Source of the DNA: Pseudomonas alloputida
Lineage (GTDB): Bacteria > Pseudomonadota > Gammaproteobacteria > Pseudomonadales > Pseudomonadaceae
Assembly: GCF_021283545.2 (NCBI RefSeq)
Contig: NZ_CP128540.1
Span: forward strand, 3,755,501-3,819,500
Direction: 5' to 3'
Length of the DNA stretch: 64,000 bases
Position 1 is the first letter of the stretch. The number at the start of each line of letters is the position of its first letter. The translations under genes and the position numbers were made by a program. Shown here piece by piece: positions 1 to 64,000 of this stretch. The notes below the pieces were generated by a model. It worked only from the letters and a program-made list of their open reading frames with translations, was not told the origin of the DNA and searched no databases.

Positions 1-542
1 TGACCCAGACCCATGACGACCTCGACCTGATCCTGCTCGACCTGAACATGCCCGGCATGCACGGCCTCAATGGCCTGATCACCCTGCGCAACGAGGCGCC
101 AACCACGCCGGTGGTCATCGTTTCGGCCGAGCAGGAAAAGCAGATCGTGCTGCAGGCCATTACCTACGGTGCCGTGGGCTTCATCACCAAGTCGTCGCCA
201 CGCTCACAGATGATCGAAGCGATCGAGCAGATCCTCAATGGCAATGTCTACCTGCCGCCAGACATCATCCGCGCGCAAAAAAGCAGTACCAGCCGGCGCC
301 ATAACGATGCCCCGAGCTTCCCTCCGGAAATGCTCCAGGCCCTGACCCGCAAGCAACTGCTGGTGCTCGAGCGCATGACCAAAGGCGAATCGAACAAGCA
401 GATCGCCTACACGCTGGACATCGCCGAAACCACCGTCAAGGCCCACGTTTCGGCGATTTTGCGCAAACTCAATGTGCACAACCGGGTACAAGCCATCCTC
501 AGTGCTGGCGATATCGATTTTGCTGATTATCTGCGCCGTTGA
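1..542 (+). CDS. agmR: LuxR-family response regulator, 5' end outside window (AgmR/PedR1/ErbR-like)
   Basis: The reading frame is open from base 3, so the start codon lies before the window. The visible 179 residues hold the second half of a receiver domain, with the phospho-acceptor Asp in LLDLNMPG, the switch Ser in VIVSAEQ and the conserved Lys in FITKSSP. A LuxR/FixJ helix-turn-helix follows at the C-terminus ([12 protein letters not shown] to [14 protein letters not shown]). It converges on a hybrid kinase that carries its own receiver, with a FIST gene behind it. From memory this matches the AgmR/PedR1 (ErbR) region that controls PQQ-dependent ethanol oxidation in P. putida and P. aeruginosa. 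Response-regulator identity is seen directly; the specific name rests on neighbourhood and is an inference. Confidence 0.86.
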
Positions 543-550
543 GCTGTTCC

Positions 551-582
551 GGCCGCTTCGCGGATCAACCCGCGAAGCGGCC
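551..582. terminator. Perfect inverted repeat between convergent genes
   Basis: GGCCGCTTCGCGG and its complement flank a short AT-containing loop, a 13-bp stem lying between the regulator stop (542) and the kinase stop (588). It probably ends transcription from both sides. There is no clear T-run. The stem core resembles the P. putida REP palindrome. Confidence 0.6.
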
Positions 583-587
583 AACCG

Positions 588-2525
588 CTATGCCAAGCCA
601 CTGGCCAGCAGATGGCTCATCGCCGTCTTGAGTTTCATCGGTCTTACGGGCTTGTGCATCAGCGTGTGACCCAGTTCGCGGATCTGCTGCTTGAGATCGT
701 TGCTGTAGTTGGCCGTGATCATCAGCGCCGGTAGCGGCTGGGCGCGGCGGGCATTGATCCGCGCTACGGCGTCGACACCGTTGCAGTCGTTGTCCAGGTG
801 GTAGTCGGCAATCAGCAGGTCGGCGTCAGCGTGGTAGTTGTCCACCTGACGCGCCAGGTCTTCCTCCGACAGCGCAGTCACCACACGGCAGCCCCAACCT
901 TCCAGCAAAGTGCGCATGCCCGCGCAAATCGCCGCATCGTTATCCAGCACCCACACCCTCGCCCCGCGCAAGCGTTCGAGCATCGGCTCGCAGATAACCT
1001 GGCTCGGCTGGGCTTTGGGAGCAGTGGTGCTCAGCGGCACCTCGACAGCGAACACCGAGCCTTTGCCCAGCCATGAACGCACGCGGATCCGGTGGCCGAG
1101 GATGCCGGCGATCTTCTCCACGATTGCCAGGCCCAGACCCAGCCCACGGTCCTGGTCCGGGCGCTGCACATCACCCCGCTTGAACTCCAGGAACATGTCT
1201 TGCAGGTGTTCTTCGGCAATGCCGATGCCGCTGTCCCATACTTCAATCCGCACGCCACCGCGCAGGCGCCGACACCCCAGCACCACGCGCCCGCTGGGGG
1301 TGTAGCGGATAGCATTGCTGAGCAGGTTGCGCAGGATGCGTGCCAGCAGCTGGATGTCACTGCGCACGACGGCAGAACACCCCACAAAATGCAGCTCTAA
1401 CCCTTCGCTACGCGCCACCTGGACGTATTCGGCAGCCAGGTTGTCCATCAGTTCGTGGAGGGCAAACGGGGCGACATCTGCCTTGATCACCCCGGCATCG
1501 AGTTTGGAAATATCCACCAGGGTACCCAACAGGTTTTCCACATCCTCCAACGAATTGCTGACATTTCGCACCAGGTGGGCAGCATTTTGCGGCTCATCGC
1601 GCTCGAGCAACGCACTGGTGAACAGCCGCGCCGCGTTCAGCGGTTGCAGCAGGTCATGGCTGACCGCAGCCAGGAACTTGGTTTTCGACAGGTTGGCCTG
1701 CTCGGCCTCGCGCTTGGCCTCGCGCAGACGCGACTCGGCCTGGCTGCGCTCTTCGATTTCGCGCAGCAACTGGTCGTTGAGGCTGGTCAGTTCGGCAGTG
1801 CGCTCGCGCACCCGTTGCTCCAGGTGCTGATACGCCTGGTGCAACGCCTGTGCGGTGTTGCGGCGCTCGGTGATGTCGCGGATCAGCACGAAGATACCCA
1901 CCACTTCGCCACTGGCCAGGCGGTTCGGTACGTAGGAACGCAGCATGTAGCGTTCCTGGCCGTTGATATTGGTCTCGGCGAACTCGAACGTCACGCTCTC
2001 CCCCGCCAGTGCCCGCGCCACATAGCCTTCCAGGCGCTGGTAGTGCTGCTCGCTGTGGGCCTCGCGCAGGCTCTGGCCCAGCATCACGCCATGCGGCCAG
2101 CAATACCACTCTTCGTAAACCTTGTTGGTGAATTCGTAGACCAGATCGGCGTTCAGGTAAGCGATCAGTGCCGGGACGTTGTCGGTAATCAGGCGAATCT
2201 GGTGCTGGTGGGCCGTCTCGGCCCGCTGCCGGGCCTCGCTGAGCAGGCGGTTGACGGCCTTGAGCTCGGCCATGGCCTGGTTCAACGCATCGGTGCGTTC
2301 GCGTACCTGCTCGGCCAGCACCACTGAATGCTGGAACGCGGCGTATGGGTCGTTGCCCCGGGTCACGCCCGACTCGATGCGCTCGATCAGTGCGTCATTG
2401 ATACGCTGCAGCTTGTGGTTCTGATGCTGCAGCCGGGTCAGCTCGGCCTGCAGTTCAGCGACCGACAGGAGGCCGGTTGCGGGCAATGGCGACCCCGGTG
2501 AAGGTCTGGTTGATGTGCATGCCAT
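588..2525 (-). CDS. ercS': Hybrid sensor histidine kinase (ErcS'-like), PAS-HisKA-HATPase-receiver
   Basis: A soluble kinase of 645 residues with no membrane segment. Order: coiled-coil N-terminus (about 20-110), PAS/PAC sensor (about 110-220), second coiled coil, HisKA with the phospho-accepting His in AVSHDLLQPLN (about residue 290), HATPase with N-box LLSNAIRYTP, G1 DSGIGI and G2 GLGLGLA, then a C-terminal receiver with its Asp in LLIADYHL (about 574) and Lys in MHKPVRP. The ATG at 2525 has GGAG nine bases upstream and is preferred to an in-frame TTG at 2555. The start lies inside the 3' end of the FIST gene (71-bp overlap), which suggests translational coupling and a shared signalling job. 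It resembles ErcS' of the ethanol-oxidation regulon; FIST input to the kinase is an inference. Confidence 0.86.
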   Translation of the reverse strand: MACTSTRPSPGSPLPATGLLSVAELQAELTRLQHQNHKLQRINDALIERIESGVTRGNDPYAAFQHSVVLAEQVRERTDALNQAMAELKAVNRLLSEARQRAETAHQHQIRLITDNVPALIAYLNADLVYEFTNKVYEEWYCWPHGVMLGQSLREAHSEQHYQRLEGYVARALAGESVTFEFAETNINGQERYMLRSYVPNRLASGEVVGIFVLIRDITERRNTAQALHQAYQHLEQRVRERTAELTSLNDQLLREIEERSQAESRLREAKREAEQANLSKTKFLAAVSHDLLQPLNAARLFTSALLERDEPQNAAHLVRNVSNSLEDVENLLGTLVDISKLDAGVIKADVAPFALHELMDNLAAEYVQVARSEGLELHFVGCSAVVRSDIQLLARILRNLLSNAIRYTPSGRVVLGCRRLRGGVRIEVWDSGIGIAEEHLQDMFLEFKRGDVQRPDQDRGLGLGLAIVEKIAGILGHRIRVRSWLGKGSVFAVEVPLSTTAPKAQPSQVICEPMLERLRGARVWVLDNDAAICAGMRTLLEGWGCRVVTALSEEDLARQVDNYHADADLLIADYHLDNDCNGVDAVARINARRAQPLPALMITANYSNDLKQQIRELGHTLMHKPVRPMKLKTAMSHLLASGLA

Positions 2526-3618
2526 TGAACTGTTCTCCGTAGGTGTTGAAGCCAATCACCCGTTGCTCGCGCAGGAACGCGCCGACCGGCTCCAGGCCGC
2601 GGTGGGCCTCCAGTTCCAGCCGCCGCAGGAAACAATCACAACCGATGGTCAGCAGCAGCGGTCCGAGACGCTGGTGCAGGCCATCGAACAGCTGGTGCAG
2701 GTTCGGCAGCAGCGGGCCCGGGGTCATGGCCGTGAGCACGATGCCGTTCTCCACCGCGCAGTAGAAGCTCAAGCTGAGGTCAGGATGCATTTGCTGGATC
2801 GCCCGCACGTAGTACTGATCATGAATGCGCACGGCCAGCGGGTGGGCGGCGAACACCCGGTGATCGAGCGCAGCCACGGGCACACCGATGTGGCGGGCAT
2901 ATTCCTCGGCCGCCGGCTCGGCATTCAGTTCGAAAACCCGGCGCTGGGCGCTGTCGGCACCGGTTACCACCAGCTTTTCCTGGCGCGGCAGGATGTGATG
3001 CGTGGTGAACACTTCGAAGTCGAGCCAGGTGTTGACCAGCACCACCACGGCTGCGCCGTTGTGGAATGCACCGCCGTAATACACATGGGTGCGGTTCAGG
3101 TAATTGTCGTCACCGGCCGAGCCGCCGAAGTGCGGGATATCCCCCAGTGCTGCGCTGAGTGCGGCAAGCACCATCTCCTCGCGGCTGGACAAGCCATCGA
3201 GCAGCGTGAGTGCAAAGCTGTGGCCCTTGATTGGCGCCAGGGTATTGCTGCGGCAGGTGCCGACCAGCCGCTCGACCATCTGCTGCGCGTCGATCAGGCT
3301 GAAGCGCTCCATTTCATCGATCAACGCGGTGGCGATCGAAAAGTGCCGGTGATCGAAGCCGACCGCCGTCACGCAATTGCGGCCGTAGCCCAGCGGGGTG
3401 ATTTCACCGGCGCTGGTGCAGCCGACCAGGCGTATGCCGCCAAAGTCCTGTTCCAATGCTTCGCCCAAAGCCTGCAAGTCGTATTCGGCGGAGCAGAAGA
3501 ACAACACGAAACCCAGGTGCGGGTGCAGCAACTGCCGCGCCAGGTCCTGAGCGGCCAGCCGTGCGTCGGTAGCCTGAGACATGGCACTGACCACACCGTC
3601 GTTATGAGCCTGCTGCAT
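2455..3618 (-). CDS. FIST domain sensory protein
   Basis: A protein of 387 residues with FIST_N followed by FIST_C; the recognisable blocks are GCTSAGEI near residue 70, FGGSAGDD near 165 and GEQFNGMHINQTFTG at the end. There is no signal peptide or membrane helix, so it should be cytoplasmic. FIST domains are predicted small-ligand sensors usually linked to signalling proteins; the ligand is not known to me. The ATG at 3618 has GGAG six bases upstream; a longer in-frame start at 3633 lacks a good site. Its 3' end overlaps the hybrid kinase by 71 bp, so the two form one operon, and FIST may act as a separate input subunit for the kinase. Confidence 0.85.
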   Translation of the reverse strand: MQQAHNDGVVSAMSQATDARLAAQDLARQLLHPHLGFVLFFCSAEYDLQALGEALEQDFGGIRLVGCTSAGEITPLGYGRNCVTAVGFDHRHFSIATALIDEMERFSLIDAQQMVERLVGTCRSNTLAPIKGHSFALTLLDGLSSREEMVLAALSAALGDIPHFGGSAGDDNYLNRTHVYYGGAFHNGAAVVVLVNTWLDFEVFTTHHILPRQEKLVVTGADSAQRRVFELNAEPAAEEYARHIGVPVAALDHRVFAAHPLAVRIHDQYYVRAIQQMHPDLSLSFYCAVENGIVLTAMTPGPLLPNLHQLFDGLHQRLGPLLLTIGCDCFLRRLELEAHRGLEPVGAFLREQRVIGFNTYGEQFNGMHINQTFTGVAIARNRPPVGR

Positions 3619-3733
3619 CGTGGTCTCCGGCACGGGGTGGCTGAGTGATCAGTTTAAGGAGGTGGTGGTGGGTGACGAATGCTACTTGGGTAGCGGGTGG
3701 GCGGTTCCATGGGCGTAAAAGACCGTGTCATTC

Positions 3734-3752
3734 GGGGCCGCCTAGCGGCCCC
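3734..3752 (-). terminator. Stem-loop after porin gene
   Basis: GGGGCCGC, a three-base loop and GCGGCCCC lie immediately after the porin stop on the minus strand. A TTTT run appears only about 12 bases further on, so the terminator call is tentative. Confidence 0.45.
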
Positions 3753-3758
3753 GGCCGC

Positions 3759-4946
3759 TTACCAGGTCAACACCGCGCCCACCGCAAAGGTATCGGTGTC
3801 TTCGTTCTGCGCACTGGTGTCATGCCCGTCGATGGAAAACTGGTTGTACTCGGCCACCAGTTTCAGGTTGTCGTTGATGTCATGGAACAGCGCCACACCC
3901 CGGGTCTCGTAGTCCGCGCCGCTGCCAACCGCACCGTTGCCATCGTCCTTGGTCTTGCCATAGGACAGCGCCACGCGGTTCTTGCCGAACTTGTACGAGC
4001 CCTGCAGCAGGTAGCCATCACTGTCGACATTGCGCAAAACCGGTTCGCCGGCATTGTTGGTGAAGAACGGGTTGATGCCTTTGGCCTGGAACCCCGAGCC
4101 GGTCAGCGACCAGCCGCCCATCTTTGCCTGCACCCCGTAACCCACCCCCTTGGAAGTGATCGTTTCTACCGTGGAGTCAGTATTGTCCGAGGTCTGGTAA
4201 CTGCCGTTGACCCAACTGTAGATCTGCGCGCCACCGAGGTCGAACTGGTAGGTGATCTCGCTCTCGGTGCGTGGGTTTTCCTGGTAGGCCTTTCCGGTCG
4301 GGCTGCTGTCGTTGGTGTCCACCGGGTCCATGATGCCCACCGCAACCCGTAGGCCCTCCATCACGGGCGTACGGTAGGTGATCTGTGAGGTAGGGAACGG
4401 GTATGGGTAACCGCTGCCAATGTTGCCGAACGACACCCCGCCGCCGTCCACCAGCCCCAGGGTGTCGCTGACCTGGCCATAACCGGCCAGCAGTTCGTCG
4501 AGCAGGATGTTGGATCGGGCGAACAGCCCGAAGTCCTTGCCGATCAGCACCTCGCCCCACTCGGGGTTGGCCACCGTGCCATAGAACTGGCGCACGTCGA
4601 TGGCGGTGTCGGTGCCGTTGGTTTCACTGTCGTTGATGGTTACCCAGAACGAGGCACGCGCGCCGAGTTTCAGGTCATCCACCTGCTTGCCCATGTTGAA
4701 GCCTAGGTAGTTGGGCAAGAAGCCCATCTTCACCCGCGACTGGCGGCGGTCAAACTGCTCGCCCTCACGGTCGACCTCGCTGTTGACGTAGAAGGCGTTG
4801 ATATAGCCATCGGTGGAAAACGTCGTCTGGTCCTTGTCGTACAGCATGATCTCGGCTTCGGCGACGCTGCTCAGGCCAAGCGCAGAAAAGCTGGCGATGG
4901 CGGCTGCGAGAAAACGAGGCGGCAGGTGCTTATTGTTGTTGTGCAT
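3759..4946 (-). CDS. Outer-membrane porin
   Basis: A precursor of 395 residues with a Sec signal peptide (basic start, hydrophobic core about residues 10-25, cleavage near VAEA). The rest shows the alternating pattern of an outer-membrane beta-barrel and ends in an aromatic residue (AVLTW), as porins do. The blocks FSTDGYINAFYVNS and RQSRVKMGFLPNYLGF are typical of Gram-negative trimeric porins of the DcaP/Porin_4 type. The ATG at 4946 has GGAG six bases upstream and is preferred to 4958. The substrate cannot be read from the sequence. It lies next to the ethanol-response regulators, so it may belong to that regulon; this is an inference. Confidence 0.82.
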   Translation of the reverse strand: MHNNNKHLPPRFLAAAIASFSALGLSSVAEAEIMLYDKDQTTFSTDGYINAFYVNSEVDREGEQFDRRQSRVKMGFLPNYLGFNMGKQVDDLKLGARASFWVTINDSETNGTDTAIDVRQFYGTVANPEWGEVLIGKDFGLFARSNILLDELLAGYGQVSDTLGLVDGGGVSFGNIGSGYPYPFPTSQITYRTPVMEGLRVAVGIMDPVDTNDSSPTGKAYQENPRTESEITYQFDLGGAQIYSWVNGSYQTSDNTDSTVETITSKGVGYGVQAKMGGWSLTGSGFQAKGINPFFTNNAGEPVLRNVDSDGYLLQGSYKFGKNRVALSYGKTKDDGNGAVGSGADYETRGVALFHDINDNLKLVAEYNQFSIDGHDTSAQNEDTDTFAVGAVLTW

Positions 4947-5241
4947 GGCGCGCTCCAAACGGGGACGGGATGTCGGAGGCGATTATCAGAAGTGGGCAAA
5001 TTGCCAGAAACGCTGCTTTGGCGTGGGGTGGCGAGTGCTTTGGGGCGGGAGGGTACGGCCCGGTGATTTGGTCCCGGTACCTGCTTGGGTCCTGGTTCGA
5101 GACTTATGGCTCAGGCAGGAGTGGCAGGCGGGTATCAATACGATTGAATGAACCGGGGCCGCCTTGCGGCCCTTCGCGGGCTCGCCCGCGAAGGGCTGCA
5201 AAGCAGCCCCAATTACATTATCTGAGCGGAATCTCCTGGCT
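4947..5241. other. Intergenic region upstream of porin with REP cluster
   Basis: This holds the porin promoter region, for which I see no convincing -35/-10 pair, and the REP stem-loops described separately. No credible gene is present. Confidence 0.5.
5155..5210. repeat. REP-type nested palindromes
   Basis: A 12-bp perfect stem (5170-5181 with 5184-5195, two-base loop) is framed by further GGGGCCGC and GGGCTGC palindromes. The TTCGCGGGC core is the usual P. putida REP. It lies just beyond the HAD gene stop on the minus strand and may also act as a terminator. Confidence 0.75.
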
Positions 5242-5841
5242 TCAGGAAGCCAGTGCCTGCGAACGCTGGCAAGCGGGCATTTCATAACGGTGCGGTTGCT
5301 GCCAGGCCAGCCGTGCCTGCACATCCACCACCGCGTCCTTCACCTTCTGCGCCCAGTGCTCATCCTTCGGGCACACCACCACCACGCGGAAACCGTGGTC
5401 GACACCTTCCAGGCGCACACCTTCGGAATCATCTACGTGCAGGTCAATATCAAAAGCCGAAGGCAGCTTGGAGGGAGCGTTTTCCAGCCCGCGCTGGGCC
5501 AGGATGTGCTGGTGCCGACCGCTGTTGACCACGCCATCGACATGAATGCCGTAAAGCATCAGCCACCGGCGGATGTAAGCCGGGGTACGCCCCGAGGAGG
5601 TGTAGATCCAGATGCTGCAGCCCTGGCGGCGCAGGTCGCGGACCAGTTCGCGGGTGCCGCTGCGCAGGGGCTCACCCAGCCAGCGATGGACGAAACCCGG
5701 CAGCTTGCTGTCCTCGGCGGCGGCGTGTTCGGGCAGGCAGGCCAGCGTGTCGTCGATATCGAACGAAATGCGTACCTGGCCACGCTTGAGCTTGCGTTCG
5801 ATGGCTTGCCGCCCTCGTGCGAACAGGGATGAACCTTGCAT
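5242..5841 (-). CDS. HAD-superfamily hydrolase
   Basis: A protein of 199 residues with the HAD fold: motif I FDIDDTL (Asp nucleophile and DxD pair, residues 27-33), motif II IYTSSG, and the acidic motif IV HVDDSEG. The small size and insert between motifs I and II suggest a compact phosphatase of the nucleotidase or polynucleotide-phosphatase type; the substrate is unknown. Its ATG overlaps the stop of the upstream Fic-like gene (TGATG), so the two are translationally coupled. A REP cluster follows the stop. Fold is well supported, substrate is not. Confidence 0.8.
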   Translation of the reverse strand: MQGSSLFARGRQAIERKLKRGQVRISFDIDDTLACLPEHAAAEDSKLPGFVHRWLGEPLRSGTRELVRDLRRQGCSIWIYTSSGRTPAYIRRWLMLYGIHVDGVVNSGRHQHILAQRGLENAPSKLPSAFDIDLHVDDSEGVRLEGVDHGFRVVVVCPKDEHWAQKVKDAVVDVQARLAWQQPHRYEMPACQRSQALAS

Positions 5842-6539
5842 CAGCGGCTCCCCTCGCAGGCAGGCACGGGCGTGCCGTTCAGGAAGAACTTGCCGGGCTC
5901 AGGTGCTTTCGCTTCCAGGAAAGCGGCGTACTTTTTCTTGATCTTGGGGAGTTCGTACAAAGCCTTGACACCGTGTTTGGCGGAGTTGCGTATGACCGAG
6001 GACGGGTTGAAGTAACCCTCGGCGTTGTCCAGCGACAGCACGAATGGCGGCAGCCCGGCACGCATCAGCAAATAGCTGACAATAAGCGAACCCGTGCGGT
6101 TGTTGCCTTCGATGAACAGCTGCGGCTTGCTGAGGATCCGTACATACACACCCGCTGCCCGCTTCCAGATGGAATCGCTGCGGTACGCGCAGTACCAGTT
6201 GTACAAATCCTTGATGCCACCTTCCACGTTGTTGAAAAAGTGCGCTTCGGTTGCCGCAAGGTGCGGGGCGAATTCCAGGCGACGGGCCGGGTCGCTGCCG
6301 CATAGCACGGTGGCATTGATTTCCAGCATCAGGTTCAGCTGTTGCAGATCGAACAGGTCGATACCGCGAGCGACATAGTCGTCAATCAGCGCATAGCCTT
6401 CAACCACATTCAGCAGCACCTCGTCGGTAAACGGGTCCCGCGGTTCGGTGAAATGCTGGCTGAGTTCGGCAAAACGGCCCTGCACCTCGCGCAGTGCGCG
6501 CTCTACCGCTGACAGATCAAGACGACGCGTCGCTCGCAT
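5841..6539 (-). CDS. Fic-like domain protein with altered active-site motif
   Basis: A mostly helical protein of 232 residues. About residue 160 reads QLFIEGNNRTGS, which aligns with the Fic motif HPFx(D/E)GNGRxxR. Phe, Glu, Gly, Asn and Arg are present, but the catalytic His-Pro is replaced by Gln-Leu and the second Gly by Asn. Known Fic enzymes use the His as base for AMP transfer, so standard AMPylation looks unlikely. The ATG at 6539 has AGGA seven bases upstream; a longer frame to 6617 lacks support and would cross the terminator-like repeat. It is the first gene of a two-gene unit with the HAD protein. The Fic assignment itself is fairly secure from motif context but could be a distinct Fic-fold family. 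Confidence 0.7.
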   Translation of the reverse strand: MRATRRLDLSAVERALREVQGRFAELSQHFTEPRDPFTDEVLLNVVEGYALIDDYVARGIDLFDLQQLNLMLEINATVLCGSDPARRLEFAPHLAATEAHFFNNVEGGIKDLYNWYCAYRSDSIWKRAAGVYVRILSKPQLFIEGNNRTGSLIVSYLLMRAGLPPFVLSLDNAEGYFNPSSVIRNSAKHGVKALYELPKIKKKYAAFLEAKAPEPGKFFLNGTPVPACEGSR

Positions 6540-6580
6540 TGGTAATCCTGGGTAACACTTTAACGGAAGGTAACGCGGCC

Positions 6581-6611
6581 GGGTGTTGCAACCTTCCTGG
6601 CTGCAACACCC
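6581..6611 (-). terminator. Stem-loop after pstB
   Basis: GGGTGTTGCA and its exact complement form a 10-bp stem with an 11-base loop, 23 bases beyond the pstB stop. No T-run follows on the minus strand, so the terminator role is probable rather than certain. Confidence 0.5.
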
Positions 6612-6633
6612 GCCCACCTTGAGCTTGCATGGT

Positions 6634-7452
6634 TTAGCTGAACTTGCCGCTGATGTAGTCGCTGGTCAGCTGCTCGCGCGGGTTCTGGAAAATCTGCGCG
6701 GTCGGGCCCATCTCGACTAGGTAGCCGGTGCGGGTGCCCTGGGAAATATCCACCGAGAAGAACGCGGTGGTGTCGGCCACACGAATCGCCTGCTGCATGT
6801 TATGGGTCACCAGGGCGATGGTGTAGTCCTTTTTCAGCTCGACCATCAGCTCTTCCACGCGGCGGGTGGCAATCGGGTCGAGTGCCGAGCAGGGCTCGTC
6901 CAGCAACAGCACTTCCGGCTCGGTGGCGATGGCACGGGCGATGCACAGGCGCTGCTGCTGGCCACCGGACAGTGACAGCCCACTGACCTTGAGTTTGTCC
7001 TTCACTTCGTCCCACAACGCGGCGCCTTGCAAGGCGTGCTTCACGCGATCGCCCAAGTCGCCTTTGTAGCGGTTCAGGCGCAGGCCGAAGGCCACATTGT
7101 CGAAGATGCTCATCGAGAACGGGTTGGGCTGCTGGAACACCATGCCGATATAGCGGCGCACTACAACAGGGTCGACACCCTTGCCGTAGACATCCTGCCC
7201 AAGAAAGTGCACATGGCCTTCGAAGCGGAAGCCCTTCACCAGGTCATTCATACGGTTCAAGCTACGCAGCACGGTACTCTTGCCGCAGCCCGAAGGGCCG
7301 ATGAAACCGGTGATCTCGTTTTTCCTGATCGGCACATGGCTGTCACGCACGGCCATGAAGTTACCGTAGAAAATCTTGTCGAGCTTGCAGTCCATGACGA
7401 TGGGGGCTTCGCTGACCATGGGAGCGGCTCTTTGCGCAGTGGATACGTTCAA
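6634..7452 (-). CDS. pstB: Phosphate ABC transporter ATP-binding protein PstB
   Basis: A cytoplasmic ATPase of 272 residues powering high-affinity phosphate import with PstA and PstC. Visible: Walker [12 protein letters not shown]-loop VFQQPNPF, signature LSGGQQQR, Walker [13 protein letters not shown] and the switch His in VTHNMQQA. The chosen start is TTG at 7452, which has GGGAG eight bases upstream and begins 17 bases after pstA; the ATG at 7419 has no ribosome site. The frame remains open far upstream, but that part is antisense to nothing and overlaps pstA in another frame. The wording of the core ([16 protein letters not shown]) recalls the PstB branch common in cyanobacteria rather than the usual gammaproteobacterial copy, consistent with this being a second pst set. 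Confidence 0.93.
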
Positions 7453-7469
7453 GTTGGATGCTCCCTTTC

Positions 7470-8363
7470 TCAATACTTGGGCTTGCCGAAGACTCGGCTC
7501 AAAATGTTGATGACCAGCACGATCATTACCAGCACCAGCGAGGCCGCCCAGGCGAGCTCCAGCTGGTTGTCGAACGGCATGCCGGAGAAGTTGTAGATCA
7601 GTACCGCAAGCGAGGCTGTGGGGTTCATCACCGCCATGTCGCCGTCGTGGTAGATCCAGTAGTTGCTGAACAATGCGGTGAACAGCAGTGGCGCGGTTTC
7701 GCCAGCCGCGCGGGCCACAGCCAGCATCACCCCGGTGAGGATGGCCGGCAGGCCGGTAGGCAGGACGATCTTCCAGATCACCTGGGCACGGGTGCAACCC
7801 ATGCCGTAGGCGGCGTCCTTCATGATCTTGGGCACCATCTTCATCGACTCTTCGGCGGTCAGCACCACGATCGGCAGCATCAGCACCGCCAGCGCCACGC
7901 CGCCTGCCGGTGCCGAGTAGGTACCGGTGGTCATCACCACCAAGGCGTAGGCAAACACCCCGGCCAGGATCGATGGCAGGCCAGTGAGCATCTTGGCGGC
8001 AAAGCGCGCAGCGTTGGCCAGTTTGCTGTCGGGGCCGAGTTCGGCCAGGAACACCGCTGCCAGGATACCGACCGGCACAGCGATGGCGGCGGCAATGCCG
8101 ACCATGACGAAGGTACCGGCCATAGCGTTACCGAAACCACCGCCCATCTCGAAGCCAGTCGGCGGCAGCTCGGTGAACACTTCCAGGTTAAGGCGTGCCC
8201 CGCCGCGAGTGATCAGCATGTACAGCACGGAAATCAGCGGCACGCTGGCCACCAGTGCCGCGAACCAGGCCAGGGTGGTCAATACCAGGCTGCGCAGGGC
8301 GCGGCCTTCCAGCTTGCGCTGCAGGCTGGGCAGCGCGGCTACAGGGGTCGTCAGGTCAGTCAT
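7470..8363 (-). CDS. pstA: Phosphate ABC transporter permease PstA
   Basis: An inner-membrane permease of 297 residues with six predicted helices, starting about residue 25, and the EAA-type loop near [21 protein letters not shown] that contacts PstB. Its ATG overlaps the pstC stop by four bases (ATGA), and pstB follows after 17 bases, so pstSCAB is one operon. Length and topology are normal for PstA. Confidence 0.93.
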
Positions 8364-9328
8364 TGTTTGTTACCACGCTGGGCGTAGAGCATGATCATGG
8401 AGCCGAGGACGTTCACCAGCAGGGTGATGAACATCAGTACCAGTGCCGCGTACATCAGCACTTCGACCTCGTTCGGGCCGGCTTCCGGGAAGTTCAGCGC
8501 CAGCAGCGCCGCCAGGGTGTTGGCCGGTGCGAACAAGGACAGGGAAATGGTGTTGGCGTTGCCGACCAGCATGGCCAGCGCCATGGTTTCACCGAGTGCA
8601 CGGCCCAGGCCCAGCACCAGCGAACCGAAGATGCCGGTAGCCGCCGAGGGCACCATCACCTTGAGGATGGCTTCCCAGTGGGTAGTACCCATGCCGTAGG
8701 CAGCCTGCTTGGTTTTCATAGGTACGCTGGTCAGCGCATCCTGGGAAACCGCCGCGATGGTCGGCAGGATCATGATCGCCAGCACCAGCGCCGCAGGCAG
8801 CAGGCCTGGGCCACTCAGGGAGGTGCCGAAAAACGGGATCCAGCCCAGCTCGCTGTTCAGCCAGGCGGTCAGCGGACGAATCGCCGGGATGACCACATAG
8901 ATGCCCCACAGGCCGTACACCACGCTGGGGATGGCGGCGAGCAACTCGACGATGGTGCGAAACACCGCGGCAAGCTTGGCCGGAAGGAAATCCTGGGTCA
9001 GGAAAATGGCCATGCTGACGCCGAAGAAACCGGCGATCAACAGGGCGATCAAGGCGCTGTAAAGCGTACCCCAGATCGCTGGCAGAATACCGTACTTGCC
9101 TTGGTTAACGTCCCAGACGCTGCCGAACAACACGTCAAAACCGTGCTTTTCAATCCCAGGCAGTGCCTTGCGGCCGACTTCGTAGACCAGCGCGAAGACC
9201 AGCGCCAGCACCAGCACCACGCCAATGCGCGCAAGCGCACGGAAGGTGCGATCGACCAGAAAGTCTTTCGCAGACGGTGGCTGGCACGCGGAGTCGGGGT
9301 TATCCGGTATGGCAAAAGGAGTGTTCAT
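8360..9328 (-). CDS. pstC: Phosphate ABC transporter permease PstC
   Basis: An inner-membrane permease of 322 residues, partner of PstA. About 40 cytoplasmic residues precede the first helix (IGVVLVLALVFALVYEVG). A long periplasmic stretch and then the binding-protein-dependent permease fold follow, with the EAA-type loop around QAAYGMGTTHWEAILKV. The ATG at 9328 is chosen over an upstream TTG (9346); GGAA lies eight bases before the ATG. The 3' end overlaps pstA by four bases. It lies 70 bases after pstS. Confidence 0.93.
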   Translation of the reverse strand: MNTPFAIPDNPDSACQPPSAKDFLVDRTFRALARIGVVLVLALVFALVYEVGRKALPGIEKHGFDVLFGSVWDVNQGKYGILPAIWGTLYSALIALLIAGFFGVSMAIFLTQDFLPAKLAAVFRTIVELLAAIPSVVYGLWGIYVVIPAIRPLTAWLNSELGWIPFFGTSLSGPGLLPAALVLAIMILPTIAAVSQDALTSVPMKTKQAAYGMGTTHWEAILKVMVPSAATGIFGSLVLGLGRALGETMALAMLVGNANTISLSLFAPANTLAALLALNFPEAGPNEVEVLMYAALVLMFITLLVNVLGSMIMLYAQRGNKQ

Positions 9329-9398
9329 TGGCGAGTTCCGGGACAAGGGACAAACACCCCCGGCATGGCTTCATGCCAATACCGGGAGCGCCTGGGTA

Positions 9399-10430
9399 TT
9401 ACTGGATGTTGGCGGACGCTTTACGCACCTGGTCGACTACCGACGGCGGCAGCGGGATGTAACCCATCGAGTCGGCGATGGTCTGGCCTTTGGTCAGGCT
9501 GTACTCGACCATTTCACGCATGGCCTTGGCTTTTTCCGGGTTGCCGTTGTCCTTGCGGAAAATCATCCAGGTATAGGAAGTGACCGGGTAGGACTTGGCA
9601 CCGTCCGGGTCAGGCAGCCAGGCCACCAGGTTTTCCGGCATTTTCACCGCAGCCAGTGCTTCGGCACCGCTCTCGGCATTCGGCACTACGTATTGGCCAG
9701 CCTTGTTCTGCAACATGGCGAAGTCGACCTTGGCCAGCTTGGCGAAGCCGTATTCGATGTAGCCGATGGCGCCCGGGGTCTGGCGGACGGTGGCGGTTAC
9801 GCCGTCGTTCTTCGGCGACTTGATGAACTTGTCGGTGGCCGGCCAGTTGACGGTGTTGCCTTCGCCCAGCCCTTGCTTGAAGTCAGCGTTGATGGCCGAC
9901 AGGTGCTTGGTGAAGACGGCAGTGGTGCCGCTGGAGTCGGCACGCACGACCACGGTGATCGGGGTGGCAGGCAGCTTCAGGTCAGGGTTGGCCGCAGCGA
10001 TTTGCGGGTCGTTCCACTGGGTGATCTTGCCGAGGAAGATATTGGAGTAGACGTCGCGCGGCAGCTTCAGCCCTTTAGGGTTACCCGGCAGGTTGTAAGC
10101 CAGGACGATTTCACCGGCGGTCATTGGCAGCAATTGCACGCCTTCGCCAACCTTGGCAATGTCTGCTTCGCTCATGGCCGAGTCGCTGGCGGCGAAGTCG
10201 ACGGTCTTGTTCAGGAAGTCCTGAACGCCCGCGCCGCTGCCCTTGGACTGGTAATCGACGGTGACGCCAGCCGTGTTCTTGCTGAAGTCCTTGAACCAGG
10301 TCAGGTAGATCGGTGCAGGGAAGCTGGCGCCCGAACCGGTCAACCGAACGTTTTCTGCAGCAAAGGCTGCCGAGGTGGCGCAAAGGGAAACGGCAACGGC
10401 GAGTGCAGCAGACTTCATCAGGCGTTTCAT
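9399..10430 (-). CDS. pstS: Periplasmic phosphate-binding protein PstS
   Basis: A precursor of 343 residues: Sec signal peptide with cleavage after AAFA, then the PBP-like fold that binds one phosphate ion. The hallmark LTGSGASFPAPIY opens the mature chain, followed by QSKGSGAGV, DFAASDSAMS and RADSSGTT, which carry the phosphate-contacting Ser, Asp, Arg and Thr residues. The ATG at 10430 has GGAG nine bases upstream and is followed by the signal; the frame could start at 10445, but this would weaken it. First gene of pstSCAB, with a Pho-box-like element about 46 bases upstream. No phoU lies after pstB. Confidence 0.94.
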   Translation of the reverse strand: MKRLMKSAALAVAVSLCATSAAFAAENVRLTGSGASFPAPIYLTWFKDFSKNTAGVTVDYQSKGSGAGVQDFLNKTVDFAASDSAMSEADIAKVGEGVQLLPMTAGEIVLAYNLPGNPKGLKLPRDVYSNIFLGKITQWNDPQIAAANPDLKLPATPITVVVRADSSGTTAVFTKHLSAINADFKQGLGEGNTVNWPATDKFIKSPKNDGVTATVRQTPGAIGYIEYGFAKLAKVDFAMLQNKAGQYVVPNAESGAEALAAVKMPENLVAWLPDPDGAKSYPVTSYTWMIFRKDNGNPEKAKAMREMVEYSLTKGQTIADSMGYIPLPPSVVDQVRKASANIQ

Positions 10431-10475
10431 CAAAATGTGCTCCATGTGATGGCCGGCACACTTTGCATCAGCTGT

Positions 10476-10493
10476 GTTACAACTTTGTGACTA
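10476..10493 (-). promoter_or_regulatory. Pho-box-like element before pstS
   Basis: On the minus strand TAGTCAC-AAAG-TTGTAAC matches the PhoB layout of two seven-base half sites separated by an A-rich four-base spacer; each half keeps four of seven consensus bases. The position, about 46 bases before the pstS ATG, is right for a PhoB-dependent promoter. No other good -35 is visible. Confidence 0.5.
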
Positions 10494-10647
10494 TTGAATG
10501 GCAGGCCGCGCGGTAGAGCTTATTGACTGTGCCATCAGGCGCCGAGCCGGAACCCTGGAACGGCTCCAGCCTCGACGCAAACGCTTGAAGGTGTCGATAG
10601 ACCATGCAACTCGGCACCAAAAACAGGAACCCGGCCACTGCAGGCGA

Positions 10648-10875
10648 TCAACCGATGCCGGCGAGACCTGTATCACCGGCATCCCCACAGCGGTTGCGGC
10701 ATGCACATTCGAACTCAGCCTGGGCACGGGTGGAAAAGTTCAGGCTCAGACGCATCTTGTCCTGGGTGTCGTAGAGGTCGTAACCCTCCCCCAGTGCGGC
10801 AGGAAAGCCAAGCCGCCGAGGATAAGCCTCTTTCTTGAGTGGCACTGCGGGAACCACAACGAAGCGTGTCTGCAT
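10648..10875 (-). CDS. Small conserved-looking protein of unknown function
   Basis: A 75-residue soluble protein beginning MQTRFVVVPAV and ending in a Cys-containing tail (FECACRNRCGDAGD). The ATG at 10875 has GGGG six bases upstream; an ATG at 10881 abuts the same site and is less likely. Codon use is that of the neighbouring genes, and the N-terminal half has a regular strand-like pattern. I do not recognise a named family. It stands alone between pstS and the MAPEG gene. Confidence 0.6.
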   Translation of the reverse strand: MQTRFVVVPAVPLKKEAYPRRLGFPAALGEGYDLYDTQDKMRLSLNFSTRAQAEFECACRNRCGDAGDTGLAGIG

Positions 10876-10952
10876 GATCATCCCCTTCGGCAGTGCTTAA
10901 GTATTAGTACTGCTATGTGAAAGCATCAAGATGACTCATGCAATATTTTGGT

Positions 10953-11378
10953 TCAGCCGCCTATTCTCGCGGTGATGAGTAAGCAGAATCCCAGCAGGCA
11001 AATGACCCCGATGCCATAGAACAACGTTCTCCAAGGCTGCAAACCCCGCAGGTAGGCCAGCGTGTGCAGGACCCTGGCAACCGTGAACACCACACTCAGC
11101 CATAGCACCGGTAGCGTGGCGGCTTCCAGCGCAACAGCCAGCCCGCCGAGGGCAAAGAACATGGGAATGTTCTCCAGGTCGTTGGCCCATACCTTGGCAG
11201 CACGTATCACCTGCGGGCGTTCTACGGCCTGGGCGATGCGCCTGAACACGGCAGCGTCCTCCGGGTTGGTGAACGCGACGAAGCGCAAACGGTGATAGCC
11301 CTGATAGCAGGAAACCAGGAACGTCTTGAGGAACAGCACCACCACACACAGCGCATAGGCCTGCAAGGCACTGCTCAT
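10953..11378 (-). CDS. MAPEG-family membrane protein
   Basis: A 141-residue protein with four predicted membrane helices (about 7-27, 72-88, 90-110, 118-138). The block FTNPEDAAVFRRIAQAVERPQ and the following RAAKVWANDLENIPMFF are typical of MAPEG (microsomal glutathione transferase 1-like) proteins, in which the Asn-Asp-x-Glu-Asn stretch binds glutathione. Its ATG overlaps the stop of the upstream DUF2834 gene (ATGA), so they are one unit. A role in conjugating hydrophobic electrophiles or peroxides is known for the family; the substrate here is not visible. Confidence 0.82.
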   Translation of the reverse strand: MSSALQAYALCVVVLFLKTFLVSCYQGYHRLRFVAFTNPEDAAVFRRIAQAVERPQVIRAAKVWANDLENIPMFFALGGLAVALEAATLPVLWLSVVFTVARVLHTLAYLRGLQPWRTLFYGIGVICLLGFCLLITARIGG

Positions 11379-11689
11379 GGCTGGCGCCCCTCGGCAACGC
11401 CTCTGGTCACCAGGTACAGCAACGGCCCCAGCGAAACGAACACGACGGTCAGCAGCAGGTAAGGCAGCACCGCGATCCCGGCTCTGCCGCGCATGCGGTT
11501 GTCTCGCACCATCCAGCAACCGGCCAGCCCGGCCATCAGGTACAGGTCGATGACCACCTGGGCCGTGTCCGCCTGCGCCAGCAGTGCCAGCCCGAATGCC
11601 AGCAGCGATTGCTCGGCAATCAGCATGGTCCCGCCGGTATACAGCGAAAACAGCACCAGTATTGCCAGCGCGCAGATACGCAAGCCCAT
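11375..11689 (-). CDS. Small integral membrane protein (DUF2834-like)
   Basis: A 104-residue protein with three predicted helices (about 4-22, 38-58, 72-92). The motifs FSLYTGGTMLIAEQS and DLYLMAGLAGCWMVRD fit the DUF2834 family, whose function is unknown. The ATG at 11689 has GGAG six bases upstream. It is the first gene of the unit with MAPEG and faces the XRE regulator across an operator-like intergenic region. Confidence 0.72.
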   Translation of the reverse strand: MGLRICALAILVLFSLYTGGTMLIAEQSLLAFGLALLAQADTAQVVIDLYLMAGLAGCWMVRDNRMRGRAGIAVLPYLLLTVVFVSLGPLLYLVTRGVAEGRQP

Positions 11690-11736
11690 ATAGCTCTCCT
11701 TGATAGGGTTTGCCGGCACAGTAGTGATAGGGTTGC

Positions 11737-11777
11737 TTGCACTCAATGACCCGTGAGGTCATGGACATTGCACTCAA
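11737..11777. promoter_or_regulatory. Operator-like repeats between DUF2834-MAPEG and XRE regulator
   Basis: The 10-base direct repeat TTGCACTCAA occurs at 11737-11746 and 11768-11777, 31 bp apart (about three helical turns). Between the copies lies the inverted repeat ATGACC-N5-GGTCAT at 11746-11762. The layout, inside a 106-bp divergent intergenic space, suggests a binding site for the adjacent regulator. Confidence 0.5.
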
Positions 11778-11795
11778 GGACGATCAGGGCAACGC

Positions 11796-12614
11796 ATGAA
11801 TCAGCATCTGTTCCATCGCAGCACCCCTGCCCCGCACATCTCAGCGGGCCAGCATCTTCGCGAACTGCGCCGTCAGGCCAACCTCAGCCAGCTGGAACTG
11901 GCGCTGCTGACGGGGCTGTCGCAGCGTCATCTGAGCTGTGTGGAAACAGGACGCGCCAAAGCCAGCCCAGGCACGTTGCATGCCCTCCTCTCGGCCCTGG
12001 ATGCGCCGCTGGAGCGGTGCAACGAAGTGTTCGTTGCTGCAGGATACGCACCCCGCTACGCCGCCACGCCGCTCGATGCGCCTGAACTGGCCTTGGTGAA
12101 TACTGCCATCGAGCATATTCTGCAGGTGAACAACCCCGCTCCGGCGATCGTCATCGACAGCCACTGGGACGTCATCGCCGCCAACGCCAGTACCGGGCTG
12201 CTGCTGGCGATGGCCGGTGTCAGCGCACAGCCGGCAACCGGCCTCAACCTGCTGCAGACACTGCTGTGCCCCGGTGGTCTGGGTGATCACCTGGCCAACG
12301 CGCCGGAAATCCGCGCTGCTGCCTGGCAACGTGCCTCCAGGGAGGCCGCAGGCAATCCGGCACTGGCAGCGCGCTTGCGCGACTTGCCGGCCCCGGCAAG
12401 CCCGTGCCAGATGACGACAGCCACCCCTCTGCTGCTGACCCGCGTGAACACCCCGTATGGTGAGCTGCGGTTCCTGTCCACGTTCACCACCTTTGGCATG
12501 CCGCAGGATGTCACCGTGCAGTCACTGCGCATCGAACACCTGATCCCCGCCGACCCTCAGACCCGGCAAAGAATGCAGGCAGCGTTCGAGCAATGGTCGG
12601 CAGTTACAGCGTAA
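11796..12614 (+). CDS. XRE-family regulator with MmyB-like C-terminal domain
   Basis: A 272-residue transcription factor. Residues about 17-75 are a Cro/CI-type helix-turn-helix (LRELRRQANLSQLELA, then QRHLSCVETGR). Residues about 105-265 match the MmyB-like ligand-binding domain, a PAS-related fold reported to bind fatty-acid-like ligands; markers are VIDSHWDVIAANAS and the C-terminal TLRIEHL-type block. The ATG at 11796 is preceded by AGGG. It is divergent from the DUF2834-MAPEG pair and probably regulates that pair and itself. The 3' end overlaps the convergent hydratase gene by 11 bp. Confidence 0.84.
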   Translation: MNQHLFHRSTPAPHISAGQHLRELRRQANLSQLELALLTGLSQRHLSCVETGRAKASPGTLHALLSALDAPLERCNEVFVAAGYAPRYAATPLDAPELALVNTAIEHILQVNNPAPAIVIDSHWDVIAANASTGLLLAMAGVSAQPATGLNLLQTLLCPGGLGDHLANAPEIRAAAWQRASREAAGNPALAARLRDLPAPASPCQMTTATPLLLTRVNTPYGELRFLSTFTTFGMPQDVTVQSLRIEHLIPADPQTRQRMQAAFEQWSAVTA

Positions 12615-13389
12615 ACGTCAGGGTCTGGCCAAGGAACCTGGCGCTGACCTGGTGGCCTGTTTCATGCAAATCGAACGGCTGGCACATGGCCCCGGTGGTC
12701 ACGACATCCCCGGCCTTCAAGGTCTGGCCACGCTCGGCAGCGTGTGCGTACAGGTGAGCCAGCGACACCAGCGGGTCGGTGGCCGCATCGCCAGACAAGC
12801 CACCGGCGCGCCGTTGGCCATCCACATGCACCTCGGTGGTTTCGGCCAGGTCGGCGAGCAACGGCACATTTATACCAGCGCCCAGGCTATTGCCGACCAC
12901 CAATGCTTCAAACCCGACGTTGTCAGCCACAAAACTTGGCCAGCCGACAGCCTTGCGGTCGACAAAGCGCGAACGCACCACTTCAAAGGTGACGCACGTG
13001 GCACGAATATCCTCACTCACCGGTACGCGCCCGGCTTGCGGAGGAATATCCCGGTCCAGCACGAAGGCAATTTCGCATTCGATGGTCACCGGCGTAACCG
13101 CTGGCAGCTGGATATGTGCGCCATCGGCATGGCAACGCCCCGCTTCCAGTTGGCCAATCAAGGGCCGCGACAACTTGCCGGCACGCATGCCTGCCGGGCT
13201 GCCGACGCCCAGCTTCCACCCGGCGCGCTGGCCTGCGGCAGCGGCAAACAACTGGTCCTGGCTGTCATAGCCTTGTTTCAACGTCTCGGGCTTGAGGCTG
13301 GCGGGCAGTTCTGTCAGCAGGTCACCGCTGCGCCAGTGTTGCAGTAGCAAGGCTGCAGTGCGTTGGTGTACGAAGAGCGAACGGTTCAT
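12604..13389 (-). CDS. 2-keto-4-pentenoate hydratase / fumarylacetoacetate hydrolase family enzyme
   Basis: A 261-residue enzyme of the MhpD/FAH fold. Metal ligands are expected in the IECEIAF segment (two Glu) and in the following Glu/Asp region; GWKLGVGSPAG near residue 60 and VADNVGFEALVVG near 160 are family markers. Members add water to 2-hydroxypenta-2,4-dienoate or decarboxylate 4-oxalocrotonate in aromatic meta-cleavage routes. No other meta-cleavage gene is present, so the substrate is open. The ATG at 13389 has GAGG six bases upstream. Its stop overlaps the XRE gene. Confidence 0.8.
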   Translation of the reverse strand: MNRSLFVHQRTAALLLQHWRSGDLLTELPASLKPETLKQGYDSQDQLFAAAAGQRAGWKLGVGSPAGMRAGKLSRPLIGQLEAGRCHADGAHIQLPAVTPVTIECEIAFVLDRDIPPQAGRVPVSEDIRATCVTFEVVRSRFVDRKAVGWPSFVADNVGFEALVVGNSLGAGINVPLLADLAETTEVHVDGQRRAGGLSGDAATDPLVSLAHLYAHAAERGQTLKAGDVVTTGAMCQPFDLHETGHQVSARFLGQTLTFTL

Positions 13390-13439
13390 CAAGACCTCAT
13401 TGAAATAGGCGATGGCGGACAACAGATGCTAGGGCCTGA

Positions 13440-13500
13440 CATTGATAAGGATAAATATATTGTCATGATGCAAATCATCACAAATTGTTATTTAACTGCC
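13440..13500 (-). promoter_or_regulatory. AT-rich upstream block of the hydratase gene
   Basis: An unusually AT-rich stretch lies 50-110 bases upstream of the hydratase start and contains the inverted repeat TGATG-CAAAT-CATCA (13466-13480). It is a probable promoter/operator zone; no regulator can be assigned. Confidence 0.35.
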
Positions 13501-13527
13501 TGATGAAATCCGCCTGCAGGTGCATGC

Positions 13528-14871
13528 TCAGCGATCAGTGGAAACCGGCTGCTTCAACAGCAACACATAAGCCATCGCAGCAACCGCGGCCACGGCGGCA
13601 CTGATCAGGAATGCCGAAGCGAAGGACCCGGTCTGCTGAATGCTGAACCCGGTCACGATGGGCGCCACAGAGCCTGCCAGGTAGCCGCCGAAGTTCTGGA
13701 TCGAGCCAAACGAGGCCACGCGCTGGCTATCGACCACGGTGTTGGCGATCATCCATGCGGTAGAGCTGGCCATGTTCACGCTGAACAGCGCGCAACACAG
13801 CAGCGCCACACTGAGCAGGAAGCCGCTACCGAACGACAGGGGAACGGTGAATGCAGCCGCCGCGAGCAACGCAGTCACGACAACCCGCTTGCGGCTACCC
13901 AGCACACTGGCACCTTGCTTCACCAGGCGGTCGCAGATGCGGCCCGCGACAATGGTGCCCAACGCGCCGAACACATAGGCCAGCGAAACCACCCAGGCGG
14001 TCTGGTACAGGCTCAAGCCATGCTCGCGTTCGAAGTAGCCCGGCAGCCAGGTCAGGTGCAGCCACAGCATGTAGATCACCCCCATGAAGCCCAGTACTGC
14101 GCCCCAGGTGCTCTTGTGGCGGAACAGTTCGGCCCACGCCGCCAGTTGTGCCTGCACACTGGGCCTGGCGCTTGGTACCGCCTGTTTATGCGCTTGGGCC
14201 GCCAGCAGCTGCTCACGCGCCTCGGCAGGCAGTTCGGCCAGGTACCGCGCCTTGCTTTTGTAGAAAGCGAACCAGCAGGCGGCAACCAGAATGCCGAACA
14301 CTCCGGTGACGATGAACATGCCGCGCCAGCCCCAGGTGACCATCAGCAGCGTCAGCAACGGCGGCGCCAGACACGGCCCGATGCAGGTCGATGACAGCAC
14401 GATGCCGGTCGGCGTCCCCCGCTTCTCGGCCTCGAACCACTCCGCCAGCGCCTTGGCCGCCGACGGGAACATCGGCGCCTCGCCAATTCCCAGCACCACC
14501 CTGAGCCCGATGAATGCAGAAAAACTGTTGATCAGGCCCGAAGCCGTCTGTGCCACCGACCAGCCCAGCAGGGCCGCCCCCAGCGAAATCTTGCTGCCCA
14601 GGCGGTCGATGATCATGCCCAAGGGCAGTTGCGAAAAGGCATACGCCAGGGAAAACGCCGACAGCAGGATGCCCATCTGTGACGGCGTGATGCCCATGTC
14701 GCGCTGGATGGAGGTATTGGCAATCGACAGCGCACTGCGGTCGACGTAGTTGATGATGCCGATCACCAGCAACAGGCTGACGGTGATGACCTGGTACTTT
14801 CTGAACGGGTTCGAACTGGCGACCGCTTCAGGTTCGCGGGCAAGCCCGGGTTGCGCATATTTGGTATTCAT
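13528..14871 (-). CDS. MFS transporter, anion:cation symporter (glucarate-transporter-like) type
   Basis: A 447-residue carrier with 12 predicted helices and a central cytoplasmic loop about residues 205-235. The N-terminal block INYVDRSALSIA, then SQLPLGMIIDRLGSK and GIGEAPMFPSAAKALAEWF are typical of the ACS family, which imports sugar acids and other carboxylates with protons. It starts 44 bases after the iron-dependent dehydrogenase on the same strand, so uptake and oxidation of one organic acid or alcohol is a reasonable reading. The start is ATG 14871 with only a weak ribosome site. Substrate unproven. Confidence 0.86.
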   Translation of the reverse strand: MNTKYAQPGLAREPEAVASSNPFRKYQVITVSLLLVIGIINYVDRSALSIANTSIQRDMGITPSQMGILLSAFSLAYAFSQLPLGMIIDRLGSKISLGAALLGWSVAQTASGLINSFSAFIGLRVVLGIGEAPMFPSAAKALAEWFEAEKRGTPTGIVLSSTCIGPCLAPPLLTLLMVTWGWRGMFIVTGVFGILVAACWFAFYKSKARYLAELPAEAREQLLAAQAHKQAVPSARPSVQAQLAAWAELFRHKSTWGAVLGFMGVIYMLWLHLTWLPGYFEREHGLSLYQTAWVVSLAYVFGALGTIVAGRICDRLVKQGASVLGSRKRVVVTALLAAAAFTVPLSFGSGFLLSVALLCCALFSVNMASSTAWMIANTVVDSQRVASFGSIQNFGGYLAGSVAPIVTGFSIQQTGSFASAFLISAAVAAVAAMAYVLLLKQPVSTDR

Positions 14872-14915
14872 GGGCGTTCACTTTTGTTGTTATTGGTTGA
14901 ACAGCAGGTAACGGC

Positions 14916-16058
14916 TTACATCGACGCTTCAAGCAGCCACTGGTAGTCCTCGGCAGATGCCTCACGCGGGTTGGTGCGGTGGCTGTGATCGGCCAACGCA
15001 CCCTGGACGATGCGCGGGAACAGGTCCGGGTTGACATCCAGTTCGCCAAGGCCGGTCGGCAGGCCCAGCGTACGGGTCATGTGGCGAATGGCATCTTCGA
15101 TCTGGCTGTCATCGGCCAGCCCCATCGCCTGGGCGATGCGTTGCATCTTGTGTTCATTCACCACCGTTTCGGCCGTGCGGTTGAAGCGGATGACGGCAGG
15201 CAGGAAGATCGCATTGAGGGTGCCGTGGTGCAGGCGCGGGTTGATCCCGCCCAGCGCGTGGCTAAGGCTGTGCACGCAGCCCAGGCCTTTCTGGAAGGCC
15301 AGCGCACCTTGCAGCGATGCGCTCATCATGTTGATGCGCCCGTCCAGGTTGCCCGGCGCGCGGGTGGCTCGTTCGATGAAGCGCCAGGCCCTCCACAGGC
15401 CGTCCAGGGCAATGCCGTCGGCAGGCGGGTTGAACGCAGGTGCCATGAAGGTTTCCAGGCAGTGGGCAATCGCGTCCATGCCGGTGGCAGCCGTGAGTTG
15501 TGCCGGCAGCCCGAGGGTCAATGACGGGTCACAGATGGCGGCCTTGGGCACCACATGGGGCGAGATCACCCCCACCTTGCGCCCGTCATCGAGTATCAGG
15601 ATGGCACCGCGCCCGACCTCGCTCCCCGTGCCGGCCGTGGTCGGCACCGCAATCACCGGCGCGGTTGCCGGGGTGATCCGGGCCAGGCCGCCCTCGATCA
15701 CCGCAAAGCTCTTCAACGGGCCGTCGTGCCGGGCACACACGGCCACCCCCTTGGCCAGGTCGATCGCCGAGCCACCACCAATGGCGATGATGCCATCACA
15801 GCCATTTGCCTTGAACATGGCCACGGCCTCACGCACGGCATGCTCGTTGGGGTTGGGTGGCGTACCGTCGTAGATCGGCAGTTGTGTGGTGTCGCTGCCG
15901 AAGGTGTTCAACGCCGTATCGACGATACCGGCGGCACGCACGCCACGGTCGGTCACGATCAAAGGCCTGGTTATACCAATGCGCTCACATTCGGCAGGCA
16001 GGCAGGCGATGGCACCGATATCGAATTGGATCTGGGTGATGTAGTTGATCAGGGACAT
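14916..16058 (-). CDS. Iron-containing (group III) alcohol dehydrogenase
   Basis: A 380-residue NAD(P)-dependent dehydrogenase. GGGSAIDLAKG and PTTAGTGSEV form the nucleotide-binding part; the metal site is formed by Asp and His in GMDAIAHCLE, His in VHSLSHALGG and His in RLHHGTLNA. Length is normal. The nearest function I would propose is 4-hydroxybutyrate or 1,3-propanediol-type dehydrogenase, but members act on many alcohols. It is the first gene of a two-gene unit with the MFS carrier and is divergent from a LysR gene, the standard arrangement for an inducible catabolic unit. Confidence 0.85.
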   Translation of the reverse strand: MSLINYITQIQFDIGAIACLPAECERIGITRPLIVTDRGVRAAGIVDTALNTFGSDTTQLPIYDGTPPNPNEHAVREAVAMFKANGCDGIIAIGGGSAIDLAKGVAVCARHDGPLKSFAVIEGGLARITPATAPVIAVPTTAGTGSEVGRGAILILDDGRKVGVISPHVVPKAAICDPSLTLGLPAQLTAATGMDAIAHCLETFMAPAFNPPADGIALDGLWRAWRFIERATRAPGNLDGRINMMSASLQGALAFQKGLGCVHSLSHALGGINPRLHHGTLNAIFLPAVIRFNRTAETVVNEHKMQRIAQAMGLADDSQIEDAIRHMTRTLGLPTGLGELDVNPDLFPRIVQGALADHSHRTNPREASAEDYQWLLEASM

Positions 16059-16158
16059 AAGGCTTGGCAGGCTCCTGGCTTTATTGTTCTGGGCGTTTCA
16101 GCCGCACTGGATGCGACACTGTGCAGCGCCAGTATAGGAATGCGCGGCTGGCCATGGT

Positions 16159-16170
16159 ATTGAGAACAAT
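16159..16170. promoter_or_regulatory. Small dyad in LysR/dehydrogenase intergenic space
   Basis: ATTG-AGAA-CAAT is a short inverted repeat within the 142-bp divergent region and fits a T-N11-A type LysR site loosely. It is the only dyad I see there; the call is tentative. Confidence 0.28.
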
Positions 16171-16200
16171 CCATATCGGTATAACCAGGACGAATACCAG

Positions 16201-17142
16201 ATGACCCCATCGCTCAATTCGATCATGTCCCGCCTGCACGCCCGCCACCTGCGCTTGTTGATCGAGTTGGACGAGCACCGCTCGCTGCTCGGTGCAGCAA
16301 GCAGCGTCGGGCTTACCCAGCCTGGTGCCAGCAAGGCCTTGCAGGAAATCGAAACCACCTTCGGCACCGTGCTGTTCAACCGCACCAACCGAGGCCTGGA
16401 GCCCACGGCCGCCGGGCACTGCGCCATCCGCTACGCACGCCTGTTGCAGACCGATATCGCCAACCTGCGGCACGATCTGGATGCAATCCTGCGTGGGGTC
16501 GGCGGCCGGCTGGCAGTGGGGGCGATCATGGGGGCGGTGCCGTTGCTGATGAAGGCAGTGTCACAGCTGGCCAGCATCCAGCCACAGATGTCGTTCGAAA
16601 TCATCGAAGACACCAGCCAGTCGCTGCTGACCCAGATCGAGAGCGGCCGCCTGGACATCGCCCTGTGCCGCACCAGTGTCAGCAATACGCCGCAGCTGTT
16701 CGCCAGCACCTTTGTCCAGGATGAGACACTGGCGGTCATCGCCAACATCGACCACCCGCTCAAGCATGCGCCAAGCCTGAGCCTTGCCGACCTGGCCGAG
16801 AGCCGCTGGATCGTCTACCGGGCCAACATGCCCATGCGCGTGCAACTGGAGCGCGAATTTCACGATGCCGGGCTGCGCTTCCCGCTGCACCTGGTTGAAA
16901 CCACTTCGATCCTGGCGACCTTGTCGCTGTTGCAAAACCGTCCTGACTTCGTTGCGCTGGTGTCGATCGACGTGGCCCGGCAATGTGCGATGAATCAACA
17001 GGTCAGCATACTGCCCTTGAGCATGGGCTCGGTCAGCGACCCCTACGAGTTGGTGACCCGTAAAGGCAGCCAGGCAACACCGGCCATGGACACGCTCACC
17101 GAACTGCTGCTGTTGCAGGGCCGACAGCGCTGCGACAGTTAA
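16201..17142 (+). CDS. LysR-family transcriptional regulator
   Basis: A 313-residue regulator: winged helix-turn-helix at about residues 10-70 (LLGAASSVGLTQPGASKALQEIE), linker helix, then a periplasmic-binding-protein-like effector domain from about residue 95 (LAVGAIMGAVPLLM). It is divergent from the alcohol dehydrogenase-MFS unit and most likely controls it. AGGA lies about 10 bases before the ATG. The effector is unknown. Confidence 0.87.
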   Translation: MTPSLNSIMSRLHARHLRLLIELDEHRSLLGAASSVGLTQPGASKALQEIETTFGTVLFNRTNRGLEPTAAGHCAIRYARLLQTDIANLRHDLDAILRGVGGRLAVGAIMGAVPLLMKAVSQLASIQPQMSFEIIEDTSQSLLTQIESGRLDIALCRTSVSNTPQLFASTFVQDETLAVIANIDHPLKHAPSLSLADLAESRWIVYRANMPMRVQLEREFHDAGLRFPLHLVETTSILATLSLLQNRPDFVALVSIDVARQCAMNQQVSILPLSMGSVSDPYELVTRKGSQATPAMDTLTELLLLQGRQRCDS

Positions 17143-17430
17143 TGCGGTTTCATGGCAGGCCACTGGGAAATCCGGGCTGAAAGGCTGAGGGTCAAGACGG
17201 TAATGAGGCAGCCCGCCAGCCCTGGGTAATCAGCCTTGCAGCTACACCGGCAGTGCTGTTGGCAGGCATGACCTGCCGCTACACCTGCACGCCATTGACC
17301 CAAATCAAGCCCTCGCGCCGGGTTCGCGCGACGATGGCTGCACGCAAGGAATGACTCAAGTACCGCCAGGTGCACAGTGCGCAAGGTTTACCGCTTGATC
17401 GCTGTGCGCGCCTTGACCAAGGAGCCCCAC
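17143..17430. other. Intergenic region, nothing identified
   Basis: Between LysR and the universal stress gene. I see no hairpin with a T-run, no convincing promoter pair and no short ORF with a ribosome site. Confidence 0.4.
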
Positions 17431-18306
17431 ATGAACCCGCTGAAACACATACTGGTTGCCACCGACCTTTCCCCACATGCTCGCAACGCCGCTGAGCGCG
17501 CGGCCTACCTGAGCGATGCGCAACAGGCCTCGCTGGACCTGCTCTACGTTGCCAACCCGGCACCCTTCGAGCGCCTCAAACAGTTGGTGACGCCTGATGA
17601 CGATCTGTTGAAACGCGTACTGGATAGCGCAGGCGAGAAAACCCACGCACTGGCAGCGCTGCTGTTCCAGCGTTACGGTATCTCCGCTGGCGTGCAGGTC
17701 GCCAGCGGCTCGGTGATCACGGAGATCAACCGGGTGGTGCAGGACAAGCACAGCGACCTGCTGGTGTGTGGGGCCAGGGGCCAGAGCGTAGCGCGGCGCC
17801 TGCTGCTGGGTTCGACCGTGCAGAAACTGCTCAACCGCATGCCCTGCCCTTTGCTGGTGGTCAAGCCGGCCCCTCGTGATGCCTACCGCACCGTGCTGGT
17901 GCCAGTCGATTTTTCGTCCGTTTCACTGCGCACGATCGAATTGGCCAAGGCCATTGCCCCGCAAGCAGAGATCATTCTGCTGCATGCGTACGAAGCCCCG
18001 TTCGAAGCCAGCGTGCGCTTCGCCCATCTCGACCACGATACCCTCACCCACTACCGCAATGTCATCCGCAAGGATGCACAGGTACAGCTCGCGGCGCTGA
18101 GTGAGGCTGCCGGCCTGGCCGATGCACGGCAGATCCTGGTGCACGGTGACCCTGGCTGGCGCATTGCCGAGCAGGAACAGGAGCTGGAGTGCGACCTGAT
18201 CGTTGTCGGCAAGCAGGGGGCAAGCGCGCTGGAGGAACTGCTGGTGGGCAGCGTCACCAAGCATGTACTGAACGAATCGCAGTGTGATGTGCTGGTAACA
18301 CCTTAG
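17431..18306 (+). CDS. Tandem-domain universal stress protein
   Basis: A 291-residue cytoplasmic protein with two UspA domains (about 1-145 and 150-291). Each has the beta-strand/Asp opening (ILVATDLS; VLVPVDFS) and the ATP-binding Gly signature near its end (GARGQ...GSTVQKLL; GKQGA...GSVTKHVL). The ATG at 17431 has GGAG six bases upstream; an earlier in-frame start at 17377 is unsupported. Such proteins act in survival under stress and low oxygen, often as ATP/AMP-binding regulators. It is a single-gene unit with 288 bp of plain intergenic DNA before it. Confidence 0.88.
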   Translation: MNPLKHILVATDLSPHARNAAERAAYLSDAQQASLDLLYVANPAPFERLKQLVTPDDDLLKRVLDSAGEKTHALAALLFQRYGISAGVQVASGSVITEINRVVQDKHSDLLVCGARGQSVARRLLLGSTVQKLLNRMPCPLLVVKPAPRDAYRTVLVPVDFSSVSLRTIELAKAIAPQAEIILLHAYEAPFEASVRFAHLDHDTLTHYRNVIRKDAQVQLAALSEAAGLADARQILVHGDPGWRIAEQEQELECDLIVVGKQGASALEELLVGSVTKHVLNESQCDVLVTP

Positions 18307-18598
18307 GCTGCATGAACGTTCTGCACTGCCGCCTGCTGCGCCTATCCGGGTCATGCCACCGTGGCTGGCCTTGCCTGCTGACGTGCGGGCTTGGGAAGAG
18401 CCCCTCCAGCCCACTGCATTCGCGAGTGGGGCGTCATTGCTGAGAGCAGCGGCTCTACACAAGGCGTTTCATCGATTGCGCTGATGATTACTATCGAGCG
18501 GCCTGCCTGTCGGTTGGGCACGGCCGCCTCTACAATCCCCTGCAAATCCCCCCGCTCCTGCGCCTGCTACAGGCGAGATCCCTCATGGAACCTAACCC
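18307..18598. other. Intergenic region, nothing identified
   Basis: Between the universal stress gene and the MFS exporter. No structured element or short gene stands out; it presumably holds the MFS promoter. Confidence 0.4.
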
Positions 18599-19825
18599 AT
18601 GCCAAGCAACAGCCAGGCCCCTCGCGGCCTTCCCGAACACAGCCAACAAAGCGTGACCCAGCAATGGCTGGCAATCCTCTCGGTGGCCGTGGGCGCTTTC
18701 GCCCTGGTCACCAGTGAATTCCTCCCGGTGGGGGTACTCAACGATGTGGCCAGCGACCTGGGCATCAGTGCAGGCCTTGCCGGCCTGATGGTGACCCTTC
18801 CCGGCATCATGGCTGCGTTAGCCGCCCCGTTGATTTCCGTAGGCGTCGGCGCGCTGGACCGGCGCTACCTGCTGATCGGCCTGACGCTGATCATGATCAT
18901 CGCCAACGCCATCGTGGCCTATGCCGGTGACTTCAACCTGCTGTTGGTCGGCCGTGTGCTACTGGGTATCAGTATTGGCGGCTTCTGGGCGACAGCCATC
19001 GCCCTCAGCGGTCGCCTGGCACCTGACGGAATGGGCGTAGCCAAAGCCAACTCCATCATCATGGCGGGCGTAACCCTGGCGACGGTAGTGGGCGTGCCTG
19101 TCGGCACCTGGCTGAGTGGCCTGATGGGCTGGCGCATGACGTTCCTGGTCACTGCACTGGTAGGCGTACCGGTGCTGCTGGCACAGGTGTTCCTGCTGCC
19201 GCGGCTGATGCCGGAAAAGGCCATCCGCATCCGCGACCTGCCAGCGTTGTTCATCAACCCGCAAGCACGGGTCGGTTTGATCGCCGTGTTGCTGATCGGC
19301 CTGGCGCACTTTGCTGCGTACACCTATGTCGCACCGTTCTTCAAACAGAATGCCGGCTTTGACGGGCCTACGATCGGTTCATTGTTGCTGCTGTATGGCG
19401 TGGCCGGCTTCATGGGCAACATCTTCGCCGGCTTTGCTGCCAACCGCAGCGTGCGGCATACCCTGATGCTGGTCGCGCTCATGATCGCAGTCAGCACCGC
19501 CCTGTTCCCGCACTTCGCCACCGGCATGACGGGTGCCGCCATGCTGATCGCACTATGGGGCTTTGCCTTCGGTGCGTTCCCGGCTTGCGCCAATATCTGG
19601 ATGTTTGTCGTGGCGCCCAAAGATGTCGAACGTGGCATGCCGCTGTTCGTGGCCATGTTCCAGGTGATCATTGCCGTGGGCTCGTTCTTCGGCGGGCAAG
19701 TCGTGGACCATATGGGCACGGCGGTACTGCTGAGCCTGGCCACGGCGCTGGTGGGCTGTGGCTTTGTCACCGTGCTGGTGCTGGGGCGCAACGTCAGCAA
19801 CGATCTGGCGGCGCAGCCAGGCTGA
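18599..19825 (+). CDS. MFS efflux transporter, DHA1/AraJ-NepI-like
   Basis: A 408-residue carrier with 12 predicted helices. The opening LVTSEFLPVGVLNDVASDLG and motif A-like region after helix 2 (APLISVGVGALDRR) are typical of the drug:H+ antiporter 1 branch that includes sugar and purine-nucleoside exporters (AraJ, SotB, NepI). It should export a small polar molecule; which one cannot be told. The ATG at 18599 has only a weak purine site upstream. It is monocistronic, with a REP element after the stop. Confidence 0.85.
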   Translation: MPSNSQAPRGLPEHSQQSVTQQWLAILSVAVGAFALVTSEFLPVGVLNDVASDLGISAGLAGLMVTLPGIMAALAAPLISVGVGALDRRYLLIGLTLIMIIANAIVAYAGDFNLLLVGRVLLGISIGGFWATAIALSGRLAPDGMGVAKANSIIMAGVTLATVVGVPVGTWLSGLMGWRMTFLVTALVGVPVLLAQVFLLPRLMPEKAIRIRDLPALFINPQARVGLIAVLLIGLAHFAAYTYVAPFFKQNAGFDGPTIGSLLLLYGVAGFMGNIFAGFAANRSVRHTLMLVALMIAVSTALFPHFATGMTGAAMLIALWGFAFGAFPACANIWMFVVAPKDVERGMPLFVAMFQVIIAVGSFFGGQVVDHMGTAVLLSLATALVGCGFVTVLVLGRNVSNDLAAQPG

Positions 19826-19878
19826 GCAGCCGCCCAGGACGGCTGCACAAAGCTTGAAGCCGTGAAGCCGAGGCGCCT

Positions 19879-19905
19879 GCTTCGCGGGCAAGCCCGCTCC
19901 TACAG
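19879..19905. repeat. REP element
   Basis: GCTTCGCGGGCAAGCCCGCT followed by CCTACAG, the standard P. putida REP form, sits between the convergent MFS and SLOG-fold genes. Confidence 0.8.
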
Positions 19906-19931
19906 GTACCGTACGGCTCCAGGCGCTTGCA

Positions 19932-20309
19932 TTAGCTGCAATCGTCCCGCTCGGGCTGGCGTGGTTGCCTGGCGTACACCACCTGAAGTTCGGCGCCACG
20001 GGCCCTGGCCAGCAGCTCCTCGGTGTCATCGCCACCGGGCAAGGCAAGCAACAGGTCAGGGCGGCTGTCATTGAGCATGAACAGGTTGCGCAAGCGTTCG
20101 GCCTGCTTGCCGTGCAGCTGCCAGTTTGGCGGGTAACGCACCAGATCGGCGCCATGCTCGCGCGCCCAGCTTTCGATTTCCCCACCAAGAAACTGGCTGC
20201 CACCGTGGATCAACACCCGGATCGGCCGCTGGCGCTGGACGTCGTCCAGGGCCTGGCGGCAGCGCCGGGTGTCGGCGTAGTTGCGCCCTGCACATATCAG
20301 TACTCGCAT
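19932..20309 (-). CDS. SLOG-fold (YpsA-related, DUF2493-like) protein
   Basis: A 125-residue soluble protein. The opening VLICAGRNYAD and the later IHGGSQFLGGE form the Rossmann-like nucleotide-binding pattern of the DUF2493/SLOG group, predicted to bind nucleotide-derived ligands. The usual GGARGAD is here GGSQFLG, a variation. GGAG lies eight bases before the ATG at 20309. It starts 21 bases after the mgtA stop on the same strand, so it is probably co-transcribed with the Mg2+ transporter. Confidence 0.72.
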   Translation of the reverse strand: MRVLICAGRNYADTRRCRQALDDVQRQRPIRVLIHGGSQFLGGEIESWAREHGADLVRYPPNWQLHGKQAERLRNLFMLNDSRPDLLLALPGGDDTEELLARARGAELQVVYARQPRQPERDDCS

Positions 20310-20330
20310 GGTCTGCTCTCCTTGCATCGC

Positions 20331-23045
20331 TCAGAACCACTGGCCGAAACGGCGGATATAGAGGGTCTTCATGGCCTGGGCGACCACGCAGTAGCCCAGC
20401 AGGGTGGCGACCAGCCAAGGGAAGTACTCCCACGGCAGCGGCACCAGGCCAACCATCGCGCCCACCGGGGAGAACGGGATGTAGATACCCAATGCCATGA
20501 CCAGCCCCGTTGCCAATACCACCGGCAATGCAGCGGTGCTCTGGAAGAACGGTACCTTGCGAGTGCGCAGCATGTGCACTACCAGCGTCTGTGACAGCAA
20601 GCCCTCGATGAACCAGCCAGACTGGAACAGCGCCTGCATTTCTACGCTGTTGGCGGCGAACACGTACCACATCAGGGCGAAGGTGGTGATGTCGAAGATC
20701 GACGACGTAGGGCCTATCCACAGCATGAAGCGACCGATGTTACGGGCATCCCATTTGCGTGGTTTGCTGAGGAACTCCTTGTCCATGCGGTCCCACGGCA
20801 GCGACAGCTGGGAAAAGTCATACATCAGGTTCTGCAGCAACAAGTGGATCGCCAGCATCGGCAGGAACGGAATGAACGCACTGGCCACCAGGACCGAGAA
20901 CACGTTGCCGAAGTTGGAACTGGCAGTCATGCACAGGTACTTCATGATGTTGCCGAAAGTTTCGCGGCCTTTGAGCACGCTCTCCTCGAGCACCATCAGG
21001 CTCTTTTCCAGCAAAATGATGTCGGCCGATTCCTTGGCGATGTCGGTGCCGCTGTCCACCGAGATACCGACGTCAGCATCGCGCAGGGCTGCGGCGTCGT
21101 TGATGCCGTCGCCAAGGAAGCCCACAGTGTGACCATTGGCCTGCAGGGCCTTGAGCACCCGTGATTTCTGCAACGGGGTGAGCTTGGCGAAGACGGTGCG
21201 CTCCTCCACCTGAAGCTTCAGGGTGGTGTCGTCCATGCCCTCGATGTCCTGGCCGAGCAAGGGCTGGCCCGGCGCCAGGCCCACTTCACGGCAGACCTTG
21301 GACGTGACCACCGGGTTGTCGCCGGTCAGTACCTTGACCTGCACGCCCATGTCGCGCAAGGCGGCAATGGCCGGGCCGGCCGTTTCCTTGGGCGGGTCGA
21401 GGAAGGTCAGCAAGCCCTGGATGACCAGATCGCGCTCATCTTCGGTGTGATACTGCGCCTTGCCTTCGTCCGCCGGGATCTGCCGGGTGGCAACCACCAG
21501 CACGCGGAAGCCGTCCTGGTTGAAGGCATCGACCCTGGCCATCAGCTGCTGGCGACGGCACGGATCAAGGGCAACGACCTTGTCGCCTTCCTGCACATGG
21601 GTGGCGATGGCGAGCATCTCCTCGACCGCCCCTTTGCTTACCAGCAGGTGATCGCCCAAGGCATTCTTCACCACCACTGACAGGCGGCGGCGGATGAAGT
21701 CGAACGGCAGTTCGTCGACCTTTGCGTAGGCGTAAGGCGCCTGGAACTGGTGGTCCTGGCCGGCGAAATGCAGCACGGCCTGGTCCATCAGGTTGCGGAT
21801 GCCGCTTTGGTGATGGCTGTTGAGCCAGGCCAGCTCGAGGATGTGCTTGTCGGTTTGACCGTCGAAGCCCACATGGTGCTCGAGGATGATCCGATCCTGG
21901 GTGAGCGTACCGGTCTTGTCGGTGCACAGCACGTCCATGGAGCCCAGGTTCTGGATGGCATTCAGGCGTTTGACCACCACCTTGCGCCGAGCCATGGCCA
22001 CGGCGCCCTTGGCCAGGTTGGCGCTGACGATCATCGGCAGCATTTCCGGGGTCAGGCCCACTGCCACGGCAAGCGCGAAGAGGAAGGCATCAGCCCAGTC
22101 GCCTTTCACCACACCGTTGATCATGAACACCACCGGCACCATCACCAGCATGAAGCGGATCAGCAGGCTGCTGACGCTGTTCACGCCGCGGTCAAAAGCG
22201 GTCTGGCTGCGCGAACCGGCAATGGCCTTGGCCAGCGAGCCAAAATAGGTGCGTCGGCCGGTGGCGACCACCACGGCGCGGGCGCGGCCACTGACCACAT
22301 TGGTCCCCATGAAGCAGATGTTCGGCAACTCGAGCAGGTTGTCCTGATGTGCGCCATGCTCGGCGGCGGACTTCTGCGCGACATTACCCAAGGTGTCGTA
22401 CTTTTCGACCGGCAACGCTTCGCCGGTGAGCACGGCCTGGCTGATAAACAGGTCGCGCGCTTCGAGCAGACGGATATCGGCGGGAATCATGTCACCTGCA
22501 GAAAGCTGCACGATGTCGCCGGCCACCAGTTCGTCCATGGGCACTTCGCGCAGGCGCGGGGCTTGCCCGATCTGCTCGCGGCGCAACACCGTGGCCGTAG
22601 TGCGCACCATTGCTTTGAGCGCGTCGGCAGCCTTGTTCGAGCGGTACTCCTGCCAGAATCGCAGCAGGCTGCTGAGGCTGACCATGGTCATGATGATGAT
22701 GACCTTGGTCAGGTCGGCGTCGTCTGCTTCGCCTGCGCTGACCGGCAGCCAGTAGTCGGTGACGAAGCTGATCCCGGCCAGGGTCAGCAGTACATAGATG
22801 AACGGGTTGTTCAGGGCCTTGAGCAGTTGCACCAGGGCGTGGGGTTGCGGGTCGTGGGCAACCTGGTTGGCCCCATCGCGCACCAGGCGCTTGGCGGCTT
22901 CGTGCTCGGTCAAGCCCTGTTCGCTGGCATCGAGGTTGGCGAGGGTGACCGCCAGGCCATTGCGCGCTTCACGGGCGGCGCGGGTGGACAGGCGGGTCTC
23001 GCGTTCGGCCTTGGCCGATGAGGTGTTACGGTATTTGACAGTCAT
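20331..23045 (-). CDS. mgtA: Mg2+-importing P-type ATPase (MgtA/MgtB family)
   Basis: A 904-residue P3B-type ATPase in the inner membrane, importing Mg2+ under magnesium limitation. Seen: cation ATPase N-terminus, TGEALPVEK of the actuator domain (about residue 207), catalytic CTDKTGTLTQD with the phosphorylated Asp about 376, KGAVEEML in the nucleotide domain, TGDNPVVT and GDGINDAAALRDADVG near 640, then four C-terminal helices. The length fits MgtA. The ATG at 23045 has GGAG nine bases upstream. A leader of several hundred bases with stem-loops and a short ORF precedes it, as in other mgtA genes; the SLOG-fold gene follows. Confidence 0.95.
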   Translation of the reverse strand: MTVKYRNTSSAKAERETRLSTRAAREARNGLAVTLANLDASEQGLTEHEAAKRLVRDGANQVAHDPQPHALVQLLKALNNPFIYVLLTLAGISFVTDYWLPVSAGEADDADLTKVIIIMTMVSLSSLLRFWQEYRSNKAADALKAMVRTTATVLRREQIGQAPRLREVPMDELVAGDIVQLSAGDMIPADIRLLEARDLFISQAVLTGEALPVEKYDTLGNVAQKSAAEHGAHQDNLLELPNICFMGTNVVSGRARAVVVATGRRTYFGSLAKAIAGSRSQTAFDRGVNSVSSLLIRFMLVMVPVVFMINGVVKGDWADAFLFALAVAVGLTPEMLPMIVSANLAKGAVAMARRKVVVKRLNAIQNLGSMDVLCTDKTGTLTQDRIILEHHVGFDGQTDKHILELAWLNSHHQSGIRNLMDQAVLHFAGQDHQFQAPYAYAKVDELPFDFIRRRLSVVVKNALGDHLLVSKGAVEEMLAIATHVQEGDKVVALDPCRRQQLMARVDAFNQDGFRVLVVATRQIPADEGKAQYHTEDERDLVIQGLLTFLDPPKETAGPAIAALRDMGVQVKVLTGDNPVVTSKVCREVGLAPGQPLLGQDIEGMDDTTLKLQVEERTVFAKLTPLQKSRVLKALQANGHTVGFLGDGINDAAALRDADVGISVDSGTDIAKESADIILLEKSLMVLEESVLKGRETFGNIMKYLCMTASSNFGNVFSVLVASAFIPFLPMLAIHLLLQNLMYDFSQLSLPWDRMDKEFLSKPRKWDARNIGRFMLWIGPTSSIFDITTFALMWYVFAANSVEMQALFQSGWFIEGLLSQTLVVHMLRTRKVPFFQSTAALPVVLATGLVMALGIYIPFSPVGAMVGLVPLPWEYFPWLVATLLGYCVVAQAMKTLYIRRFGQWF

Positions 23046-23311
23046 GTTGCTGTGCTCCTGCCGCTGCGGCGGCACGACACACAGACGTTTCACTCAGGCG
23101 GTGAACGAAGGCATGTCGGGTCGCTGAATAATGCTGGTTCTTTCCGACAGTTGTCTGTCCGCTGCCGAGAGTCGGAAGTTGTGTCGGCAGCGAACTTTCT
23201 ACTCGCGCAATCCATGGTTTGATTCCTTTTCATAAACACAGGGAAATAGTTATCCCGCGAACTTTTAACATGAAAAGTTCGAGTACAAAGATACCGTTCA
23301 ATATCTTTTAT
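23046..23311 (-). promoter_or_regulatory. Folded mgtA leader, 3' part
   Basis: Between the short ORF stop and the mgtA start, three stems are visible: AAAGATA/TATCTTT (23287-23308), a 9-bp perfect stem CGAACTTTT/AAAAGTTCG (23258-23281) and GACAG-TTGT-CTGTC (23146-23159). None has a T-run of terminator type. The stretch is AT-richer than its surroundings and has no other gene. It may regulate mgtA translation or elongation. Confidence 0.5.
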
Positions 23312-23485
23312 TCAGTGAGAAGTGCGGGGGCTCAAGCGTGCATGAAGACGCGCCAGCACCCCGCAACTACTTGGGGGGTGCTGGTGGTGGTCAAGGTAGC
23401 CGTGCAGACGCCGCGGCCAGGCGCGGGCCTGCCGCGGCGCAAGGCACGCAGGCTGGCGATGTGAAACGAATGAAGTGAGGTTCAT
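23312..23485 (-). CDS. Putative mgtA leader peptide, 57 codons
   Basis: A short ORF starting MNLTSFVSHRQPAC, with a strong ribosome site (GGAGG seven bases before the ATG), ending 266 bases before mgtA. It is rich in Arg, His and Pro. A CAC-CCC-CCA (His-Pro-Pro) run forms one arm of a 10-bp stem-loop (23353-23384), and a second stem lies at 23410-23438. Proline-rich short leaders that sense Mg2+ or proline shortage are known before mgtA in enterobacteria; this ORF has no sequence likeness to MgtL that I can see, so the leader role is inferred from position and structure. Confidence 0.5.
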   Translation of the reverse strand: MNLTSFVSHRQPACLAPRQARAWPRRLHGYLDHHQHPPSSCGVLARLHARLSPRTSH

Positions 23486-23666
23486 GAGCTTGCCTCCAAC
23501 CGGCCAACACCGGCGGCGGCAAGTCACGGCGGAGCATCAGGCTCTGGCGCGGCTTGCCCGACCAGGGTGTCGGGACCGGTGTTCCGGTTCAAGTGCCTGA
23601 CCAGGCCATTCGGCAGAGGTCAGGCAGCGACGAGATACTGTGTCCATTGAATTCTTCAGTGAAGGG
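23486..23666 (-). promoter_or_regulatory. mgtA leader, 5' structured part
   Basis: Downstream of the chemoreceptor terminator on the minus strand lies a chain of hairpins: GCCTGACC/GGTCAGGC (23595-23625, 8 bp), ACCGG/CCGGT (23575-23588), CCCGAC/GTCGGG (23557-23574) and GGCAAG/CTTGCC (23518-23558). The density of stems indicates a folded 5' untranslated RNA. The promoter is likely just beyond 23625 but is not clear by eye. Confidence 0.45.
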
Positions 23667-23689
23667 AAAAAAGGCCCCGCGCTCGGGGC
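23667..23689 (-). terminator. Rho-independent terminator
   Basis: GCCCCG-AGCG-CGGGGC followed by six T on the minus strand. It lies about 100 bases after the chemoreceptor stop and upstream of the mgtA leader, separating the two units. Confidence 0.85.
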
Positions 23690-23786
23690 GGTCGAACTTT
23701 ATTCAAGCGTAGTATCGAAGTCAACCCGCAAGGGGAACTTTAAATAAGTTTAACCTTATCTTAATGTTCCACGCAGGCGCAGCGCC

Positions 23787-25412
23787 TCAAACCTTGAACC
23801 GCCCCACCAACGCCGTCATCTCCCCCACCAGCCCCGACAACGCCTTGCTCGCCTCGCTGGTCTGCTGCGCACCCGCAGCGGAATGGTTGGACAGTTCGCG
23901 GATGTTCAGCAAGTTGCGGTCTACTTCCCGCGCCACCTGAGCCTGCTCTTCGGCCGCACTGGCAATGACCAGATTGCGCTCGTTGATTTCGCCGATCGCA
24001 CTGTAGATGCCCTCCAGCACTTGCCCCGAGGCCAGGGTCACGTCCAGTGTCGACTGGGCGCGGTTGGTGCTGGCCTGCATGGAAGCCACCGCAGCTTCGG
24101 TCCCCGCCTGCACGCTGCCGATCATCTGCTCGATTTCCTGGGTCGACTGTTGCGTGCGGTAGGCCAGTGTGCGCACCTCATCCGCCACCACCGCAAAGCC
24201 GCGCCCGGCCTCACCGGCACGGGCCGCCTCGATGGCAGCATTGAGCGCCAGCAGGTTGGTTTGCTCGGACACCGAGCGGATCACTTCCAGCACCTTGCCG
24301 ATGTCCCGCACCTGCCCCACCAACTGCTGCAGGTGCGCACTGCTGGTCTGGATTTCGCGGGTCATGGCTTCGGTGCCGTCGATGTTTTCGCTGACTTGCC
24401 GGCGGCTTTGCGCGGCCAGCTGGTTGGATTCACTGGTGGTTTGCGAGGTGGTGATCGCGTTGCGCGCAACTTCCTCCACTGCCGTGGTCATTTCGGTCAC
24501 GGCAGTGGCGGCCTGCTCCAGCTCCTGCCCCTGCTGACGCAGGTTGTTGGCGCTTTCCTCGGTGACGGCGTTCAACGCCGTGGCGGCGGCGTCCAGCTGC
24601 CGGGCACAGTTGTTGATCTGCCCCAGAGTGTCGCGCTGGCTCTGCTGCATGCGCTGGAGCTCATGGAACAGTTGGCCGATTTCGTTGTTACCCTGCCCTT
24701 GCACCGGCACACTCAGGTCGCCACTGGCAATGCGCCGGAAATGCCCACCGGCTTCACGCAGCGGGTGCAACACACGCTGGGCAATGAAGGCCCAGCACAG
24801 CACCGCCAGCACCACGGTCACGCCCAGCAGGCACAGGCTCAGCAATTGTGCCCGGGCCAGACGCCGGTCGGACTCGAGCATGATTTGCTGGCCACGTTCG
24901 CTCAGTGTGGTCACCAGTTGCTGGCGCAGGGTTTGCAACCGCCCCATGGCATTACCGGCATCGCTGTTGACCTTGAAATACTGCTCCAGCGAACGCTGGC
25001 GGGTCGCTTCACGCTGCCCAGCCACCGCCTTGGCGTATTCGGCAAAGGTAGCCTGCAGCTCGGTTGCCAACCCGCGAAGGGCGGGTTCGCGGGCGTTTTC
25101 GACAAATTCGTCGACCAGCGCCTGGCTCTTGTTGTTCAGCTCCACCGACAGCGCCATGCGTTTGCCTGCACTCTCGTCATGGCCACCCAACTGCTCGATA
25201 AAACCCGAAGACACGTTGGCGCTGGAACGAATCGCCATCAGCAACGCATTGTTCAAACGGTCCGACTGGTGCGCAGTCTGGTCCAGTTCAGTGATCTGCT
25301 GGTCGCTACCCAAGGCAGCCCACCAGGCACTGGCGGTCGAAAACAGCAGGGTCAGGCTGAACAGCGACAACACCCAGAACATTCCGGTGCGAATTTTCAG
25401 GTTTGCAAGCAT
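23787..25412 (-). CDS. Methyl-accepting chemotaxis protein
   Basis: A 541-residue inner-membrane chemoreceptor: helix 1 (about 10-30), a periplasmic domain of about 155 residues that looks like a four-helix bundle, helix 2 (about 190-212), HAMP, then the cytoplasmic coiled-coil with the conserved tip [19 protein letters not shown] and [12 protein letters not shown]. Methylation-type Gln/Glu pairs flank the tip. The tail GRFKV has no CheR-binding pentapeptide. The ATG at 25412 has GGAG ten bases upstream. The ligand is unknown; the single four-helix bundle suits organic acids or amino acids, which is only an inference. Confidence 0.9.
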
Positions 25413-25612
25413 GCGGGCAGTACTCCTTGTTGGCACCACTTCTGATCGATGATTCGAGGGTGGGTGTGCTGCTATCGGAGGTACTGGCGCAGGCTTGAGG
25501 CGCCGCGATGCGGTTATGTGCGGTAACCGAACGGAATGCGTTGAGACCCAGAGGCCTCGAAACCCTTTAGGGCATAACCCTTTTGCATAAATCCTGAGGC
25601 CAGCGCGATCAC

Positions 25613-25653
25613 TGTGGGAGCGGGCTTGCCCGCGAACACGGGCGAAGCCCGTG
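25613..25653. repeat. REP element with adjoining hairpin
   Basis: GCGGGCTTGCCCGC (25620-25633) is followed at once by CACGGGC-GAA-GCCCGTG (25637-25653). It lies just past the MocR stop on the minus strand and may terminate that transcript. Confidence 0.7.
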
Positions 25654-25660
25654 CCATCCG

Positions 25661-27151
25661 CTACCGCGCCTTGCCAATCGCTTTAGCTGCGTCTGCCAGG
25701 CGTTGGGTCGCCTGCCGGATCTCATCGGCATCCAGCGAAGCAAACCCTAGGCGCAAGGCGTTCTCGGCATGGCCAAACGGTGAAAACTGTCGCCCACTGC
25801 GCACCACCAGGTCCCGTTCCAGCGCTTTGTCGACCAACTGATCCACGTTGATCTCATCGGCAAACCTCACCCACAGCGCCAGGCCACCTTCTGGCGCCTG
25901 CACGCTGATCTGTTCGCCGAACGCATCGCGCAAGCACCCCAACAAAGTCTCGCGCCGGCGCCGGTACTCGCGGTTGACCCGGCGCAAGTGCTTCTTCAGT
26001 TCCCCATCATTGATCAGGTCGGCCAACATCTGCTGCATGACTGCATCGCCCTGCCCCAGGGTCAGCATCGCCCTGCGTTCCAGCACGGTTGTCACTTCCA
26101 CCGGTGCCACGATATAGCTGCAACGAAACGTGCTGCCCAAAGGCTTGGACAGTGAGCCAATGTAAATCACGTGCCGCTGCTGGCGGTCGCTGGCCAAAGG
26201 CAGATAGGGCCGCCCGGCAAAGTGGTATTCGTAGTCGTAATCCTCTTCGACCACGCAAAAGGCATGCTGGCGCGCCAGCTCCAGCAGCTGTTGCCTGCGC
26301 CCGGCTGGCAGGCTGACCGTGGTCGGGAACTGGTGATGGGGCGTTATGTACATCATCCGCACCTTGTGCTGCCGGCACAGGGCATCGAGCTGGTCGACCC
26401 GGCAACCCTCATGGTCCAGCTCCACGGTCACCAGGCGGGCACCCAGCTGACGGAAGATCTCCCAGGCAGGGGGGTAACTCAGGCGCTCGACCAGCACAAC
26501 GTCACCCGGCTTGAGCAACACACTGGCCACCAGGGACAGCGACATCTGCACCCCCTGGGTCAGGCAGATATGCTCGGCGCCAACGTTCAGGCTGCGGTTG
26601 TGCCGCAGCATGTCGGCCAGGGCGCTGCGCAGATTGCGGCTGCTGCACTCGCTGCCGTGGCGAACGCTGTTGCTGGTGAAGCTGCTGCGCAAGGCATTGC
26701 GGTAATAGCGATGCAGTACAGCCTGTGGCAGCAGGCGATGGTCACAGGCGCCGTTGTCGAAGAACAAGGCCCCCGGCCGCCCTTGCTGCGCTACAGCCTG
26801 TTCGTTCGCCTTGAAGTAGGCAACGGCAGGTTCCTCTGGCAGCGCCAGGGCAAAAGGCCGCACGGCACCGGAAGCGGCCGCTGTGCCAGGCGCCAGCTGC
26901 TGGCTGACGAAGGTGCCCCGGCGTTGCACGCTTTGCAGCCAGCCCTTGGTTTCGGCTTCCTCATAAGCAAGGATCACGGTCTTGCGATTGACGTTCAGCA
27001 ATTGCGCCATCTCCCGCGTGCCCGGCAACGGCGTGCCAGGGCGCAGGCGACCCTCGCTGATTGCGGCCACCAGCCCTTCGACGATCTGCCGGTACGAAGC
27101 CTGTGCCCCATCGAGCCTGAGCAGTGGCTGCCATTTACGAAGCTGGACCAT
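25661..27151 (-). CDS. MocR/GntR-type PLP-dependent transcriptional regulator
   Basis: A 496-residue fusion of a GntR winged helix-turn-helix (about 15-80; [19 protein letters not shown]) with a class I aminotransferase-like domain. The PLP-binding Lys is in [13 protein letters not shown], and the cofactor Asp/Tyr region is [10 protein letters not shown]. MocR proteins sense PLP-linked or amino-group metabolites and often control a divergent gene. Here the divergent gene is the ferredoxin-reductase/M24 fusion 78 bases away, which is the likely target. The ATG at 27151 is chosen because longer starts would run into that promoter. Effector unknown. Confidence 0.86.
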
Positions 27152-27229
27152 ATGAAATATCCAAAACTGGAGGTTCTGCTGGTCCTGGACTATAGCAACA
27201 ATCGAACCTCCATTTGCCCCGAGGTGCTC

Positions 27230-28951
27230 ATGCAAAGCCGCCACGTCATTGAATTGTCGCCCTCGGGCAAAACCTTCGAAGCCAGCCAGGAGCTGCTGCT
27301 CGATGCCATGCTCGCCAGCGGCCTGCCGGTACCCTTTTCCTGCCGCCGCGGCGCCTGCGGCTCGTGCAAGGTCAAGGTGGTCTCAGGGCAGCATCAGGAC
27401 AAGCAGCGGGATGCGGACACACCGCCGCCGTCCTATCCCTTGGCCGCCGACGAGATGTTGCTGTGCCAGAGCCACGCCTGCAGCGACATGCGCCTGGAAA
27501 TACCCGGCTGGTCACTGGACGCCCCGGCACTGGAAACCCAGGCACAGGTGGTTGGCAAGCGCGCGCTGAGCGCAGATATCGTCGAGCTGGTGTTGCAGCC
27601 TGCTCAGCCGCTGGAGGTGCGGGCGGGCCAGTACATGCGGTTCCAGCTGGACAACGGCGACAGCCGCTGTTTCTCCATTGCCAACCTGCCTGCCCGGGAA
27701 CAAGGGCAACTGGTGTTTCACATCCGCAAGGTCAGCGGCGGCCTGTTCACTGAAGGTTTGCTGCCCACCCTGCAAGCAGGTGCAACGGTAAAGCTCGAGG
27801 GCCCGCTGGGCGCCTGTACCTGGCAGCACGATGACCAACGCCCGCTGATCCTTTTCGCCACTGGCACAGGTTACGCCGGCATAAAGCCGCTGTTGCTGAC
27901 GGCCTTGGCCGGCGATGCCGACGTCACGCTGTATTGGGGCGGCTCTTCGCCGGCGGATTTCTATGACCGCGAATTTCTCGACGTGTCCAGCCGTGTGCAC
28001 CCGCACTTTCGCTGGCAACCGGTGCTCTCGGCCCAGGCACGTATACAGCAGGTGGCGCTCAGCCAGACGCATCGCTGGGGCGAAACCCAGGTCTATGCCT
28101 GTGGCAATGCCACGATGATCAGCCAGGCCCGCGAGCAATGCCTTGCAGCAGGGGTACCGCCCCATCGCTTTGTCGCCGAGGCCTTTGTCGCCAGCGGTGC
28201 ACTGACAACGCAGGCTTCCTCAGCCAACCCGCTGCACCCTGAGCTGGAAAAGGTCGGCCCACGTTATTCGCTGGACGGCATGCTCGCGGCCCGCGAACAG
28301 TCGGTGCGGGCCGTGGCTGCCATTGCCAGCCAACTGCAGGTCGGTATGACCACCGCCCAGGCACTGGAGATGGCCGCGCATACCCTTCAGGCGATGGGCG
28401 CCTCACACACCTGGCACCCCACCTACATCCGTTTTGGTGACGATACCGTGCGTACGCCACGGCAAGGCATTGACCTTCAACGCGTGTTACGTACCACGGA
28501 CATCGTCGTGGTCGACGTTGGCCCGGTATGGGATGGCTATGAAGGTGACTATGGCGATACCTTCGTGTTTGGCCAGCACGCCCTGCACCACGCCTGCGTG
28601 AAGGCACTGCATGAAGTGTTCGACGAGACCCGCCAGGCCTGGGGCCGCGGGTTGACCGGGCGTGAACTGTATAACTTTGCCGAGCGCAGTGCCCAGGCCA
28701 AAGGTTGGCAGTTGGAGCGCAACCTGGCCGGGCATCGCATCGCCGACTTCCCGCATGTGTTGTACGGCCAGGACAAGCTGGCCGAGGTGGAGATTGTCCC
28801 GAGCGAGGTGGTGTGGGTGCTGGAGATACAGCTGTGCCACCCTACCGAACCTGTCGGGGCATTCTTCGAAGACATCCTGATTGCGAACGCAAGCCGGGGG
28901 CTGCCAGGGCAGCTTGATACCGCATCGGCCCTTGAACCCGTAACAGGTTAA
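27230..28951 (+). CDS. Fusion: 2Fe-2S ferredoxin, FAD/NAD(P) reductase and M24 metallopeptidase
   Basis: A 573-residue protein with three parts in one uninterrupted frame. Residues 1-95 are a plant-type 2Fe-2S ferredoxin (Cys38, 43, 46, 79). Residues about 100-320 are a ferredoxin-NAD reductase module with the flavin motif RCFSIAN (146-152), the nucleotide motif GTGYAGI and CGN at 291. Residues about 340-560 are an M24 'pita-bread' peptidase with all five metal ligands in place: Asp429, Asp440, His502, Glu532, Glu547. Reductases of the first type serve oxygenases or dehydrases; M24 enzymes cleave N-terminal residues, Xaa-Pro bonds or creatine. Fusion of the two is unusual to me. The ATG at 27230 has GAGG five bases upstream. 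Divergent MocR gene; GNAT gene downstream. Substrate unknown. Confidence 0.82.
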   Translation: MQSRHVIELSPSGKTFEASQELLLDAMLASGLPVPFSCRRGACGSCKVKVVSGQHQDKQRDADTPPPSYPLAADEMLLCQSHACSDMRLEIPGWSLDAPALETQAQVVGKRALSADIVELVLQPAQPLEVRAGQYMRFQLDNGDSRCFSIANLPAREQGQLVFHIRKVSGGLFTEGLLPTLQAGATVKLEGPLGACTWQHDDQRPLILFATGTGYAGIKPLLLTALAGDADVTLYWGGSSPADFYDREFLDVSSRVHPHFRWQPVLSAQARIQQVALSQTHRWGETQVYACGNATMISQAREQCLAAGVPPHRFVAEAFVASGALTTQASSANPLHPELEKVGPRYSLDGMLAAREQSVRAVAAIASQLQVGMTTAQALEMAAHTLQAMGASHTWHPTYIRFGDDTVRTPRQGIDLQRVLRTTDIVVVDVGPVWDGYEGDYGDTFVFGQHALHHACVKALHEVFDETRQAWGRGLTGRELYNFAERSAQAKGWQLERNLAGHRIADFPHVLYGQDKLAEVEIVPSEVVWVLEIQLCHPTEPVGAFFEDILIANASRGLPGQLDTASALEPVTG

Positions 28952-28989
28952 AGTGGGCAACAGAAGGACACCCGACAAGGACGATTACC

Positions 28990-29448
28990 ATGCAAGTACG
29001 CACGCTCACCCCTGACGACCTCCCCCAAGCCTGCGCCTTGTGCATGGATGCCTTCATGCAGGCAGTCGCGCCCACACTGTCGGCGCAAGGTATCGAGACC
29101 TTTACCCAGGTGTCAGCACCCCAGGCGTTTGCCGAGCGCATGCAGGGTGACAACCTCATGCTGGCCTGTTTTGTCGAAGGCGCTATCGCGGGGCTGATCG
29201 AGCTCAAGGAAGGCCGTCACATTGCGATGCTGTTCATTGCACCAGGCGTGCAACGCCAGGGCATAGGCAAGCGTTTGATGAACGCCGCACTGGAGCATGC
29301 CAGCGCCGAGGTGGTGACGGTAAAGGCATCATTGTCTTCTGTACCCGCCTACCAACGCTACGGCTTCACCCTGGCAGGCGACGTGGGTGAGTTTGCCGGG
29401 CTGGTGTATCAGCCGATGGAAAAGCGCCTGCCGACCCAGCCAGCGTAG
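28990..29448 (+). CDS. GNAT-family N-acetyltransferase
   Basis: A 152-residue single-domain acetyltransferase. The acetyl-CoA-binding motif A is IAPGVQRQGIGKRLMNAAL, and the C-terminal PAYQRYGF is typical of the YjaB/ElaA-like group. It starts 38 bases after the fusion gene on the same strand and may be part of that unit. AAGGA lies upstream of the ATG. Acceptor substrate unknown. Confidence 0.86.
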   Translation: MQVRTLTPDDLPQACALCMDAFMQAVAPTLSAQGIETFTQVSAPQAFAERMQGDNLMLACFVEGAIAGLIELKEGRHIAMLFIAPGVQRQGIGKRLMNAALEHASAEVVTVKASLSSVPAYQRYGFTLAGDVGEFAGLVYQPMEKRLPTQPA

Positions 29449-29467
29449 GAGCAACCTGGGGTCGCGA

Positions 29468-29488
29468 CAGGGCCGCAAAGCGGCCCTG
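29468..29488. terminator. Stem-loop between convergent genes
   Basis: CAGGGCCGC-AAA-GCGGCCCTG, a perfect 9-bp stem after the acetyltransferase stop and before the DapA-like stop. There is no T-run; it probably works in both directions. Confidence 0.6.
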
Positions 29489-29601
29489 GCAATACTCTGT
29501 CTCAGCGCGTTGCTGGCAGAAATCCGCTCGCGAGGCATCCGCCGACCCCGAACCAACCAAGGGTGTGGCGGCTTGTCAACCCGCCATCAACCGTTGCCGC
29601 T

Positions 29602-30468
29602 TCAGGCGCCGAGTGAACACAGCACGCTTTGCAGTTTGTCTCGGGTGGTATTCGTGCACGTCTGCATGGGCTCGCGCAGCTCGTCTGCAATCAGGCTTTG
29701 CAGCTGCAATGCCGCCTTGACCACGGCCGGGTTGGGCTCGGCAAAGGCCACTTTGATCCAGGGCAGCAACTGGTAGAACGTACCACGCGCGGCAGCCCAA
29801 TCACCGCTGTCAACCTGCCGCACCATGCGTACGTACAGGTCGGCGCGCACATGTGCGGAGGCTGAAATGGCCCCTGCCCCACCCAGGCACAGGTTGTTGA
29901 AGATCTGCAGGTCTTCACCGGCCAGCACCTGGGCGTGGCCGTCCTCGATCAGGGCCATGGTCGTCTCGCTGTCACCGCCACAGTCTTTCACCGCTGCAAT
30001 GCGTGGATGGCGCACGATACGGCGCAGGGTTTCACGTTCGATGCGTACGCCTGTGCGGTAGGGAATGTCGTAGACGATCACTGGCACGCTGGCCGCATCG
30101 GCCACGGTGGCGAAGAAGGCTTCGATGCCGGCCTGCGAAGGGCGGATATAGCAAGGTGCGGGCACCAGCAGCCCGCCAATGTCACGCTGCTGGATTTCAG
30201 CCTGGAAGGCCAGCAACTCACGCAGGTTGTAACCTGACAGGCCCATCACCATCCTGCCAGGCTCAACCCAGGCCAGCACGGCATCCAGCACTGCCAGTTG
30301 CTCGGCCTTGGACAACGCCGCTGCCTCACCCGTGGTACCGCACACTACAAAACCGGCCACACCGTCTTCGAGCAGCTTCTTCACCAGCTTTTCCAGGCCT
30401 GGGAAGTCGATTTCATTGGCGCGCATTGGCGTGACGAGGGCGATCCAGATACCACGGAAATTCGACAT
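29602..30468 (-). CDS. dapA: Dihydrodipicolinate synthase family protein (DapA paralogue)
   Basis: A 288-residue class I aldolase-fold enzyme. TTGE in VCGTTGEAAALS binds the keto-acid carboxyl, the catalytic Tyr is in VYDIPYRTG and the Schiff-base Lys is in IAAVKDCGG near residue 160. Members condense pyruvate with an aldehyde or split the reverse product; true DapA makes the lysine precursor. As it stands outside any lysine context and next to a cellulose operon, it may be a paralogue with another substrate (for example N-acetylneuraminate or 2-keto-3-deoxy acids). ATG at 30468 has AGGAG upstream. Confidence 0.85.
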   Translation of the reverse strand: MSNFRGIWIALVTPMRANEIDFPGLEKLVKKLLEDGVAGFVVCGTTGEAAALSKAEQLAVLDAVLAWVEPGRMVMGLSGYNLRELLAFQAEIQQRDIGGLLVPAPCYIRPSQAGIEAFFATVADAASVPVIVYDIPYRTGVRIERETLRRIVRHPRIAAVKDCGGDSETTMALIEDGHAQVLAGEDLQIFNNLCLGGAGAISASAHVRADLYVRMVRQVDSGDWAAARGTFYQLLPWIKVAFAEPNPAVVKAALQLQSLIADELREPMQTCTNTTRDKLQSVLCSLGA

Positions 30469-30548
30469 GCAAAAACTCCTGATGTTGACCGAAAGTCAGC
30501 GTCAGCAGGGCGAAGAGTGGAAGTGGTGGCAGGGATACCTGGCGCCTT

Positions 30549-30577
30549 CTGTCTCGTCAGCCCACCTGACGAGACAG
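30549..30577 (-). terminator. 12-bp perfect stem-loop after micro-ORF
   Basis: CTGTCTCGTCAG, a five-base loop and its exact complement lie 10 bases beyond the micro-ORF stop and 81 bases before the dapA start. No T-run follows, so it may be a transcript-end stabiliser or an attenuator for dapA. Confidence 0.55.
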
Positions 30578-30587
30578 CGCGCCTCGG

Positions 30588-30689
30588 TCAGATGAGCGGC
30601 TGTTTCTTGGATTTCTTGGCAACGGCAACGCACGCGCCTGCCTGGGCGATGAAGCCCGAAGCGGAAATGGCGTGGTTGGATGTGGACAT
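30588..30689 (-). CDS. Micro-ORF, 33 codons (or part of a small RNA)
   Basis: ATG at 30689 to TGA at 30588 encodes 33 residues: MSTSNH, a small hydrophobic stretch (about residues 7-24), then the basic tail KKSKKQPLI. A perfect -35 (TTGACA) and a -10 (CATTAT) 18 bases apart lie just upstream, and a 12-bp hairpin lies just downstream, which makes a compact unit. The ribosome site is weak, so a non-coding RNA with a chance ORF is the main alternative. I do not recognise the peptide; its hydrophobic core with a Lys-rich tail is reminiscent of small membrane-active peptides, which is inference only. Confidence 0.45.
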   Translation of the reverse strand: MSTSNHAISASGFIAQAGACVAVAKKSKKQPLI

Positions 30690-30720
30690 GTTGGCAAGCC
30701 CGTTGCGTAGGTATGGCTGG

Positions 30721-30750
30721 ATAATGGTGGGGCGGCGTGCCTGGTGTCAA
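30721..30750 (-). promoter_or_regulatory. Sigma70-type promoter before micro-ORF
   Basis: On the minus strand TTGACA (30750-30745), an 18-base spacer and CATTAT (30726-30721). Transcription would begin near 30714, about 25 bases before the micro-ORF start, and beyond the bcsC stop. Confidence 0.55.
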
Positions 30751-30805
30751 CCCTTGGCCCGCATCGCCCCGTGCAGGCGCGCCCCTTGCAACGCAGCGAT
30801 TGCCG

Positions 30806-33800
30806 TCACCGCCACTCGCTGGAAGGCTCCAGCGGTGTCACCGGCAGGGCTAGGTTGCCTCGCCACGGTTCGAACAGGTAGCGCAGGTAGAGCATGCCAT
30901 GGCTAGGCGCATAGTCATCGCTATGCTGCCAGTCGAAGCCGCCGCCCAGTACCCACTGGTCACTTAGGCGCCGTTCGAACAGACCGCGCAGGCGGTAGCC
31001 CAACCCGCTGCTGTCGCTGGCTTCGGTCATCGCATCGATGTTGGAGTCGACGCCATAATTCGCCAGTACCTTGCGGTTGATGTGCGCGTCCGGGTACAAG
31101 CGGCTACTGCCACTATGAGCCTGAGACCAGCTGACGGAACCTTCCAGCAGCAGCGACCAGTCGTAGTTGCGCCAGGCATAACTGACCGGCACGCCCACCG
31201 AACTGTAGCGCTGCGGGCTGTAGTAACCGCCCTGCCCCAGGCTGTAGCCGCCCAGGTCCTTGTCATGGCGCCAGTGCATCAGCGTCACGCCAACACGTAC
31301 ACGCTCGTCGGCCTTTTCCACCACGCGGTGGTAAAAGCCGGCCATGGCCCGGGTCCGCTGGTTGTCGGCCACGTTTTCGCCGTACAGCCAATGGTGCCCC
31401 AGGCTGGCCCACACCCCGTTGTCGCCACCTTGGTCCCAGCTCAGGCCGAGCGTGGCGCCATTGGCAGTGACCCCGCCCCAGCGCACGCCCGTCGGGCGGT
31501 CGCGTGCGCCGGCGAACGACAGCAATGAATTGCTCATCGGCCGGCGCGAGGCGGTCAGCGACCAGCCAACCTGCCCGAGGTCACCGTTGACCGTTGCGCC
31601 GCCCAGCCAGTTGTTGATTGCATAGCCCTGGGTGGTGCCCAGGTCGAACGCCCAGCGGCTGCCCTGCCAACCCAACGCCAACAGGCTGCCGTTTGCAGTC
31701 TGCGATCCCCCCGTGCACGCGGGCAGTGTTTTGCCGTCAGCGGTCTGGCCAACAAACTGGCAGCTGCCGAAGTCGGGGGTGTAGCTTCCCTGATCGTTCG
31801 GCTCGAACGACCCCGCATCCATGCCAATGCGCTCTACTCGCGCAAACGCGGTGCCCTCCTGCCAAGGGGTGTCGACATGCAACAAGGTCGACTGGGTACT
31901 CAGTTCCGAAGTACCGGGCGTACCGTCATCCTCGCGCCAGCCGTAGTCATGCATCAGCGTCACATGGGTATTGCGCTGGCGATACAGGGCATCCACATCA
32001 CTGCGCAGGCTGCGGGCCAGCCAGTCGTCGCCATCCTGCTCGCGGCTGGCCAGGGTCAATGCACGGTCATCCCGTGGCGCTACGGCAGCACGGTCCAGCA
32101 ACTGCGCATCGGCCATCGCTGCCGCGTAAAGGTCCAGTGCTCGTTGAGGATCATCCTGCGCTACCAGGCGGGCTGCGTCGCGCCGCAACAACGGATCGGG
32201 TCGCGTCTGCTGCGCGGCAATCCGGTCAAGCAGCCTGGCCGCCTGATCGTGTTCACCCAGCGCGGTCCACACCGCCGCCAGGCGCCGCTGGGCGTTGCCG
32301 TCATCAGCGGCAAATTGTGGCACCTTCACGCCCAGCATGTGCCGGGCCTGCTGCAGGTTGCCTTCGGCCACGGCGCTTTCCATCACCCCAAGGCGTGCAT
32401 CAGGGCGCCCAGGCTGCACGACCAGTACACGCTGGTAATAGCTGCGCGCCTTGCCATGTTCACCACGCGCTGCTGCCCAGTCAGCCAACAGCATCAAGTC
32501 GTCCGGGCTACCTTCACCACGCGCCAGGCCGGCTTCAAGCAAGGCTGTCGCCTCGGCACTGCGGCCTTGTGCCTGCAACTGCTGCGCAGAGGCCAGGGTC
32601 ATACGCCGCTGAACACGCTGTTCCAGCGCGTGCATGTCCGCGCTCCAGGTCGCCTGAGGTACCGCCCTCAGACTTTCCAGAGCCAAGGCATCACGGTCGC
32701 TGGACTCCAGGAACAGGCCGTTGGCATAGCGCGTTGCCGGATCACGTGGCTGGTGCTGCACCAGCCTGGCAAATGCCGCGTCGGCCTCGCCAGTGCGCCC
32801 TTGGTGACGCAGACTGTTGGCCAGCTGATACACCAGCCAAGGCTCATCGGGGGCCAGGGCCGAAGCCTGGCCCAGCACGTGGCTGGCCGTCGACCAGTCC
32901 TCGCGCTGCAGGGCTTCGTCCCCTTGCTGGCGCAGCCGCGCAAGTTCCAGGCTGCGTCGCAGGCTGGCGAACTGCGCCTGCTGCCGTGGTGGCAGGCTGT
33001 CCAGGTATGCCTGCGCCTTGCCTGGCGACTGCGCCTGGTAAACGCGCATCAAGCCACGCACGGCACTTTCGTTATCCGGCGCCATACGCCGTACCTGCAG
33101 GTACTGCCGCTCGGCAGCCGCCACATCGCCCTCGGCCAGCGAGACATCTGCCAGGCCCAGCAACGCGTATTCATCCTTTGGCCGTTGCTGGCGAGCCTGC
33201 TGGTAAAGTGCGCGCGCACCGCGCACGTCTTTCACCTCCAGGGCCCGCTCGGCTTTCTTCAGCAGGGCCCAATACTGGCTGGACGACTCCAGGTCCTTCC
33301 ATTGGCTGATCCAGTAGGTGTCCTGCTCCTTGGCGCTCGCCGCGCGGAACGCCGCATGGGCGTCTTCATGGCGGCCCTGGCGCATCAACGCATAACCCAG
33401 GGCCCCATGCAGGCTGGCATCGCCCGGGTACTGGCGCAGTGCGCGGCGCAGCTGCGTTTCCGCTTCGGCATTAAGGCCCTTGTCGAGCAATGCCTTACCC
33501 CGTTGACCGGCCTGCCATGCCGGGTCGGCCAGCAGCTTGCGCTGCTGTTGCAAGGTCTCGCTGGCCTGTGCCAGCAACGGCGAAGCCGGGTAACGCTGAA
33601 GAAAGGCTTGCCAGGCTGCCGCGCTGGTGGCACTCACGGCTTGCCCGGACAGGTAGTCGAACTCGCGCTGGGCAGCGGCATCCCGTGCACCAGGGTCTCG
33701 CGCCAGCTGATCGAGCAGGGCCAAGGCCTCGCGGTCACGCTTTTCGGCGAACAACCAACCAGCCAGGGTCTGGCGCAGCCCGGCGCTGCCCGGGTACTGC

Positions 33801-34324
33801 TGATCCAACCGCTGCAACTGGCGGATCGCCTCAGGGCGTTGGCCTGGCAGATTGCCGCGCACGCGCCAGTAGTCCAGGGCCAATTCAAGGCTGGGTGGTT
33901 CGCCGGCAAACAACTGTTCGTATACCGCCAGCGCCTCTTCATTACGGCCGGTAACTGCCAGCAGACGCGCCTGCTGCAAGCGCCGTGCAGGCGCCGGTTG
34001 TTGAAGCTCAAGCAGGCGTGCGGCCTGACGTGCTTGCAGGCTGCCAGGCGCCACGGCACTGATCCGCGCACTCAACTGCTCGGCTTCACTGCTGTTCTTC
34101 TCGCGCAATGCCAGGCTCAAGGCCGCCAGCAACACGTCCGGGTTGCGCGGCTCAAGCAACTGCAAACGGCCCAGCGCATCGCGCACCAGGTCGTCACGGT
34201 GCAGCGCTTCGCCGCGGCGTACCTGGTCCAGCAGCCATTGGCGCTGTTCATCGATATCCTTGGGTTGCGCATCTGCCTGGCAGGTTATTGCCGCCAGCAT
34301 CAACACGCCGATCATTCGCTGCAT
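30806..34324 (-). CDS. bcsC: Cellulose synthase outer-membrane subunit BcsC
   Basis: A 1172-residue protein that carries cellulose across the periplasm and outer membrane. A signal peptide (residues 1-18) is followed by about 800 residues of TPR repeats (many ALxxxGRxxEAxAxY-type units) and a C-terminal beta-barrel from about 830 with the BCSC marks YSPQRYSS and LYLRYLFEPW near the end. The ATG at 34324 has GGAG six bases upstream and overlaps bcsZ by 13 bp. Last gene of the bcs operon. Length is normal for BcsC. Confidence 0.95.
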   Translation of the reverse strand: MQRMIGVLMLAAITCQADAQPKDIDEQRQWLLDQVRRGEALHRDDLVRDALGRLQLLEPRNPDVLLAALSLALREKNSSEAEQLSARISAVAPGSLQARQAARLLELQQPAPARRLQQARLLAVTGRNEEALAVYEQLFAGEPPSLELALDYWRVRGNLPGQRPEAIRQLQRLDQQYPGSAGLRQTLAGWLFAEKRDREALALLDQLARDPGARDAAAQREFDYLSGQAVSATSAAAWQAFLQRYPASPLLAQASETLQQQRKLLADPAWQAGQRGKALLDKGLNAEAETQLRRALRQYPGDASLHGALGYALMRQGRHEDAHAAFRAASAKEQDTYWISQWKDLESSSQYWALLKKAERALEVKDVRGARALYQQARQQRPKDEYALLGLADVSLAEGDVAAAERQYLQVRRMAPDNESAVRGLMRVYQAQSPGKAQAYLDSLPPRQQAQFASLRRSLELARLRQQGDEALQREDWSTASHVLGQASALAPDEPWLVYQLANSLRHQGRTGEADAAFARLVQHQPRDPATRYANGLFLESSDRDALALESLRAVPQATWSADMHALEQRVQRRMTLASAQQLQAQGRSAEATALLEAGLARGEGSPDDLMLLADWAAARGEHGKARSYYQRVLVVQPGRPDARLGVMESAVAEGNLQQARHMLGVKVPQFAADDGNAQRRLAAVWTALGEHDQAARLLDRIAAQQTRPDPLLRRDAARLVAQDDPQRALDLYAAAMADAQLLDRAAVAPRDDRALTLASREQDGDDWLARSLRSDVDALYRQRNTHVTLMHDYGWREDDGTPGTSELSTQSTLLHVDTPWQEGTAFARVERIGMDAGSFEPNDQGSYTPDFGSCQFVGQTADGKTLPACTGGSQTANGSLLALGWQGSRWAFDLGTTQGYAINNWLGGATVNGDLGQVGWSLTASRRPMSNSLLSFAGARDRPTGVRWGGVTANGATLGLSWDQGGDNGVWASLGHHWLYGENVADNQRTRAMAGFYHRVVEKADERVRVGVTLMHWRHDKDLGGYSLGQGGYYSPQRYSSVGVPVSYAWRNYDWSLLLEGSVSWSQAHSGSSRLYPDAHINRKVLANYGVDSNIDAMTEASDSSGLGYRLRGLFERRLSDQWVLGGGFDWQHSDDYAPSHGMLYLRYLFEPWRGNLALPVTPLEPSSEWR

Positions 34325-35427
34325 GGCGCGCTCCAGGCCGGCAACAGCCGGCCGTGCGGGTCAAAACGGTAACGGGCCTCGTCGAAGCCCTGGCCGAACA
34401 GCGCCAGCACCTGGCTGTAATACGCCTTGGCCTCGACCGGCTGTTCGCGCAAGCGCTGGCGCTGGGCCGCCAAGCCGGCCACGTGCTCTGGCGAGGCAGC
34501 AAGCAATGGCAGCAAGGCCGCAGAGAAACCCGCCGGGCCATGGCCGCGGGCTTCACCGCTGCGTGCATCCAGGTGCTCAGGAGGTAGCCCCTGGCGCTGG
34601 GTCAATGCCGCCATCGGCGCATAATGGGCCACCAGTTCGCGGCGTTGCGCCGCCCCCTCGGCCAACATGCCGACCCACAGGTACACACGAATGGCGTCAT
34701 AATCACCGGCATTGCCATGTTTCGTGTCTGCCGCTGGCTTTCCGGCCGGCGTCCACAGCAACCAGTCCGGGGCAAAACCCTTTGGCGACGATGCCAACCA
34801 CAAACGCCGCGTGTTGGCCGCCAGCTCACCCCACAAGGGGTCCACATCGCTGAAGCGGTCGAGCAGCTGCAGCGGCAGGTAGCTGGGGTTCAGGCGGGTA
34901 CCCTGGGCGTCTTCGAAGCCGTAGTCACCTGGCAGCAACATCACACCAAGGCCTGGAAGCTTGCGCACGGTCTGCGCGGCGATACGCCACAGCAGGTGCT
35001 GGCCCAGTTGCGTGTAGGCCGGCTGGTCCCACAACCGCCCTGCTTCCAGCAGGCTGTAGGCGATCCACAGATCGGCATCGCTGGCGTTGTTGGCGTCCAG
35101 CACCTGCCACTGCTGCTGCCCGTCACGGCCCCACAGCCAGGCAGGCAGATGCCGGGCCAGGTCACCCTCGGCGAGGTTGTTGCTGGTCCAACGCAGCAAC
35201 TGCGCGAAGGTTTGCCGGTCGTTACCTACCAGGGCGAAGAACAGCGCGTAACTCTGCCCTTCCGAGGTGGTGATCAGGCGCTCGTCACTCGGGTCGATGA
35301 CCCGCCCATCCACACTCACCAGCTCGGCCTTGAACCGCTCCCAGGCAGGCCATGGGCAAACCGACCCGGCATTGGCGAAAACGGGCAGGCCTAAGGCGAC
35401 CAGCCCTACCAGCATCTGGCGCATCAT
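34312..35427 (-). CDS. bcsZ: Periplasmic cellulase BcsZ (GH8)
   Basis: A 371-residue family 8 endoglucanase with a signal peptide cleaved near residue 21. The catalytic acid Glu lies in TTSEGQSYALFFAL (about 56) and the second acidic residue in NASDADLWIAYSLLEA (about 116), the usual GH8 pair. It trims or releases nascent glucan and is needed for normal cellulose output. TGATG links the bcsB stop with the ATG at 35427; an ATG at 35424 is equally possible. Confidence 0.95.
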   Translation of the reverse strand: MMRQMLVGLVALGLPVFANAGSVCPWPAWERFKAELVSVDGRVIDPSDERLITTSEGQSYALFFALVGNDRQTFAQLLRWTSNNLAEGDLARHLPAWLWGRDGQQQWQVLDANNASDADLWIAYSLLEAGRLWDQPAYTQLGQHLLWRIAAQTVRKLPGLGVMLLPGDYGFEDAQGTRLNPSYLPLQLLDRFSDVDPLWGELAANTRRLWLASSPKGFAPDWLLWTPAGKPAADTKHGNAGDYDAIRVYLWVGMLAEGAAQRRELVAHYAPMAALTQRQGLPPEHLDARSGEARGHGPAGFSAALLPLLAASPEHVAGLAAQRQRLREQPVEAKAYYSQVLALFGQGFDEARYRFDPHGRLLPAWSAPCSE

Positions 35428-37715
35428 CACCCCGCCTCACCCAAGCGGCGCTTGCCTGCCCAGCGCAGTGCCCGCCACAACAAGAAGGCGAACAGCACCA
35501 CGCAAACAGCCGCGATCACCGCCAGCAACACAGGGTGCTCGGACAAGTGGAACCACAGCAGCAGCCACCATGGCAGCGCGCCCACGAAGTAGTGCTCGCC
35601 GACGAACTGGCTGCTCACGCCACTGCTGCGTAACAGCGTTACCGAACCCGCCACCGCATCGAGCTTGCCTACATCGCCAAGCATGTCGCGCAGCAATGCG
35701 TAATCGCTGTCGCTGTTGGCCAGCAAGGCCACAACACTGCGCTGCTCGTGGAACGGCGACTTCAGCCCGGTGATGGCCGCAATCGGCGCCTGGGCGCTGA
35801 CCGCCACGCGGCTGCTTGCAGCCACCGGCTCAGTATCGAAACGCTGGCCACCGGGCAACGATGCGCTGCGGCCCTGCAGCAACCAGTCACGCTGGGCGCT
35901 GAGCAACAGGCCAAGGTCGGGCGCGTCGCGCAGGGCCTCGGGCAGGCTGCCGATCAGCAGCAAGTCGGCGTCTGCCGCTGCGACCTGTTGCCAGTCGTCG
36001 ATCAATTGCAGGCCAAGCGCCGGGTAACCGATCTGTCCGGCCAACCCGCCAACTGTGTCGAGCAAAGTGCCGACCTGCATCGCCGTAGGTTTGGCCGGCA
36101 TGATGACCAGCGTCTCGGACAGGTCGGCCATGCGGCTGAACGGGAAGCCACTGCGGGCGAATGCACGCAGGTCGGGCATGGCGATGTAATGGTGGTAACC
36201 AGAAAGGTCGATGGTGGAGTTGTCGTCGATCGCTGCACGCACGTCCACCGGCAGCGAGGTCTGGCAGCGATCGCGCTGGGCGCTGCCCAAGGTGCTGGCA
36301 AAGCTGAAGTCGAAGCGCAGGCGGTTGCGGTCGCCAATCTTCAGCGCCGGCACCAGCGAGTTCTCGCTCAATGCAGTGTTGTCACCGGACAGCACTGCCA
36401 GGCGCATTTCCTCAAGGGTACCGCCGCGCCGGTCATTGCCCACCAGCGGCATGCTGGTGATGTACTGATCGTTGACGCTGATGCTCAGGCGCGATTCGTC
36501 GGTCACCGCTGGCGCCGTATAGCGGTACAGGGTGCGCAGCGGAATACCCTGGTTGCGCCAGACGAACAAGTCGGGCGGCAGGTTCAGTTCCAGTGTCACC
36601 GGCCGCGGTTGCAGGCCGCTGACTTGCAGTTGCTCGGGGTAATCCAGCAGTTCGGCAAATCGTACCGGCCGGTCGGTGCGCGTCCAGTTCGGCGCATCGT
36701 AGGGCTGACGCGGTTGCAACGCGGTCATCTGCTCCACTTTGACGCGCGCGCCACGGAACAGATTGTTGCCGACCGCCAGCGCCGAGGCGGCCTTGATCAG
36801 GTCGTCGTCGTTACGGCCCAGCACCAGCAGCACTTTGCTGAAGCGGTCGTGCGGATGATCGATCACCTGCAGCACGGGGCCGTCGACTGGCGGGAACTGC
36901 TGCAGATCGGCGAGGAACGCCGGGCGACGGTCGTTGCTGGCAAACACGATGCTCGGTGCAGGTTTTTCGCCACGGGCCGGCAGGTTGTTGTACAACACAG
37001 GGAAGCTGGCCTTGCGCCAACCGGCCTGGCTGCCGAAGTAGGATGCCAGGATTGCCGCCGCACGCTGCTCGCCCAGGCTCGGCACGCCGCTGAACACCAC
37101 CGGCAGCACTACCTTGCCGGTGTCGCGGGTATCGAAGAACGGCAACGGGAAATGCGCCAGGTCGTTTTCCAGCACCAGCGCCTGCTCGTGCAACTGTACC
37201 TGGCTCTTGCGGTTGAGGTTAAGCCACAGGCCGCTGTGGGCCGGGTCTTCGCAGACATCGGTATAGTGCCCGACAAACTCCAGACGTACCCGGTTGAAGT
37301 CGCCAAGCAGTTTCGGGTCCAACGGCAGCTGGCGACGTACACGCTGGCCCAACTGCTCCTTTTCCACCGGAACTACGCCCATCAGCTCGTCGTTGAGGTA
37401 GACGCGCAAGTGCGACAGGTTCGGCAGCAAGGCTGGCGAAGGCGTGTAGTCCAGTTGCAAGCTGGCATCGGTGGCCAGGCGATCGCGACGCAGGCCAAAC
37501 TCGATATGCTCACTGTTGCGTACCCCCAGCAGCAGGCTGTCGGACGCATGCCCAAGCTGCTCGAAGGTTTTCGCAACCTGCCAGTTTGGTACCGTGGGTG
37601 TGGGTACCGCAGGCTCGGCAAGCGGAGCTACGGAAGCAGCAGCGGCGCTCTGCGACAAGGCGGTAAACAGCGCCATCGCCAGGCCCCAGGTACGCGCGGG
37701 ATAACCAGTCATCAT
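35427..37715 (-). CDS. bcsB: Cellulose synthase periplasmic subunit BcsB
   Basis: A 762-residue periplasmic partner of BcsA: signal peptide about 1-27, long carbohydrate-binding/flavodoxin-like body (for example DVCEDPAHSGLWLNL and the later TLGSAQRDRCQTSLPVDVRAAID) and a single C-terminal helix about 728-750 that anchors it beside BcsA. Start ATG 37715 overlaps the bcsA stop (ATGATG). Length and layout are normal. Confidence 0.94.
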   Translation of the reverse strand: MMTGYPARTWGLAMALFTALSQSAAAASVAPLAEPAVPTPTVPNWQVAKTFEQLGHASDSLLLGVRNSEHIEFGLRRDRLATDASLQLDYTPSPALLPNLSHLRVYLNDELMGVVPVEKEQLGQRVRRQLPLDPKLLGDFNRVRLEFVGHYTDVCEDPAHSGLWLNLNRKSQVQLHEQALVLENDLAHFPLPFFDTRDTGKVVLPVVFSGVPSLGEQRAAAILASYFGSQAGWRKASFPVLYNNLPARGEKPAPSIVFASNDRRPAFLADLQQFPPVDGPVLQVIDHPHDRFSKVLLVLGRNDDDLIKAASALAVGNNLFRGARVKVEQMTALQPRQPYDAPNWTRTDRPVRFAELLDYPEQLQVSGLQPRPVTLELNLPPDLFVWRNQGIPLRTLYRYTAPAVTDESRLSISVNDQYITSMPLVGNDRRGGTLEEMRLAVLSGDNTALSENSLVPALKIGDRNRLRFDFSFASTLGSAQRDRCQTSLPVDVRAAIDDNSTIDLSGYHHYIAMPDLRAFARSGFPFSRMADLSETLVIMPAKPTAMQVGTLLDTVGGLAGQIGYPALGLQLIDDWQQVAAADADLLLIGSLPEALRDAPDLGLLLSAQRDWLLQGRSASLPGGQRFDTEPVAASSRVAVSAQAPIAAITGLKSPFHEQRSVVALLANSDSDYALLRDMLGDVGKLDAVAGSVTLLRSSGVSSQFVGEHYFVGALPWWLLLWFHLSEHPVLLAVIAAVCVVLFAFLLWRALRWAGKRRLGEAG

Positions 37716-40321
37716 GCGTCTCGATCAACAGGGTTCATGGAAGGGATTGCCTGCGGTGTGCGGGGCCAGTAGCTGGCCAGCCACGACGCCAGCGAACGCA
37801 ACGGGCGCAACCACGCCCGCAGCCATGGCGGCATGTGCTCGACCAGGCGCACGTAACCGACGCCACCCAGCTTCAACACATCGATCAGGCTGCGCAGCGG
37901 GCGCTCGACCTCGTGCTGCTCGTTCCAGCCAAGCCAGGCATCGGCGCGGGCAAAGGTGCAGTGGACCAGGTCGATACGCTGCTGCAGGGCGAGGTCGCGG
38001 AACACCAGGCCCACGTGTTGCCCGACGGTACGGGTGACGCACGCCTGGAAGGCGAACTCGCGCTGGCCGCGGTTGAGCAGCAGGCGTACCTGCTCCCCCG
38101 GTTTCAGCTCCAGACCGGGCTGTACCTGCAGGCCGATACCGCCGTCGGAGTAGTCGACCAGGGTGCAGGGGTAGGCATGACCGCTGGCAAGCATCAGCCC
38201 CGCCGGCAAGCGCATCTGCACCCGATGGGCGCGGCGCACCTGGCGCACTTCGGCGGCCACCGCAACTGCGGCACCGATAATCAGCAGGTTGTAGATCACC
38301 CACAGCGAGCTGACGATCACCGTGCCGATTTCTGCCGTCGGGCCGGTGACCAGGCGCCACACCGCAAAGCCCAGACCCACCACGTTGAGCGCCGCCAGCC
38401 ACAGGTAAGGTTGGGCGATTCGCCAGTCGAACTGTTCCTGCTCCATCAAGCCGCCCTTGGCGGTGACGTTGAACGTGCCTTTTTTCGGCGCGAACAGCGC
38501 CACCGTGGTTGGGCGGGCGATGTACCAGGCCAGTACGGTCTCGTAGACCTCGCCCCAGAAGGTTTGTCGGTACCTGCCCTGCATGCGCGAGTTGGTCAGG
38601 CTGGCGTGGATCATGTGTGGCAGCACGTACAGCAGAATCATCAATGCCGGTGCGTAGATGATGTAGGCATGCAGCAACAGGAACGCCAGTGGCGCCGTCA
38701 GGAACACCAGCCGCGGCAGGCCGGCCAGAAAGTGCAGCATCGCGTTGGCGTAGCACACCCGCTGGAACAGGCTAAGGCCACGCCCGAACAGCGGGTTGTC
38801 GGTGCGGAAGATCTGCACCATCCCACGGGCCCAGCGAATGCGCTGGCCGATGTGCGCCGACAGGCTTTCAGTGGCCAGGCCCGCAGCCTGCGGAATGCTC
38901 AGGTAGGCTGATGTCCACCCTTGACGATGCAGGCGCAGGGCGGTGTGGGCATCCTCGGTCACGGTCTCGACGGCAAAACCACCGATGCTCTCCAGCGCGG
39001 TGCGGCGCAGCACGGCACACGAGCCGCAGAAAAACGCCGCGTTCCACATATCGTTGCCGTCCTGGATCAGGCCGTAGAACAGCTCCCCTTCGTTGGGGCG
39101 GCGGCGGAACGAACCGAGGTTGCGCTCGAACGGGTCAGGCGAGAAGAAATGGTGCGGTGTCTGCACCAGCGCCAGTTTAGCGTCCTTGAGGAACCAGCCC
39201 ACGGTCAGTTGCAGGAAGGAGCGCACCGGCACATGGTCGCAGTCGAAGATGGCGATCAACTCGCTGTCGGTCACGCCCAGCGCATGATTGAGGTTACCGG
39301 CCTTGGCATGCTTGCTGTCGGGCCGCACGATATACCCTACCCCGACTTCGTCGGCAAAGGCACGAAACGCGTCGCGGCGGCCATCATCGAGAATGTAGAT
39401 GCGCAGGCACTCGCGTGGCCAGTCCAGGCCCAGCGCGGCCATTACCGTGGTGCGCACCACTGACAGGTCTTCGTTGTAGGTGGGGATCAGCAAATCGACG
39501 GTTGGCCAGTGCCTGGTGTTGGCCGGGAGGTTTGCCGGCTTGCGCTGCAATGGCCAGCTGGTCTGGATGTAACCCAGGATCAGCACGAACCACGAATAGG
39601 TTTCTGCCGCCAACAGGATCACCCCGAATACCAAGTCGGTGGTGTCGTTCCAGTTCAGGGTCGAGGTGTAGCGCCACCACAGATAGCGGCACGAGATAAT
39701 GGTCGACAGCACGATCAGCATCAAAGTCGGGAAACGCCCCGGCATGTGTCGCACCAGCAAGGCGATGACCAGCAGCAGGCAGATGAACATCAGCTGCGCC
39801 AGGTAGCCGAACGGTTCGGTCACGCACAGCAGGGCGAGGCTGAGGGCGAATACCGTCAGCACGCTATAGAACGCCCGCCGGGCAAACACGCTCAGGCCGC
39901 GCAGGCGTGCCGAGGCCTGGTGTTTGAAAGCACTGGCGCGGTAGCGCGCGGGTACCTGTTGCAATGCATCGATCAGCAGGCCGCGGTAGTGGCGCGCCAC
40001 CCCGCCTGCCGCCCGCAGGTGCATGCGCACCGCGCCCAATGCGCGGCGGCCAGGCCTTGCTGTACGCACCTGCGGTTGGCGCCGCAGCAACAACCACAGG
40101 CTCTGGATCAACAGACGCAGCGGGTCACCCAGGGTCGGGCGCTTGCCCGCCAGCTGCGGGTACAGGCGTTGGCGCTCGGCCAGCAGCGCCTGCCAGGCGG
40201 GTGATTCCAGGCGCAGGAACAGGAAGGCCAGCCACACGCCGAGGGTGAACAGCCACGCGACCGGCAGACGCGCACCACGGACAGTGAACCAGGTATAGGC
40301 CGACAGAGGGTTCAGGGTCAC
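37712..40321 (-). CDS. bcsA: Cellulose synthase catalytic subunit BcsA (UDP-forming)
   Basis: An 869-residue inner-membrane glycosyltransferase that polymerises glucose from UDP-glucose and extrudes the chain. Family 2 motifs are complete: Asp312-Asp313 in ILDDGRR, DCD at 360-362, TED at 455-457 and QRIRW at 493-497. About eight helices surround the domain. The C-terminal PilZ domain has RRAHR and DYSDGGIG, the c-di-GMP-binding pair, so activity should need c-di-GMP. The start overlaps the bcsQ stop (ATGA). Length matches the enterobacterial form (about 870). Confidence 0.96.
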   Translation of the reverse strand: MTLNPLSAYTWFTVRGARLPVAWLFTLGVWLAFLFLRLESPAWQALLAERQRLYPQLAGKRPTLGDPLRLLIQSLWLLLRRQPQVRTARPGRRALGAVRMHLRAAGGVARHYRGLLIDALQQVPARYRASAFKHQASARLRGLSVFARRAFYSVLTVFALSLALLCVTEPFGYLAQLMFICLLLVIALLVRHMPGRFPTLMLIVLSTIISCRYLWWRYTSTLNWNDTTDLVFGVILLAAETYSWFVLILGYIQTSWPLQRKPANLPANTRHWPTVDLLIPTYNEDLSVVRTTVMAALGLDWPRECLRIYILDDGRRDAFRAFADEVGVGYIVRPDSKHAKAGNLNHALGVTDSELIAIFDCDHVPVRSFLQLTVGWFLKDAKLALVQTPHHFFSPDPFERNLGSFRRRPNEGELFYGLIQDGNDMWNAAFFCGSCAVLRRTALESIGGFAVETVTEDAHTALRLHRQGWTSAYLSIPQAAGLATESLSAHIGQRIRWARGMVQIFRTDNPLFGRGLSLFQRVCYANAMLHFLAGLPRLVFLTAPLAFLLLHAYIIYAPALMILLYVLPHMIHASLTNSRMQGRYRQTFWGEVYETVLAWYIARPTTVALFAPKKGTFNVTAKGGLMEQEQFDWRIAQPYLWLAALNVVGLGFAVWRLVTGPTAEIGTVIVSSLWVIYNLLIIGAAVAVAAEVRQVRRAHRVQMRLPAGLMLASGHAYPCTLVDYSDGGIGLQVQPGLELKPGEQVRLLLNRGQREFAFQACVTRTVGQHVGLVFRDLALQQRIDLVHCTFARADAWLGWNEQHEVERPLRSLIDVLKLGGVGYVRLVEHMPPWLRAWLRPLRSLASWLASYWPRTPQAIPSMNPVDRDA

Positions 40322-41025
40322 GGCTGGCGCCTCGTCAGACAGCGCACCGCCAGGCTTTGCACATCCCGGCAGGCCAGGCTCTGCGGTGCGTAAAGACCCA
40401 GGGGAGCCTTGTACGCCAGCGCTTCGAGGAAGGCTTCGTCGCGATGGACCACCTGGATCGGCAAGCGATCACGAAACAAGTCACGCCACACCATCAACAG
40501 GTCGCTCTGCAAGCGGCTGGCCGGGTCATAGCGGTTGACCAGCAGCATGTCGAAGTGCTCGAGCGGACGTCGCCCGAGCAGCAGGTGGCTGGCCATTTCG
40601 GCTTCTGCCACCAGTACCCGTACATCAGTCTCGATGCCATTGCCGGTGGTATCGCCCGGCAATTGCGGCAGGTCGTACAACAGCCAGTCGAAATGCTCGG
40701 CCAGCTCGACCTGGCGAGCGGGCCATGACTGCGCATCGGGCACACGGTGCTGCGCACCGCCAGGCAGGTTGCCGTACGGCAGCAGGCACAGGCCATCGAG
40801 CACCTCGTACACGGCATCGCTGAACGGCCGCCCTTCCCGCTCGGCCAGCGCCCAGCCCTCGGACGTATCCAGCGGCAGGTTGAAGTGCAGCCCGAGCAAG
40901 TTGCTGGGGCACAGGTCAATCAGCAGCACCCGTTCGCCCACGCCCTGCAGCGCGTAGCCCAATGCAGCCAGCAAGGCGCTGCGCCCCAGGCCTCCGCGTA
41001 CCCCATGCAAAGCCAGGCTGGTCAT
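40318..41025 (-). CDS. bcsQ: BcsQ (YhjQ), MinD/ParA-like ATPase of the cellulose operon
   Basis: A 235-residue SIMIBI-class protein that localises the cellulose machine at the pole in E. coli. The opening LHGVRGGLGRSALLAALG corresponds to the BcsQ P-loop; the usual Lys of GKT is Arg here, and the deviant Lys is Arg too. E. coli BcsQ also departs from the standard loop. Later blocks LLIDLCPSNLLGLHFN and HRDEAFLEALAYKAPLG match BcsQ. ATGA overlaps on both sides tie it to bcsR and bcsA. Confidence 0.9.
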   Translation of the reverse strand: MTSLALHGVRGGLGRSALLAALGYALQGVGERVLLIDLCPSNLLGLHFNLPLDTSEGWALAEREGRPFSDAVYEVLDGLCLLPYGNLPGGAQHRVPDAQSWPARQVELAEHFDWLLYDLPQLPGDTTGNGIETDVRVLVAEAEMASHLLLGRRPLEHFDMLLVNRYDPASRLQSDLLMVWRDLFRDRLPIQVVHRDEAFLEALAYKAPLGLYAPQSLACRDVQSLAVRCLTRRQP

Positions 41026-41240
41026 GGCGCGACCCTCTCGCGCCGGGTGACAGCCGCGTACAGCGCATCGTCGCTGCTGGCCCTGCAGCTTTCACCCAGC
41101 AATGGCCAGCGCTGCAGGGCCTGCTGAACGCCCACCAGCATCGAGATGTCCTGGTAGTTCAGCTCAGGCATGTCCAGGTGCTGGCGCAACTGGGCAATAT
41201 CGTCGCTACGGTCGGACGGGTCTGCCTTGCCAGTGATCAT
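41022..41240 (-). CDS. bcsR: BcsR (YhjR), small cellulose regulator
   Basis: A 72-residue protein whose core LNYQDISMLVGVQQALQRW matches BcsR (DUF2629). In E. coli BcsR forms a complex with BcsQ that tunes BcsA and c-di-GMP binding. It overlaps bcsG (ATGA) upstream and bcsQ downstream. Confidence 0.88.
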   Translation of the reverse strand: MITGKADPSDRSDDIAQLRQHLDMPELNYQDISMLVGVQQALQRWPLLGESCRASSDDALYAAVTRRERVAP

Positions 41241-42850
41241 GGGCGCTCCTTGGGGATCGGCTGCCAGTCAGGCTGGCCTTGCAGGCGCATGTAGGCGCGC
41301 CCCTGGTAATTCAGCACCTGTGCGCCAGAGGTTTCGGCAACCTGCTCGGTGGTTGGCAGGTCGGTCAGCAGGCCGGGCACATCCAGCACCTGCTGCTGGC
41401 CGAGGCCCGCATACACACGCGAGATCAGCTCGGACAGCGCCAGGTAGCTGGTGGCAGCAGTGACCCGCAGCGGCTCGTTGCGGGCAGGCTGGCCCATGCC
41501 GATGAACTTCAGGCCGACCGGCACATGGGTAATCGACGGCGTGGGAATTTCGCGCATGCCCGACAACTGCATGCGATCACCATGCAACGCGGCCCCATGC
41601 TCAGGGACAATGGCCACCACTACGCGGCGGCCACTGCCCTCCAGTTCGTCAAGGAAGGTGCCAAGTTCGCCAAACAGGCGATTGGCGCGGGTGGCATAGT
41701 CGGCCACGCGGGTACCGCCGTCGGCGGTGACGATACGGTTGCCGTCATGCAGGCTGATGCTGTTGTAGAACAGTGACACATGTTCGTCCGGGGTGCCTTT
41801 GCGTTGCCCCCACCAACGGCGCAAGACATCCAGGTCACTGGCAATCGGCGAGCCGTCGAAGCCCACCAGTGCCCGTGGGAAGTCGGTATTGCGCATGCCC
41901 GGTTGCGGCATGCGCTGCTGGGTAATGTCGCCGATGAAGTTGTCGAACCGGCCGCTGTGGTTGAGCAAGGTGTTGCTCTGGAAACCCAGCCGGGCCAGGT
42001 TCTGGAACAACAGGCACTGCTCCGGGGCCGGTTGGTACAGGCCAGCGTGCGACGACTGCCCACAGCTGGCACGCAGCACACGGATTGCGGCCGGGCCGCT
42101 GTAGGAGGTCGCCGAGTTGAACTGGTCGAAGATCACGTCCATGCGCGACAACAGTGGGTTGTCCCGCAGCCCCACGGCGGACAGGTCATCCCAGGCCAGC
42201 GAGCAGATGTTGATTACCAGCAGGTCGAACGGTTGCTCATCGGCACTCACGGCAGGGAACGCCGTCACCCGCTCGCGCTCACTGGCGAAGAAGCGCTCAA
42301 GCCAGCTGTCGAGCGTGGCATTGTCGGCTGCTGCAGTGGCAGGCGCGGGTTCGGCTGCGGTACGCGCCGCCACGCCGGGCGCCTGGCCTGCAACCAGCGA
42401 CGGCAAGCCGCCGACCGACAGCCATGCCAACCCCAGCAGGCTCAGGGTGCTCAGGCGCAGCCAATGGCGTAGGTACAGGTAACCCACCAGCAACATTGCC
42501 AGCGCCCCCAGCAGGTTCCAGTTGATGAAGCGGCCCAGCAGCTCGAGCAGATAGTCCCACGAGAAGTCCAGCACCCCCGGCTGCGCCAGCAGGCGGCTGA
42601 AGGGTGGCAGCCAGGTGTCCTGGTAGAAAAGCGCGATACCGATTGGCACCGCCAGCAGTTGCCGGGCAATACGCAGCCACTTGCCCGGCAAAGGGACAAG
42701 CAGAAACGCAGCGAACAACAGGTTCGGCAGCGCCTGGAAGTCGAGCATGCCCAGCGCGACCAGCAGAAACTTTGCAAAAAAATAGAGGTTCCACCCTCCC
42801 AGTCCAGGCCAGCGGGCCAGTACCGGGAGGGTGATGGTGGTATTAGTCAT
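41237..42850 (-). CDS. bcsG: Cellulose phosphoethanolamine transferase BcsG
   Basis: A 537-residue inner-membrane enzyme that adds phosphoethanolamine to cellulose. Four to five helices occupy residues about 20-155; the periplasmic alkaline-phosphatase-like domain follows. Expected active-site residues are visible: Cys216 in NICSLAWDD, the nucleophile Ser251 in SYSGPA, and Glu-His in VPEHGAAL. Intact motifs imply that this strain can make the modified cellulose. The ATG at 42850 overlaps the bcsF stop by eight bases. Confidence 0.93.
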   Translation of the reverse strand: MTNTTITLPVLARWPGLGGWNLYFFAKFLLVALGMLDFQALPNLLFAAFLLVPLPGKWLRIARQLLAVPIGIALFYQDTWLPPFSRLLAQPGVLDFSWDYLLELLGRFINWNLLGALAMLLVGYLYLRHWLRLSTLSLLGLAWLSVGGLPSLVAGQAPGVAARTAAEPAPATAAADNATLDSWLERFFASERERVTAFPAVSADEQPFDLLVINICSLAWDDLSAVGLRDNPLLSRMDVIFDQFNSATSYSGPAAIRVLRASCGQSSHAGLYQPAPEQCLLFQNLARLGFQSNTLLNHSGRFDNFIGDITQQRMPQPGMRNTDFPRALVGFDGSPIASDLDVLRRWWGQRKGTPDEHVSLFYNSISLHDGNRIVTADGGTRVADYATRANRLFGELGTFLDELEGSGRRVVVAIVPEHGAALHGDRMQLSGMREIPTPSITHVPVGLKFIGMGQPARNEPLRVTAATSYLALSELISRVYAGLGQQQVLDVPGLLTDLPTTEQVAETSGAQVLNYQGRAYMRLQGQPDWQPIPKERP

Positions 42851-43028
42851 TCTGGGGTTCCTGGCGTGCAGCGCGGCGGCGTACGCCCAGCGGTTTCAGG
42901 TAACGGGGGGGAAGGCGACGGCGCAACACGCCACGTAATGCCGAACACAGGCGCACTAGCAACAAGGCCAGGCCCAGCGTGACGAGTGCGGTAATGCCGA
43001 CCACCTGCAGCAGTTGCACGAAGTTCAT
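42843..43028 (-). CDS. bcsF: BcsF (YhjT), small membrane protein
   Basis: A 61-residue protein with one N-terminal helix (about 5-27: LLQVVGITALVTLGLALLLV) and a basic tail. Size, topology and place between bcsE and bcsG match BcsF, which recruits BcsE to the membrane in E. coli. The ATG at 43028 overlaps the bcsE stop (ATGA). It is easy to miss since the frame is open further upstream. Confidence 0.88.
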   Translation of the reverse strand: MNFVQLLQVVGITALVTLGLALLLVRLCSALRGVLRRRLPPRYLKPLGVRRRAARQEPQND

Positions 43029-44515
43029 GCGCCACCCCGCTTGGCCAGGCCAACCTTGCGCGGTGCCAGCGCCGACCATGCCTGTGCAGGCAGTTGCGCC
43101 GCCGTGTCGCTGCGGGGTGGCTGCGGTAGGTTGCTGTCGAGGAAGGCCGGAGTGGCCAGGCTGTCGACGCCGGCAAGTACCTCCTGGCTGATGAACAGCT
43201 CTTTCCATGACAGCTGGAAGATGTGGTCAAGCGCTTGCTCGACCCCTTCGGAGCGGCAGGCGAACAGGAACAGGAACAGCACTTCGCCAACCACGCAGGC
43301 AATGTCGCCATCACGGCGGAATACCGTACGCGAGCAAGCCTGCAGCGGGGTCAGGCCAGGCGCCGGACGCAACACCAGCAACTGGTGGACGATTTCGCCG
43401 TTGCGCACCCCGTGCCACATGCTTTGCACGGCATCGGCGAACGCCCGTGGCGCTACCAACCCGCAGATGGCCAGCGGCCGCAGGCGTGCCAGCAAGGCGT
43501 CGAAGTCGGTTGGCAGGTGTCGACGCCAGACGTAACCCTGGATGCTCTCTACCATGGTCAGGAAGCGTGACAAGCTGGCACCGAACGGCACGATCTGGCT
43601 GGCACCACAAGCCAGCAGCAACTGTTCGTCTTGATAACGCAGGGTCGACGCCATTTCGCGCACGACCAGCTTCAAGGCGTTGCCACGCGACTGCCGCAGG
43701 TGGTGCAGCTGGCGCGCCAGGCTATCCAGACGCTGCCCACCGTCCATGGCAAAGATCACCGTGGCAGACACCGCACGGCTGGCTTTGCCCCCCAGTTCCT
43801 CAAAGCTTTCGCAGACCTGCCAGTGTTCGGAGAAGGCTGGCGCGCCTTCCAGTACCGGGCGCTGGGCCAGGCACAGCAACTCGTCACCACCGGTGTCGCT
43901 GGGTGCCTGAGGCGCGGCAGCAACGGCAAAGCCCGCGCTCAGCCGAGTCAGCTCCATGTCCCGGGTGGCGGTTTTGCCAAGCGGGTTGCTCCAGAAATGC
44001 TGCAGGTAGCGCACCCCACCTTTGCCGCGGTACACCTGCCCCAGGCCATCGAGGCACTGGTTGAAAACGCGCAGGCGCTCGACCAAGGCAGTGCTCTGCC
44101 CCCCACTGACGACCAGCAGCAACGCCGCTTCAGCCAACAATGCCTGGCGCAGCGCATTGCACCAGTGCTCGACTTCGGTATCCGCCCAGGCGTGTGCCGG
44201 TGCCAGCAGCACCAGCACACGCCCACGGGCATCAAGACGAGGCAGGTCTTCAACCAGATAACGGGTGGCTTGCGAGTTGGCCTCATACAGTGCCAGCTCG
44301 GCCGGACCGCGCGTCGCGTCGAGCGCACCCAGCACGTCATCCATGGCTTGCGCATCGGCGATCAGGGCTGCCCTGGCATTATCGGGCATGCCTTCGACTA
44401 CCTGGCGGCATAGCAAGGAGGCGTCTTCGGCGGCGTCACAGGCTAACCAGTACAGTCCTTGTTGATGAAGCTGGCTGCTCTCGACGCTCAGGCCGGAAAT
44501 CGCCAACAACTGCAT
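43025..44515 (-). CDS. bcsE: BcsE, c-di-GMP-binding cellulose regulator
   Basis: A 496-residue cytoplasmic protein. The C-terminal GIL domain carries its c-di-GMP Arg/Asp pair in VFRRDGDIAC (about residue 390), and the N-terminal part aligns with the degenerate receiver/NTPase-like region of E. coli BcsE (GLSVESSQLHQQGLYWL). BcsE enhances cellulose synthesis by delivering c-di-GMP and binding BcsR/Q. The start is uncertain: ATG 44515 matches the E. coli N-terminus but has a poor ribosome site; in-frame starts at 44608 or 44653 would add 31-46 residues. First gene of the bcs operon. Confidence 0.88.
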   Translation of the reverse strand: MQLLAISGLSVESSQLHQQGLYWLACDAAEDASLLCRQVVEGMPDNARAALIADAQAMDDVLGALDATRGPAELALYEANSQATRYLVEDLPRLDARGRVLVLLAPAHAWADTEVEHWCNALRQALLAEAALLLVVSGGQSTALVERLRVFNQCLDGLGQVYRGKGGVRYLQHFWSNPLGKTATRDMELTRLSAGFAVAAAPQAPSDTGGDELLCLAQRPVLEGAPAFSEHWQVCESFEELGGKASRAVSATVIFAMDGGQRLDSLARQLHHLRQSRGNALKLVVREMASTLRYQDEQLLLACGASQIVPFGASLSRFLTMVESIQGYVWRRHLPTDFDALLARLRPLAICGLVAPRAFADAVQSMWHGVRNGEIVHQLLVLRPAPGLTPLQACSRTVFRRDGDIACVVGEVLFLFLFACRSEGVEQALDHIFQLSWKELFISQEVLAGVDSLATPAFLDSNLPQPPRSDTAAQLPAQAWSALAPRKVGLAKRGGA

Positions 44516-44817
44516 TCCATTAGTCAAAACACTGGTTCTGCAAAAGGTAAATTGAAACGGTTTGAAGGCGGAATGTGTCACATCCTCTGCTGACGCTTTA
44601 TGACTCATGTCAAAAAAACGACAAAAATGATGCGTAACACAAAGTTGCGTCAATTATACAGCATCAAGGCAGAATGAAATCAATCTGAAATGTAATGAGT
44701 TGCAAAGGTTTGTTAACAAACACCCCAAGGCCGACCTTTTCCGGGTTAAAAACAACAGTCGGCAAAGGCAAGCCGGCAGGGCATTGGCCAAGCAAGAACC
44801 GTTTTCCGGAGACAAGC
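44516..44817. promoter_or_regulatory. Divergent bcsE / ABC exporter promoter region
   Basis: An AT-rich 300-bp space. On the minus strand TTGACG (44653-44648) is a fair -35 with a weak -10 17 bases on. The overlapping ATAATTGAC looks like a half site of the FleQ box (GTCAnTAAAtTGAC); FleQ is known to regulate bcs in P. putida. A small TGAC-N4-GTCA dyad sits at 44601-44612. No gene is seen here apart from possible N-terminal codons of bcsE. Confidence 0.35.
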
Positions 44818-46671
44818 ATGCTGCGTATCTTTGAACGTCGGCTCGACCCCTTCCCACCCGACGAGGTACCACCGCCGCCCGTTGGCCTGTTGCGCTTCAT
44901 GTGGGCTTGTACCCGCGGCGCCCGTGGCTACATCCTGGCGCTGGCGCTGCTCAGTGCCGGGGTGTCGATATACGAAGCCTGGCTATTCGCGTTCCTGGGC
45001 CAGGTGGTCGACCTGCTCGCGTCCTGGCAGGCAGGCGGTACTGTTGGCCCCGAGGAAAGCCGTGTGCTGTGGGGGATCGGCATCGTCCTGGTGGTCAGCA
45101 TCGGGCTGGTGGCGCTGCGCACCATGGTTCAGCACCAGGTGCTGGCGATCAACCTGCCGCTGCGGCTGCGTTGGGATTTTCACCGCCTGATGTTGCGCCA
45201 GAGCTTATCGTTCTTTTCTGACGAGTTTTCTGGCCGGGTCACTACCAAGGTGATGCAGACGGCGCTGGCAGTACGAGATGTGCTGTTTACACTCATTGAA
45301 ATCCTGCCTGGGATTGGCGTGTATTTCATCGCGATCATTGCCCTGGCCGGCGGCTTTGCCCTGAAACTGATGCTGCCCTTCATTGCCTGGGTCGTGCTGT
45401 TCGGCTTGGCCATGCTGTATTTCGTCCCCCGGCTGGGCAAGGTCGGGCAGGAGCAGGCCAATGCCCGGTCGTCGATGACCGGGCGGGTTTCTGACGCTTA
45501 CACCAACATCACCACGGTAAAACTGTTTTCGCACTCCAACCGCGAAGCGCACTTTGCGCGCGCAGCCATGGAAGATTTCAAGCAGACCGGTTTTCGCCAG
45601 ATGCGCCTGGTGAGCCAGTTCGAAATCGTCAACCAGGCGTTGGTGGTGGGCTTGATCTTTGGTGCCGGTGGCTACGCACTGTGGCTGTGGCACCAGGGCC
45701 AGGTTGGCACCGGGGCCGTGGCGGCAATCACCGCCATGGCCTTGCGCGTCAACGGTATGTCGCACTGGATCATGTGGGAAATTACCTCGCTGTTCGAAAA
45801 CATCGGCACCGTGCAGGACGGTATGGCCACCCTCACCCGCGGCCCCAAGGTGCAGGATGTGCCGGGTGCTGCAGAGCTGGTAACCACGGGTGGCGCGGTG
45901 AGTTTCGACAAGGTCAGCTTCAACTACAACGGCGAGCGCCAGGTGCTCAATGAGCTGACGCTGCACATTCGTCCGGGCGAAAAAGTCGGCCTGGTCGGCC
46001 GCTCCGGCGCCGGCAAGTCCACCTTGATCAACCTGCTGCTGCGCTTCTACGACGTGGACAAGGGGGAAATACGCATCGACGGGCAGAACGTCGCCAAGGT
46101 CACGCAGGATAGCCTGCGCAGCGCCATCGGCATGGTCACTCAGGACACCTCGCTGTTGCACCGTTCGATTCGCGACAATATTGCCTATGGCCGCCCCGAT
46201 GCTACCGAAGCACAGATCCGTGCCGCTGCGGCCAGTGCCCAGGCCGATGGTTTCATCAGCCAGCTCAGCGACCGCCAGGGCAACAGCGGTTACGACACCC
46301 TGGTGGGTGAACGCGGCATCAAGCTGTCTGGCGGCCAACGCCAGCGCATTGCAATTGCCCGGGTGATGCTGAAGAACGCACCGATCCTGCTGCTTGACGA
46401 AGCCACCAGCGCGCTGGACTCGGAGGTGGAGGTGGCCATTCAGGAGAGCCTGGATGAAATGATGCAAGGCAAGACCGTTATTGCCATCGCCCACCGGTTG
46501 TCGACGATCGCCGCCATGGACCGGCTGATCGTGATGGATGAAGGGCGCATCATCGAGCAAGGCACCCATGCCGAACTGTTGGCGAAAAAGGGTACCTATG
46601 CACGGTTGTGGCAGCATCAGAGTGGCGGGTTCCTGGGTGAGGATCAGGGCGTGGCCGAGGCTGTGGAGTAA
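44818..46671 (+). CDS. ABC exporter, fused membrane and ATPase domains
   Basis: A 617-residue half-transporter of the MsbA/ABCB type: six helices (about 30-330), then the nucleotide-binding domain with Walker A GRSGAGKST, signature LSGGQRQR, Walker B ILLLDEATSALD and switch His in IAHRLST. The ATG at 44818 has GGAG six bases upstream. It would export a lipid, peptide or drug; the substrate is not visible. It lies between the cellulose and type VI clusters, divergent from bcsE and convergent with tssM. Confidence 0.9.
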   Translation: MLRIFERRLDPFPPDEVPPPPVGLLRFMWACTRGARGYILALALLSAGVSIYEAWLFAFLGQVVDLLASWQAGGTVGPEESRVLWGIGIVLVVSIGLVALRTMVQHQVLAINLPLRLRWDFHRLMLRQSLSFFSDEFSGRVTTKVMQTALAVRDVLFTLIEILPGIGVYFIAIIALAGGFALKLMLPFIAWVVLFGLAMLYFVPRLGKVGQEQANARSSMTGRVSDAYTNITTVKLFSHSNREAHFARAAMEDFKQTGFRQMRLVSQFEIVNQALVVGLIFGAGGYALWLWHQGQVGTGAVAAITAMALRVNGMSHWIMWEITSLFENIGTVQDGMATLTRGPKVQDVPGAAELVTTGGAVSFDKVSFNYNGERQVLNELTLHIRPGEKVGLVGRSGAGKSTLINLLLRFYDVDKGEIRIDGQNVAKVTQDSLRSAIGMVTQDTSLLHRSIRDNIAYGRPDATEAQIRAAAASAQADGFISQLSDRQGNSGYDTLVGERGIKLSGGQRQRIAIARVMLKNAPILLLDEATSALDSEVEVAIQESLDEMMQGKTVIAIAHRLSTIAAMDRLIVMDEGRIIEQGTHAELLAKKGTYARLWQHQSGGFLGEDQGVAEAVE

Positions 46672-46748
46672 GCAGAGGCCGGGGGCAGCCAGCGCATACC
46701 CAGGCTTCGAAAGCCTGCACAGTCAATGCACTGCGCCCCTGACGAGGT

Positions 46749-49700
46749 TCATAGTCGCTGCCCATCCGGTAGCACCGCCTGCACCACACTGGCTGGCTGT
46801 TGCAACAAGCCTCGGGGCAAGCGGAAGCCTTTGAAAGGTTGCTGGGTAATGGGATTGAAGGCTTTTTCAGCGTTAAGCCGATAGCGCATCACGCCATCTC
46901 CGGTCCTGAAGCTCAGGTCCACGCTGGTCGCCGTCCGGCCATTGAGCGCACCGCGGCTGAGCAAGCGGAACATCGACCACGGGCCACGGTACTCCAGGCT
47001 GCTGCTGTTGCCATTTTGCCTTAGCAAGGTGAGATTGCTGCGGACCTGCTGCCCCAAGGTATTGGGCCAGACAATACCCGTGATATGGCTTGGCCCATGG
47101 GTGTAGGCAATCAACTGGCCATCCAGGTCCAGCAGGCTGGTACGCTGGTTTGCACTGAGCCCCAAGGGCTCGATGCTGAACTGCACACTTAGCTTGCCAC
47201 GCTGATCGAAGAAGGTTTCGCGGATGCGCTCCGCCAGCTCGAGCTGCTCGATCACGTCGGCACGAATCAGGGATTGCCCGTGCTGAGCGGACTGCAAGGC
47301 CTCAAGGTTGTCCTTCAGGAAAACCTTGAGATACCGATCATTAAACTGCTGCAGGCGCCCTTTCGGCCCGAAGAACGCCTCGAAGTCATCCAAAGAAGCA
47401 TCGGGTGCCTTCACCACAAAGGGGTAGCGGCCTGCCAGGCGTTGCTGGAAAAAACTGTACACGTCAGCATCCCAACGTCGCTCCAGTTCGCGCAGTGCTT
47501 CAACGTTCAGCACCTGGGCAGTCTGGTCGGCGAGCTTTCTGACCTGGTGGCTGATAGGCTCCGGTAAACCTGTGGCAATACGTTGGAGGGTGCCTATCGG
47601 GTCCTGCCCTGTCATCGCAAAGCGCTGATGCACGGCCTGCAAAGCAGCCTTGCCGCGGTCCGGGCTGTCCTGTACGGCCTTGGCGTAGTCCAGCACGGCC
47701 GCAACAGCGCCAAGGGTTTCATCGTAGTAGCTCGGCTTTTCTCCTGTCGCCTGCAGCATGGCGCCAAGGCCTGCAAACGCCCGCTGGATGGCCAACGCTT
47801 GCTGTTGCTCGGGTTTTCCGGTTGCTACGCGCAGCGTACTCAGCTCACCCGATGCTTCAACAGCTGCTGGAGGCGCAAGCGAGGTGTTATCCCTGACCGT
47901 ATCCAGCAGCCGTTGCAATGGTGCTGCGGGGCCGGTCAACTGCTCCAGGATCGCGACACCATGGTCCAGATCACGGAAGTCAGCCACCGTAAAAGCGGTC
48001 AGGGCGCGCCGCCAGCTGTCAATGTAATCGGCGCTGTAGAGGTTATACAGCCGCTCGGTCAGCGCATCGCGGTCGACGTCCGAATAGTCGAGTTGACTGC
48101 GCTCCCCCAATGCCCATTGATCAACCATCGCCATTTCAGCGAAGCGTTGGCTGTGCGGCTCGAAGTATTCCCTGAAGCCTTTGGCGGTGAGCATGGCGGC
48201 CAGCCGTACATCCTCATCCCCTTGCCTGGCCCCGGAAGACGGCTGGTACACCACATCGAACGCAGGCCCTACCTGGTGGCGCAGGTCCAGCCCGGCGTGC
48301 AACTGCTGGTACGATTGTTGTTTCAGCCCTGCATAGACCCGCTGTGGCAACGGCAATTTGCGCAGCGCCTGCTGCACTTCGCTGACCCGCTGGCGGTACT
48401 GCGGCAAATCGGTATCGGCATAGGCCAAGGCGTATTTCAGGTGCTGCATGAGGTCACGCTGCAACTGCCCCTGGCCAGGAAAGGCCCGTTGCCACTGACG
48501 GGCCATCCAGTCCTCGACCCATTCGGGCCGGCGGCTGTTGCGGTCCTCGATCATCCGGTAAACCCTGAGCGCGGCCATTTGTTGCTCGCTGCCAGGTGGT
48601 GCTGCGTTCATGGCATCGATCACACCACTGGCCAAGGCCGGCAAGAAACGTTTAGACAACAAGCTGAGGTACGCCTCATCAACCAAGGGACCAATGTTGC
48701 GCCCTTGATACAAGCCAAAATCGGCAACCACCGGCCAGGCCGCACGATAGTCGCCAAACACCGCGACCGCATCGCGAATCTGGTCCAGTGGCGCCAGCAG
48801 GTTGCGCCCGGTCGGATCAAGACGCATATCGACTTCGTGACCGCTGTACTCCTGGCTTTTGGCGAGCACACTGGCAGCCTTGGCGCCATTGATGTCGGCG
48901 TAACGCTGCCAGCTGGCAACGGCGATACTGAACGCCAGGATGCCTACACCAGAGCCCACCCACAGCAAGTGGCGCTTGCTGCGCGCAACCCGAACATTGT
49001 CACCCGCCAGCCCGGCTTCCTGATAGATAACCCGCCTGAATGCTTGCTGGATGAAATAGACCAACGCCTTCCCCTGTGCCTTACCTTCACGCAGGGGCAG
49101 CTTCGTCGTGTAGGGCTGAGCCGCTTCTCGGACAAAGGCATTGCGCATGTCGCCTTGCTGTACCACTGACGACCAGTACACACCACGTACCAAGGGTGGC
49201 GTGGTGAACCGGTCACTCGCCAAGGTTTCGCGCAGGAATGCCTGCAGTATGGGGCGCAACCCGATCAACTGTGCATGCAGTGAGAACAGGCGCCCGCACG
49301 GCGCTGTCTTGCCCAGTACATCCAGCCGGTCGATGACCTGCTCCTGCAATTGGGTGAGAAGCCGCCCGTAGTGCTCGTCATACTCATCCAGCCAGGCGTC
49401 GAACGCGTCAACCGCATCCAGCTTGAAGGTGAACCCCAACAGGCTTTTACGCTTGGCGGCCGGAAGCTGGCTGTAGAACTGGTCGAAGCCGTCCAGCAGA
49501 TCGAATTTGGTCAGTACCACGTACAGCGGCAGGCGCGCCCCCAACTGACTGCTCACTTCGTACAGGCGTGTGCGCAACCCATGGGCCAGCGCGACGCGCT
49601 GCTCGGGCCTGCCATGCAGCAACGCCGGCAGGTCGACCACCAGCAACACTCCATTGAGCGCCCGCTGGCTTCGCTTACGCTGCAGCCAGCCCAACAGGTG

Positions 49701-50369
49701 CTCCCATAACCGGGCCTGGATGCCGGGCGGCGCGGAGGCTTCGGAGGGGGCGTTGGCCGCCGAGCCCACCGGTGGTTTTTGACTGATGAAAACACCGGGC
49801 GGGTCGATGATCACGGCATCGTCGCTGACCCACCAGCCTACCGGGTAGGCCATTGCTTGAGTCTGTCGGCCCCGTGCCTGGGCCTGGTCGATACGCGTCA
49901 GGGTAAAGCGCTGATCGGTGCGGTCGATGAAGCTGCTTTTACCGGACTGTTCGTCGCCCAACACCAGGTACCAGGGCAGCCGGTACAACGCGCGTCGCCC
50001 ACCGGCATTGTCGAGGTACCGCTCAAGCCCCTGGCTCAAGGCCCGCTCTTGCGCCTGCACGAATGGTAGCGCGACATCCTGTTCGGCGGCCAGTGCCTGG
50101 CGGCGCTCCGCTTGCAGGCGGCGAAAGCGCGTGCGCAGCACCCCAAGCCAGCACAGAAGCGGCACCAGCACCAGCACCAGGCTTGCCACGCTGCGATGAG
50201 CCACACTTGCCAGCGGCTGCTGCTCACGCCACGTCCATTGCGGGCCAAGCCACCAGATGGCGACCAGCATCAGCAAGGCGCCAAGCCCGAGCAGCAGCGG
50301 CAGCGCCAGGCCAATGCGCGTTACCCACGGCCAGCCCCAACGTTTGAGTTGCGTCCATATTTGATTCAT
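46749..50369 (-). CDS. tssM: T6SS membrane-complex protein TssM (IcmF/VasK)
   Basis: A 1206-residue inner-membrane protein that spans the periplasm and with TssJ and TssL anchors the type VI machine. Two helices near the N-terminus (about 18-42 and 62-82), a cytoplasmic ATPase-like domain with Walker A GDEQSGKSS (about 137-145), a third helix near 470 (VGILAFSIAVASW) and a long periplasmic tail with the IcmF-related and VasK C-terminal domains. Intact Walker A suggests nucleotide use. ATG 50369 has GGAG five bases upstream and overlaps tssA by four bases. Confidence 0.95.
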   Translation of the reverse strand: MNQIWTQLKRWGWPWVTRIGLALPLLLGLGALLMLVAIWWLGPQWTWREQQPLASVAHRSVASLVLVLVPLLCWLGVLRTRFRRLQAERRQALAAEQDVALPFVQAQERALSQGLERYLDNAGGRRALYRLPWYLVLGDEQSGKSSFIDRTDQRFTLTRIDQAQARGRQTQAMAYPVGWWVSDDAVIIDPPGVFISQKPPVGSAANAPSEASAPPGIQARLWEHLLGWLQRKRSQRALNGVLLVVDLPALLHGRPEQRVALAHGLRTRLYEVSSQLGARLPLYVVLTKFDLLDGFDQFYSQLPAAKRKSLLGFTFKLDAVDAFDAWLDEYDEHYGRLLTQLQEQVIDRLDVLGKTAPCGRLFSLHAQLIGLRPILQAFLRETLASDRFTTPPLVRGVYWSSVVQQGDMRNAFVREAAQPYTTKLPLREGKAQGKALVYFIQQAFRRVIYQEAGLAGDNVRVARSKRHLLWVGSGVGILAFSIAVASWQRYADINGAKAASVLAKSQEYSGHEVDMRLDPTGRNLLAPLDQIRDAVAVFGDYRAAWPVVADFGLYQGRNIGPLVDEAYLSLLSKRFLPALASGVIDAMNAAPPGSEQQMAALRVYRMIEDRNSRRPEWVEDWMARQWQRAFPGQGQLQRDLMQHLKYALAYADTDLPQYRQRVSEVQQALRKLPLPQRVYAGLKQQSYQQLHAGLDLRHQVGPAFDVVYQPSSGARQGDEDVRLAAMLTAKGFREYFEPHSQRFAEMAMVDQWALGERSQLDYSDVDRDALTERLYNLYSADYIDSWRRALTAFTVADFRDLDHGVAILEQLTGPAAPLQRLLDTVRDNTSLAPPAAVEASGELSTLRVATGKPEQQQALAIQRAFAGLGAMLQATGEKPSYYDETLGAVAAVLDYAKAVQDSPDRGKAALQAVHQRFAMTGQDPIGTLQRIATGLPEPISHQVRKLADQTAQVLNVEALRELERRWDADVYSFFQQRLAGRYPFVVKAPDASLDDFEAFFGPKGRLQQFNDRYLKVFLKDNLEALQSAQHGQSLIRADVIEQLELAERIRETFFDQRGKLSVQFSIEPLGLSANQRTSLLDLDGQLIAYTHGPSHITGIVWPNTLGQQVRSNLTLLRQNGNSSSLEYRGPWSMFRLLSRGALNGRTATSVDLSFRTGDGVMRYRLNAEKAFNPITQQPFKGFRLPRGLLQQPASVVQAVLPDGQRL

Positions 50370-51829
50370 CGAGGCTCCTGATCCTTGTCTTGAACTGCCA
50401 ACACTGGGGATGCCGCGTACTGCTGAAGCCGCTCAAACACCTCGGGCTCCCACGCACTGGCGGTGGTTTGCTGCATGGTTCGGGCAACGTTGGCGCACAG
50501 GTCCTGGGCCAGCCAGGACACACCCCGCGCGGCCAGCAGATCAGCTGCAATCACGGTGGTGTGGCAGCGCTCACGGGGAGCACGAACGCCGGCTTGCAGC
50601 CCTTGCAGCCGAAGGAGCAGCGGCTCTATGCCACCGGTTTCCAGCTGGCTGACAAGCTCCTCGCGCAGGCCGCTGAACTCCTGGGGGGTTGCACCTTGGC
50701 CAGACGGCCCTTGGGTGCCCTTGAGCCAGGCCAGGCACTGGTCGTCGACAAATACCATGCCGTCGCTGAAGCACAGCTGCTGCAGCGAGGGCATGCGCTG
50801 TACAAACCGGGCGGTGGCACAACGGATGGCTTCGGCCACCTCGCACATCGCCAGCTGTGTGGCGACGGTCGCAGCCAGAAAGCTGCCACGAATCCAGAAG
50901 GGGCAAGCCGTCAGGCTCTTTTCAATACGCTGCAGCAAGGCGGGGTCAACCGCCTTACTGGCAATGGCCTCTTCATAGAACCGCGTGATATCCAGCGGCA
51001 CCGCCATCAATTCCGTACGGTTGCCCTGCCTGACTTGGGGAGCAACCTGAATGTGCGCCCACAAACCGAAACGCCGTAACTGGTAGCCGGTAGCGTCGTA
51101 AGGGTCCTGCTGGTTGATGAGCTCGGCCATGGACAGCACGGCCCGGCGTGTCTCACGCTCATTGCCCATCGACATGCGTGACACGGGTGTGGCGATGACA
51201 TCGGCCAACGGTGCAGGCTTCTCGGTTGCAGCCGGCGCTTTGGGCACAGCAGCCTCGCCAACACCGTTGGCAAGTTCCGAGTACTTGCCTAGCAGGCGCT
51301 CAAGCTCGCCCAGTGCTGCCGTGTCCAGCTGTACTGTTTCCTGTTGTTGCAGGCGTTTCAAGGCAGCCTGCGCTGCCGCTGCGTGGGTCGGGGTGTAGGT
51401 AAAACGATCAAGACGCGGGAGCGCCTCGGCCAAGCGATCGATCACCAGGGCAACCAGCTTGCGCTTGCCCAGGAAGCCTTTCGGCCCCGGCTTGGGATGA
51501 GCGGCTTCCCAATAGCACTCGAGCATGCCGGCCAGCAACGCCAAGGTGCATCCCCACTGCTCCCAGCAGCCGCTACGCAACCATGCGGCACTCAGGTGCG
51601 CAACGATTCGCAAGTGCTTGCATTGCTGGCTCAGGTACTGACGGGACGCGTCTTCGATGTAGACCCAGTCGATCGAGGCTTCCTGCAGCCCACCCAGCTT
51701 GACCATCTCCTGATCAATGGCCTGATAGGTTTCGTCCTCGACATCGAACAGGCCAGCCGGAACTGCCGGATCAATCGGCGCGAGCAACCGAGTGACCTCT
51801 TCCCCGGATACCTGCGCTACCACCGACAT
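50366..51829 (-). CDS. tssA: T6SS protein TssA (ImpA/VasJ type)
   Basis: A 487-residue cap/baseplate protein. The N-terminal ImpA domain has the typical AHLSAAWLRSGCWEQWGCTL region (about 80-125); the middle is variable and the C-terminal part is of VasJ/VasL type. TssA primes and coordinates sheath assembly. Its stop overlaps tssM (ATGA), and its start overlaps the tagO gene by 13 bp, so the three minus-strand genes are coupled. Confidence 0.88.
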   Translation of the reverse strand: MSVVAQVSGEEVTRLLAPIDPAVPAGLFDVEDETYQAIDQEMVKLGGLQEASIDWVYIEDASRQYLSQQCKHLRIVAHLSAAWLRSGCWEQWGCTLALLAGMLECYWEAAHPKPGPKGFLGKRKLVALVIDRLAEALPRLDRFTYTPTHAAAAQAALKRLQQQETVQLDTAALGELERLLGKYSELANGVGEAAVPKAPAATEKPAPLADVIATPVSRMSMGNERETRRAVLSMAELINQQDPYDATGYQLRRFGLWAHIQVAPQVRQGNRTELMAVPLDITRFYEEAIASKAVDPALLQRIEKSLTACPFWIRGSFLAATVATQLAMCEVAEAIRCATARFVQRMPSLQQLCFSDGMVFVDDQCLAWLKGTQGPSGQGATPQEFSGLREELVSQLETGGIEPLLLRLQGLQAGVRAPRERCHTTVIAADLLAARGVSWLAQDLCANVARTMQQTTASAWEPEVFERLQQYAASPVLAVQDKDQEPR

Positions 51830-52467
51830 GTGCTTCGCGCCCGGCTGATCAAGGGGGCCAGGCCTTGCGCATCGAAGGTCAGCCCGTCGACCTCGCCGTG
51901 ATCACTCACAACCTCGATACGCTGGGCACCGATCAGCTTCCTGATCTGCTCGATGGCGGGCAGGCCCCGCCCGGCATCGAGCACTTGGCCGTTCTCCATC
52001 ACTTGCCAGGGCGTCTCACGGGTAGACCAGCCCTCCCCGCTCAGGCGTACCTTGACCCAGCTTGCCTCGATCGGACGCCTGGCAATCAGCTGTAGCCGGG
52101 AGATGGCCTGTATGCAACTGATTGCCATGTAGGCACGTTCATCACCCGATGCGATGGCGGGCGCCGAAATCACAAGCGCTGGCGCGCCTGCCCCGTCCTG
52201 GGTCTGACTCCCGATGCGAAACGTCAGGTCATCCGGTGCCCGTTCAGCTTCATTTGCCATCACACGCAACACCGTGGGGGCCTGCTGCTCCGGTGCAGAC
52301 CACTGCCGTTTTGGCGTGTACGCCGGGGTGCCAGCAGCCTGATCGAAACAGGCCAGTCGCTCGACGTTGGAAACAATCCGGGGACAGTCCCGCGTGGAGC
52401 CTGCCAGCACCGGCTGCAGACAAAACAGCAACGAGAGACCGGCGCCATATACACTGCGGTTAATCAT
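51817..52467 (-). CDS. tagO: T6SS-associated protein TagO/VasI
   Basis: A 216-residue secreted protein with a signal peptide (cleavage near VLAG) and the VasI mark VERLACFDQAAG right after. The remainder is a beta-rich periplasmic domain. VasI-like proteins accompany many T6SS clusters; their exact task is unsettled. The ATG at 52467 has GAGAG about ten bases upstream. It is the first gene of the minus-strand T6SS unit. Confidence 0.82.
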   Translation of the reverse strand: MINRSVYGAGLSLLFCLQPVLAGSTRDCPRIVSNVERLACFDQAAGTPAYTPKRQWSAPEQQAPTVLRVMANEAERAPDDLTFRIGSQTQDGAGAPALVISAPAIASGDERAYMAISCIQAISRLQLIARRPIEASWVKVRLSGEGWSTRETPWQVMENGQVLDAGRGLPAIEQIRKLIGAQRIEVVSDHGEVDGLTFDAQGLAPLISRARSTCRW

Positions 52468-52793
52468 CCTGAATTTACTCTCTGAATAGTACAAATGGCC
52501 TATATGGCGCAAAGAACTTTCCTACAAATAGATAGCAATACCCATGCGCCCGCGCGACCAATTAAAACAACTCCAGCAGAAGCCTATTACACAGTACCGA
52601 ATGCACACAAACAAATATTTCTTTACATCTTAATGCTCGACCAAAGACCACTCTTGCGTGCATGGTTTTTATAGAAATTGGACAAATAATCCAACCCACT
52701 GAACATATGTAGGAATCTTCCTACAAGACCGAGACAATAATAAACACAACTAGCACCTGAACATCCTACAGCCCAACAGGGAGTTGCGTACCG
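52468..52793. promoter_or_regulatory. Divergent T6SS promoter region with 18-bp palindrome
   Basis: An AT-rich space of 326 bp between tagO and tssB with no gene. TGTAGGAA-TC-TTCCTACA at 52708-52725 is a perfect 8+8 inverted repeat, and a lone half site TTCCTACA recurs at 52519-52526 near the other promoter. A second dyad TTGGA-N7-TCCAA lies at 52678-52694. No clear -24/-12 (sigma54) or strong -35/-10 element is seen. Confidence 0.45.
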
Positions 52794-53297
52794 ATGTCTA
52801 AAAATACGGGATCCGTTGCGCCGAAAGAACGCGTCAATATCAAGTATGTCCCCGCTACCAGCGATGAGCAGGCTGAGGTGGAGCTGCCGCACAAGATGCT
52901 GGTGCTGGGCGACTTCGGCCTGGATGACAGCCGTGCGCTTGAGGACCGTCAGGTCATGCGCATCGATAAACATACATTCAACAGCGTGTTGAACGACGCC
53001 AATGTGAGCCTGGACGTGACGGTACCGTCCAGGCTCGGCACCGCCCCGGATACCGAGCTGGCCGTCCACCTGCAGTTCAGGTCCATCAACGATTTCGGGC
53101 CGGACCGGATCGCGCGCCAGGTGCCCGAGCTGAACAAGCTGCTGGCGCTGCGCGAAGCACTGGTCGCCCTGAAAGGCCCGCTGGGCAACGTCCCGGCCTT
53201 CCGCAAGCAATTGCAGCACCTGCTTAACAACGAGCAGGCGCGTAAGCAGCTCGCCCAAGAACTGGACCTGGTGCTCGAGGCGCCAGAAAAAGATTGA
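52794..53297 (+). CDS. tssB: T6SS sheath small subunit TssB (VipA)
   Basis: A 167-residue sheath protein that pairs with TssC to form the contractile tube. Marks: KERVNIKYVPAT at the start, LPHKMLVLGDF, the FNSVLNDANVSLDVTVP region and the C-terminal helix that interlocks with TssC. GGGAG lies upstream of the ATG. First gene of the plus-strand unit; tssC follows after 17 bases. Confidence 0.94.
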   Translation: MSKNTGSVAPKERVNIKYVPATSDEQAEVELPHKMLVLGDFGLDDSRALEDRQVMRIDKHTFNSVLNDANVSLDVTVPSRLGTAPDTELAVHLQFRSINDFGPDRIARQVPELNKLLALREALVALKGPLGNVPAFRKQLQHLLNNEQARKQLAQELDLVLEAPEKD

Positions 53298-53314
53298 GAC
53301 AACGGAGCGTCCCC

Positions 53315-54805
53315 ATGCCCAAGCCAAGCAGCACCGCCATCACCACAGACGCAACGGCCGACACATTGAGCAATACCACCCTGCTCGACCAGATCATGGC
53401 AGAAACCAAACTGGTACCTGCCCAGGAGGGCTACCAGATTGCCAGGCAGGGCGTATCTGCCTTCATCACCGAAATCCTCAAGAGCAATGATCCAGATCAG
53501 CTGATCAACAAGCACCGAGCCGACCAGATGATTGCCGAGATCGACCGAATGCTCGGCAAACAGATGGATGCCATTCTGCATCAGCCTGAGTTCCAGCAGC
53601 TTGAATCATCATGGCGCAGCCTGAAACTTCTGGTCGACCGCACGGACTTCAGGGAGAACATCAAGCTTGAAATCTTGCATGTCAGTAAAGAGGACCTGCT
53701 CGACGACTTCGAAAATGCTGCTGACGTTACCTGCAGCGGTATCTACAAGCATGTTTACACCGCGGGTTATGGCCAATTCGGGGGAGAGCCGGTTGCGGCC
53801 ATGGTAGGCAACTACAACTTCGGCCCCTCTTCCCCTGACATCAAGTTGCTAAGTTACATGGCCTCCGTTGGCGCCATGTCCCATGCCCCTTTTCTTGCTG
53901 CACCTGCCCCCGAATTCTTCAATTTGAACAGCTTCGAGGAGCTGCCTAACCTCAAGGAAATAAAAGACCTCTTCGCCGGCCCTCGGCATGCCAAGTGGCG
54001 CGCTTTTCGTGAAAGCGAAGACGCCCGCCACGTCGCCCTGACCGGGCCGCGCTTCATGCTTCGCTCCGCTTACCACCCGCAGGAACAACCGATCGAGAGC
54101 TTCAACTACAACGAAGACATCGCCGGGCAGCACGACAACTACCTGTGGGGCAATTCTGCTTTTCTGTTAGCCAGTTGCATCAACGACAGCTTCGCCCGCT
54201 ACCGCTGGTGCCCGAACATCATCGGCCCCCAATCCGGCGGTGCTGTCGAAGACTTGCCGGTCCATCTGTACGAATCCCTGGGCCAGTTGCAGGCCAAGAT
54301 TCCTACCGAGGTGCTGATATCCGACCGCAAGGAATTCGAACTGGCCGAAGAGGGCTTCATCGCCCTGACCATGCGTAAAGACAGCGACAACGCCGCGTTC
54401 TTCTCCGCCAACTCGGTACAAAAGCCCAAGCACTTCCCGAAAACCCCTGAGGGGCTTCAGGCACAGACCAACTACAAGCTGGGTACCCAGTTGCCCTACC
54501 TGTTCATCGTCAACCGGCTCGCCCACTACATCAAGGTGCTGCAGCGCGAGCAGATCGGCAGTTGGAAAGAGCGCCGTGACCTTGAGTCCGAGCTGAACAA
54601 ATGGATCAAGCAGTACGTCGCCGACCAGGAGAACCCGTCTGCCGACGTTCGCAGCCGCCGGCCGCTGCGTGCCGCCCGTATTGAGGTCTCGGATGTTGCG
54701 GGTGACCCGGGCTGGTACCAGGTTTCGCTCGCCGTACGCCCGCACTTCAAGTACATGGGCGCGAACTTCGAGATTTCCCTGGTCGGGCGGCTCGATACGC
54801 AATGA
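53315..54805 (+). CDS. tssC: T6SS sheath large subunit TssC (VipB)
   Basis: A 496-residue sheath subunit, about the standard length. Family blocks: LESSWRSLKLLVDRTDFRE, YGQFGGEPVAAMVGNYNF, SAPFLA-type segment, FNYNEDIAGQHDNYLWGNSAF and the end PHFKYMGANFEISLVGRLD. The ATG at 53315 has GGAG seven bases upstream; the longer TTG start at 53294 would overlap tssB and is not needed. Its stop overlaps tssE (ATGA). Confidence 0.95.
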   Translation: MPKPSSTAITTDATADTLSNTTLLDQIMAETKLVPAQEGYQIARQGVSAFITEILKSNDPDQLINKHRADQMIAEIDRMLGKQMDAILHQPEFQQLESSWRSLKLLVDRTDFRENIKLEILHVSKEDLLDDFENAADVTCSGIYKHVYTAGYGQFGGEPVAAMVGNYNFGPSSPDIKLLSYMASVGAMSHAPFLAAPAPEFFNLNSFEELPNLKEIKDLFAGPRHAKWRAFRESEDARHVALTGPRFMLRSAYHPQEQPIESFNYNEDIAGQHDNYLWGNSAFLLASCINDSFARYRWCPNIIGPQSGGAVEDLPVHLYESLGQLQAKIPTEVLISDRKEFELAEEGFIALTMRKDSDNAAFFSANSVQKPKHFPKTPEGLQAQTNYKLGTQLPYLFIVNRLAHYIKVLQREQIGSWKERRDLESELNKWIKQYVADQENPSADVRSRRPLRAARIEVSDVAGDPGWYQVSLAVRPHFKYMGANFEISLVGRLDTQ

Positions 54806-55212
54806 GTGGTCTTTTTGATCGCCTGATGGTGGACCAGTGCACCCGCCGAGAGGCCTCCCGACGGGAGAGCGCTTCCCACAAGTTCGCCGCCATCAAGCGC
54901 CACCTCGAAACGCTGCTGAATGCCCGCCAGGGGTGCTCCCAGAGCAGCCCTGAGCTGGGCCTGCGCGACTTCAATGGGCATGACGTGAGCAACGGCGACT
55001 TGCTTGTGCAGGTGAGCGCGGATATCCGCCGCACCCTCCAGCGCTTCGAGCCGCGCATACAGGTACGCACGCTCAACGCAGTGCCCGATACCCATGCCCC
55101 GCTGGAGCTGCATTTCAGGCTGGATTGCCTGGTACAGGTCAACAACCACGCAGAACAGCTGCAACTCGAGCTGCTGGTCGATGGGCACAACCGCTACACG
55201 CGCGTGAGGTGA
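54802..55212 (+). CDS. tssE: T6SS baseplate protein TssE (gp25-like)
   Basis: A 136-residue baseplate subunit with the gpW/gp25 fold. The start MSGLFDRL and the LGLRDFNGHDVSN block, followed by RRTLQRFEPRIQVRT, are typical; the Arg/Glu core EPR is kept. It recruits the sheath to the baseplate. It overlaps tssC by four bases and precedes tssF by three. Confidence 0.92.
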   Translation: MSGLFDRLMVDQCTRREASRRESASHKFAAIKRHLETLLNARQGCSQSSPELGLRDFNGHDVSNGDLLVQVSADIRRTLQRFEPRIQVRTLNAVPDTHAPLELHFRLDCLVQVNNHAEQLQLELLVDGHNRYTRVR

Positions 55213-55215
55213 CCG

Positions 55216-56982
55216 ATGTCTCTGAGAGACCGTTTCAGTGAAGAACTGCGTTACCTGCACGAACTGGGGAACGACTTTGCCAAGGACAACCCACAACTCG
55301 CGCGGTTGCTTGGCAAAGGTGCCAGCGACCCCGATGTCGAACGCCTGATGGAAGCCTTTGCGTTCCTGACCGCCAAGCTACGGCTGAAGCTGGAAGACGA
55401 CTTGCCAGAGCTGACCCATCCCATGCTGCAGTTGCTGTGGCCGAACTACCTGCGGCCGCTGCCCAGCGCGACGATCATCAAGTTCAGCCCGGTGAGACAA
55501 TCCCTCAGCCAGTCACAGCGCATCCCAAAGGGGTCGCGGCTGTTCTCGAAACCGGTAGACGGCGTGGCCTGCGAGTTCCGCACCTGTACAGCGGTCAACA
55601 TTCATCCGTTCGAGATCGACACGGTCGCAGCCACCCAGACATCCGACAGTTCTGTGATCTGCATCGGCCTGCAATCACTGGTCGAGCGGCCGTTGAACAG
55701 CCTGGGCTGTACCAGCCTCGACTTTTACCTCAGCGGCGATGCCCGAACCGCTCGCACGCTTTACCTGTGGGTTTCTCAATACCTCAAGCATGTCAGCGTG
55801 ACCATCAACGGCGAGGTTCGTCGGCTGCCGGCAAACAGCATCGCTTTCCCAGGGTTCAGCCCCAACGACGCCTTGCTGCCTTACCCACAGAACGTCTTTG
55901 ATGGCTATCGCATCCTGCAGGAGTACTTCGCGTTCCCTCAACGCTTCCACTTTTTCAGCGTTACCGGCCTGGAAAAAATCTGGCCAGCTCATGACAGCCA
56001 GCAGGTAAACCTCGAATTTCACTTCACGCGCCAGCTACCCGACTCGCTGCGTGTCGGCAAAGCAGATTTCAACCTGTTCTGCGCACCTGCGGTCAACCTG
56101 TTCCAGCACAGCGCCGAGCCCATCGACCTGTCCGGCAAGGACGCCATGGTTCCACTGAAGCCCAAGGGCACAGCGCCGCACGGCTACGAAATCTTCAGTG
56201 TCGACCAGGTGATCAGCACCCGAACGACGACTGACGGTAACACCGGTGAGCACCTTCGGACCTTCCGTCCCTTCGAGTCCTTCGCCCATGAAATCGAGCA
56301 CGTCCAGGGGCGCACGGCGCTGTATTACCGCTGCCAGCTGGAAGAGTGCCTGCACGGCAATGGCGTCATGCATCGAATCGCCTTCGTCCGCGCCGACGCC
56401 AACAGCTACATAGGCGAGCTGGAAACCGCGTCCATCGACCTCACCTGCACCAATCGGGACCTCCCGCTGGCGCTGGGCATTGATGACATCAACATTCTGA
56501 CCGAACTTACGCCGCCTCTGGCCACCTACACCAATCTCTGTACACCCACCCGCCCCTGTCGCCCGGTGCTGGACGGCCAGTTGCAGTGGGCATTGATCTC
56601 CAACATGTCGCTCAACTACCTGTCCTTGCTCTCGGTAGAGCCGCTGAAAGCGGTGATCCGCGCCTACGACTTCATGGCCCTGCACGACATCCAGCAGGCA
56701 CGCACCACCCGTAAACGCCTGGAAGGTATGCGCGACATTCATACGCAGCCCATGGATTGGCTGATCAAGGGGCAACCCATTCGCGGCCTGCACACCCGGC
56801 TGAAACTGGACCAGACCGCCTTCCTCTGCGAAGGCGACTTGTACCTGTTCAGCTGTGTGCTCGCTCATTTCTTCGCCCTGTACGCCAGCATCAATTCCTT
56901 CCACCAGCTGGAAGTGATCAACACCACCAATAACGAGCATTACACATGGCCAATACAGACCGGCAAGCAACCGCTGATCTAG
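55216..56982 (+). CDS. tssF: T6SS baseplate protein TssF
   Basis: A 588-residue baseplate wedge protein. The N-terminus MSLRDRFSEELRYLHELG and the following ARLLGKGASDPDVERLMEAFAFL are diagnostic of TssF (VCA0110/ImpG). It forms the TssF2-G wedge with the next gene product. The frame overlaps tssG by 37 bp, which suggests coupled translation. Confidence 0.95.
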   Translation: MSLRDRFSEELRYLHELGNDFAKDNPQLARLLGKGASDPDVERLMEAFAFLTAKLRLKLEDDLPELTHPMLQLLWPNYLRPLPSATIIKFSPVRQSLSQSQRIPKGSRLFSKPVDGVACEFRTCTAVNIHPFEIDTVAATQTSDSSVICIGLQSLVERPLNSLGCTSLDFYLSGDARTARTLYLWVSQYLKHVSVTINGEVRRLPANSIAFPGFSPNDALLPYPQNVFDGYRILQEYFAFPQRFHFFSVTGLEKIWPAHDSQQVNLEFHFTRQLPDSLRVGKADFNLFCAPAVNLFQHSAEPIDLSGKDAMVPLKPKGTAPHGYEIFSVDQVISTRTTTDGNTGEHLRTFRPFESFAHEIEHVQGRTALYYRCQLEECLHGNGVMHRIAFVRADANSYIGELETASIDLTCTNRDLPLALGIDDINILTELTPPLATYTNLCTPTRPCRPVLDGQLQWALISNMSLNYLSLLSVEPLKAVIRAYDFMALHDIQQARTTRKRLEGMRDIHTQPMDWLIKGQPIRGLHTRLKLDQTAFLCEGDLYLFSCVLAHFFALYASINSFHQLEVINTTNNEHYTWPIQTGKQPLI

Positions 56983-58529
56983 CCGACAAGTTGCTCTGCG
57001 AAGCGCACCAGTACAACTTCTTCCAGTTGCTGGAGCGGTTGCACGGGCTGCATGGCGATGACCTGGAACCCCGTTGGCCGGACAAGGCCACCCGGCGGCG
57101 CGTGCGCCTGGCCTGCGACCCACGGCTGACCTTCCCTGTTTCGGACGTGTACAAAGCCCAGCGGATGCCCGCTGAGGAAGCGCGCTACCGCATCATTGCC
57201 ACATTCCTGGGGTTGCACGGCACCGATTCGCCATTGCCCACCTATTACCTGGAACAGGTGGCGTATGAACATGCGCATGGCATCGGTGTACGGCCGGCCT
57301 TCTTCGACTTTTTCAACCATTACCTGCTCAGCCTGTTGCACCGTATCTGGCGCAAGTACCGCTATTACATCCGCTTCCAGCCAGGTGCCAGTGACGGGTT
57401 CTCGCAGTACGTGTTTGCCCTGCTGGGGCTTAACGACAAGCAGTTGCGAGGGGACACGGCGCTGCCCTGGAGCCGCCTGCTCAGTTTTGCCGGCGTGATC
57501 GCCAGCCGCAGCCGAGCGCCGGGCACTGTAGCCGGCATCATTGCGCACTGCTTCGACCTCAAGCAGGTGCACATCCGCGAGTTCGAGACGCGATCAGTCG
57601 TCACGCCGTCCAGGCAGCTTGCAAGCCTGGGGCGGACCAACGGCCAGCTGGGCAGCACGTTCATGATTGGCAGCCGCACGCGCACCCGCAGCAGCAAGTT
57701 CACCATCGTGATCAGCGAACTCGACCAGACGCAGCTGCGGGACTTGCTGCCCAGCGGCATCAACTTCGGCCGTTTGCGTGCACTGATCGACTTTCTGCTG
57801 CGTGACGGGCTGGCCTATGACCTGGAGCTGCGCCTCAAGCAGAGCGCGTTGTCACCCTTCTGCTTGCACCGCAGCCAGGGCGCATACCTGGGCTGGACCA
57901 GCTTCGTCGACGACCGGCATGGCCAGATCAGCCCGGTTGTACGCATCCGGGGGGCGCTCATGAACACAGTCACCTTGAGCATCACCAACCTCGACCAACT
58001 GCAGCACGGCGTTACTGCTCGGCACCTGTTCGATTGCAAGGGCGGCACCATCGGCAGTGGGCGAGCAAACTGGCAGATCAATGACCGCGATCAGACCGTT
58101 GCGCCCATCCACTGCGAAATCCGCTGGATCGAAGGCAGCTTCTGTGTGATCGACCACTGCCACCGTACCTACCTCAATGGCAGTGCCAACAGCCTGGGGC
58201 CGCTTCCACCCAGACGCCTGGTTGAGGGTGACCAGCTTCTCATTGGTACCTATCGGCTACAGGTTCAGTACTCCCAGGATCAGGCCTGCACGCGCTCGCT
58301 GGAGGACCTGTTCAACCCGGACCCGAGGGTGCTCGACCGCCTGATAGCGGAAGCGCCTGCACCCGCTTGGCCGGCACAGCCTTCTGCCCCCCAACCAGCC
58401 GTCGAGATCTGCTCGGTCTTCAAAGCAGCCATGGGGAATGACCCTCTGGCAGCGCTGGACGCGGCAGACGGTGAAGGGGCACTCCGAGAAAGCCCGCTGC
58501 AGCGCCTGATTGCCGGAGCATACCCATGA
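56946..58529 (+). CDS. tssG: TssG baseplate protein fused to an FHA domain
   Basis: A 527-residue protein in one frame. Residues 1 to about 330 are TssG (ImpH), with QYNFFQLLERL at the start and GTDSPLPTYYLEQV in the middle. From about 340 to 440 is a forkhead-associated domain: GGTIGSGRANWQI, then HCEIRW and YLNG, the phosphothreonine-binding pattern. A Pro/Ala-rich tail resembling the region after FHA in TagH/Fha follows. FHA proteins are usually separate (TagH/Fha1) and link the machine to threonine phosphorylation. An internal ATG at 57960 with a G-rich stretch six bases before it could also yield a free FHA protein of 189 residues. Confidence 0.88.
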   Translation: MANTDRQATADLADKLLCEAHQYNFFQLLERLHGLHGDDLEPRWPDKATRRRVRLACDPRLTFPVSDVYKAQRMPAEEARYRIIATFLGLHGTDSPLPTYYLEQVAYEHAHGIGVRPAFFDFFNHYLLSLLHRIWRKYRYYIRFQPGASDGFSQYVFALLGLNDKQLRGDTALPWSRLLSFAGVIASRSRAPGTVAGIIAHCFDLKQVHIREFETRSVVTPSRQLASLGRTNGQLGSTFMIGSRTRTRSSKFTIVISELDQTQLRDLLPSGINFGRLRALIDFLLRDGLAYDLELRLKQSALSPFCLHRSQGAYLGWTSFVDDRHGQISPVVRIRGALMNTVTLSITNLDQLQHGVTARHLFDCKGGTIGSGRANWQINDRDQTVAPIHCEIRWIEGSFCVIDHCHRTYLNGSANSLGPLPPRRLVEGDQLLIGTYRLQVQYSQDQACTRSLEDLFNPDPRVLDRLIAEAPAPAWPAQPSAPQPAVEICSVFKAAMGNDPLAALDAADGEGALRESPLQRLIAGAYP

Positions 58530-59323
58530 AACCTCATCCACTTCTGCTCGCCTCCCTGCTGCTTGCGCTGGTCGCGCCCACCGGCTGCACCTCTTTGAGC
58601 AGAATGAGCCAGGTGGCCATGGACCACTCGTTGCCCATCGGGCCGCCCAAGGATCACCCGACCGAGGTCGCATTCAGCATCAATGCCAGCCCTACCCTCA
58701 ACGGCAATCCGGACAGCCTTGACGTCGCAGCCGATCAGGATCGCGCCCTGGAGCCCAGCCCCTACGCTGTGACCCTGAGTGCTGGCGACCCCTATGCGTT
58801 GACCGAAAAAATCGGGGTTCTGTTCGAATACCTACAAGCGCAATTCCCGGCCATGTCCCCCGTCGAGCTGGACGAAGGAGACGAAAGCGACCCGGCTCGC
58901 TCGCCCCTGGAAGAAAGCGGCCCCGGCAGCTACGACGACCCTCAGGTGGCGTTGACCTTGCCGCACACCACAAGCGTTGCCTCAGCGCTGGTCGCCACGC
59001 CCATTGCCATCACGATCCTGCAACTGCGCGACGACTCACTGCTGCGCAACACCGTGTACCAGCTACTGGAGCAGGACCCGGCCAAGGCGCTGCGCAGTAC
59101 CTATATCCGTAGTGACGACTACCTGCTGCGCCCTGGCCAATTCAAGTACATCCCGTTCGAACCCATCCACGCCGAAACCCGCTTCGTCGCGGTGATCGCC
59201 GACTACCGAGGCCATGAAAACGCCAGTTGGCGGCAAGTACTGCGCATTCCGCCGCGTGGCCGCCAGATCATGCTGTCGGTGTTGGTCAACGACACGCACA
59301 TCGTGCTCAAGGAAGAAGACTGA
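58526..59323 (+). CDS. tssJ: T6SS outer-membrane lipoprotein TssJ, long form
   Basis: A 265-residue lipoprotein: signal peptide with lipobox PTGC (Cys21), then the TssJ start VAFSINASPTLN. The recognisable second half resumes at PIAITILQLRDD (about 159). The stretch between, about 66-158, includes an acidic Pro/Ser/Gly run near 114-138 and is extra compared with the usual length of about 150-190. TssJ anchors TssM to the outer membrane. It overlaps tssG by four bases. Confidence 0.85.
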   Translation: MKPHPLLLASLLLALVAPTGCTSLSRMSQVAMDHSLPIGPPKDHPTEVAFSINASPTLNGNPDSLDVAADQDRALEPSPYAVTLSAGDPYALTEKIGVLFEYLQAQFPAMSPVELDEGDESDPARSPLEESGPGSYDDPQVALTLPHTTSVASALVATPIAITILQLRDDSLLRNTVYQLLEQDPAKALRSTYIRSDDYLLRPGQFKYIPFEPIHAETRFVAVIADYRGHENASWRQVLRIPPRGRQIMLSVLVNDTHIVLKEED

Positions 59324-59378
59324 TGGCGCCTCAACACCCTTTGCCCTTCCTGCTTACTCACGCTGACACGGAGCGCCC

Positions 59379-60716
59379 ATGAGTTCACGCAATCCCGTTC
59401 TCTGGCCCGAAGGCCTGTTCGTCAAACCACAGCATTTCCAACAGGCGGCCAGGGCCAGCGAAGCAGCCCTGCACCAGCGCCTCGCCAGCCTCAATGCAGC
59501 CTTTTACGGCTTCAGCGAACTTCAGTTGAACGACGAATACCTGAGCCTGGGCAAAGTCGCCATCACCCGGGCGCGAGGTGTGATGCCGGACGGCACGGTG
59601 TTCGACATTCCCGCCGACCTGCCGCCACCGCCGCCGCTGGAAATCGGCGACGACGCGTGCCAAGACAGTGAGGTGTATCTGTGCCTGCCGCTGCGTACCG
59701 ATGGCGGCCGCGAAGTGAGCTGGCCCGACAATGCAGCCAATTTCCGCTATACCGCTCAGGTACAGGAAATCAAGGATACCCACTCCGCTGACGGTGACCT
59801 GGTGCAGGTAGACCTTGCGGTGCCCAACCTGCAGCTCAAACGCAAGACCGAAGACAGCAGCGCCTACACCCGCCTGGCCCTGGCACGTATTCTGGAACGG
59901 CGCCCCGACGGCAGCCTGCAACTGGACGAAGCGTTCTACCCCACCAGCGTTTCGGTGCGGGCGGTGCCAGCGCTGCAGCGGTTTCTAGAGGAAATCACCC
60001 ATACCTTGCGCGAGCGGGCGCGCGGCCTTGCCACGCGGATTGGTGCCTCGGGCCAGTCCGGGATCGCCGACATTCGCGACTTCAACCTGCTGCAGGCCAT
60101 GAACCGTTGGTGGCCATGCTTCCAGCATCTGGCCAGGCAAGCGCAAACGCACCCCGAGCAGCTGTACCTGTGCATGAGCCAGGCCTGCGGCGAATTCGTC
60201 ACCTTCACCGACCAGAACCGGCTGCCGCAGGAGTACCCCGCCTATCACCACACCGCACTGCGCACGTCTTTCAAACCGCTGGAAGATACCTTGCGCCGGT
60301 CTCTGAGCACCGTCTTGCGGCCACGCGCTGTTTCACTACCGCTGGAGAGCGAACAATTCGGCGTGATGACGACCACGCTGGAAGACCGCCGGCTGATCGA
60401 CGAAGCCGACTTCATCCTCGCCGTGCGCGCCAGCATGCCACCACAGGCGTTGCGCCAGATGTTCATCCAGAAAGCCAAGATCACCTCACTTGAGTCACTG
60501 AATGACCTGGTGCCGCTGCAATTGCCGGGCATCCCTTTGCTGCCATTACCCGTGGCGCCCCGCGACCTGCCCTTCCATGCGGGTTTCAGCTACTTCGAGC
60601 TGGACCGACGTGACCCGGCCTGGGCGTGCATGAGCAAGGCGAATGGCTTCGGCATCCACATTGCGGGCGACTTCCCAGGGCTTGAACTGCAGTTCTGGGC
60701 GATCAGGAGTGAGTGA
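59379..60716 (+). CDS. tssK: T6SS baseplate protein TssK
   Basis: A 445-residue trimeric adaptor between baseplate and membrane complex. The start PVLWPEGLFVKPQHFQQ is diagnostic, followed by the DGTVFDIPADLPPP block; the end carries the domain that binds TssL/TssM. GGAG lies five bases before the ATG. It begins 55 bases after tssJ. Confidence 0.95.
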   Translation: MSSRNPVLWPEGLFVKPQHFQQAARASEAALHQRLASLNAAFYGFSELQLNDEYLSLGKVAITRARGVMPDGTVFDIPADLPPPPPLEIGDDACQDSEVYLCLPLRTDGGREVSWPDNAANFRYTAQVQEIKDTHSADGDLVQVDLAVPNLQLKRKTEDSSAYTRLALARILERRPDGSLQLDEAFYPTSVSVRAVPALQRFLEEITHTLRERARGLATRIGASGQSGIADIRDFNLLQAMNRWWPCFQHLARQAQTHPEQLYLCMSQACGEFVTFTDQNRLPQEYPAYHHTALRTSFKPLEDTLRRSLSTVLRPRAVSLPLESEQFGVMTTTLEDRRLIDEADFILAVRASMPPQALRQMFIQKAKITSLESLNDLVPLQLPGIPLLPLPVAPRDLPFHAGFSYFELDRRDPAWACMSKANGFGIHIAGDFPGLELQFWAIRSE

Positions 60717-60717
60717 C

Positions 60718-61587
60718 ATGGGAAAAGACAACAATACGCCCACCGATGAAAACAACGCTGCAGTCAACGCGCTTGATTCAACCCTTCAACAGCCAGTACC
60801 CGCCCCCCGGGCTGCAGCAACCAATGGGCAAGCATCCACGGACAAACCTGAGCCAGAGCCCGTTTCCGAAGGCTACCCCGCTGACCCGGAATTTCAGCTG
60901 CGGGGCGGCTTCGCCAACCTGATGCTGGATGCCGCATCACCGTTGTTCGGCTTGGTCATACGCCTGCGTACGCTGGACGAGCTGCCGAACATCCAGGACG
61001 TGCACCAGCAAGTACGCAGCCAGATCGACAACATTCAGGAAGAAATGCGCCAGCACGGTTACGAGCCGGCTCAGTTGCTGGCGTACTCCTACGGTCTGTG
61101 CCTGTTCATAGACGAGGCCGTTATGGAGCGGCCCTGGGGCAAGAGCAGCTGCTGGAGCCAGGAGCCGCTGCTCAGCATCTTCCACGACGAGACCTGGGGT
61201 GGGGAAAAAATCTTCACCGTGATTACCCGCCTGATGCAGGAGCCCAAGCGTTATCAGGACGTACTGGAGTTCATGTACTTCGCCCTGTGCCTTGGGCTGA
61301 AGGGCAAGTACGCGCTCGCGCCGAAAGGCGAAGAAACACTCAACGCATTGATTCACCAACTGCACGGGATCATCCGCGAACTGCGCGGCCCTACCCCCGA
61401 AGAAGTCTGCGACCCCTACACCAATGTGGCCCCACGCAACTTCCGCATGAGCCGGCAATGGCCCTGGTGGAGCCCCTTGGTGATTTCCGCCATCGCCATG
61501 GCGGTGGCCTACGGGATCTACAGCTACCGCCTGCACCTGATCACAACCGAGGTGCTGGAGTCGCTGAACGGCATTTTGCAGCAATAG
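60718..61587 (+). CDS. tssL: T6SS membrane protein TssL (DotU)
   Basis: A 289-residue protein: about 60 variable residues, the cytoplasmic DotU domain (NLMLDAASPLFGLVIRLR; SYGLCLFIDEAVM; WGGEKIFTVITRL; YEDVLEF-type helix) and a single C-terminal helix about 252-270 (LVISAIAMAVAYGIYSY). No OmpA/peptidoglycan domain follows, so anchoring depends on partners. AGGAG lies eight bases before the ATG at 60718, one base after the tssK stop. Confidence 0.94.
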   Translation: MGKDNNTPTDENNAAVNALDSTLQQPVPAPRAAATNGQASTDKPEPEPVSEGYPADPEFQLRGGFANLMLDAASPLFGLVIRLRTLDELPNIQDVHQQVRSQIDNIQEEMRQHGYEPAQLLAYSYGLCLFIDEAVMERPWGKSSCWSQEPLLSIFHDETWGGEKIFTVITRLMQEPKRYQDVLEFMYFALCLGLKGKYALAPKGEETLNALIHQLHGIIRELRGPTPEEVCDPYTNVAPRNFRMSRQWPWWSPLVISAIAMAVAYGIYSYRLHLITTEVLESLNGILQQ

Positions 61588-61624
61588 CCAACCGTGTCAC
61601 AGCACCACTGAGTTCAACGAATTC

Positions 61625-61642
61625 GCGAGGTTTTTGCCTCGC
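61625..61642. terminator. Small hairpin between tssL and hcp
   Basis: GCGAGG-TTTTTG-CCTCGC, a 6-bp stem in the 133-bp gap before hcp. It could reduce read-through or mark the hcp leader; hcp is often expressed more strongly than the structural genes. Confidence 0.35.
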
Positions 61643-61720
61643 TGACAAGCCCATCGTTTCCGATGGCCACGCCACCTGTGGTGCGCGTGCTTTACCCACA
61701 TGGACGCAGGAGTAACTGCC

Positions 61721-62236
61721 ATGCCAACACCCGCTTACATCAAGATCGTAGGCCAGACCCAAGGCAACATCACCGCTGGCGCCTTCACCGCTGACTCCGT
61801 CGGCAACGTGTTCCAACAAGGCCATGAAGATCAGATTCTGGTTCAGGAAATCAAGCATGAGGTGACTACGCCCACTGACCCCCAGAGCGGTCAACCGAGT
61901 GGCCAGCGCGTGCATAAGCCTTTCATATTCACCAGTTCACTGAACAAAGCTACCCCCCTGATGTATCAGGCACTTGCCAACGGCGAAATGCTGCCAACGG
62001 TCGAGGTCAGCTGGTATCGCACCTCGTCGGAAGGCAAACAAGAGCATTTTTTCACCACCACGCTCGAAGACGCCACCATCGTCAGCATCAATACCGTGCT
62101 TCCCCACGCACTCGACAAAGACAATGAAAACTACACCCAACTGGTTGAAGTATCGCTGGCGTATCGAAAGATCACGTGGGCTCACGATGTAGCCAACACC
62201 GAAGGCTCTGACGACTGGCGCGCACCCGCCGCCTGA
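61721..62236 (+). CDS. hcp: T6SS inner-tube protein Hcp
   Basis: A 171-residue tube protein forming stacked hexamers. The start PAYIKIVGQTQG and HKPFIFTSSLNKATPLMYQAL fit the Hcp family; the end YRKITWAHDV is typical. AGGAG lies eight bases before the ATG at 61721; earlier codons in the frame are excluded. It precedes vgrG by 74 bases. Confidence 0.94.
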   Translation: MPTPAYIKIVGQTQGNITAGAFTADSVGNVFQQGHEDQILVQEIKHEVTTPTDPQSGQPSGQRVHKPFIFTSSLNKATPLMYQALANGEMLPTVEVSWYRTSSEGKQEHFFTTTLEDATIVSINTVLPHALDKDNENYTQLVEVSLAYRKITWAHDVANTEGSDDWRAPAA

Positions 62237-62310
62237 CCTGTGCAAATGCCCCGGGCAGGCCATGCCCGCCCGGGCTTTGTGTTGATTCAGACGGCGGACA
62301 AGGATCTTTT

Positions 62311-64000
62311 ATGCCTAGCCAATCTGATTTGCGCTACAGCTTTGAGGCACTCGTTGGCAAAGCTGCATTCGAAGTGGTGTCGTTCGAACTCCGCGAGGGC
62401 ATCAGCGCACCCTTTGAACTGGAGCTGAAACTGATCAGCTTCGAAAACGACATCGACTTCGGCCATTTGCTCGACAAACCCGTGCTCTTCACCATCTTGG
62501 ACGGAGAACGCCCGGTACGGTACGTGCACGGCCTTGTCAGCAGCTTCAGCCAGGGCGAGAGCGGCTTCTACCGCACTTACTATCACGCCTTGGTCGAACC
62601 GCAACTGGCCCGCGCAAGGCTGCGCTCGAACTGGCGCATCTTCCAGCACAAGACCGTTCCGCAAATTCTCGAGCTGATGCTCAAGCGTCAAGGCATCGAC
62701 CAGTACGAACTACGCGCCAGCATGGACCATCAGGTGCGCGAATTCTGCGTTCAGGCCGGTGAGACGGACTTGGCGTTCATCGCCCGCCTTGCCGCTGAAG
62801 AAGGCTTCGTCTACCGCTTTGCGCACAGTGAAAAGCTGCACAAGCTGATCATCACCGATCGGCTGCAGTCCCTCGGCCTGATCAGCCATGGCGCCATCAA
62901 GGCCGACCATGAAGACGAGGGTTTCGGCGATGACGACGAGCCTGTAGGCCCTGACAGCGTCCTGTACCAAGCGAACAGCGGTGGCGATCAAGCCATACCC
63001 TGCCTTCGCCGCTTGCGCTACAGCGAGCAGGTGCGCACCGCTCGCCAGGTGCAGCGCGACCACACCTTCACCCACCCGGCCTACCGCCAGGAGCACAGAG
63101 CCGCCGGGCCCTTCCTGGAGCATCAGAGCAAAGATTACGAATACTTCGATTACCCAGGCCGCTATAAACGCGATGCCGTGGGCAAGCCGTTCACCGAAAA
63201 CCGCATCACAGCGCTGCGCCATGATGTGCGTATTGCCGAGGTCCAGGGCGATGACGTGCGCCTGCAACCGGGGCTCAGTTTCACCCTGACCGACCACCCG
63301 CGCGAAGACCTGAATGTGCATTGGCGGGTCAGCACGGTCCACCACGAAGGCAGCCAGCCCACCAGCCTGCAGGAAGAAGCTGCCGGGGCCGACCAGGGCA
63401 CACGTTACGAGCAAAAGGCGGTACTGGTGCCAGGCAGAACCGAGTGGCGCCCAGCTCCGTTGCCCAAACCACGCGTTGACGGCCCGCACATGGCCACCGT
63501 CGTCGGCCCGCCTGGCGAGGAAATCTACTGCGATGAATGGGGCCGGGTAAAAGTCAGTTTCCCCTGGGACCGCGAAAGCCAGAACAACGAGTTCAGTTCG
63601 TGCTGGCTGCGGGTGTCTCAAGGCTGGGCGGGTGGCAGCTGGGGCTCGATGGCCATCCCCCGGATCGGCCAGGACGTGATCATCCATTACGTCAACGGCG
63701 ACCCCGATCAGCCGATGATCACCGGCCGTACTTACTGCGGCAACCAGCTGCCACCGTACGACCTTCCCCGTCACAAGACCCGCATGACCATCAAGAGCCA
63801 GACCCACAAGGGCGATGGCTTCAACGAGCTGCGCTTCGAGGACGAACTGGGCCAGGAGGAAGTGTTCATTCATGCCCAGAGGGACCAGAACAATGTGGTC
63901 AAGCATGATGAGACTACGCAGGTCGGCAATGACCGCAAAGAGCAGGTCGATAACGACGAATCGATCCTGATCGGCCACGACCGTACGGAAACGGTTGGCA
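62311..64000 (+). CDS. vgrG: T6SS spike protein VgrG, 3' end outside window
   Basis: An open frame of 563 codons from ATG 62311 (AGGA six bases upstream) to the window end. Residues about 8-330 are the gp27-like part (ELREGISAPFELELKLIS at the start), 390-470 the gp5-like OB fold (GEEIYCDEWGRVKVSFPWDR, GQDVIIHYVNGDPDQPMITGR), then the start of the repeat needle (FEDELGQEEVFIHAQRD, EQVDNDE, LIGHDRTETVG). VgrG punctures the target and carries effectors. Any C-terminal effector domain would lie beyond the window. Confidence 0.94.
   Translation, partial: MPSQSDLRYSFEALVGKAAFEVVSFELREGISAPFELELKLISFENDIDFGHLLDKPVLFTILDGERPVRYVHGLVSSFSQGESGFYRTYYHALVEPQLARARLRSNWRIFQHKTVPQILELMLKRQGIDQYELRASMDHQVREFCVQAGETDLAFIARLAAEEGFVYRFAHSEKLHKLIITDRLQSLGLISHGAIKADHEDEGFGDDDEPVGPDSVLYQANSGGDQAIPCLRRLRYSEQVRTARQVQRDHTFTHPAYRQEHRAAGPFLEHQSKDYEYFDYPGRYKRDAVGKPFTENRITALRHDVRIAEVQGDDVRLQPGLSFTLTDHPREDLNVHWRVSTVHHEGSQPTSLQEEAAGADQGTRYEQKAVLVPGRTEWRPAPLPKPRVDGPHMATVVGPPGEEIYCDEWGRVKVSFPWDRESQNNEFSSCWLRVSQGWAGGSWGSMAIPRIGQDVIIHYVNGDPDQPMITGRTYCGNQLPPYDLPRHKTRMTIKSQTHKGDGFNELRFEDELGQEEVFIHAQRDQNNVVKHDETTQVGNDRKEQVDNDESILIGHDRTETVG

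Follow-up and report, generated by a model that had tools for sequence, protein, structure and literature searches.

A MocR-flanked fusion of an oxygenase-type reductase with an M24 domain suggests a self-contained redox enzyme in Pseudomonas and Burkholderiales

What does a single polypeptide do that carries an oxygenase-type reductase in its first half and a metallopeptidase-like domain in its second? This question is raised by a gene (positions 27230–28951, plus strand) in the window, the whole stretch of 64,000 nucleotides of Pseudomonas alloputida DNA analysed here. The gene encodes 573 residues in a single frame without internal stops. An initial annotation, made from the sequence alone, had read this frame as a [2Fe-2S] ferredoxin, a flavin reductase and an M24 peptidase, and Pfam confirmed the reading, with each domain scoring above its gathering score: Fer2 (residues 8–83; positions 27251–27478), FAD_binding_6 (residues 105–197) and NAD_binding_1 (residues 209–301), which together occupy positions 27542–28132, and Peptidase_M24 (residues 350–551; positions 28277–28882). 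The motifs named for the flavin reductase (RCFSIAN, GTGYAGI, and CGN) are all present in the translation. The start codon is ambiguous: an in-frame ATG at position 27152 would give a protein of 599 residues, and the relatives listed mostly have 550–594 residues. Database records name the fusion either “NAD(P)H dependent flavin oxidoreductase family protein” or “M24 family metallopeptidase”, and we found no test supporting these names.

The 2 halves are joined by a variable linker (residues 320–346; positions 28187–28267), which had a pLDDT below 50 in the AlphaFold model of the full 573-residue chain. The model as a whole had a pLDDT of 80.9 and a pTM of 0.58, a value at which no docking geometry of the 2 halves is readable. 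Across 13 sampled relatives, identity to the window protein ranged from 40% to 97% in the reductase, from 50% to 98% in the M24 domain and from 5% to 85% in the linker. In the 8 most distant relatives, the reductase was 40%–44% and the M24 domain 50%–53% identical, and linker residues 321–340 were 5%–37% identical in 12 of the 13 and 85% in the nearest. By these identities, both the reductase and the M24 domain are conserved while the stretch that joins them drifts.

The fusion is not universal in Pseudomonas, though it is a fairly common architecture. Searching 5.8 billion proteins with the window protein returned 272 relatives at E ≤ 0.001; the best 120 of them were mostly full-length with all 4 Pfam domains, and those with names were nearly all from Pseudomonas. 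An Achromobacter relative used as the query returned 339 relatives, the best 120 of which were again mostly full-length, and the matches listed came from Achromobacter, Bordetella, Burkholderia, Paraburkholderia, Variovorax, Roseateles, Herbaspirillum, Collimonas, and Pseudomonas. Near-full-length matches were found in 3 of 57 relatives, in 53 of 398 genomes of a Pseudomonas sample and, in a family sample built around the Herbaspirillum genome that carries locus L187, in 11 of 245 genomes. Other Pseudomonas strains do keep both halves joined, a check that the initial annotation had proposed. In this Pseudomonas sample, 138 genomes had a match of any kind at E ≤ 1e-40 and 260 had none; in 85 of the 138 there was no full-length match and, as far as listed, only the M24 part aligned. 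With the M24 part alone as the query (E 1e-20), matches were found in 1 of 369 genomes of the class (the own genome) and in 15 of 398 genomes of the phylum, and the matches outside the own genus were standalone frames of 171–255 residues.

We fetched 79 named loci, comprising 55 of the Pseudomonas type (one labelled Pantoea), a Pseudomonas fragment (L200) and 23 from Burkholderiales. A single joined open frame was present in 77 of them, 22 of which were from Burkholderiales; L200, a fragment, and L201, which is frame-broken, were the exceptions. The number 77 consists of 76 loci by motif count and L192, which fails the ferredoxin motif only; its M24 motifs lie in a single segment of 591 codons (569 residues called). 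L130 and L174 have one open frame each, though both were missed by the frame caller, which also shortened some starts; 10 loci of the family sample missed one M24 motif string, yet each has a single segment of 560–633 codons. No clear pair of split genes was seen among the relatives listed, which included a few partial proteins (e.g., P0086, P0097, and P0192–P0194). Thus, as far as tested, close relatives do not encode 2 separate genes here, the outcome that would have spoken against the fusion. In an alignment of 76 fusions (the window protein and 75 of 213 listed relatives, with evident partial proteins and many near-copies left out), the cluster cysteines (Cys38, Cys43, Cys46, and Cys79) and the metal ligands (Asp429, Asp440, His502, Glu532, and Glu547) singled out by the initial annotation were invariant in all 76, as were His396 and His509.

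As to the broken copies, L200 (also L106) of Pseudomonas sp. K2I15 is an M24 fragment with a 165-codon open frame, 81%–83% identical to the fusion; the full copy in this strain is L131, and the fragment is apparently a decaying duplicate. In Variovorax sp. E3 (L201:3443-6688), the fused gene is split over frames, and the MocR gene described below apparently is too, owing to either an assembly error or decay.

The reductase half has the domain order, the 4 cluster cysteines and the fold of the Fer2-FAD-NAD reductases of the oxygenase type. Close solved structures are GcoB (5ogx), E. coli flavin reductase (1qfj), BenC (1krh), and T4moF (4wqm), in a fold comparison of the full model that mainly covered residues 98–322. 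GcoB, BenC and T4moF, together with a carbazole dioxygenase reductase, are oxygenase reductases by title among the best solved relatives; E. coli flavin reductase and NqrF, which are non-oxygenase reductases, also rank high. The scores against the NCBIfam reductase equivalogs lie below their cut-offs (117.1 of 430 bits for BenC, 113.3 of 338 for PRK05713, and 72.5 of 420.8 for PaaE). GcoB, BenC, the carbazole dioxygenase reductase, T4moF, and MmoC, reductases with an N-terminal ferredoxin that resemble the fusion in its reductase half, are separate proteins serving a partner oxygenase. By contrast, in the fusion the M24 domain continues the same chain.

The M24 half, modelled alone, had a pLDDT of 89.1 and a pTM of 0.87. 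It belongs to the M24 superfamily by its pita-bread fold, seen both in the sequence and in the model, and by its 5 metal ligands (D429, D440, H502, E532, and E547), and it has invariant W395, H396, R401, and H509. By its spacing after H502, H509 takes the place of MetAP His178 and was kept in all 76 fusions. MetAP His79 has a role in exopeptidase activity. In the fusion, HMMER alignments put a residue other than histidine at the place of MetAP His79 and of the prolidase PHG motif, and residues 403–420 contain no conserved histidine column among the 76 rows, 19 of which have a histidine somewhere in this stretch. The fusion differs in this respect from the M24 exopeptidases methionine aminopeptidase I, prolidase and aminopeptidase P, which have this histidine, and ordinary exopeptidase chemistry is therefore less likely. 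The proposal of an aminopeptidase, Xaa-Pro or creatinase-like activity is thus weakened: the metal ligands and H509 agree with it, but the histidine at the His79 place is not kept. The score against NCBIfam met_pdase_I (35 of 171.35 bits) is below the cut-off, and DddP, creatinase and ectoine hydrolase were absent from the 50 fold matches listed for the M24 domain.

The known folds of di-iron oxygenases include the four-helix bundle, the heme-oxygenase-like fold and others. The fold of the M24 domain, a pita-bread, is not among them. Its invariant set of 4 carboxylates and 1 histidine is the usual M24 set and hence unspecific for a di-iron oxygenase; many di-iron enzymes have 2 histidines and 4 carboxylates, according to the part of PMC12851003 consulted. 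Since the tested defining feature of MetAP, of prolidase, of BenC and of the known di-iron oxygenases is in each case lacking, we do not file the fusion under any of them; it is placed in the M24 superfamily and in the broad Fer2-FAD-NAD reductase type.

To compare the fused with the standalone M24 domains, we built a tree of 70 rows from every second row of the 76 fusions (38 rows) and 32 of 39 standalone rows; L033, L038, L101, L105, L106, L117, and L119 were omitted because they were partial or poorly delimited. All 38 fused rows lie on one side of a branch with a support of 100/99; therefore, a single origin of the fusion is the simplest history. Inside the fused clade, the rows from Pseudomonas and Herbaspirillum group together, as do those from Achromobacter, Variovorax and Roseateles. 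Long-branch warnings apply to L118 with L121/L122 and to L088/L114 with the fused rows. The standalone L088 and L114, subject to the latter warning, branch beside the fused clade with a support of 90/77 and are not starred; the gene next to L088 (L088:7019-8552) is, by reading of its sequence, an HD-domain, cyanamide-hydratase-like gene.

The standalone relatives are mostly 35%–43% identical to the fused domain, share its ligands together with its W-H and R motifs and, like it, have no histidine at the His79 place. No constant reductase partner was seen beside them, and no reductase was found in the 26-member cluster mapped. Thus, these features alone are no proof of redox chemistry. The same housekeeping-type genes surround 10 standalone loci, and others adjoin LysR-, TetR-, amidase- or gamma-glutamylcyclotransferase-like genes (by reading of their sequences); with no partner shared, these contexts were dropped as a guide to function. 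Some NCBI records call a standalone M24 protein an “(Fe-S)-binding protein” (e.g., L096:7001-7657), for which the only precomputed Pfam domain is M24; the name has perhaps been carried over from fused relatives.

As the initial annotation had stated, a MocR-type regulator (positions 25661–27151, minus strand) faces the fused gene; Pfam finds GntR and Aminotran_1_2 in it, and its GntR helix-turn-helix, its aminotransferase-like domain and its PLP-type lysine make it a member of the MocR family. In the window and the 79 named loci, tblastn found a divergent MocR gene at 76 of 80, or 78 when L188 and L198 are included, where the N-terminal part is cut by the contig end; the exceptions are the fragment copy L200 and L195. 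Ten further loci, taken from the 11 family-sample genomes with a match, all had the regulator too, at 55%–60% identity to the window MocR. Within five genes of the fusion, the MocR family occurs in 73 of the 75 loci with the fused gene called; no other family exceeds 21 loci. What is conserved as a unit is therefore MocR plus the fusion. The likeness to the MocR/GabR/PdxR regulators lies in the GntR helix-turn-helix, the aminotransferase-like domain and the kept PLP lysine; the difference is that here the neighbour is a single fused redox gene.

The regulators are of 2 types. In the Achromobacter/Variovorax group, MocR is 26%–31% identical to the window MocR, and one such MocR, searched against the genome that contains the window, scored higher with 2 other MocRs (222.7 and 217.8 bits) than with the window MocR (154.1 bits). 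In a tree containing 6 of 56 Pseudomonas-type MocRs, 7 of 20 Burkholderiales MocRs and 11 own-genome MocRs (3 of which are long-branched), the 7 Burkholderiales MocRs group with these same 2 own-genome MocRs (100/98), apart from the window MocR. By these comparisons, 2 distantly related MocR types occupy the same divergent place; either the first type was displaced by the second or a regulator was recruited separately in each lineage. The PLP-type lysine is present in 85 of 85 aligned MocRs of both types, and the scores of the 2 types against NCBIfam PdxR (340.8 and 420.2 bits) lie above its cut-off of 320 bits.

The 78-bp region between the 2 genes (positions 27152–27229) is conserved. It contains CTGGAGGTT (positions 27167–27175), found in 56 of 56 Pseudomonas-type loci, and one arm of a candidate inverted repeat formed by GGACCAT (positions 27145–27151, overlapping the MocR start codon) and TGGTCC (positions 27180–27185). 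GGACCAT occurs in 56 of 56 Pseudomonas-type loci, which is weaker evidence because this arm is partly coding, and a TGGTCC-like arm in 53 of 56. All 20 Burkholderiales loci have an AGTGGCyTG block that differs from the Pseudomonas-type blocks. The agreement of the blocks within each group is consistent with control of the neighbouring promoter by MocR in response to an effector. Characterised MocR regulators sense amines. In the portions of the literature consulted, they have PLP as a ligand and regulate genes for PLP, GABA and taurine; ectoine catabolism is under the control of one of them. The terms “M24” and “peptidase” are absent from the main text of a MocR regulon survey (PMC5320631), by term search.

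No other neighbour is constant. In the window, a GNAT acetyltransferase gene does follow the fused gene, as had been noted, and a DapA-like gene is convergent. The suggestion of a small pathway with the acetyltransferase did not hold across the 80-locus map (flanks of about 5 kb, own frame caller), in which the GNAT cluster (cluster 26, 4 members) is present in only 4 of 80 loci. GNAT and DapA-like (cluster 12, 6 members) were both rejected as constant partners. The downstream gene lies on the opposite strand in 51 of 75 loci. In 20 it is on the same strand but more than 100 bp away, and in 4, the window included, it is on the same strand at no more than 100 bp. Within five genes, the 75 scored loci share neither an oxygenase gene nor a gene for a third component as a constant neighbour. 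In Paraburkholderia ginsengiterrae (L195:3855-11525), no MocR gene was found, and the gene before the fusion, at a distance of 102 bp, encodes a 4-hydroxyphenylpyruvate dioxygenase (TIGR01263, 280.6 of 277 bits); nearby are extradiol-dioxygenase-like genes and genes for a C-C hydrolase-like protein and an aspartate dehydrogenase. This context hints at aromatic amino acids as a substrate clue; being one locus of 80, it was not used as evidence. Elsewhere in the window lies a cellulose synthesis operon (positions 30806–42850, minus strand) with genes for a BcsC-like protein (30806–34324), GH8 (34312–35427), BcsB (35427–37715), a cellulose synthase with PilZ (37712–40321), BcsQ (40318–41025), and BcsG (41237–42850).

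What, then, might the fused chain do? The reading we prefer, though with a confidence somewhat short of even, is a self-sufficient redox enzyme in which the reductase feeds the dimetal site of the M24 domain and the substrate is a small amine-bearing compound sensed by MocR. Electrons would pass from NAD(P)H to FAD and on to the [2Fe-2S] cluster within the reductase half, and the flexible linker would let the cluster hand them on to the dimetal site in the M24 domain. This site, probably iron-loaded, would activate O2 and oxidise a small amine- or amino-acid-like compound, and the divergent MocR would sense the same compound. We infer all 4 elements of this scheme, namely, M24 as the electron acceptor, a redox-active iron, the use of O2 and an amine-bearing substrate. 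M24 in cis is the most economical acceptor because neither an oxygenase nor a third component regularly accompanies the fusion, although an acceptor could be encoded elsewhere in the genome; the amine-bearing substrate is a guess from the PLP, GABA, taurine and ectoine-catabolism genes that characterised MocRs control.

In favour of a self-sufficient redox enzyme are (i) the Fer2-FAD-NAD type of the reductase; (ii) the invariant cysteines and ligands; (iii) the conservation of both halves together across a poorly ordered linker; (iv) the absence of the histidine at the His79 place; (v) the two-iron precedent of DddP; and (vi) the 2 MocR types in the same place, both with the PLP lysine. Against it stand the high-ranking non-oxygenase reductases, the standalone M24 proteins with the same features and the pTM of 0.58. 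No M24-fold oxygenase was found in the literature searched, which also counts against it, and the kept H509 fits hydrolysis as well. Going further, the fusion might be the first oxygenase or oxidase on the pita-bread M24 fold, dependent on NAD(P)H and O2, its dimetal site turned from hydrolysis to oxidation by the fusion to a reductase and its expression induced through MocR by an amine-bearing substrate; we offer this bolder reading more tentatively still.

Two known systems resemble such a design in part. As described in the part of PMC4108388 consulted, the DMSP lyase DddP has the M24 fold and 2 irons and is not a peptidase, and it would thus resemble the fusion in using this fold with a dinuclear metal site for other purposes. 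It differs in being a lyase, for which that part mentions no reductase, and in an extra metal ligand, Asp297, that according to the same paper MetAPs lack. Self-sufficient P450s such as CYP116B46, whose full-length structure (6laa) was among the structural matches of the full model, likewise carry an oxygenase-type reductase and a catalytic domain in one chain; in the fusion, the catalytic domain has the M24 fold instead of that of a P450, and the ferredoxin domain is N-terminal. The fusion may work like such a self-sufficient oxygenase. The initial annotation had allowed that the architecture might prove to be already common and characterised. It is fairly common, and the database gives precomputed Pfam domains for it; a published characterisation was not found in the open-access PMC literature searched.

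The other readings differ in how the 2 halves are related. A meaningless read-through or a pseudogene in the window strain would account for so unusual a combination, and broken or partial copies (L200 and L201) do exist elsewhere. However, the joined frame in 77 of 79 named loci, the key residues kept in 76 of 76 fusions and the single group in the tree leave it next to no probability; the initial annotation had likewise held a random read-through to be unlikely. The conservation of the fusion in other genera already refutes this reading. A doubtful but more substantial reading is that of 2 tethered, independent activities. The reductase would then have a flavin, a substrate or some separate acceptor to reduce, and a hydrolysis, elimination or isomerisation step of the same short pathway would fall to the M24 domain. 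The Fer2 domain with its 4 invariant cysteines points instead to one-electron delivery to a protein acceptor, and no gene for such an acceptor is a constant neighbour, though one could lie elsewhere.

We consider it unlikely, and somewhat less probable than tethered activities, that the M24 domain is an Fe(II)-dependent hydrolase or lyase whose reductase just holds the iron of the active site in the ferrous state. Such a maintenance role has been proposed for YfaE in the case of ribonucleotide reductase. The ligand set and H509 are intact in all 76 fusions, in agreement with this reading, and M24 enzymes can carry iron, as the consulted part of PMC4108388 describes for DddP. But an M24 hydrolase with a dedicated reductase was not found in the literature searched, the missing histidine at the His79 place makes ordinary exopeptidase chemistry less likely, and a permanent fusion to an NAD(P)H reductase would seem costly for maintenance.

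The self-sufficient redox enzyme thus remains our preferred reading, and the sequence comparisons support the view that an oxygenase-type reductase and an M24 domain bearing its full ligand set are genuinely fused here and are kept so by selection. The MocR-flanked fusion in Pseudomonas and Burkholderiales suggests an undescribed self-contained redox enzyme. If its M24 domain accepts electrons, the few folds that activate O2 would gain one that is known for cleaving peptide and related bonds, and the uncharacterised short M24 relatives in many Pseudomonas genomes would become candidates for non-peptidase chemistry. Even otherwise, MocR and the fusion form a compact two-gene cassette that would bring together a regulator, an enzyme and a probable link between inducer and substrate in tractable soil bacteria.
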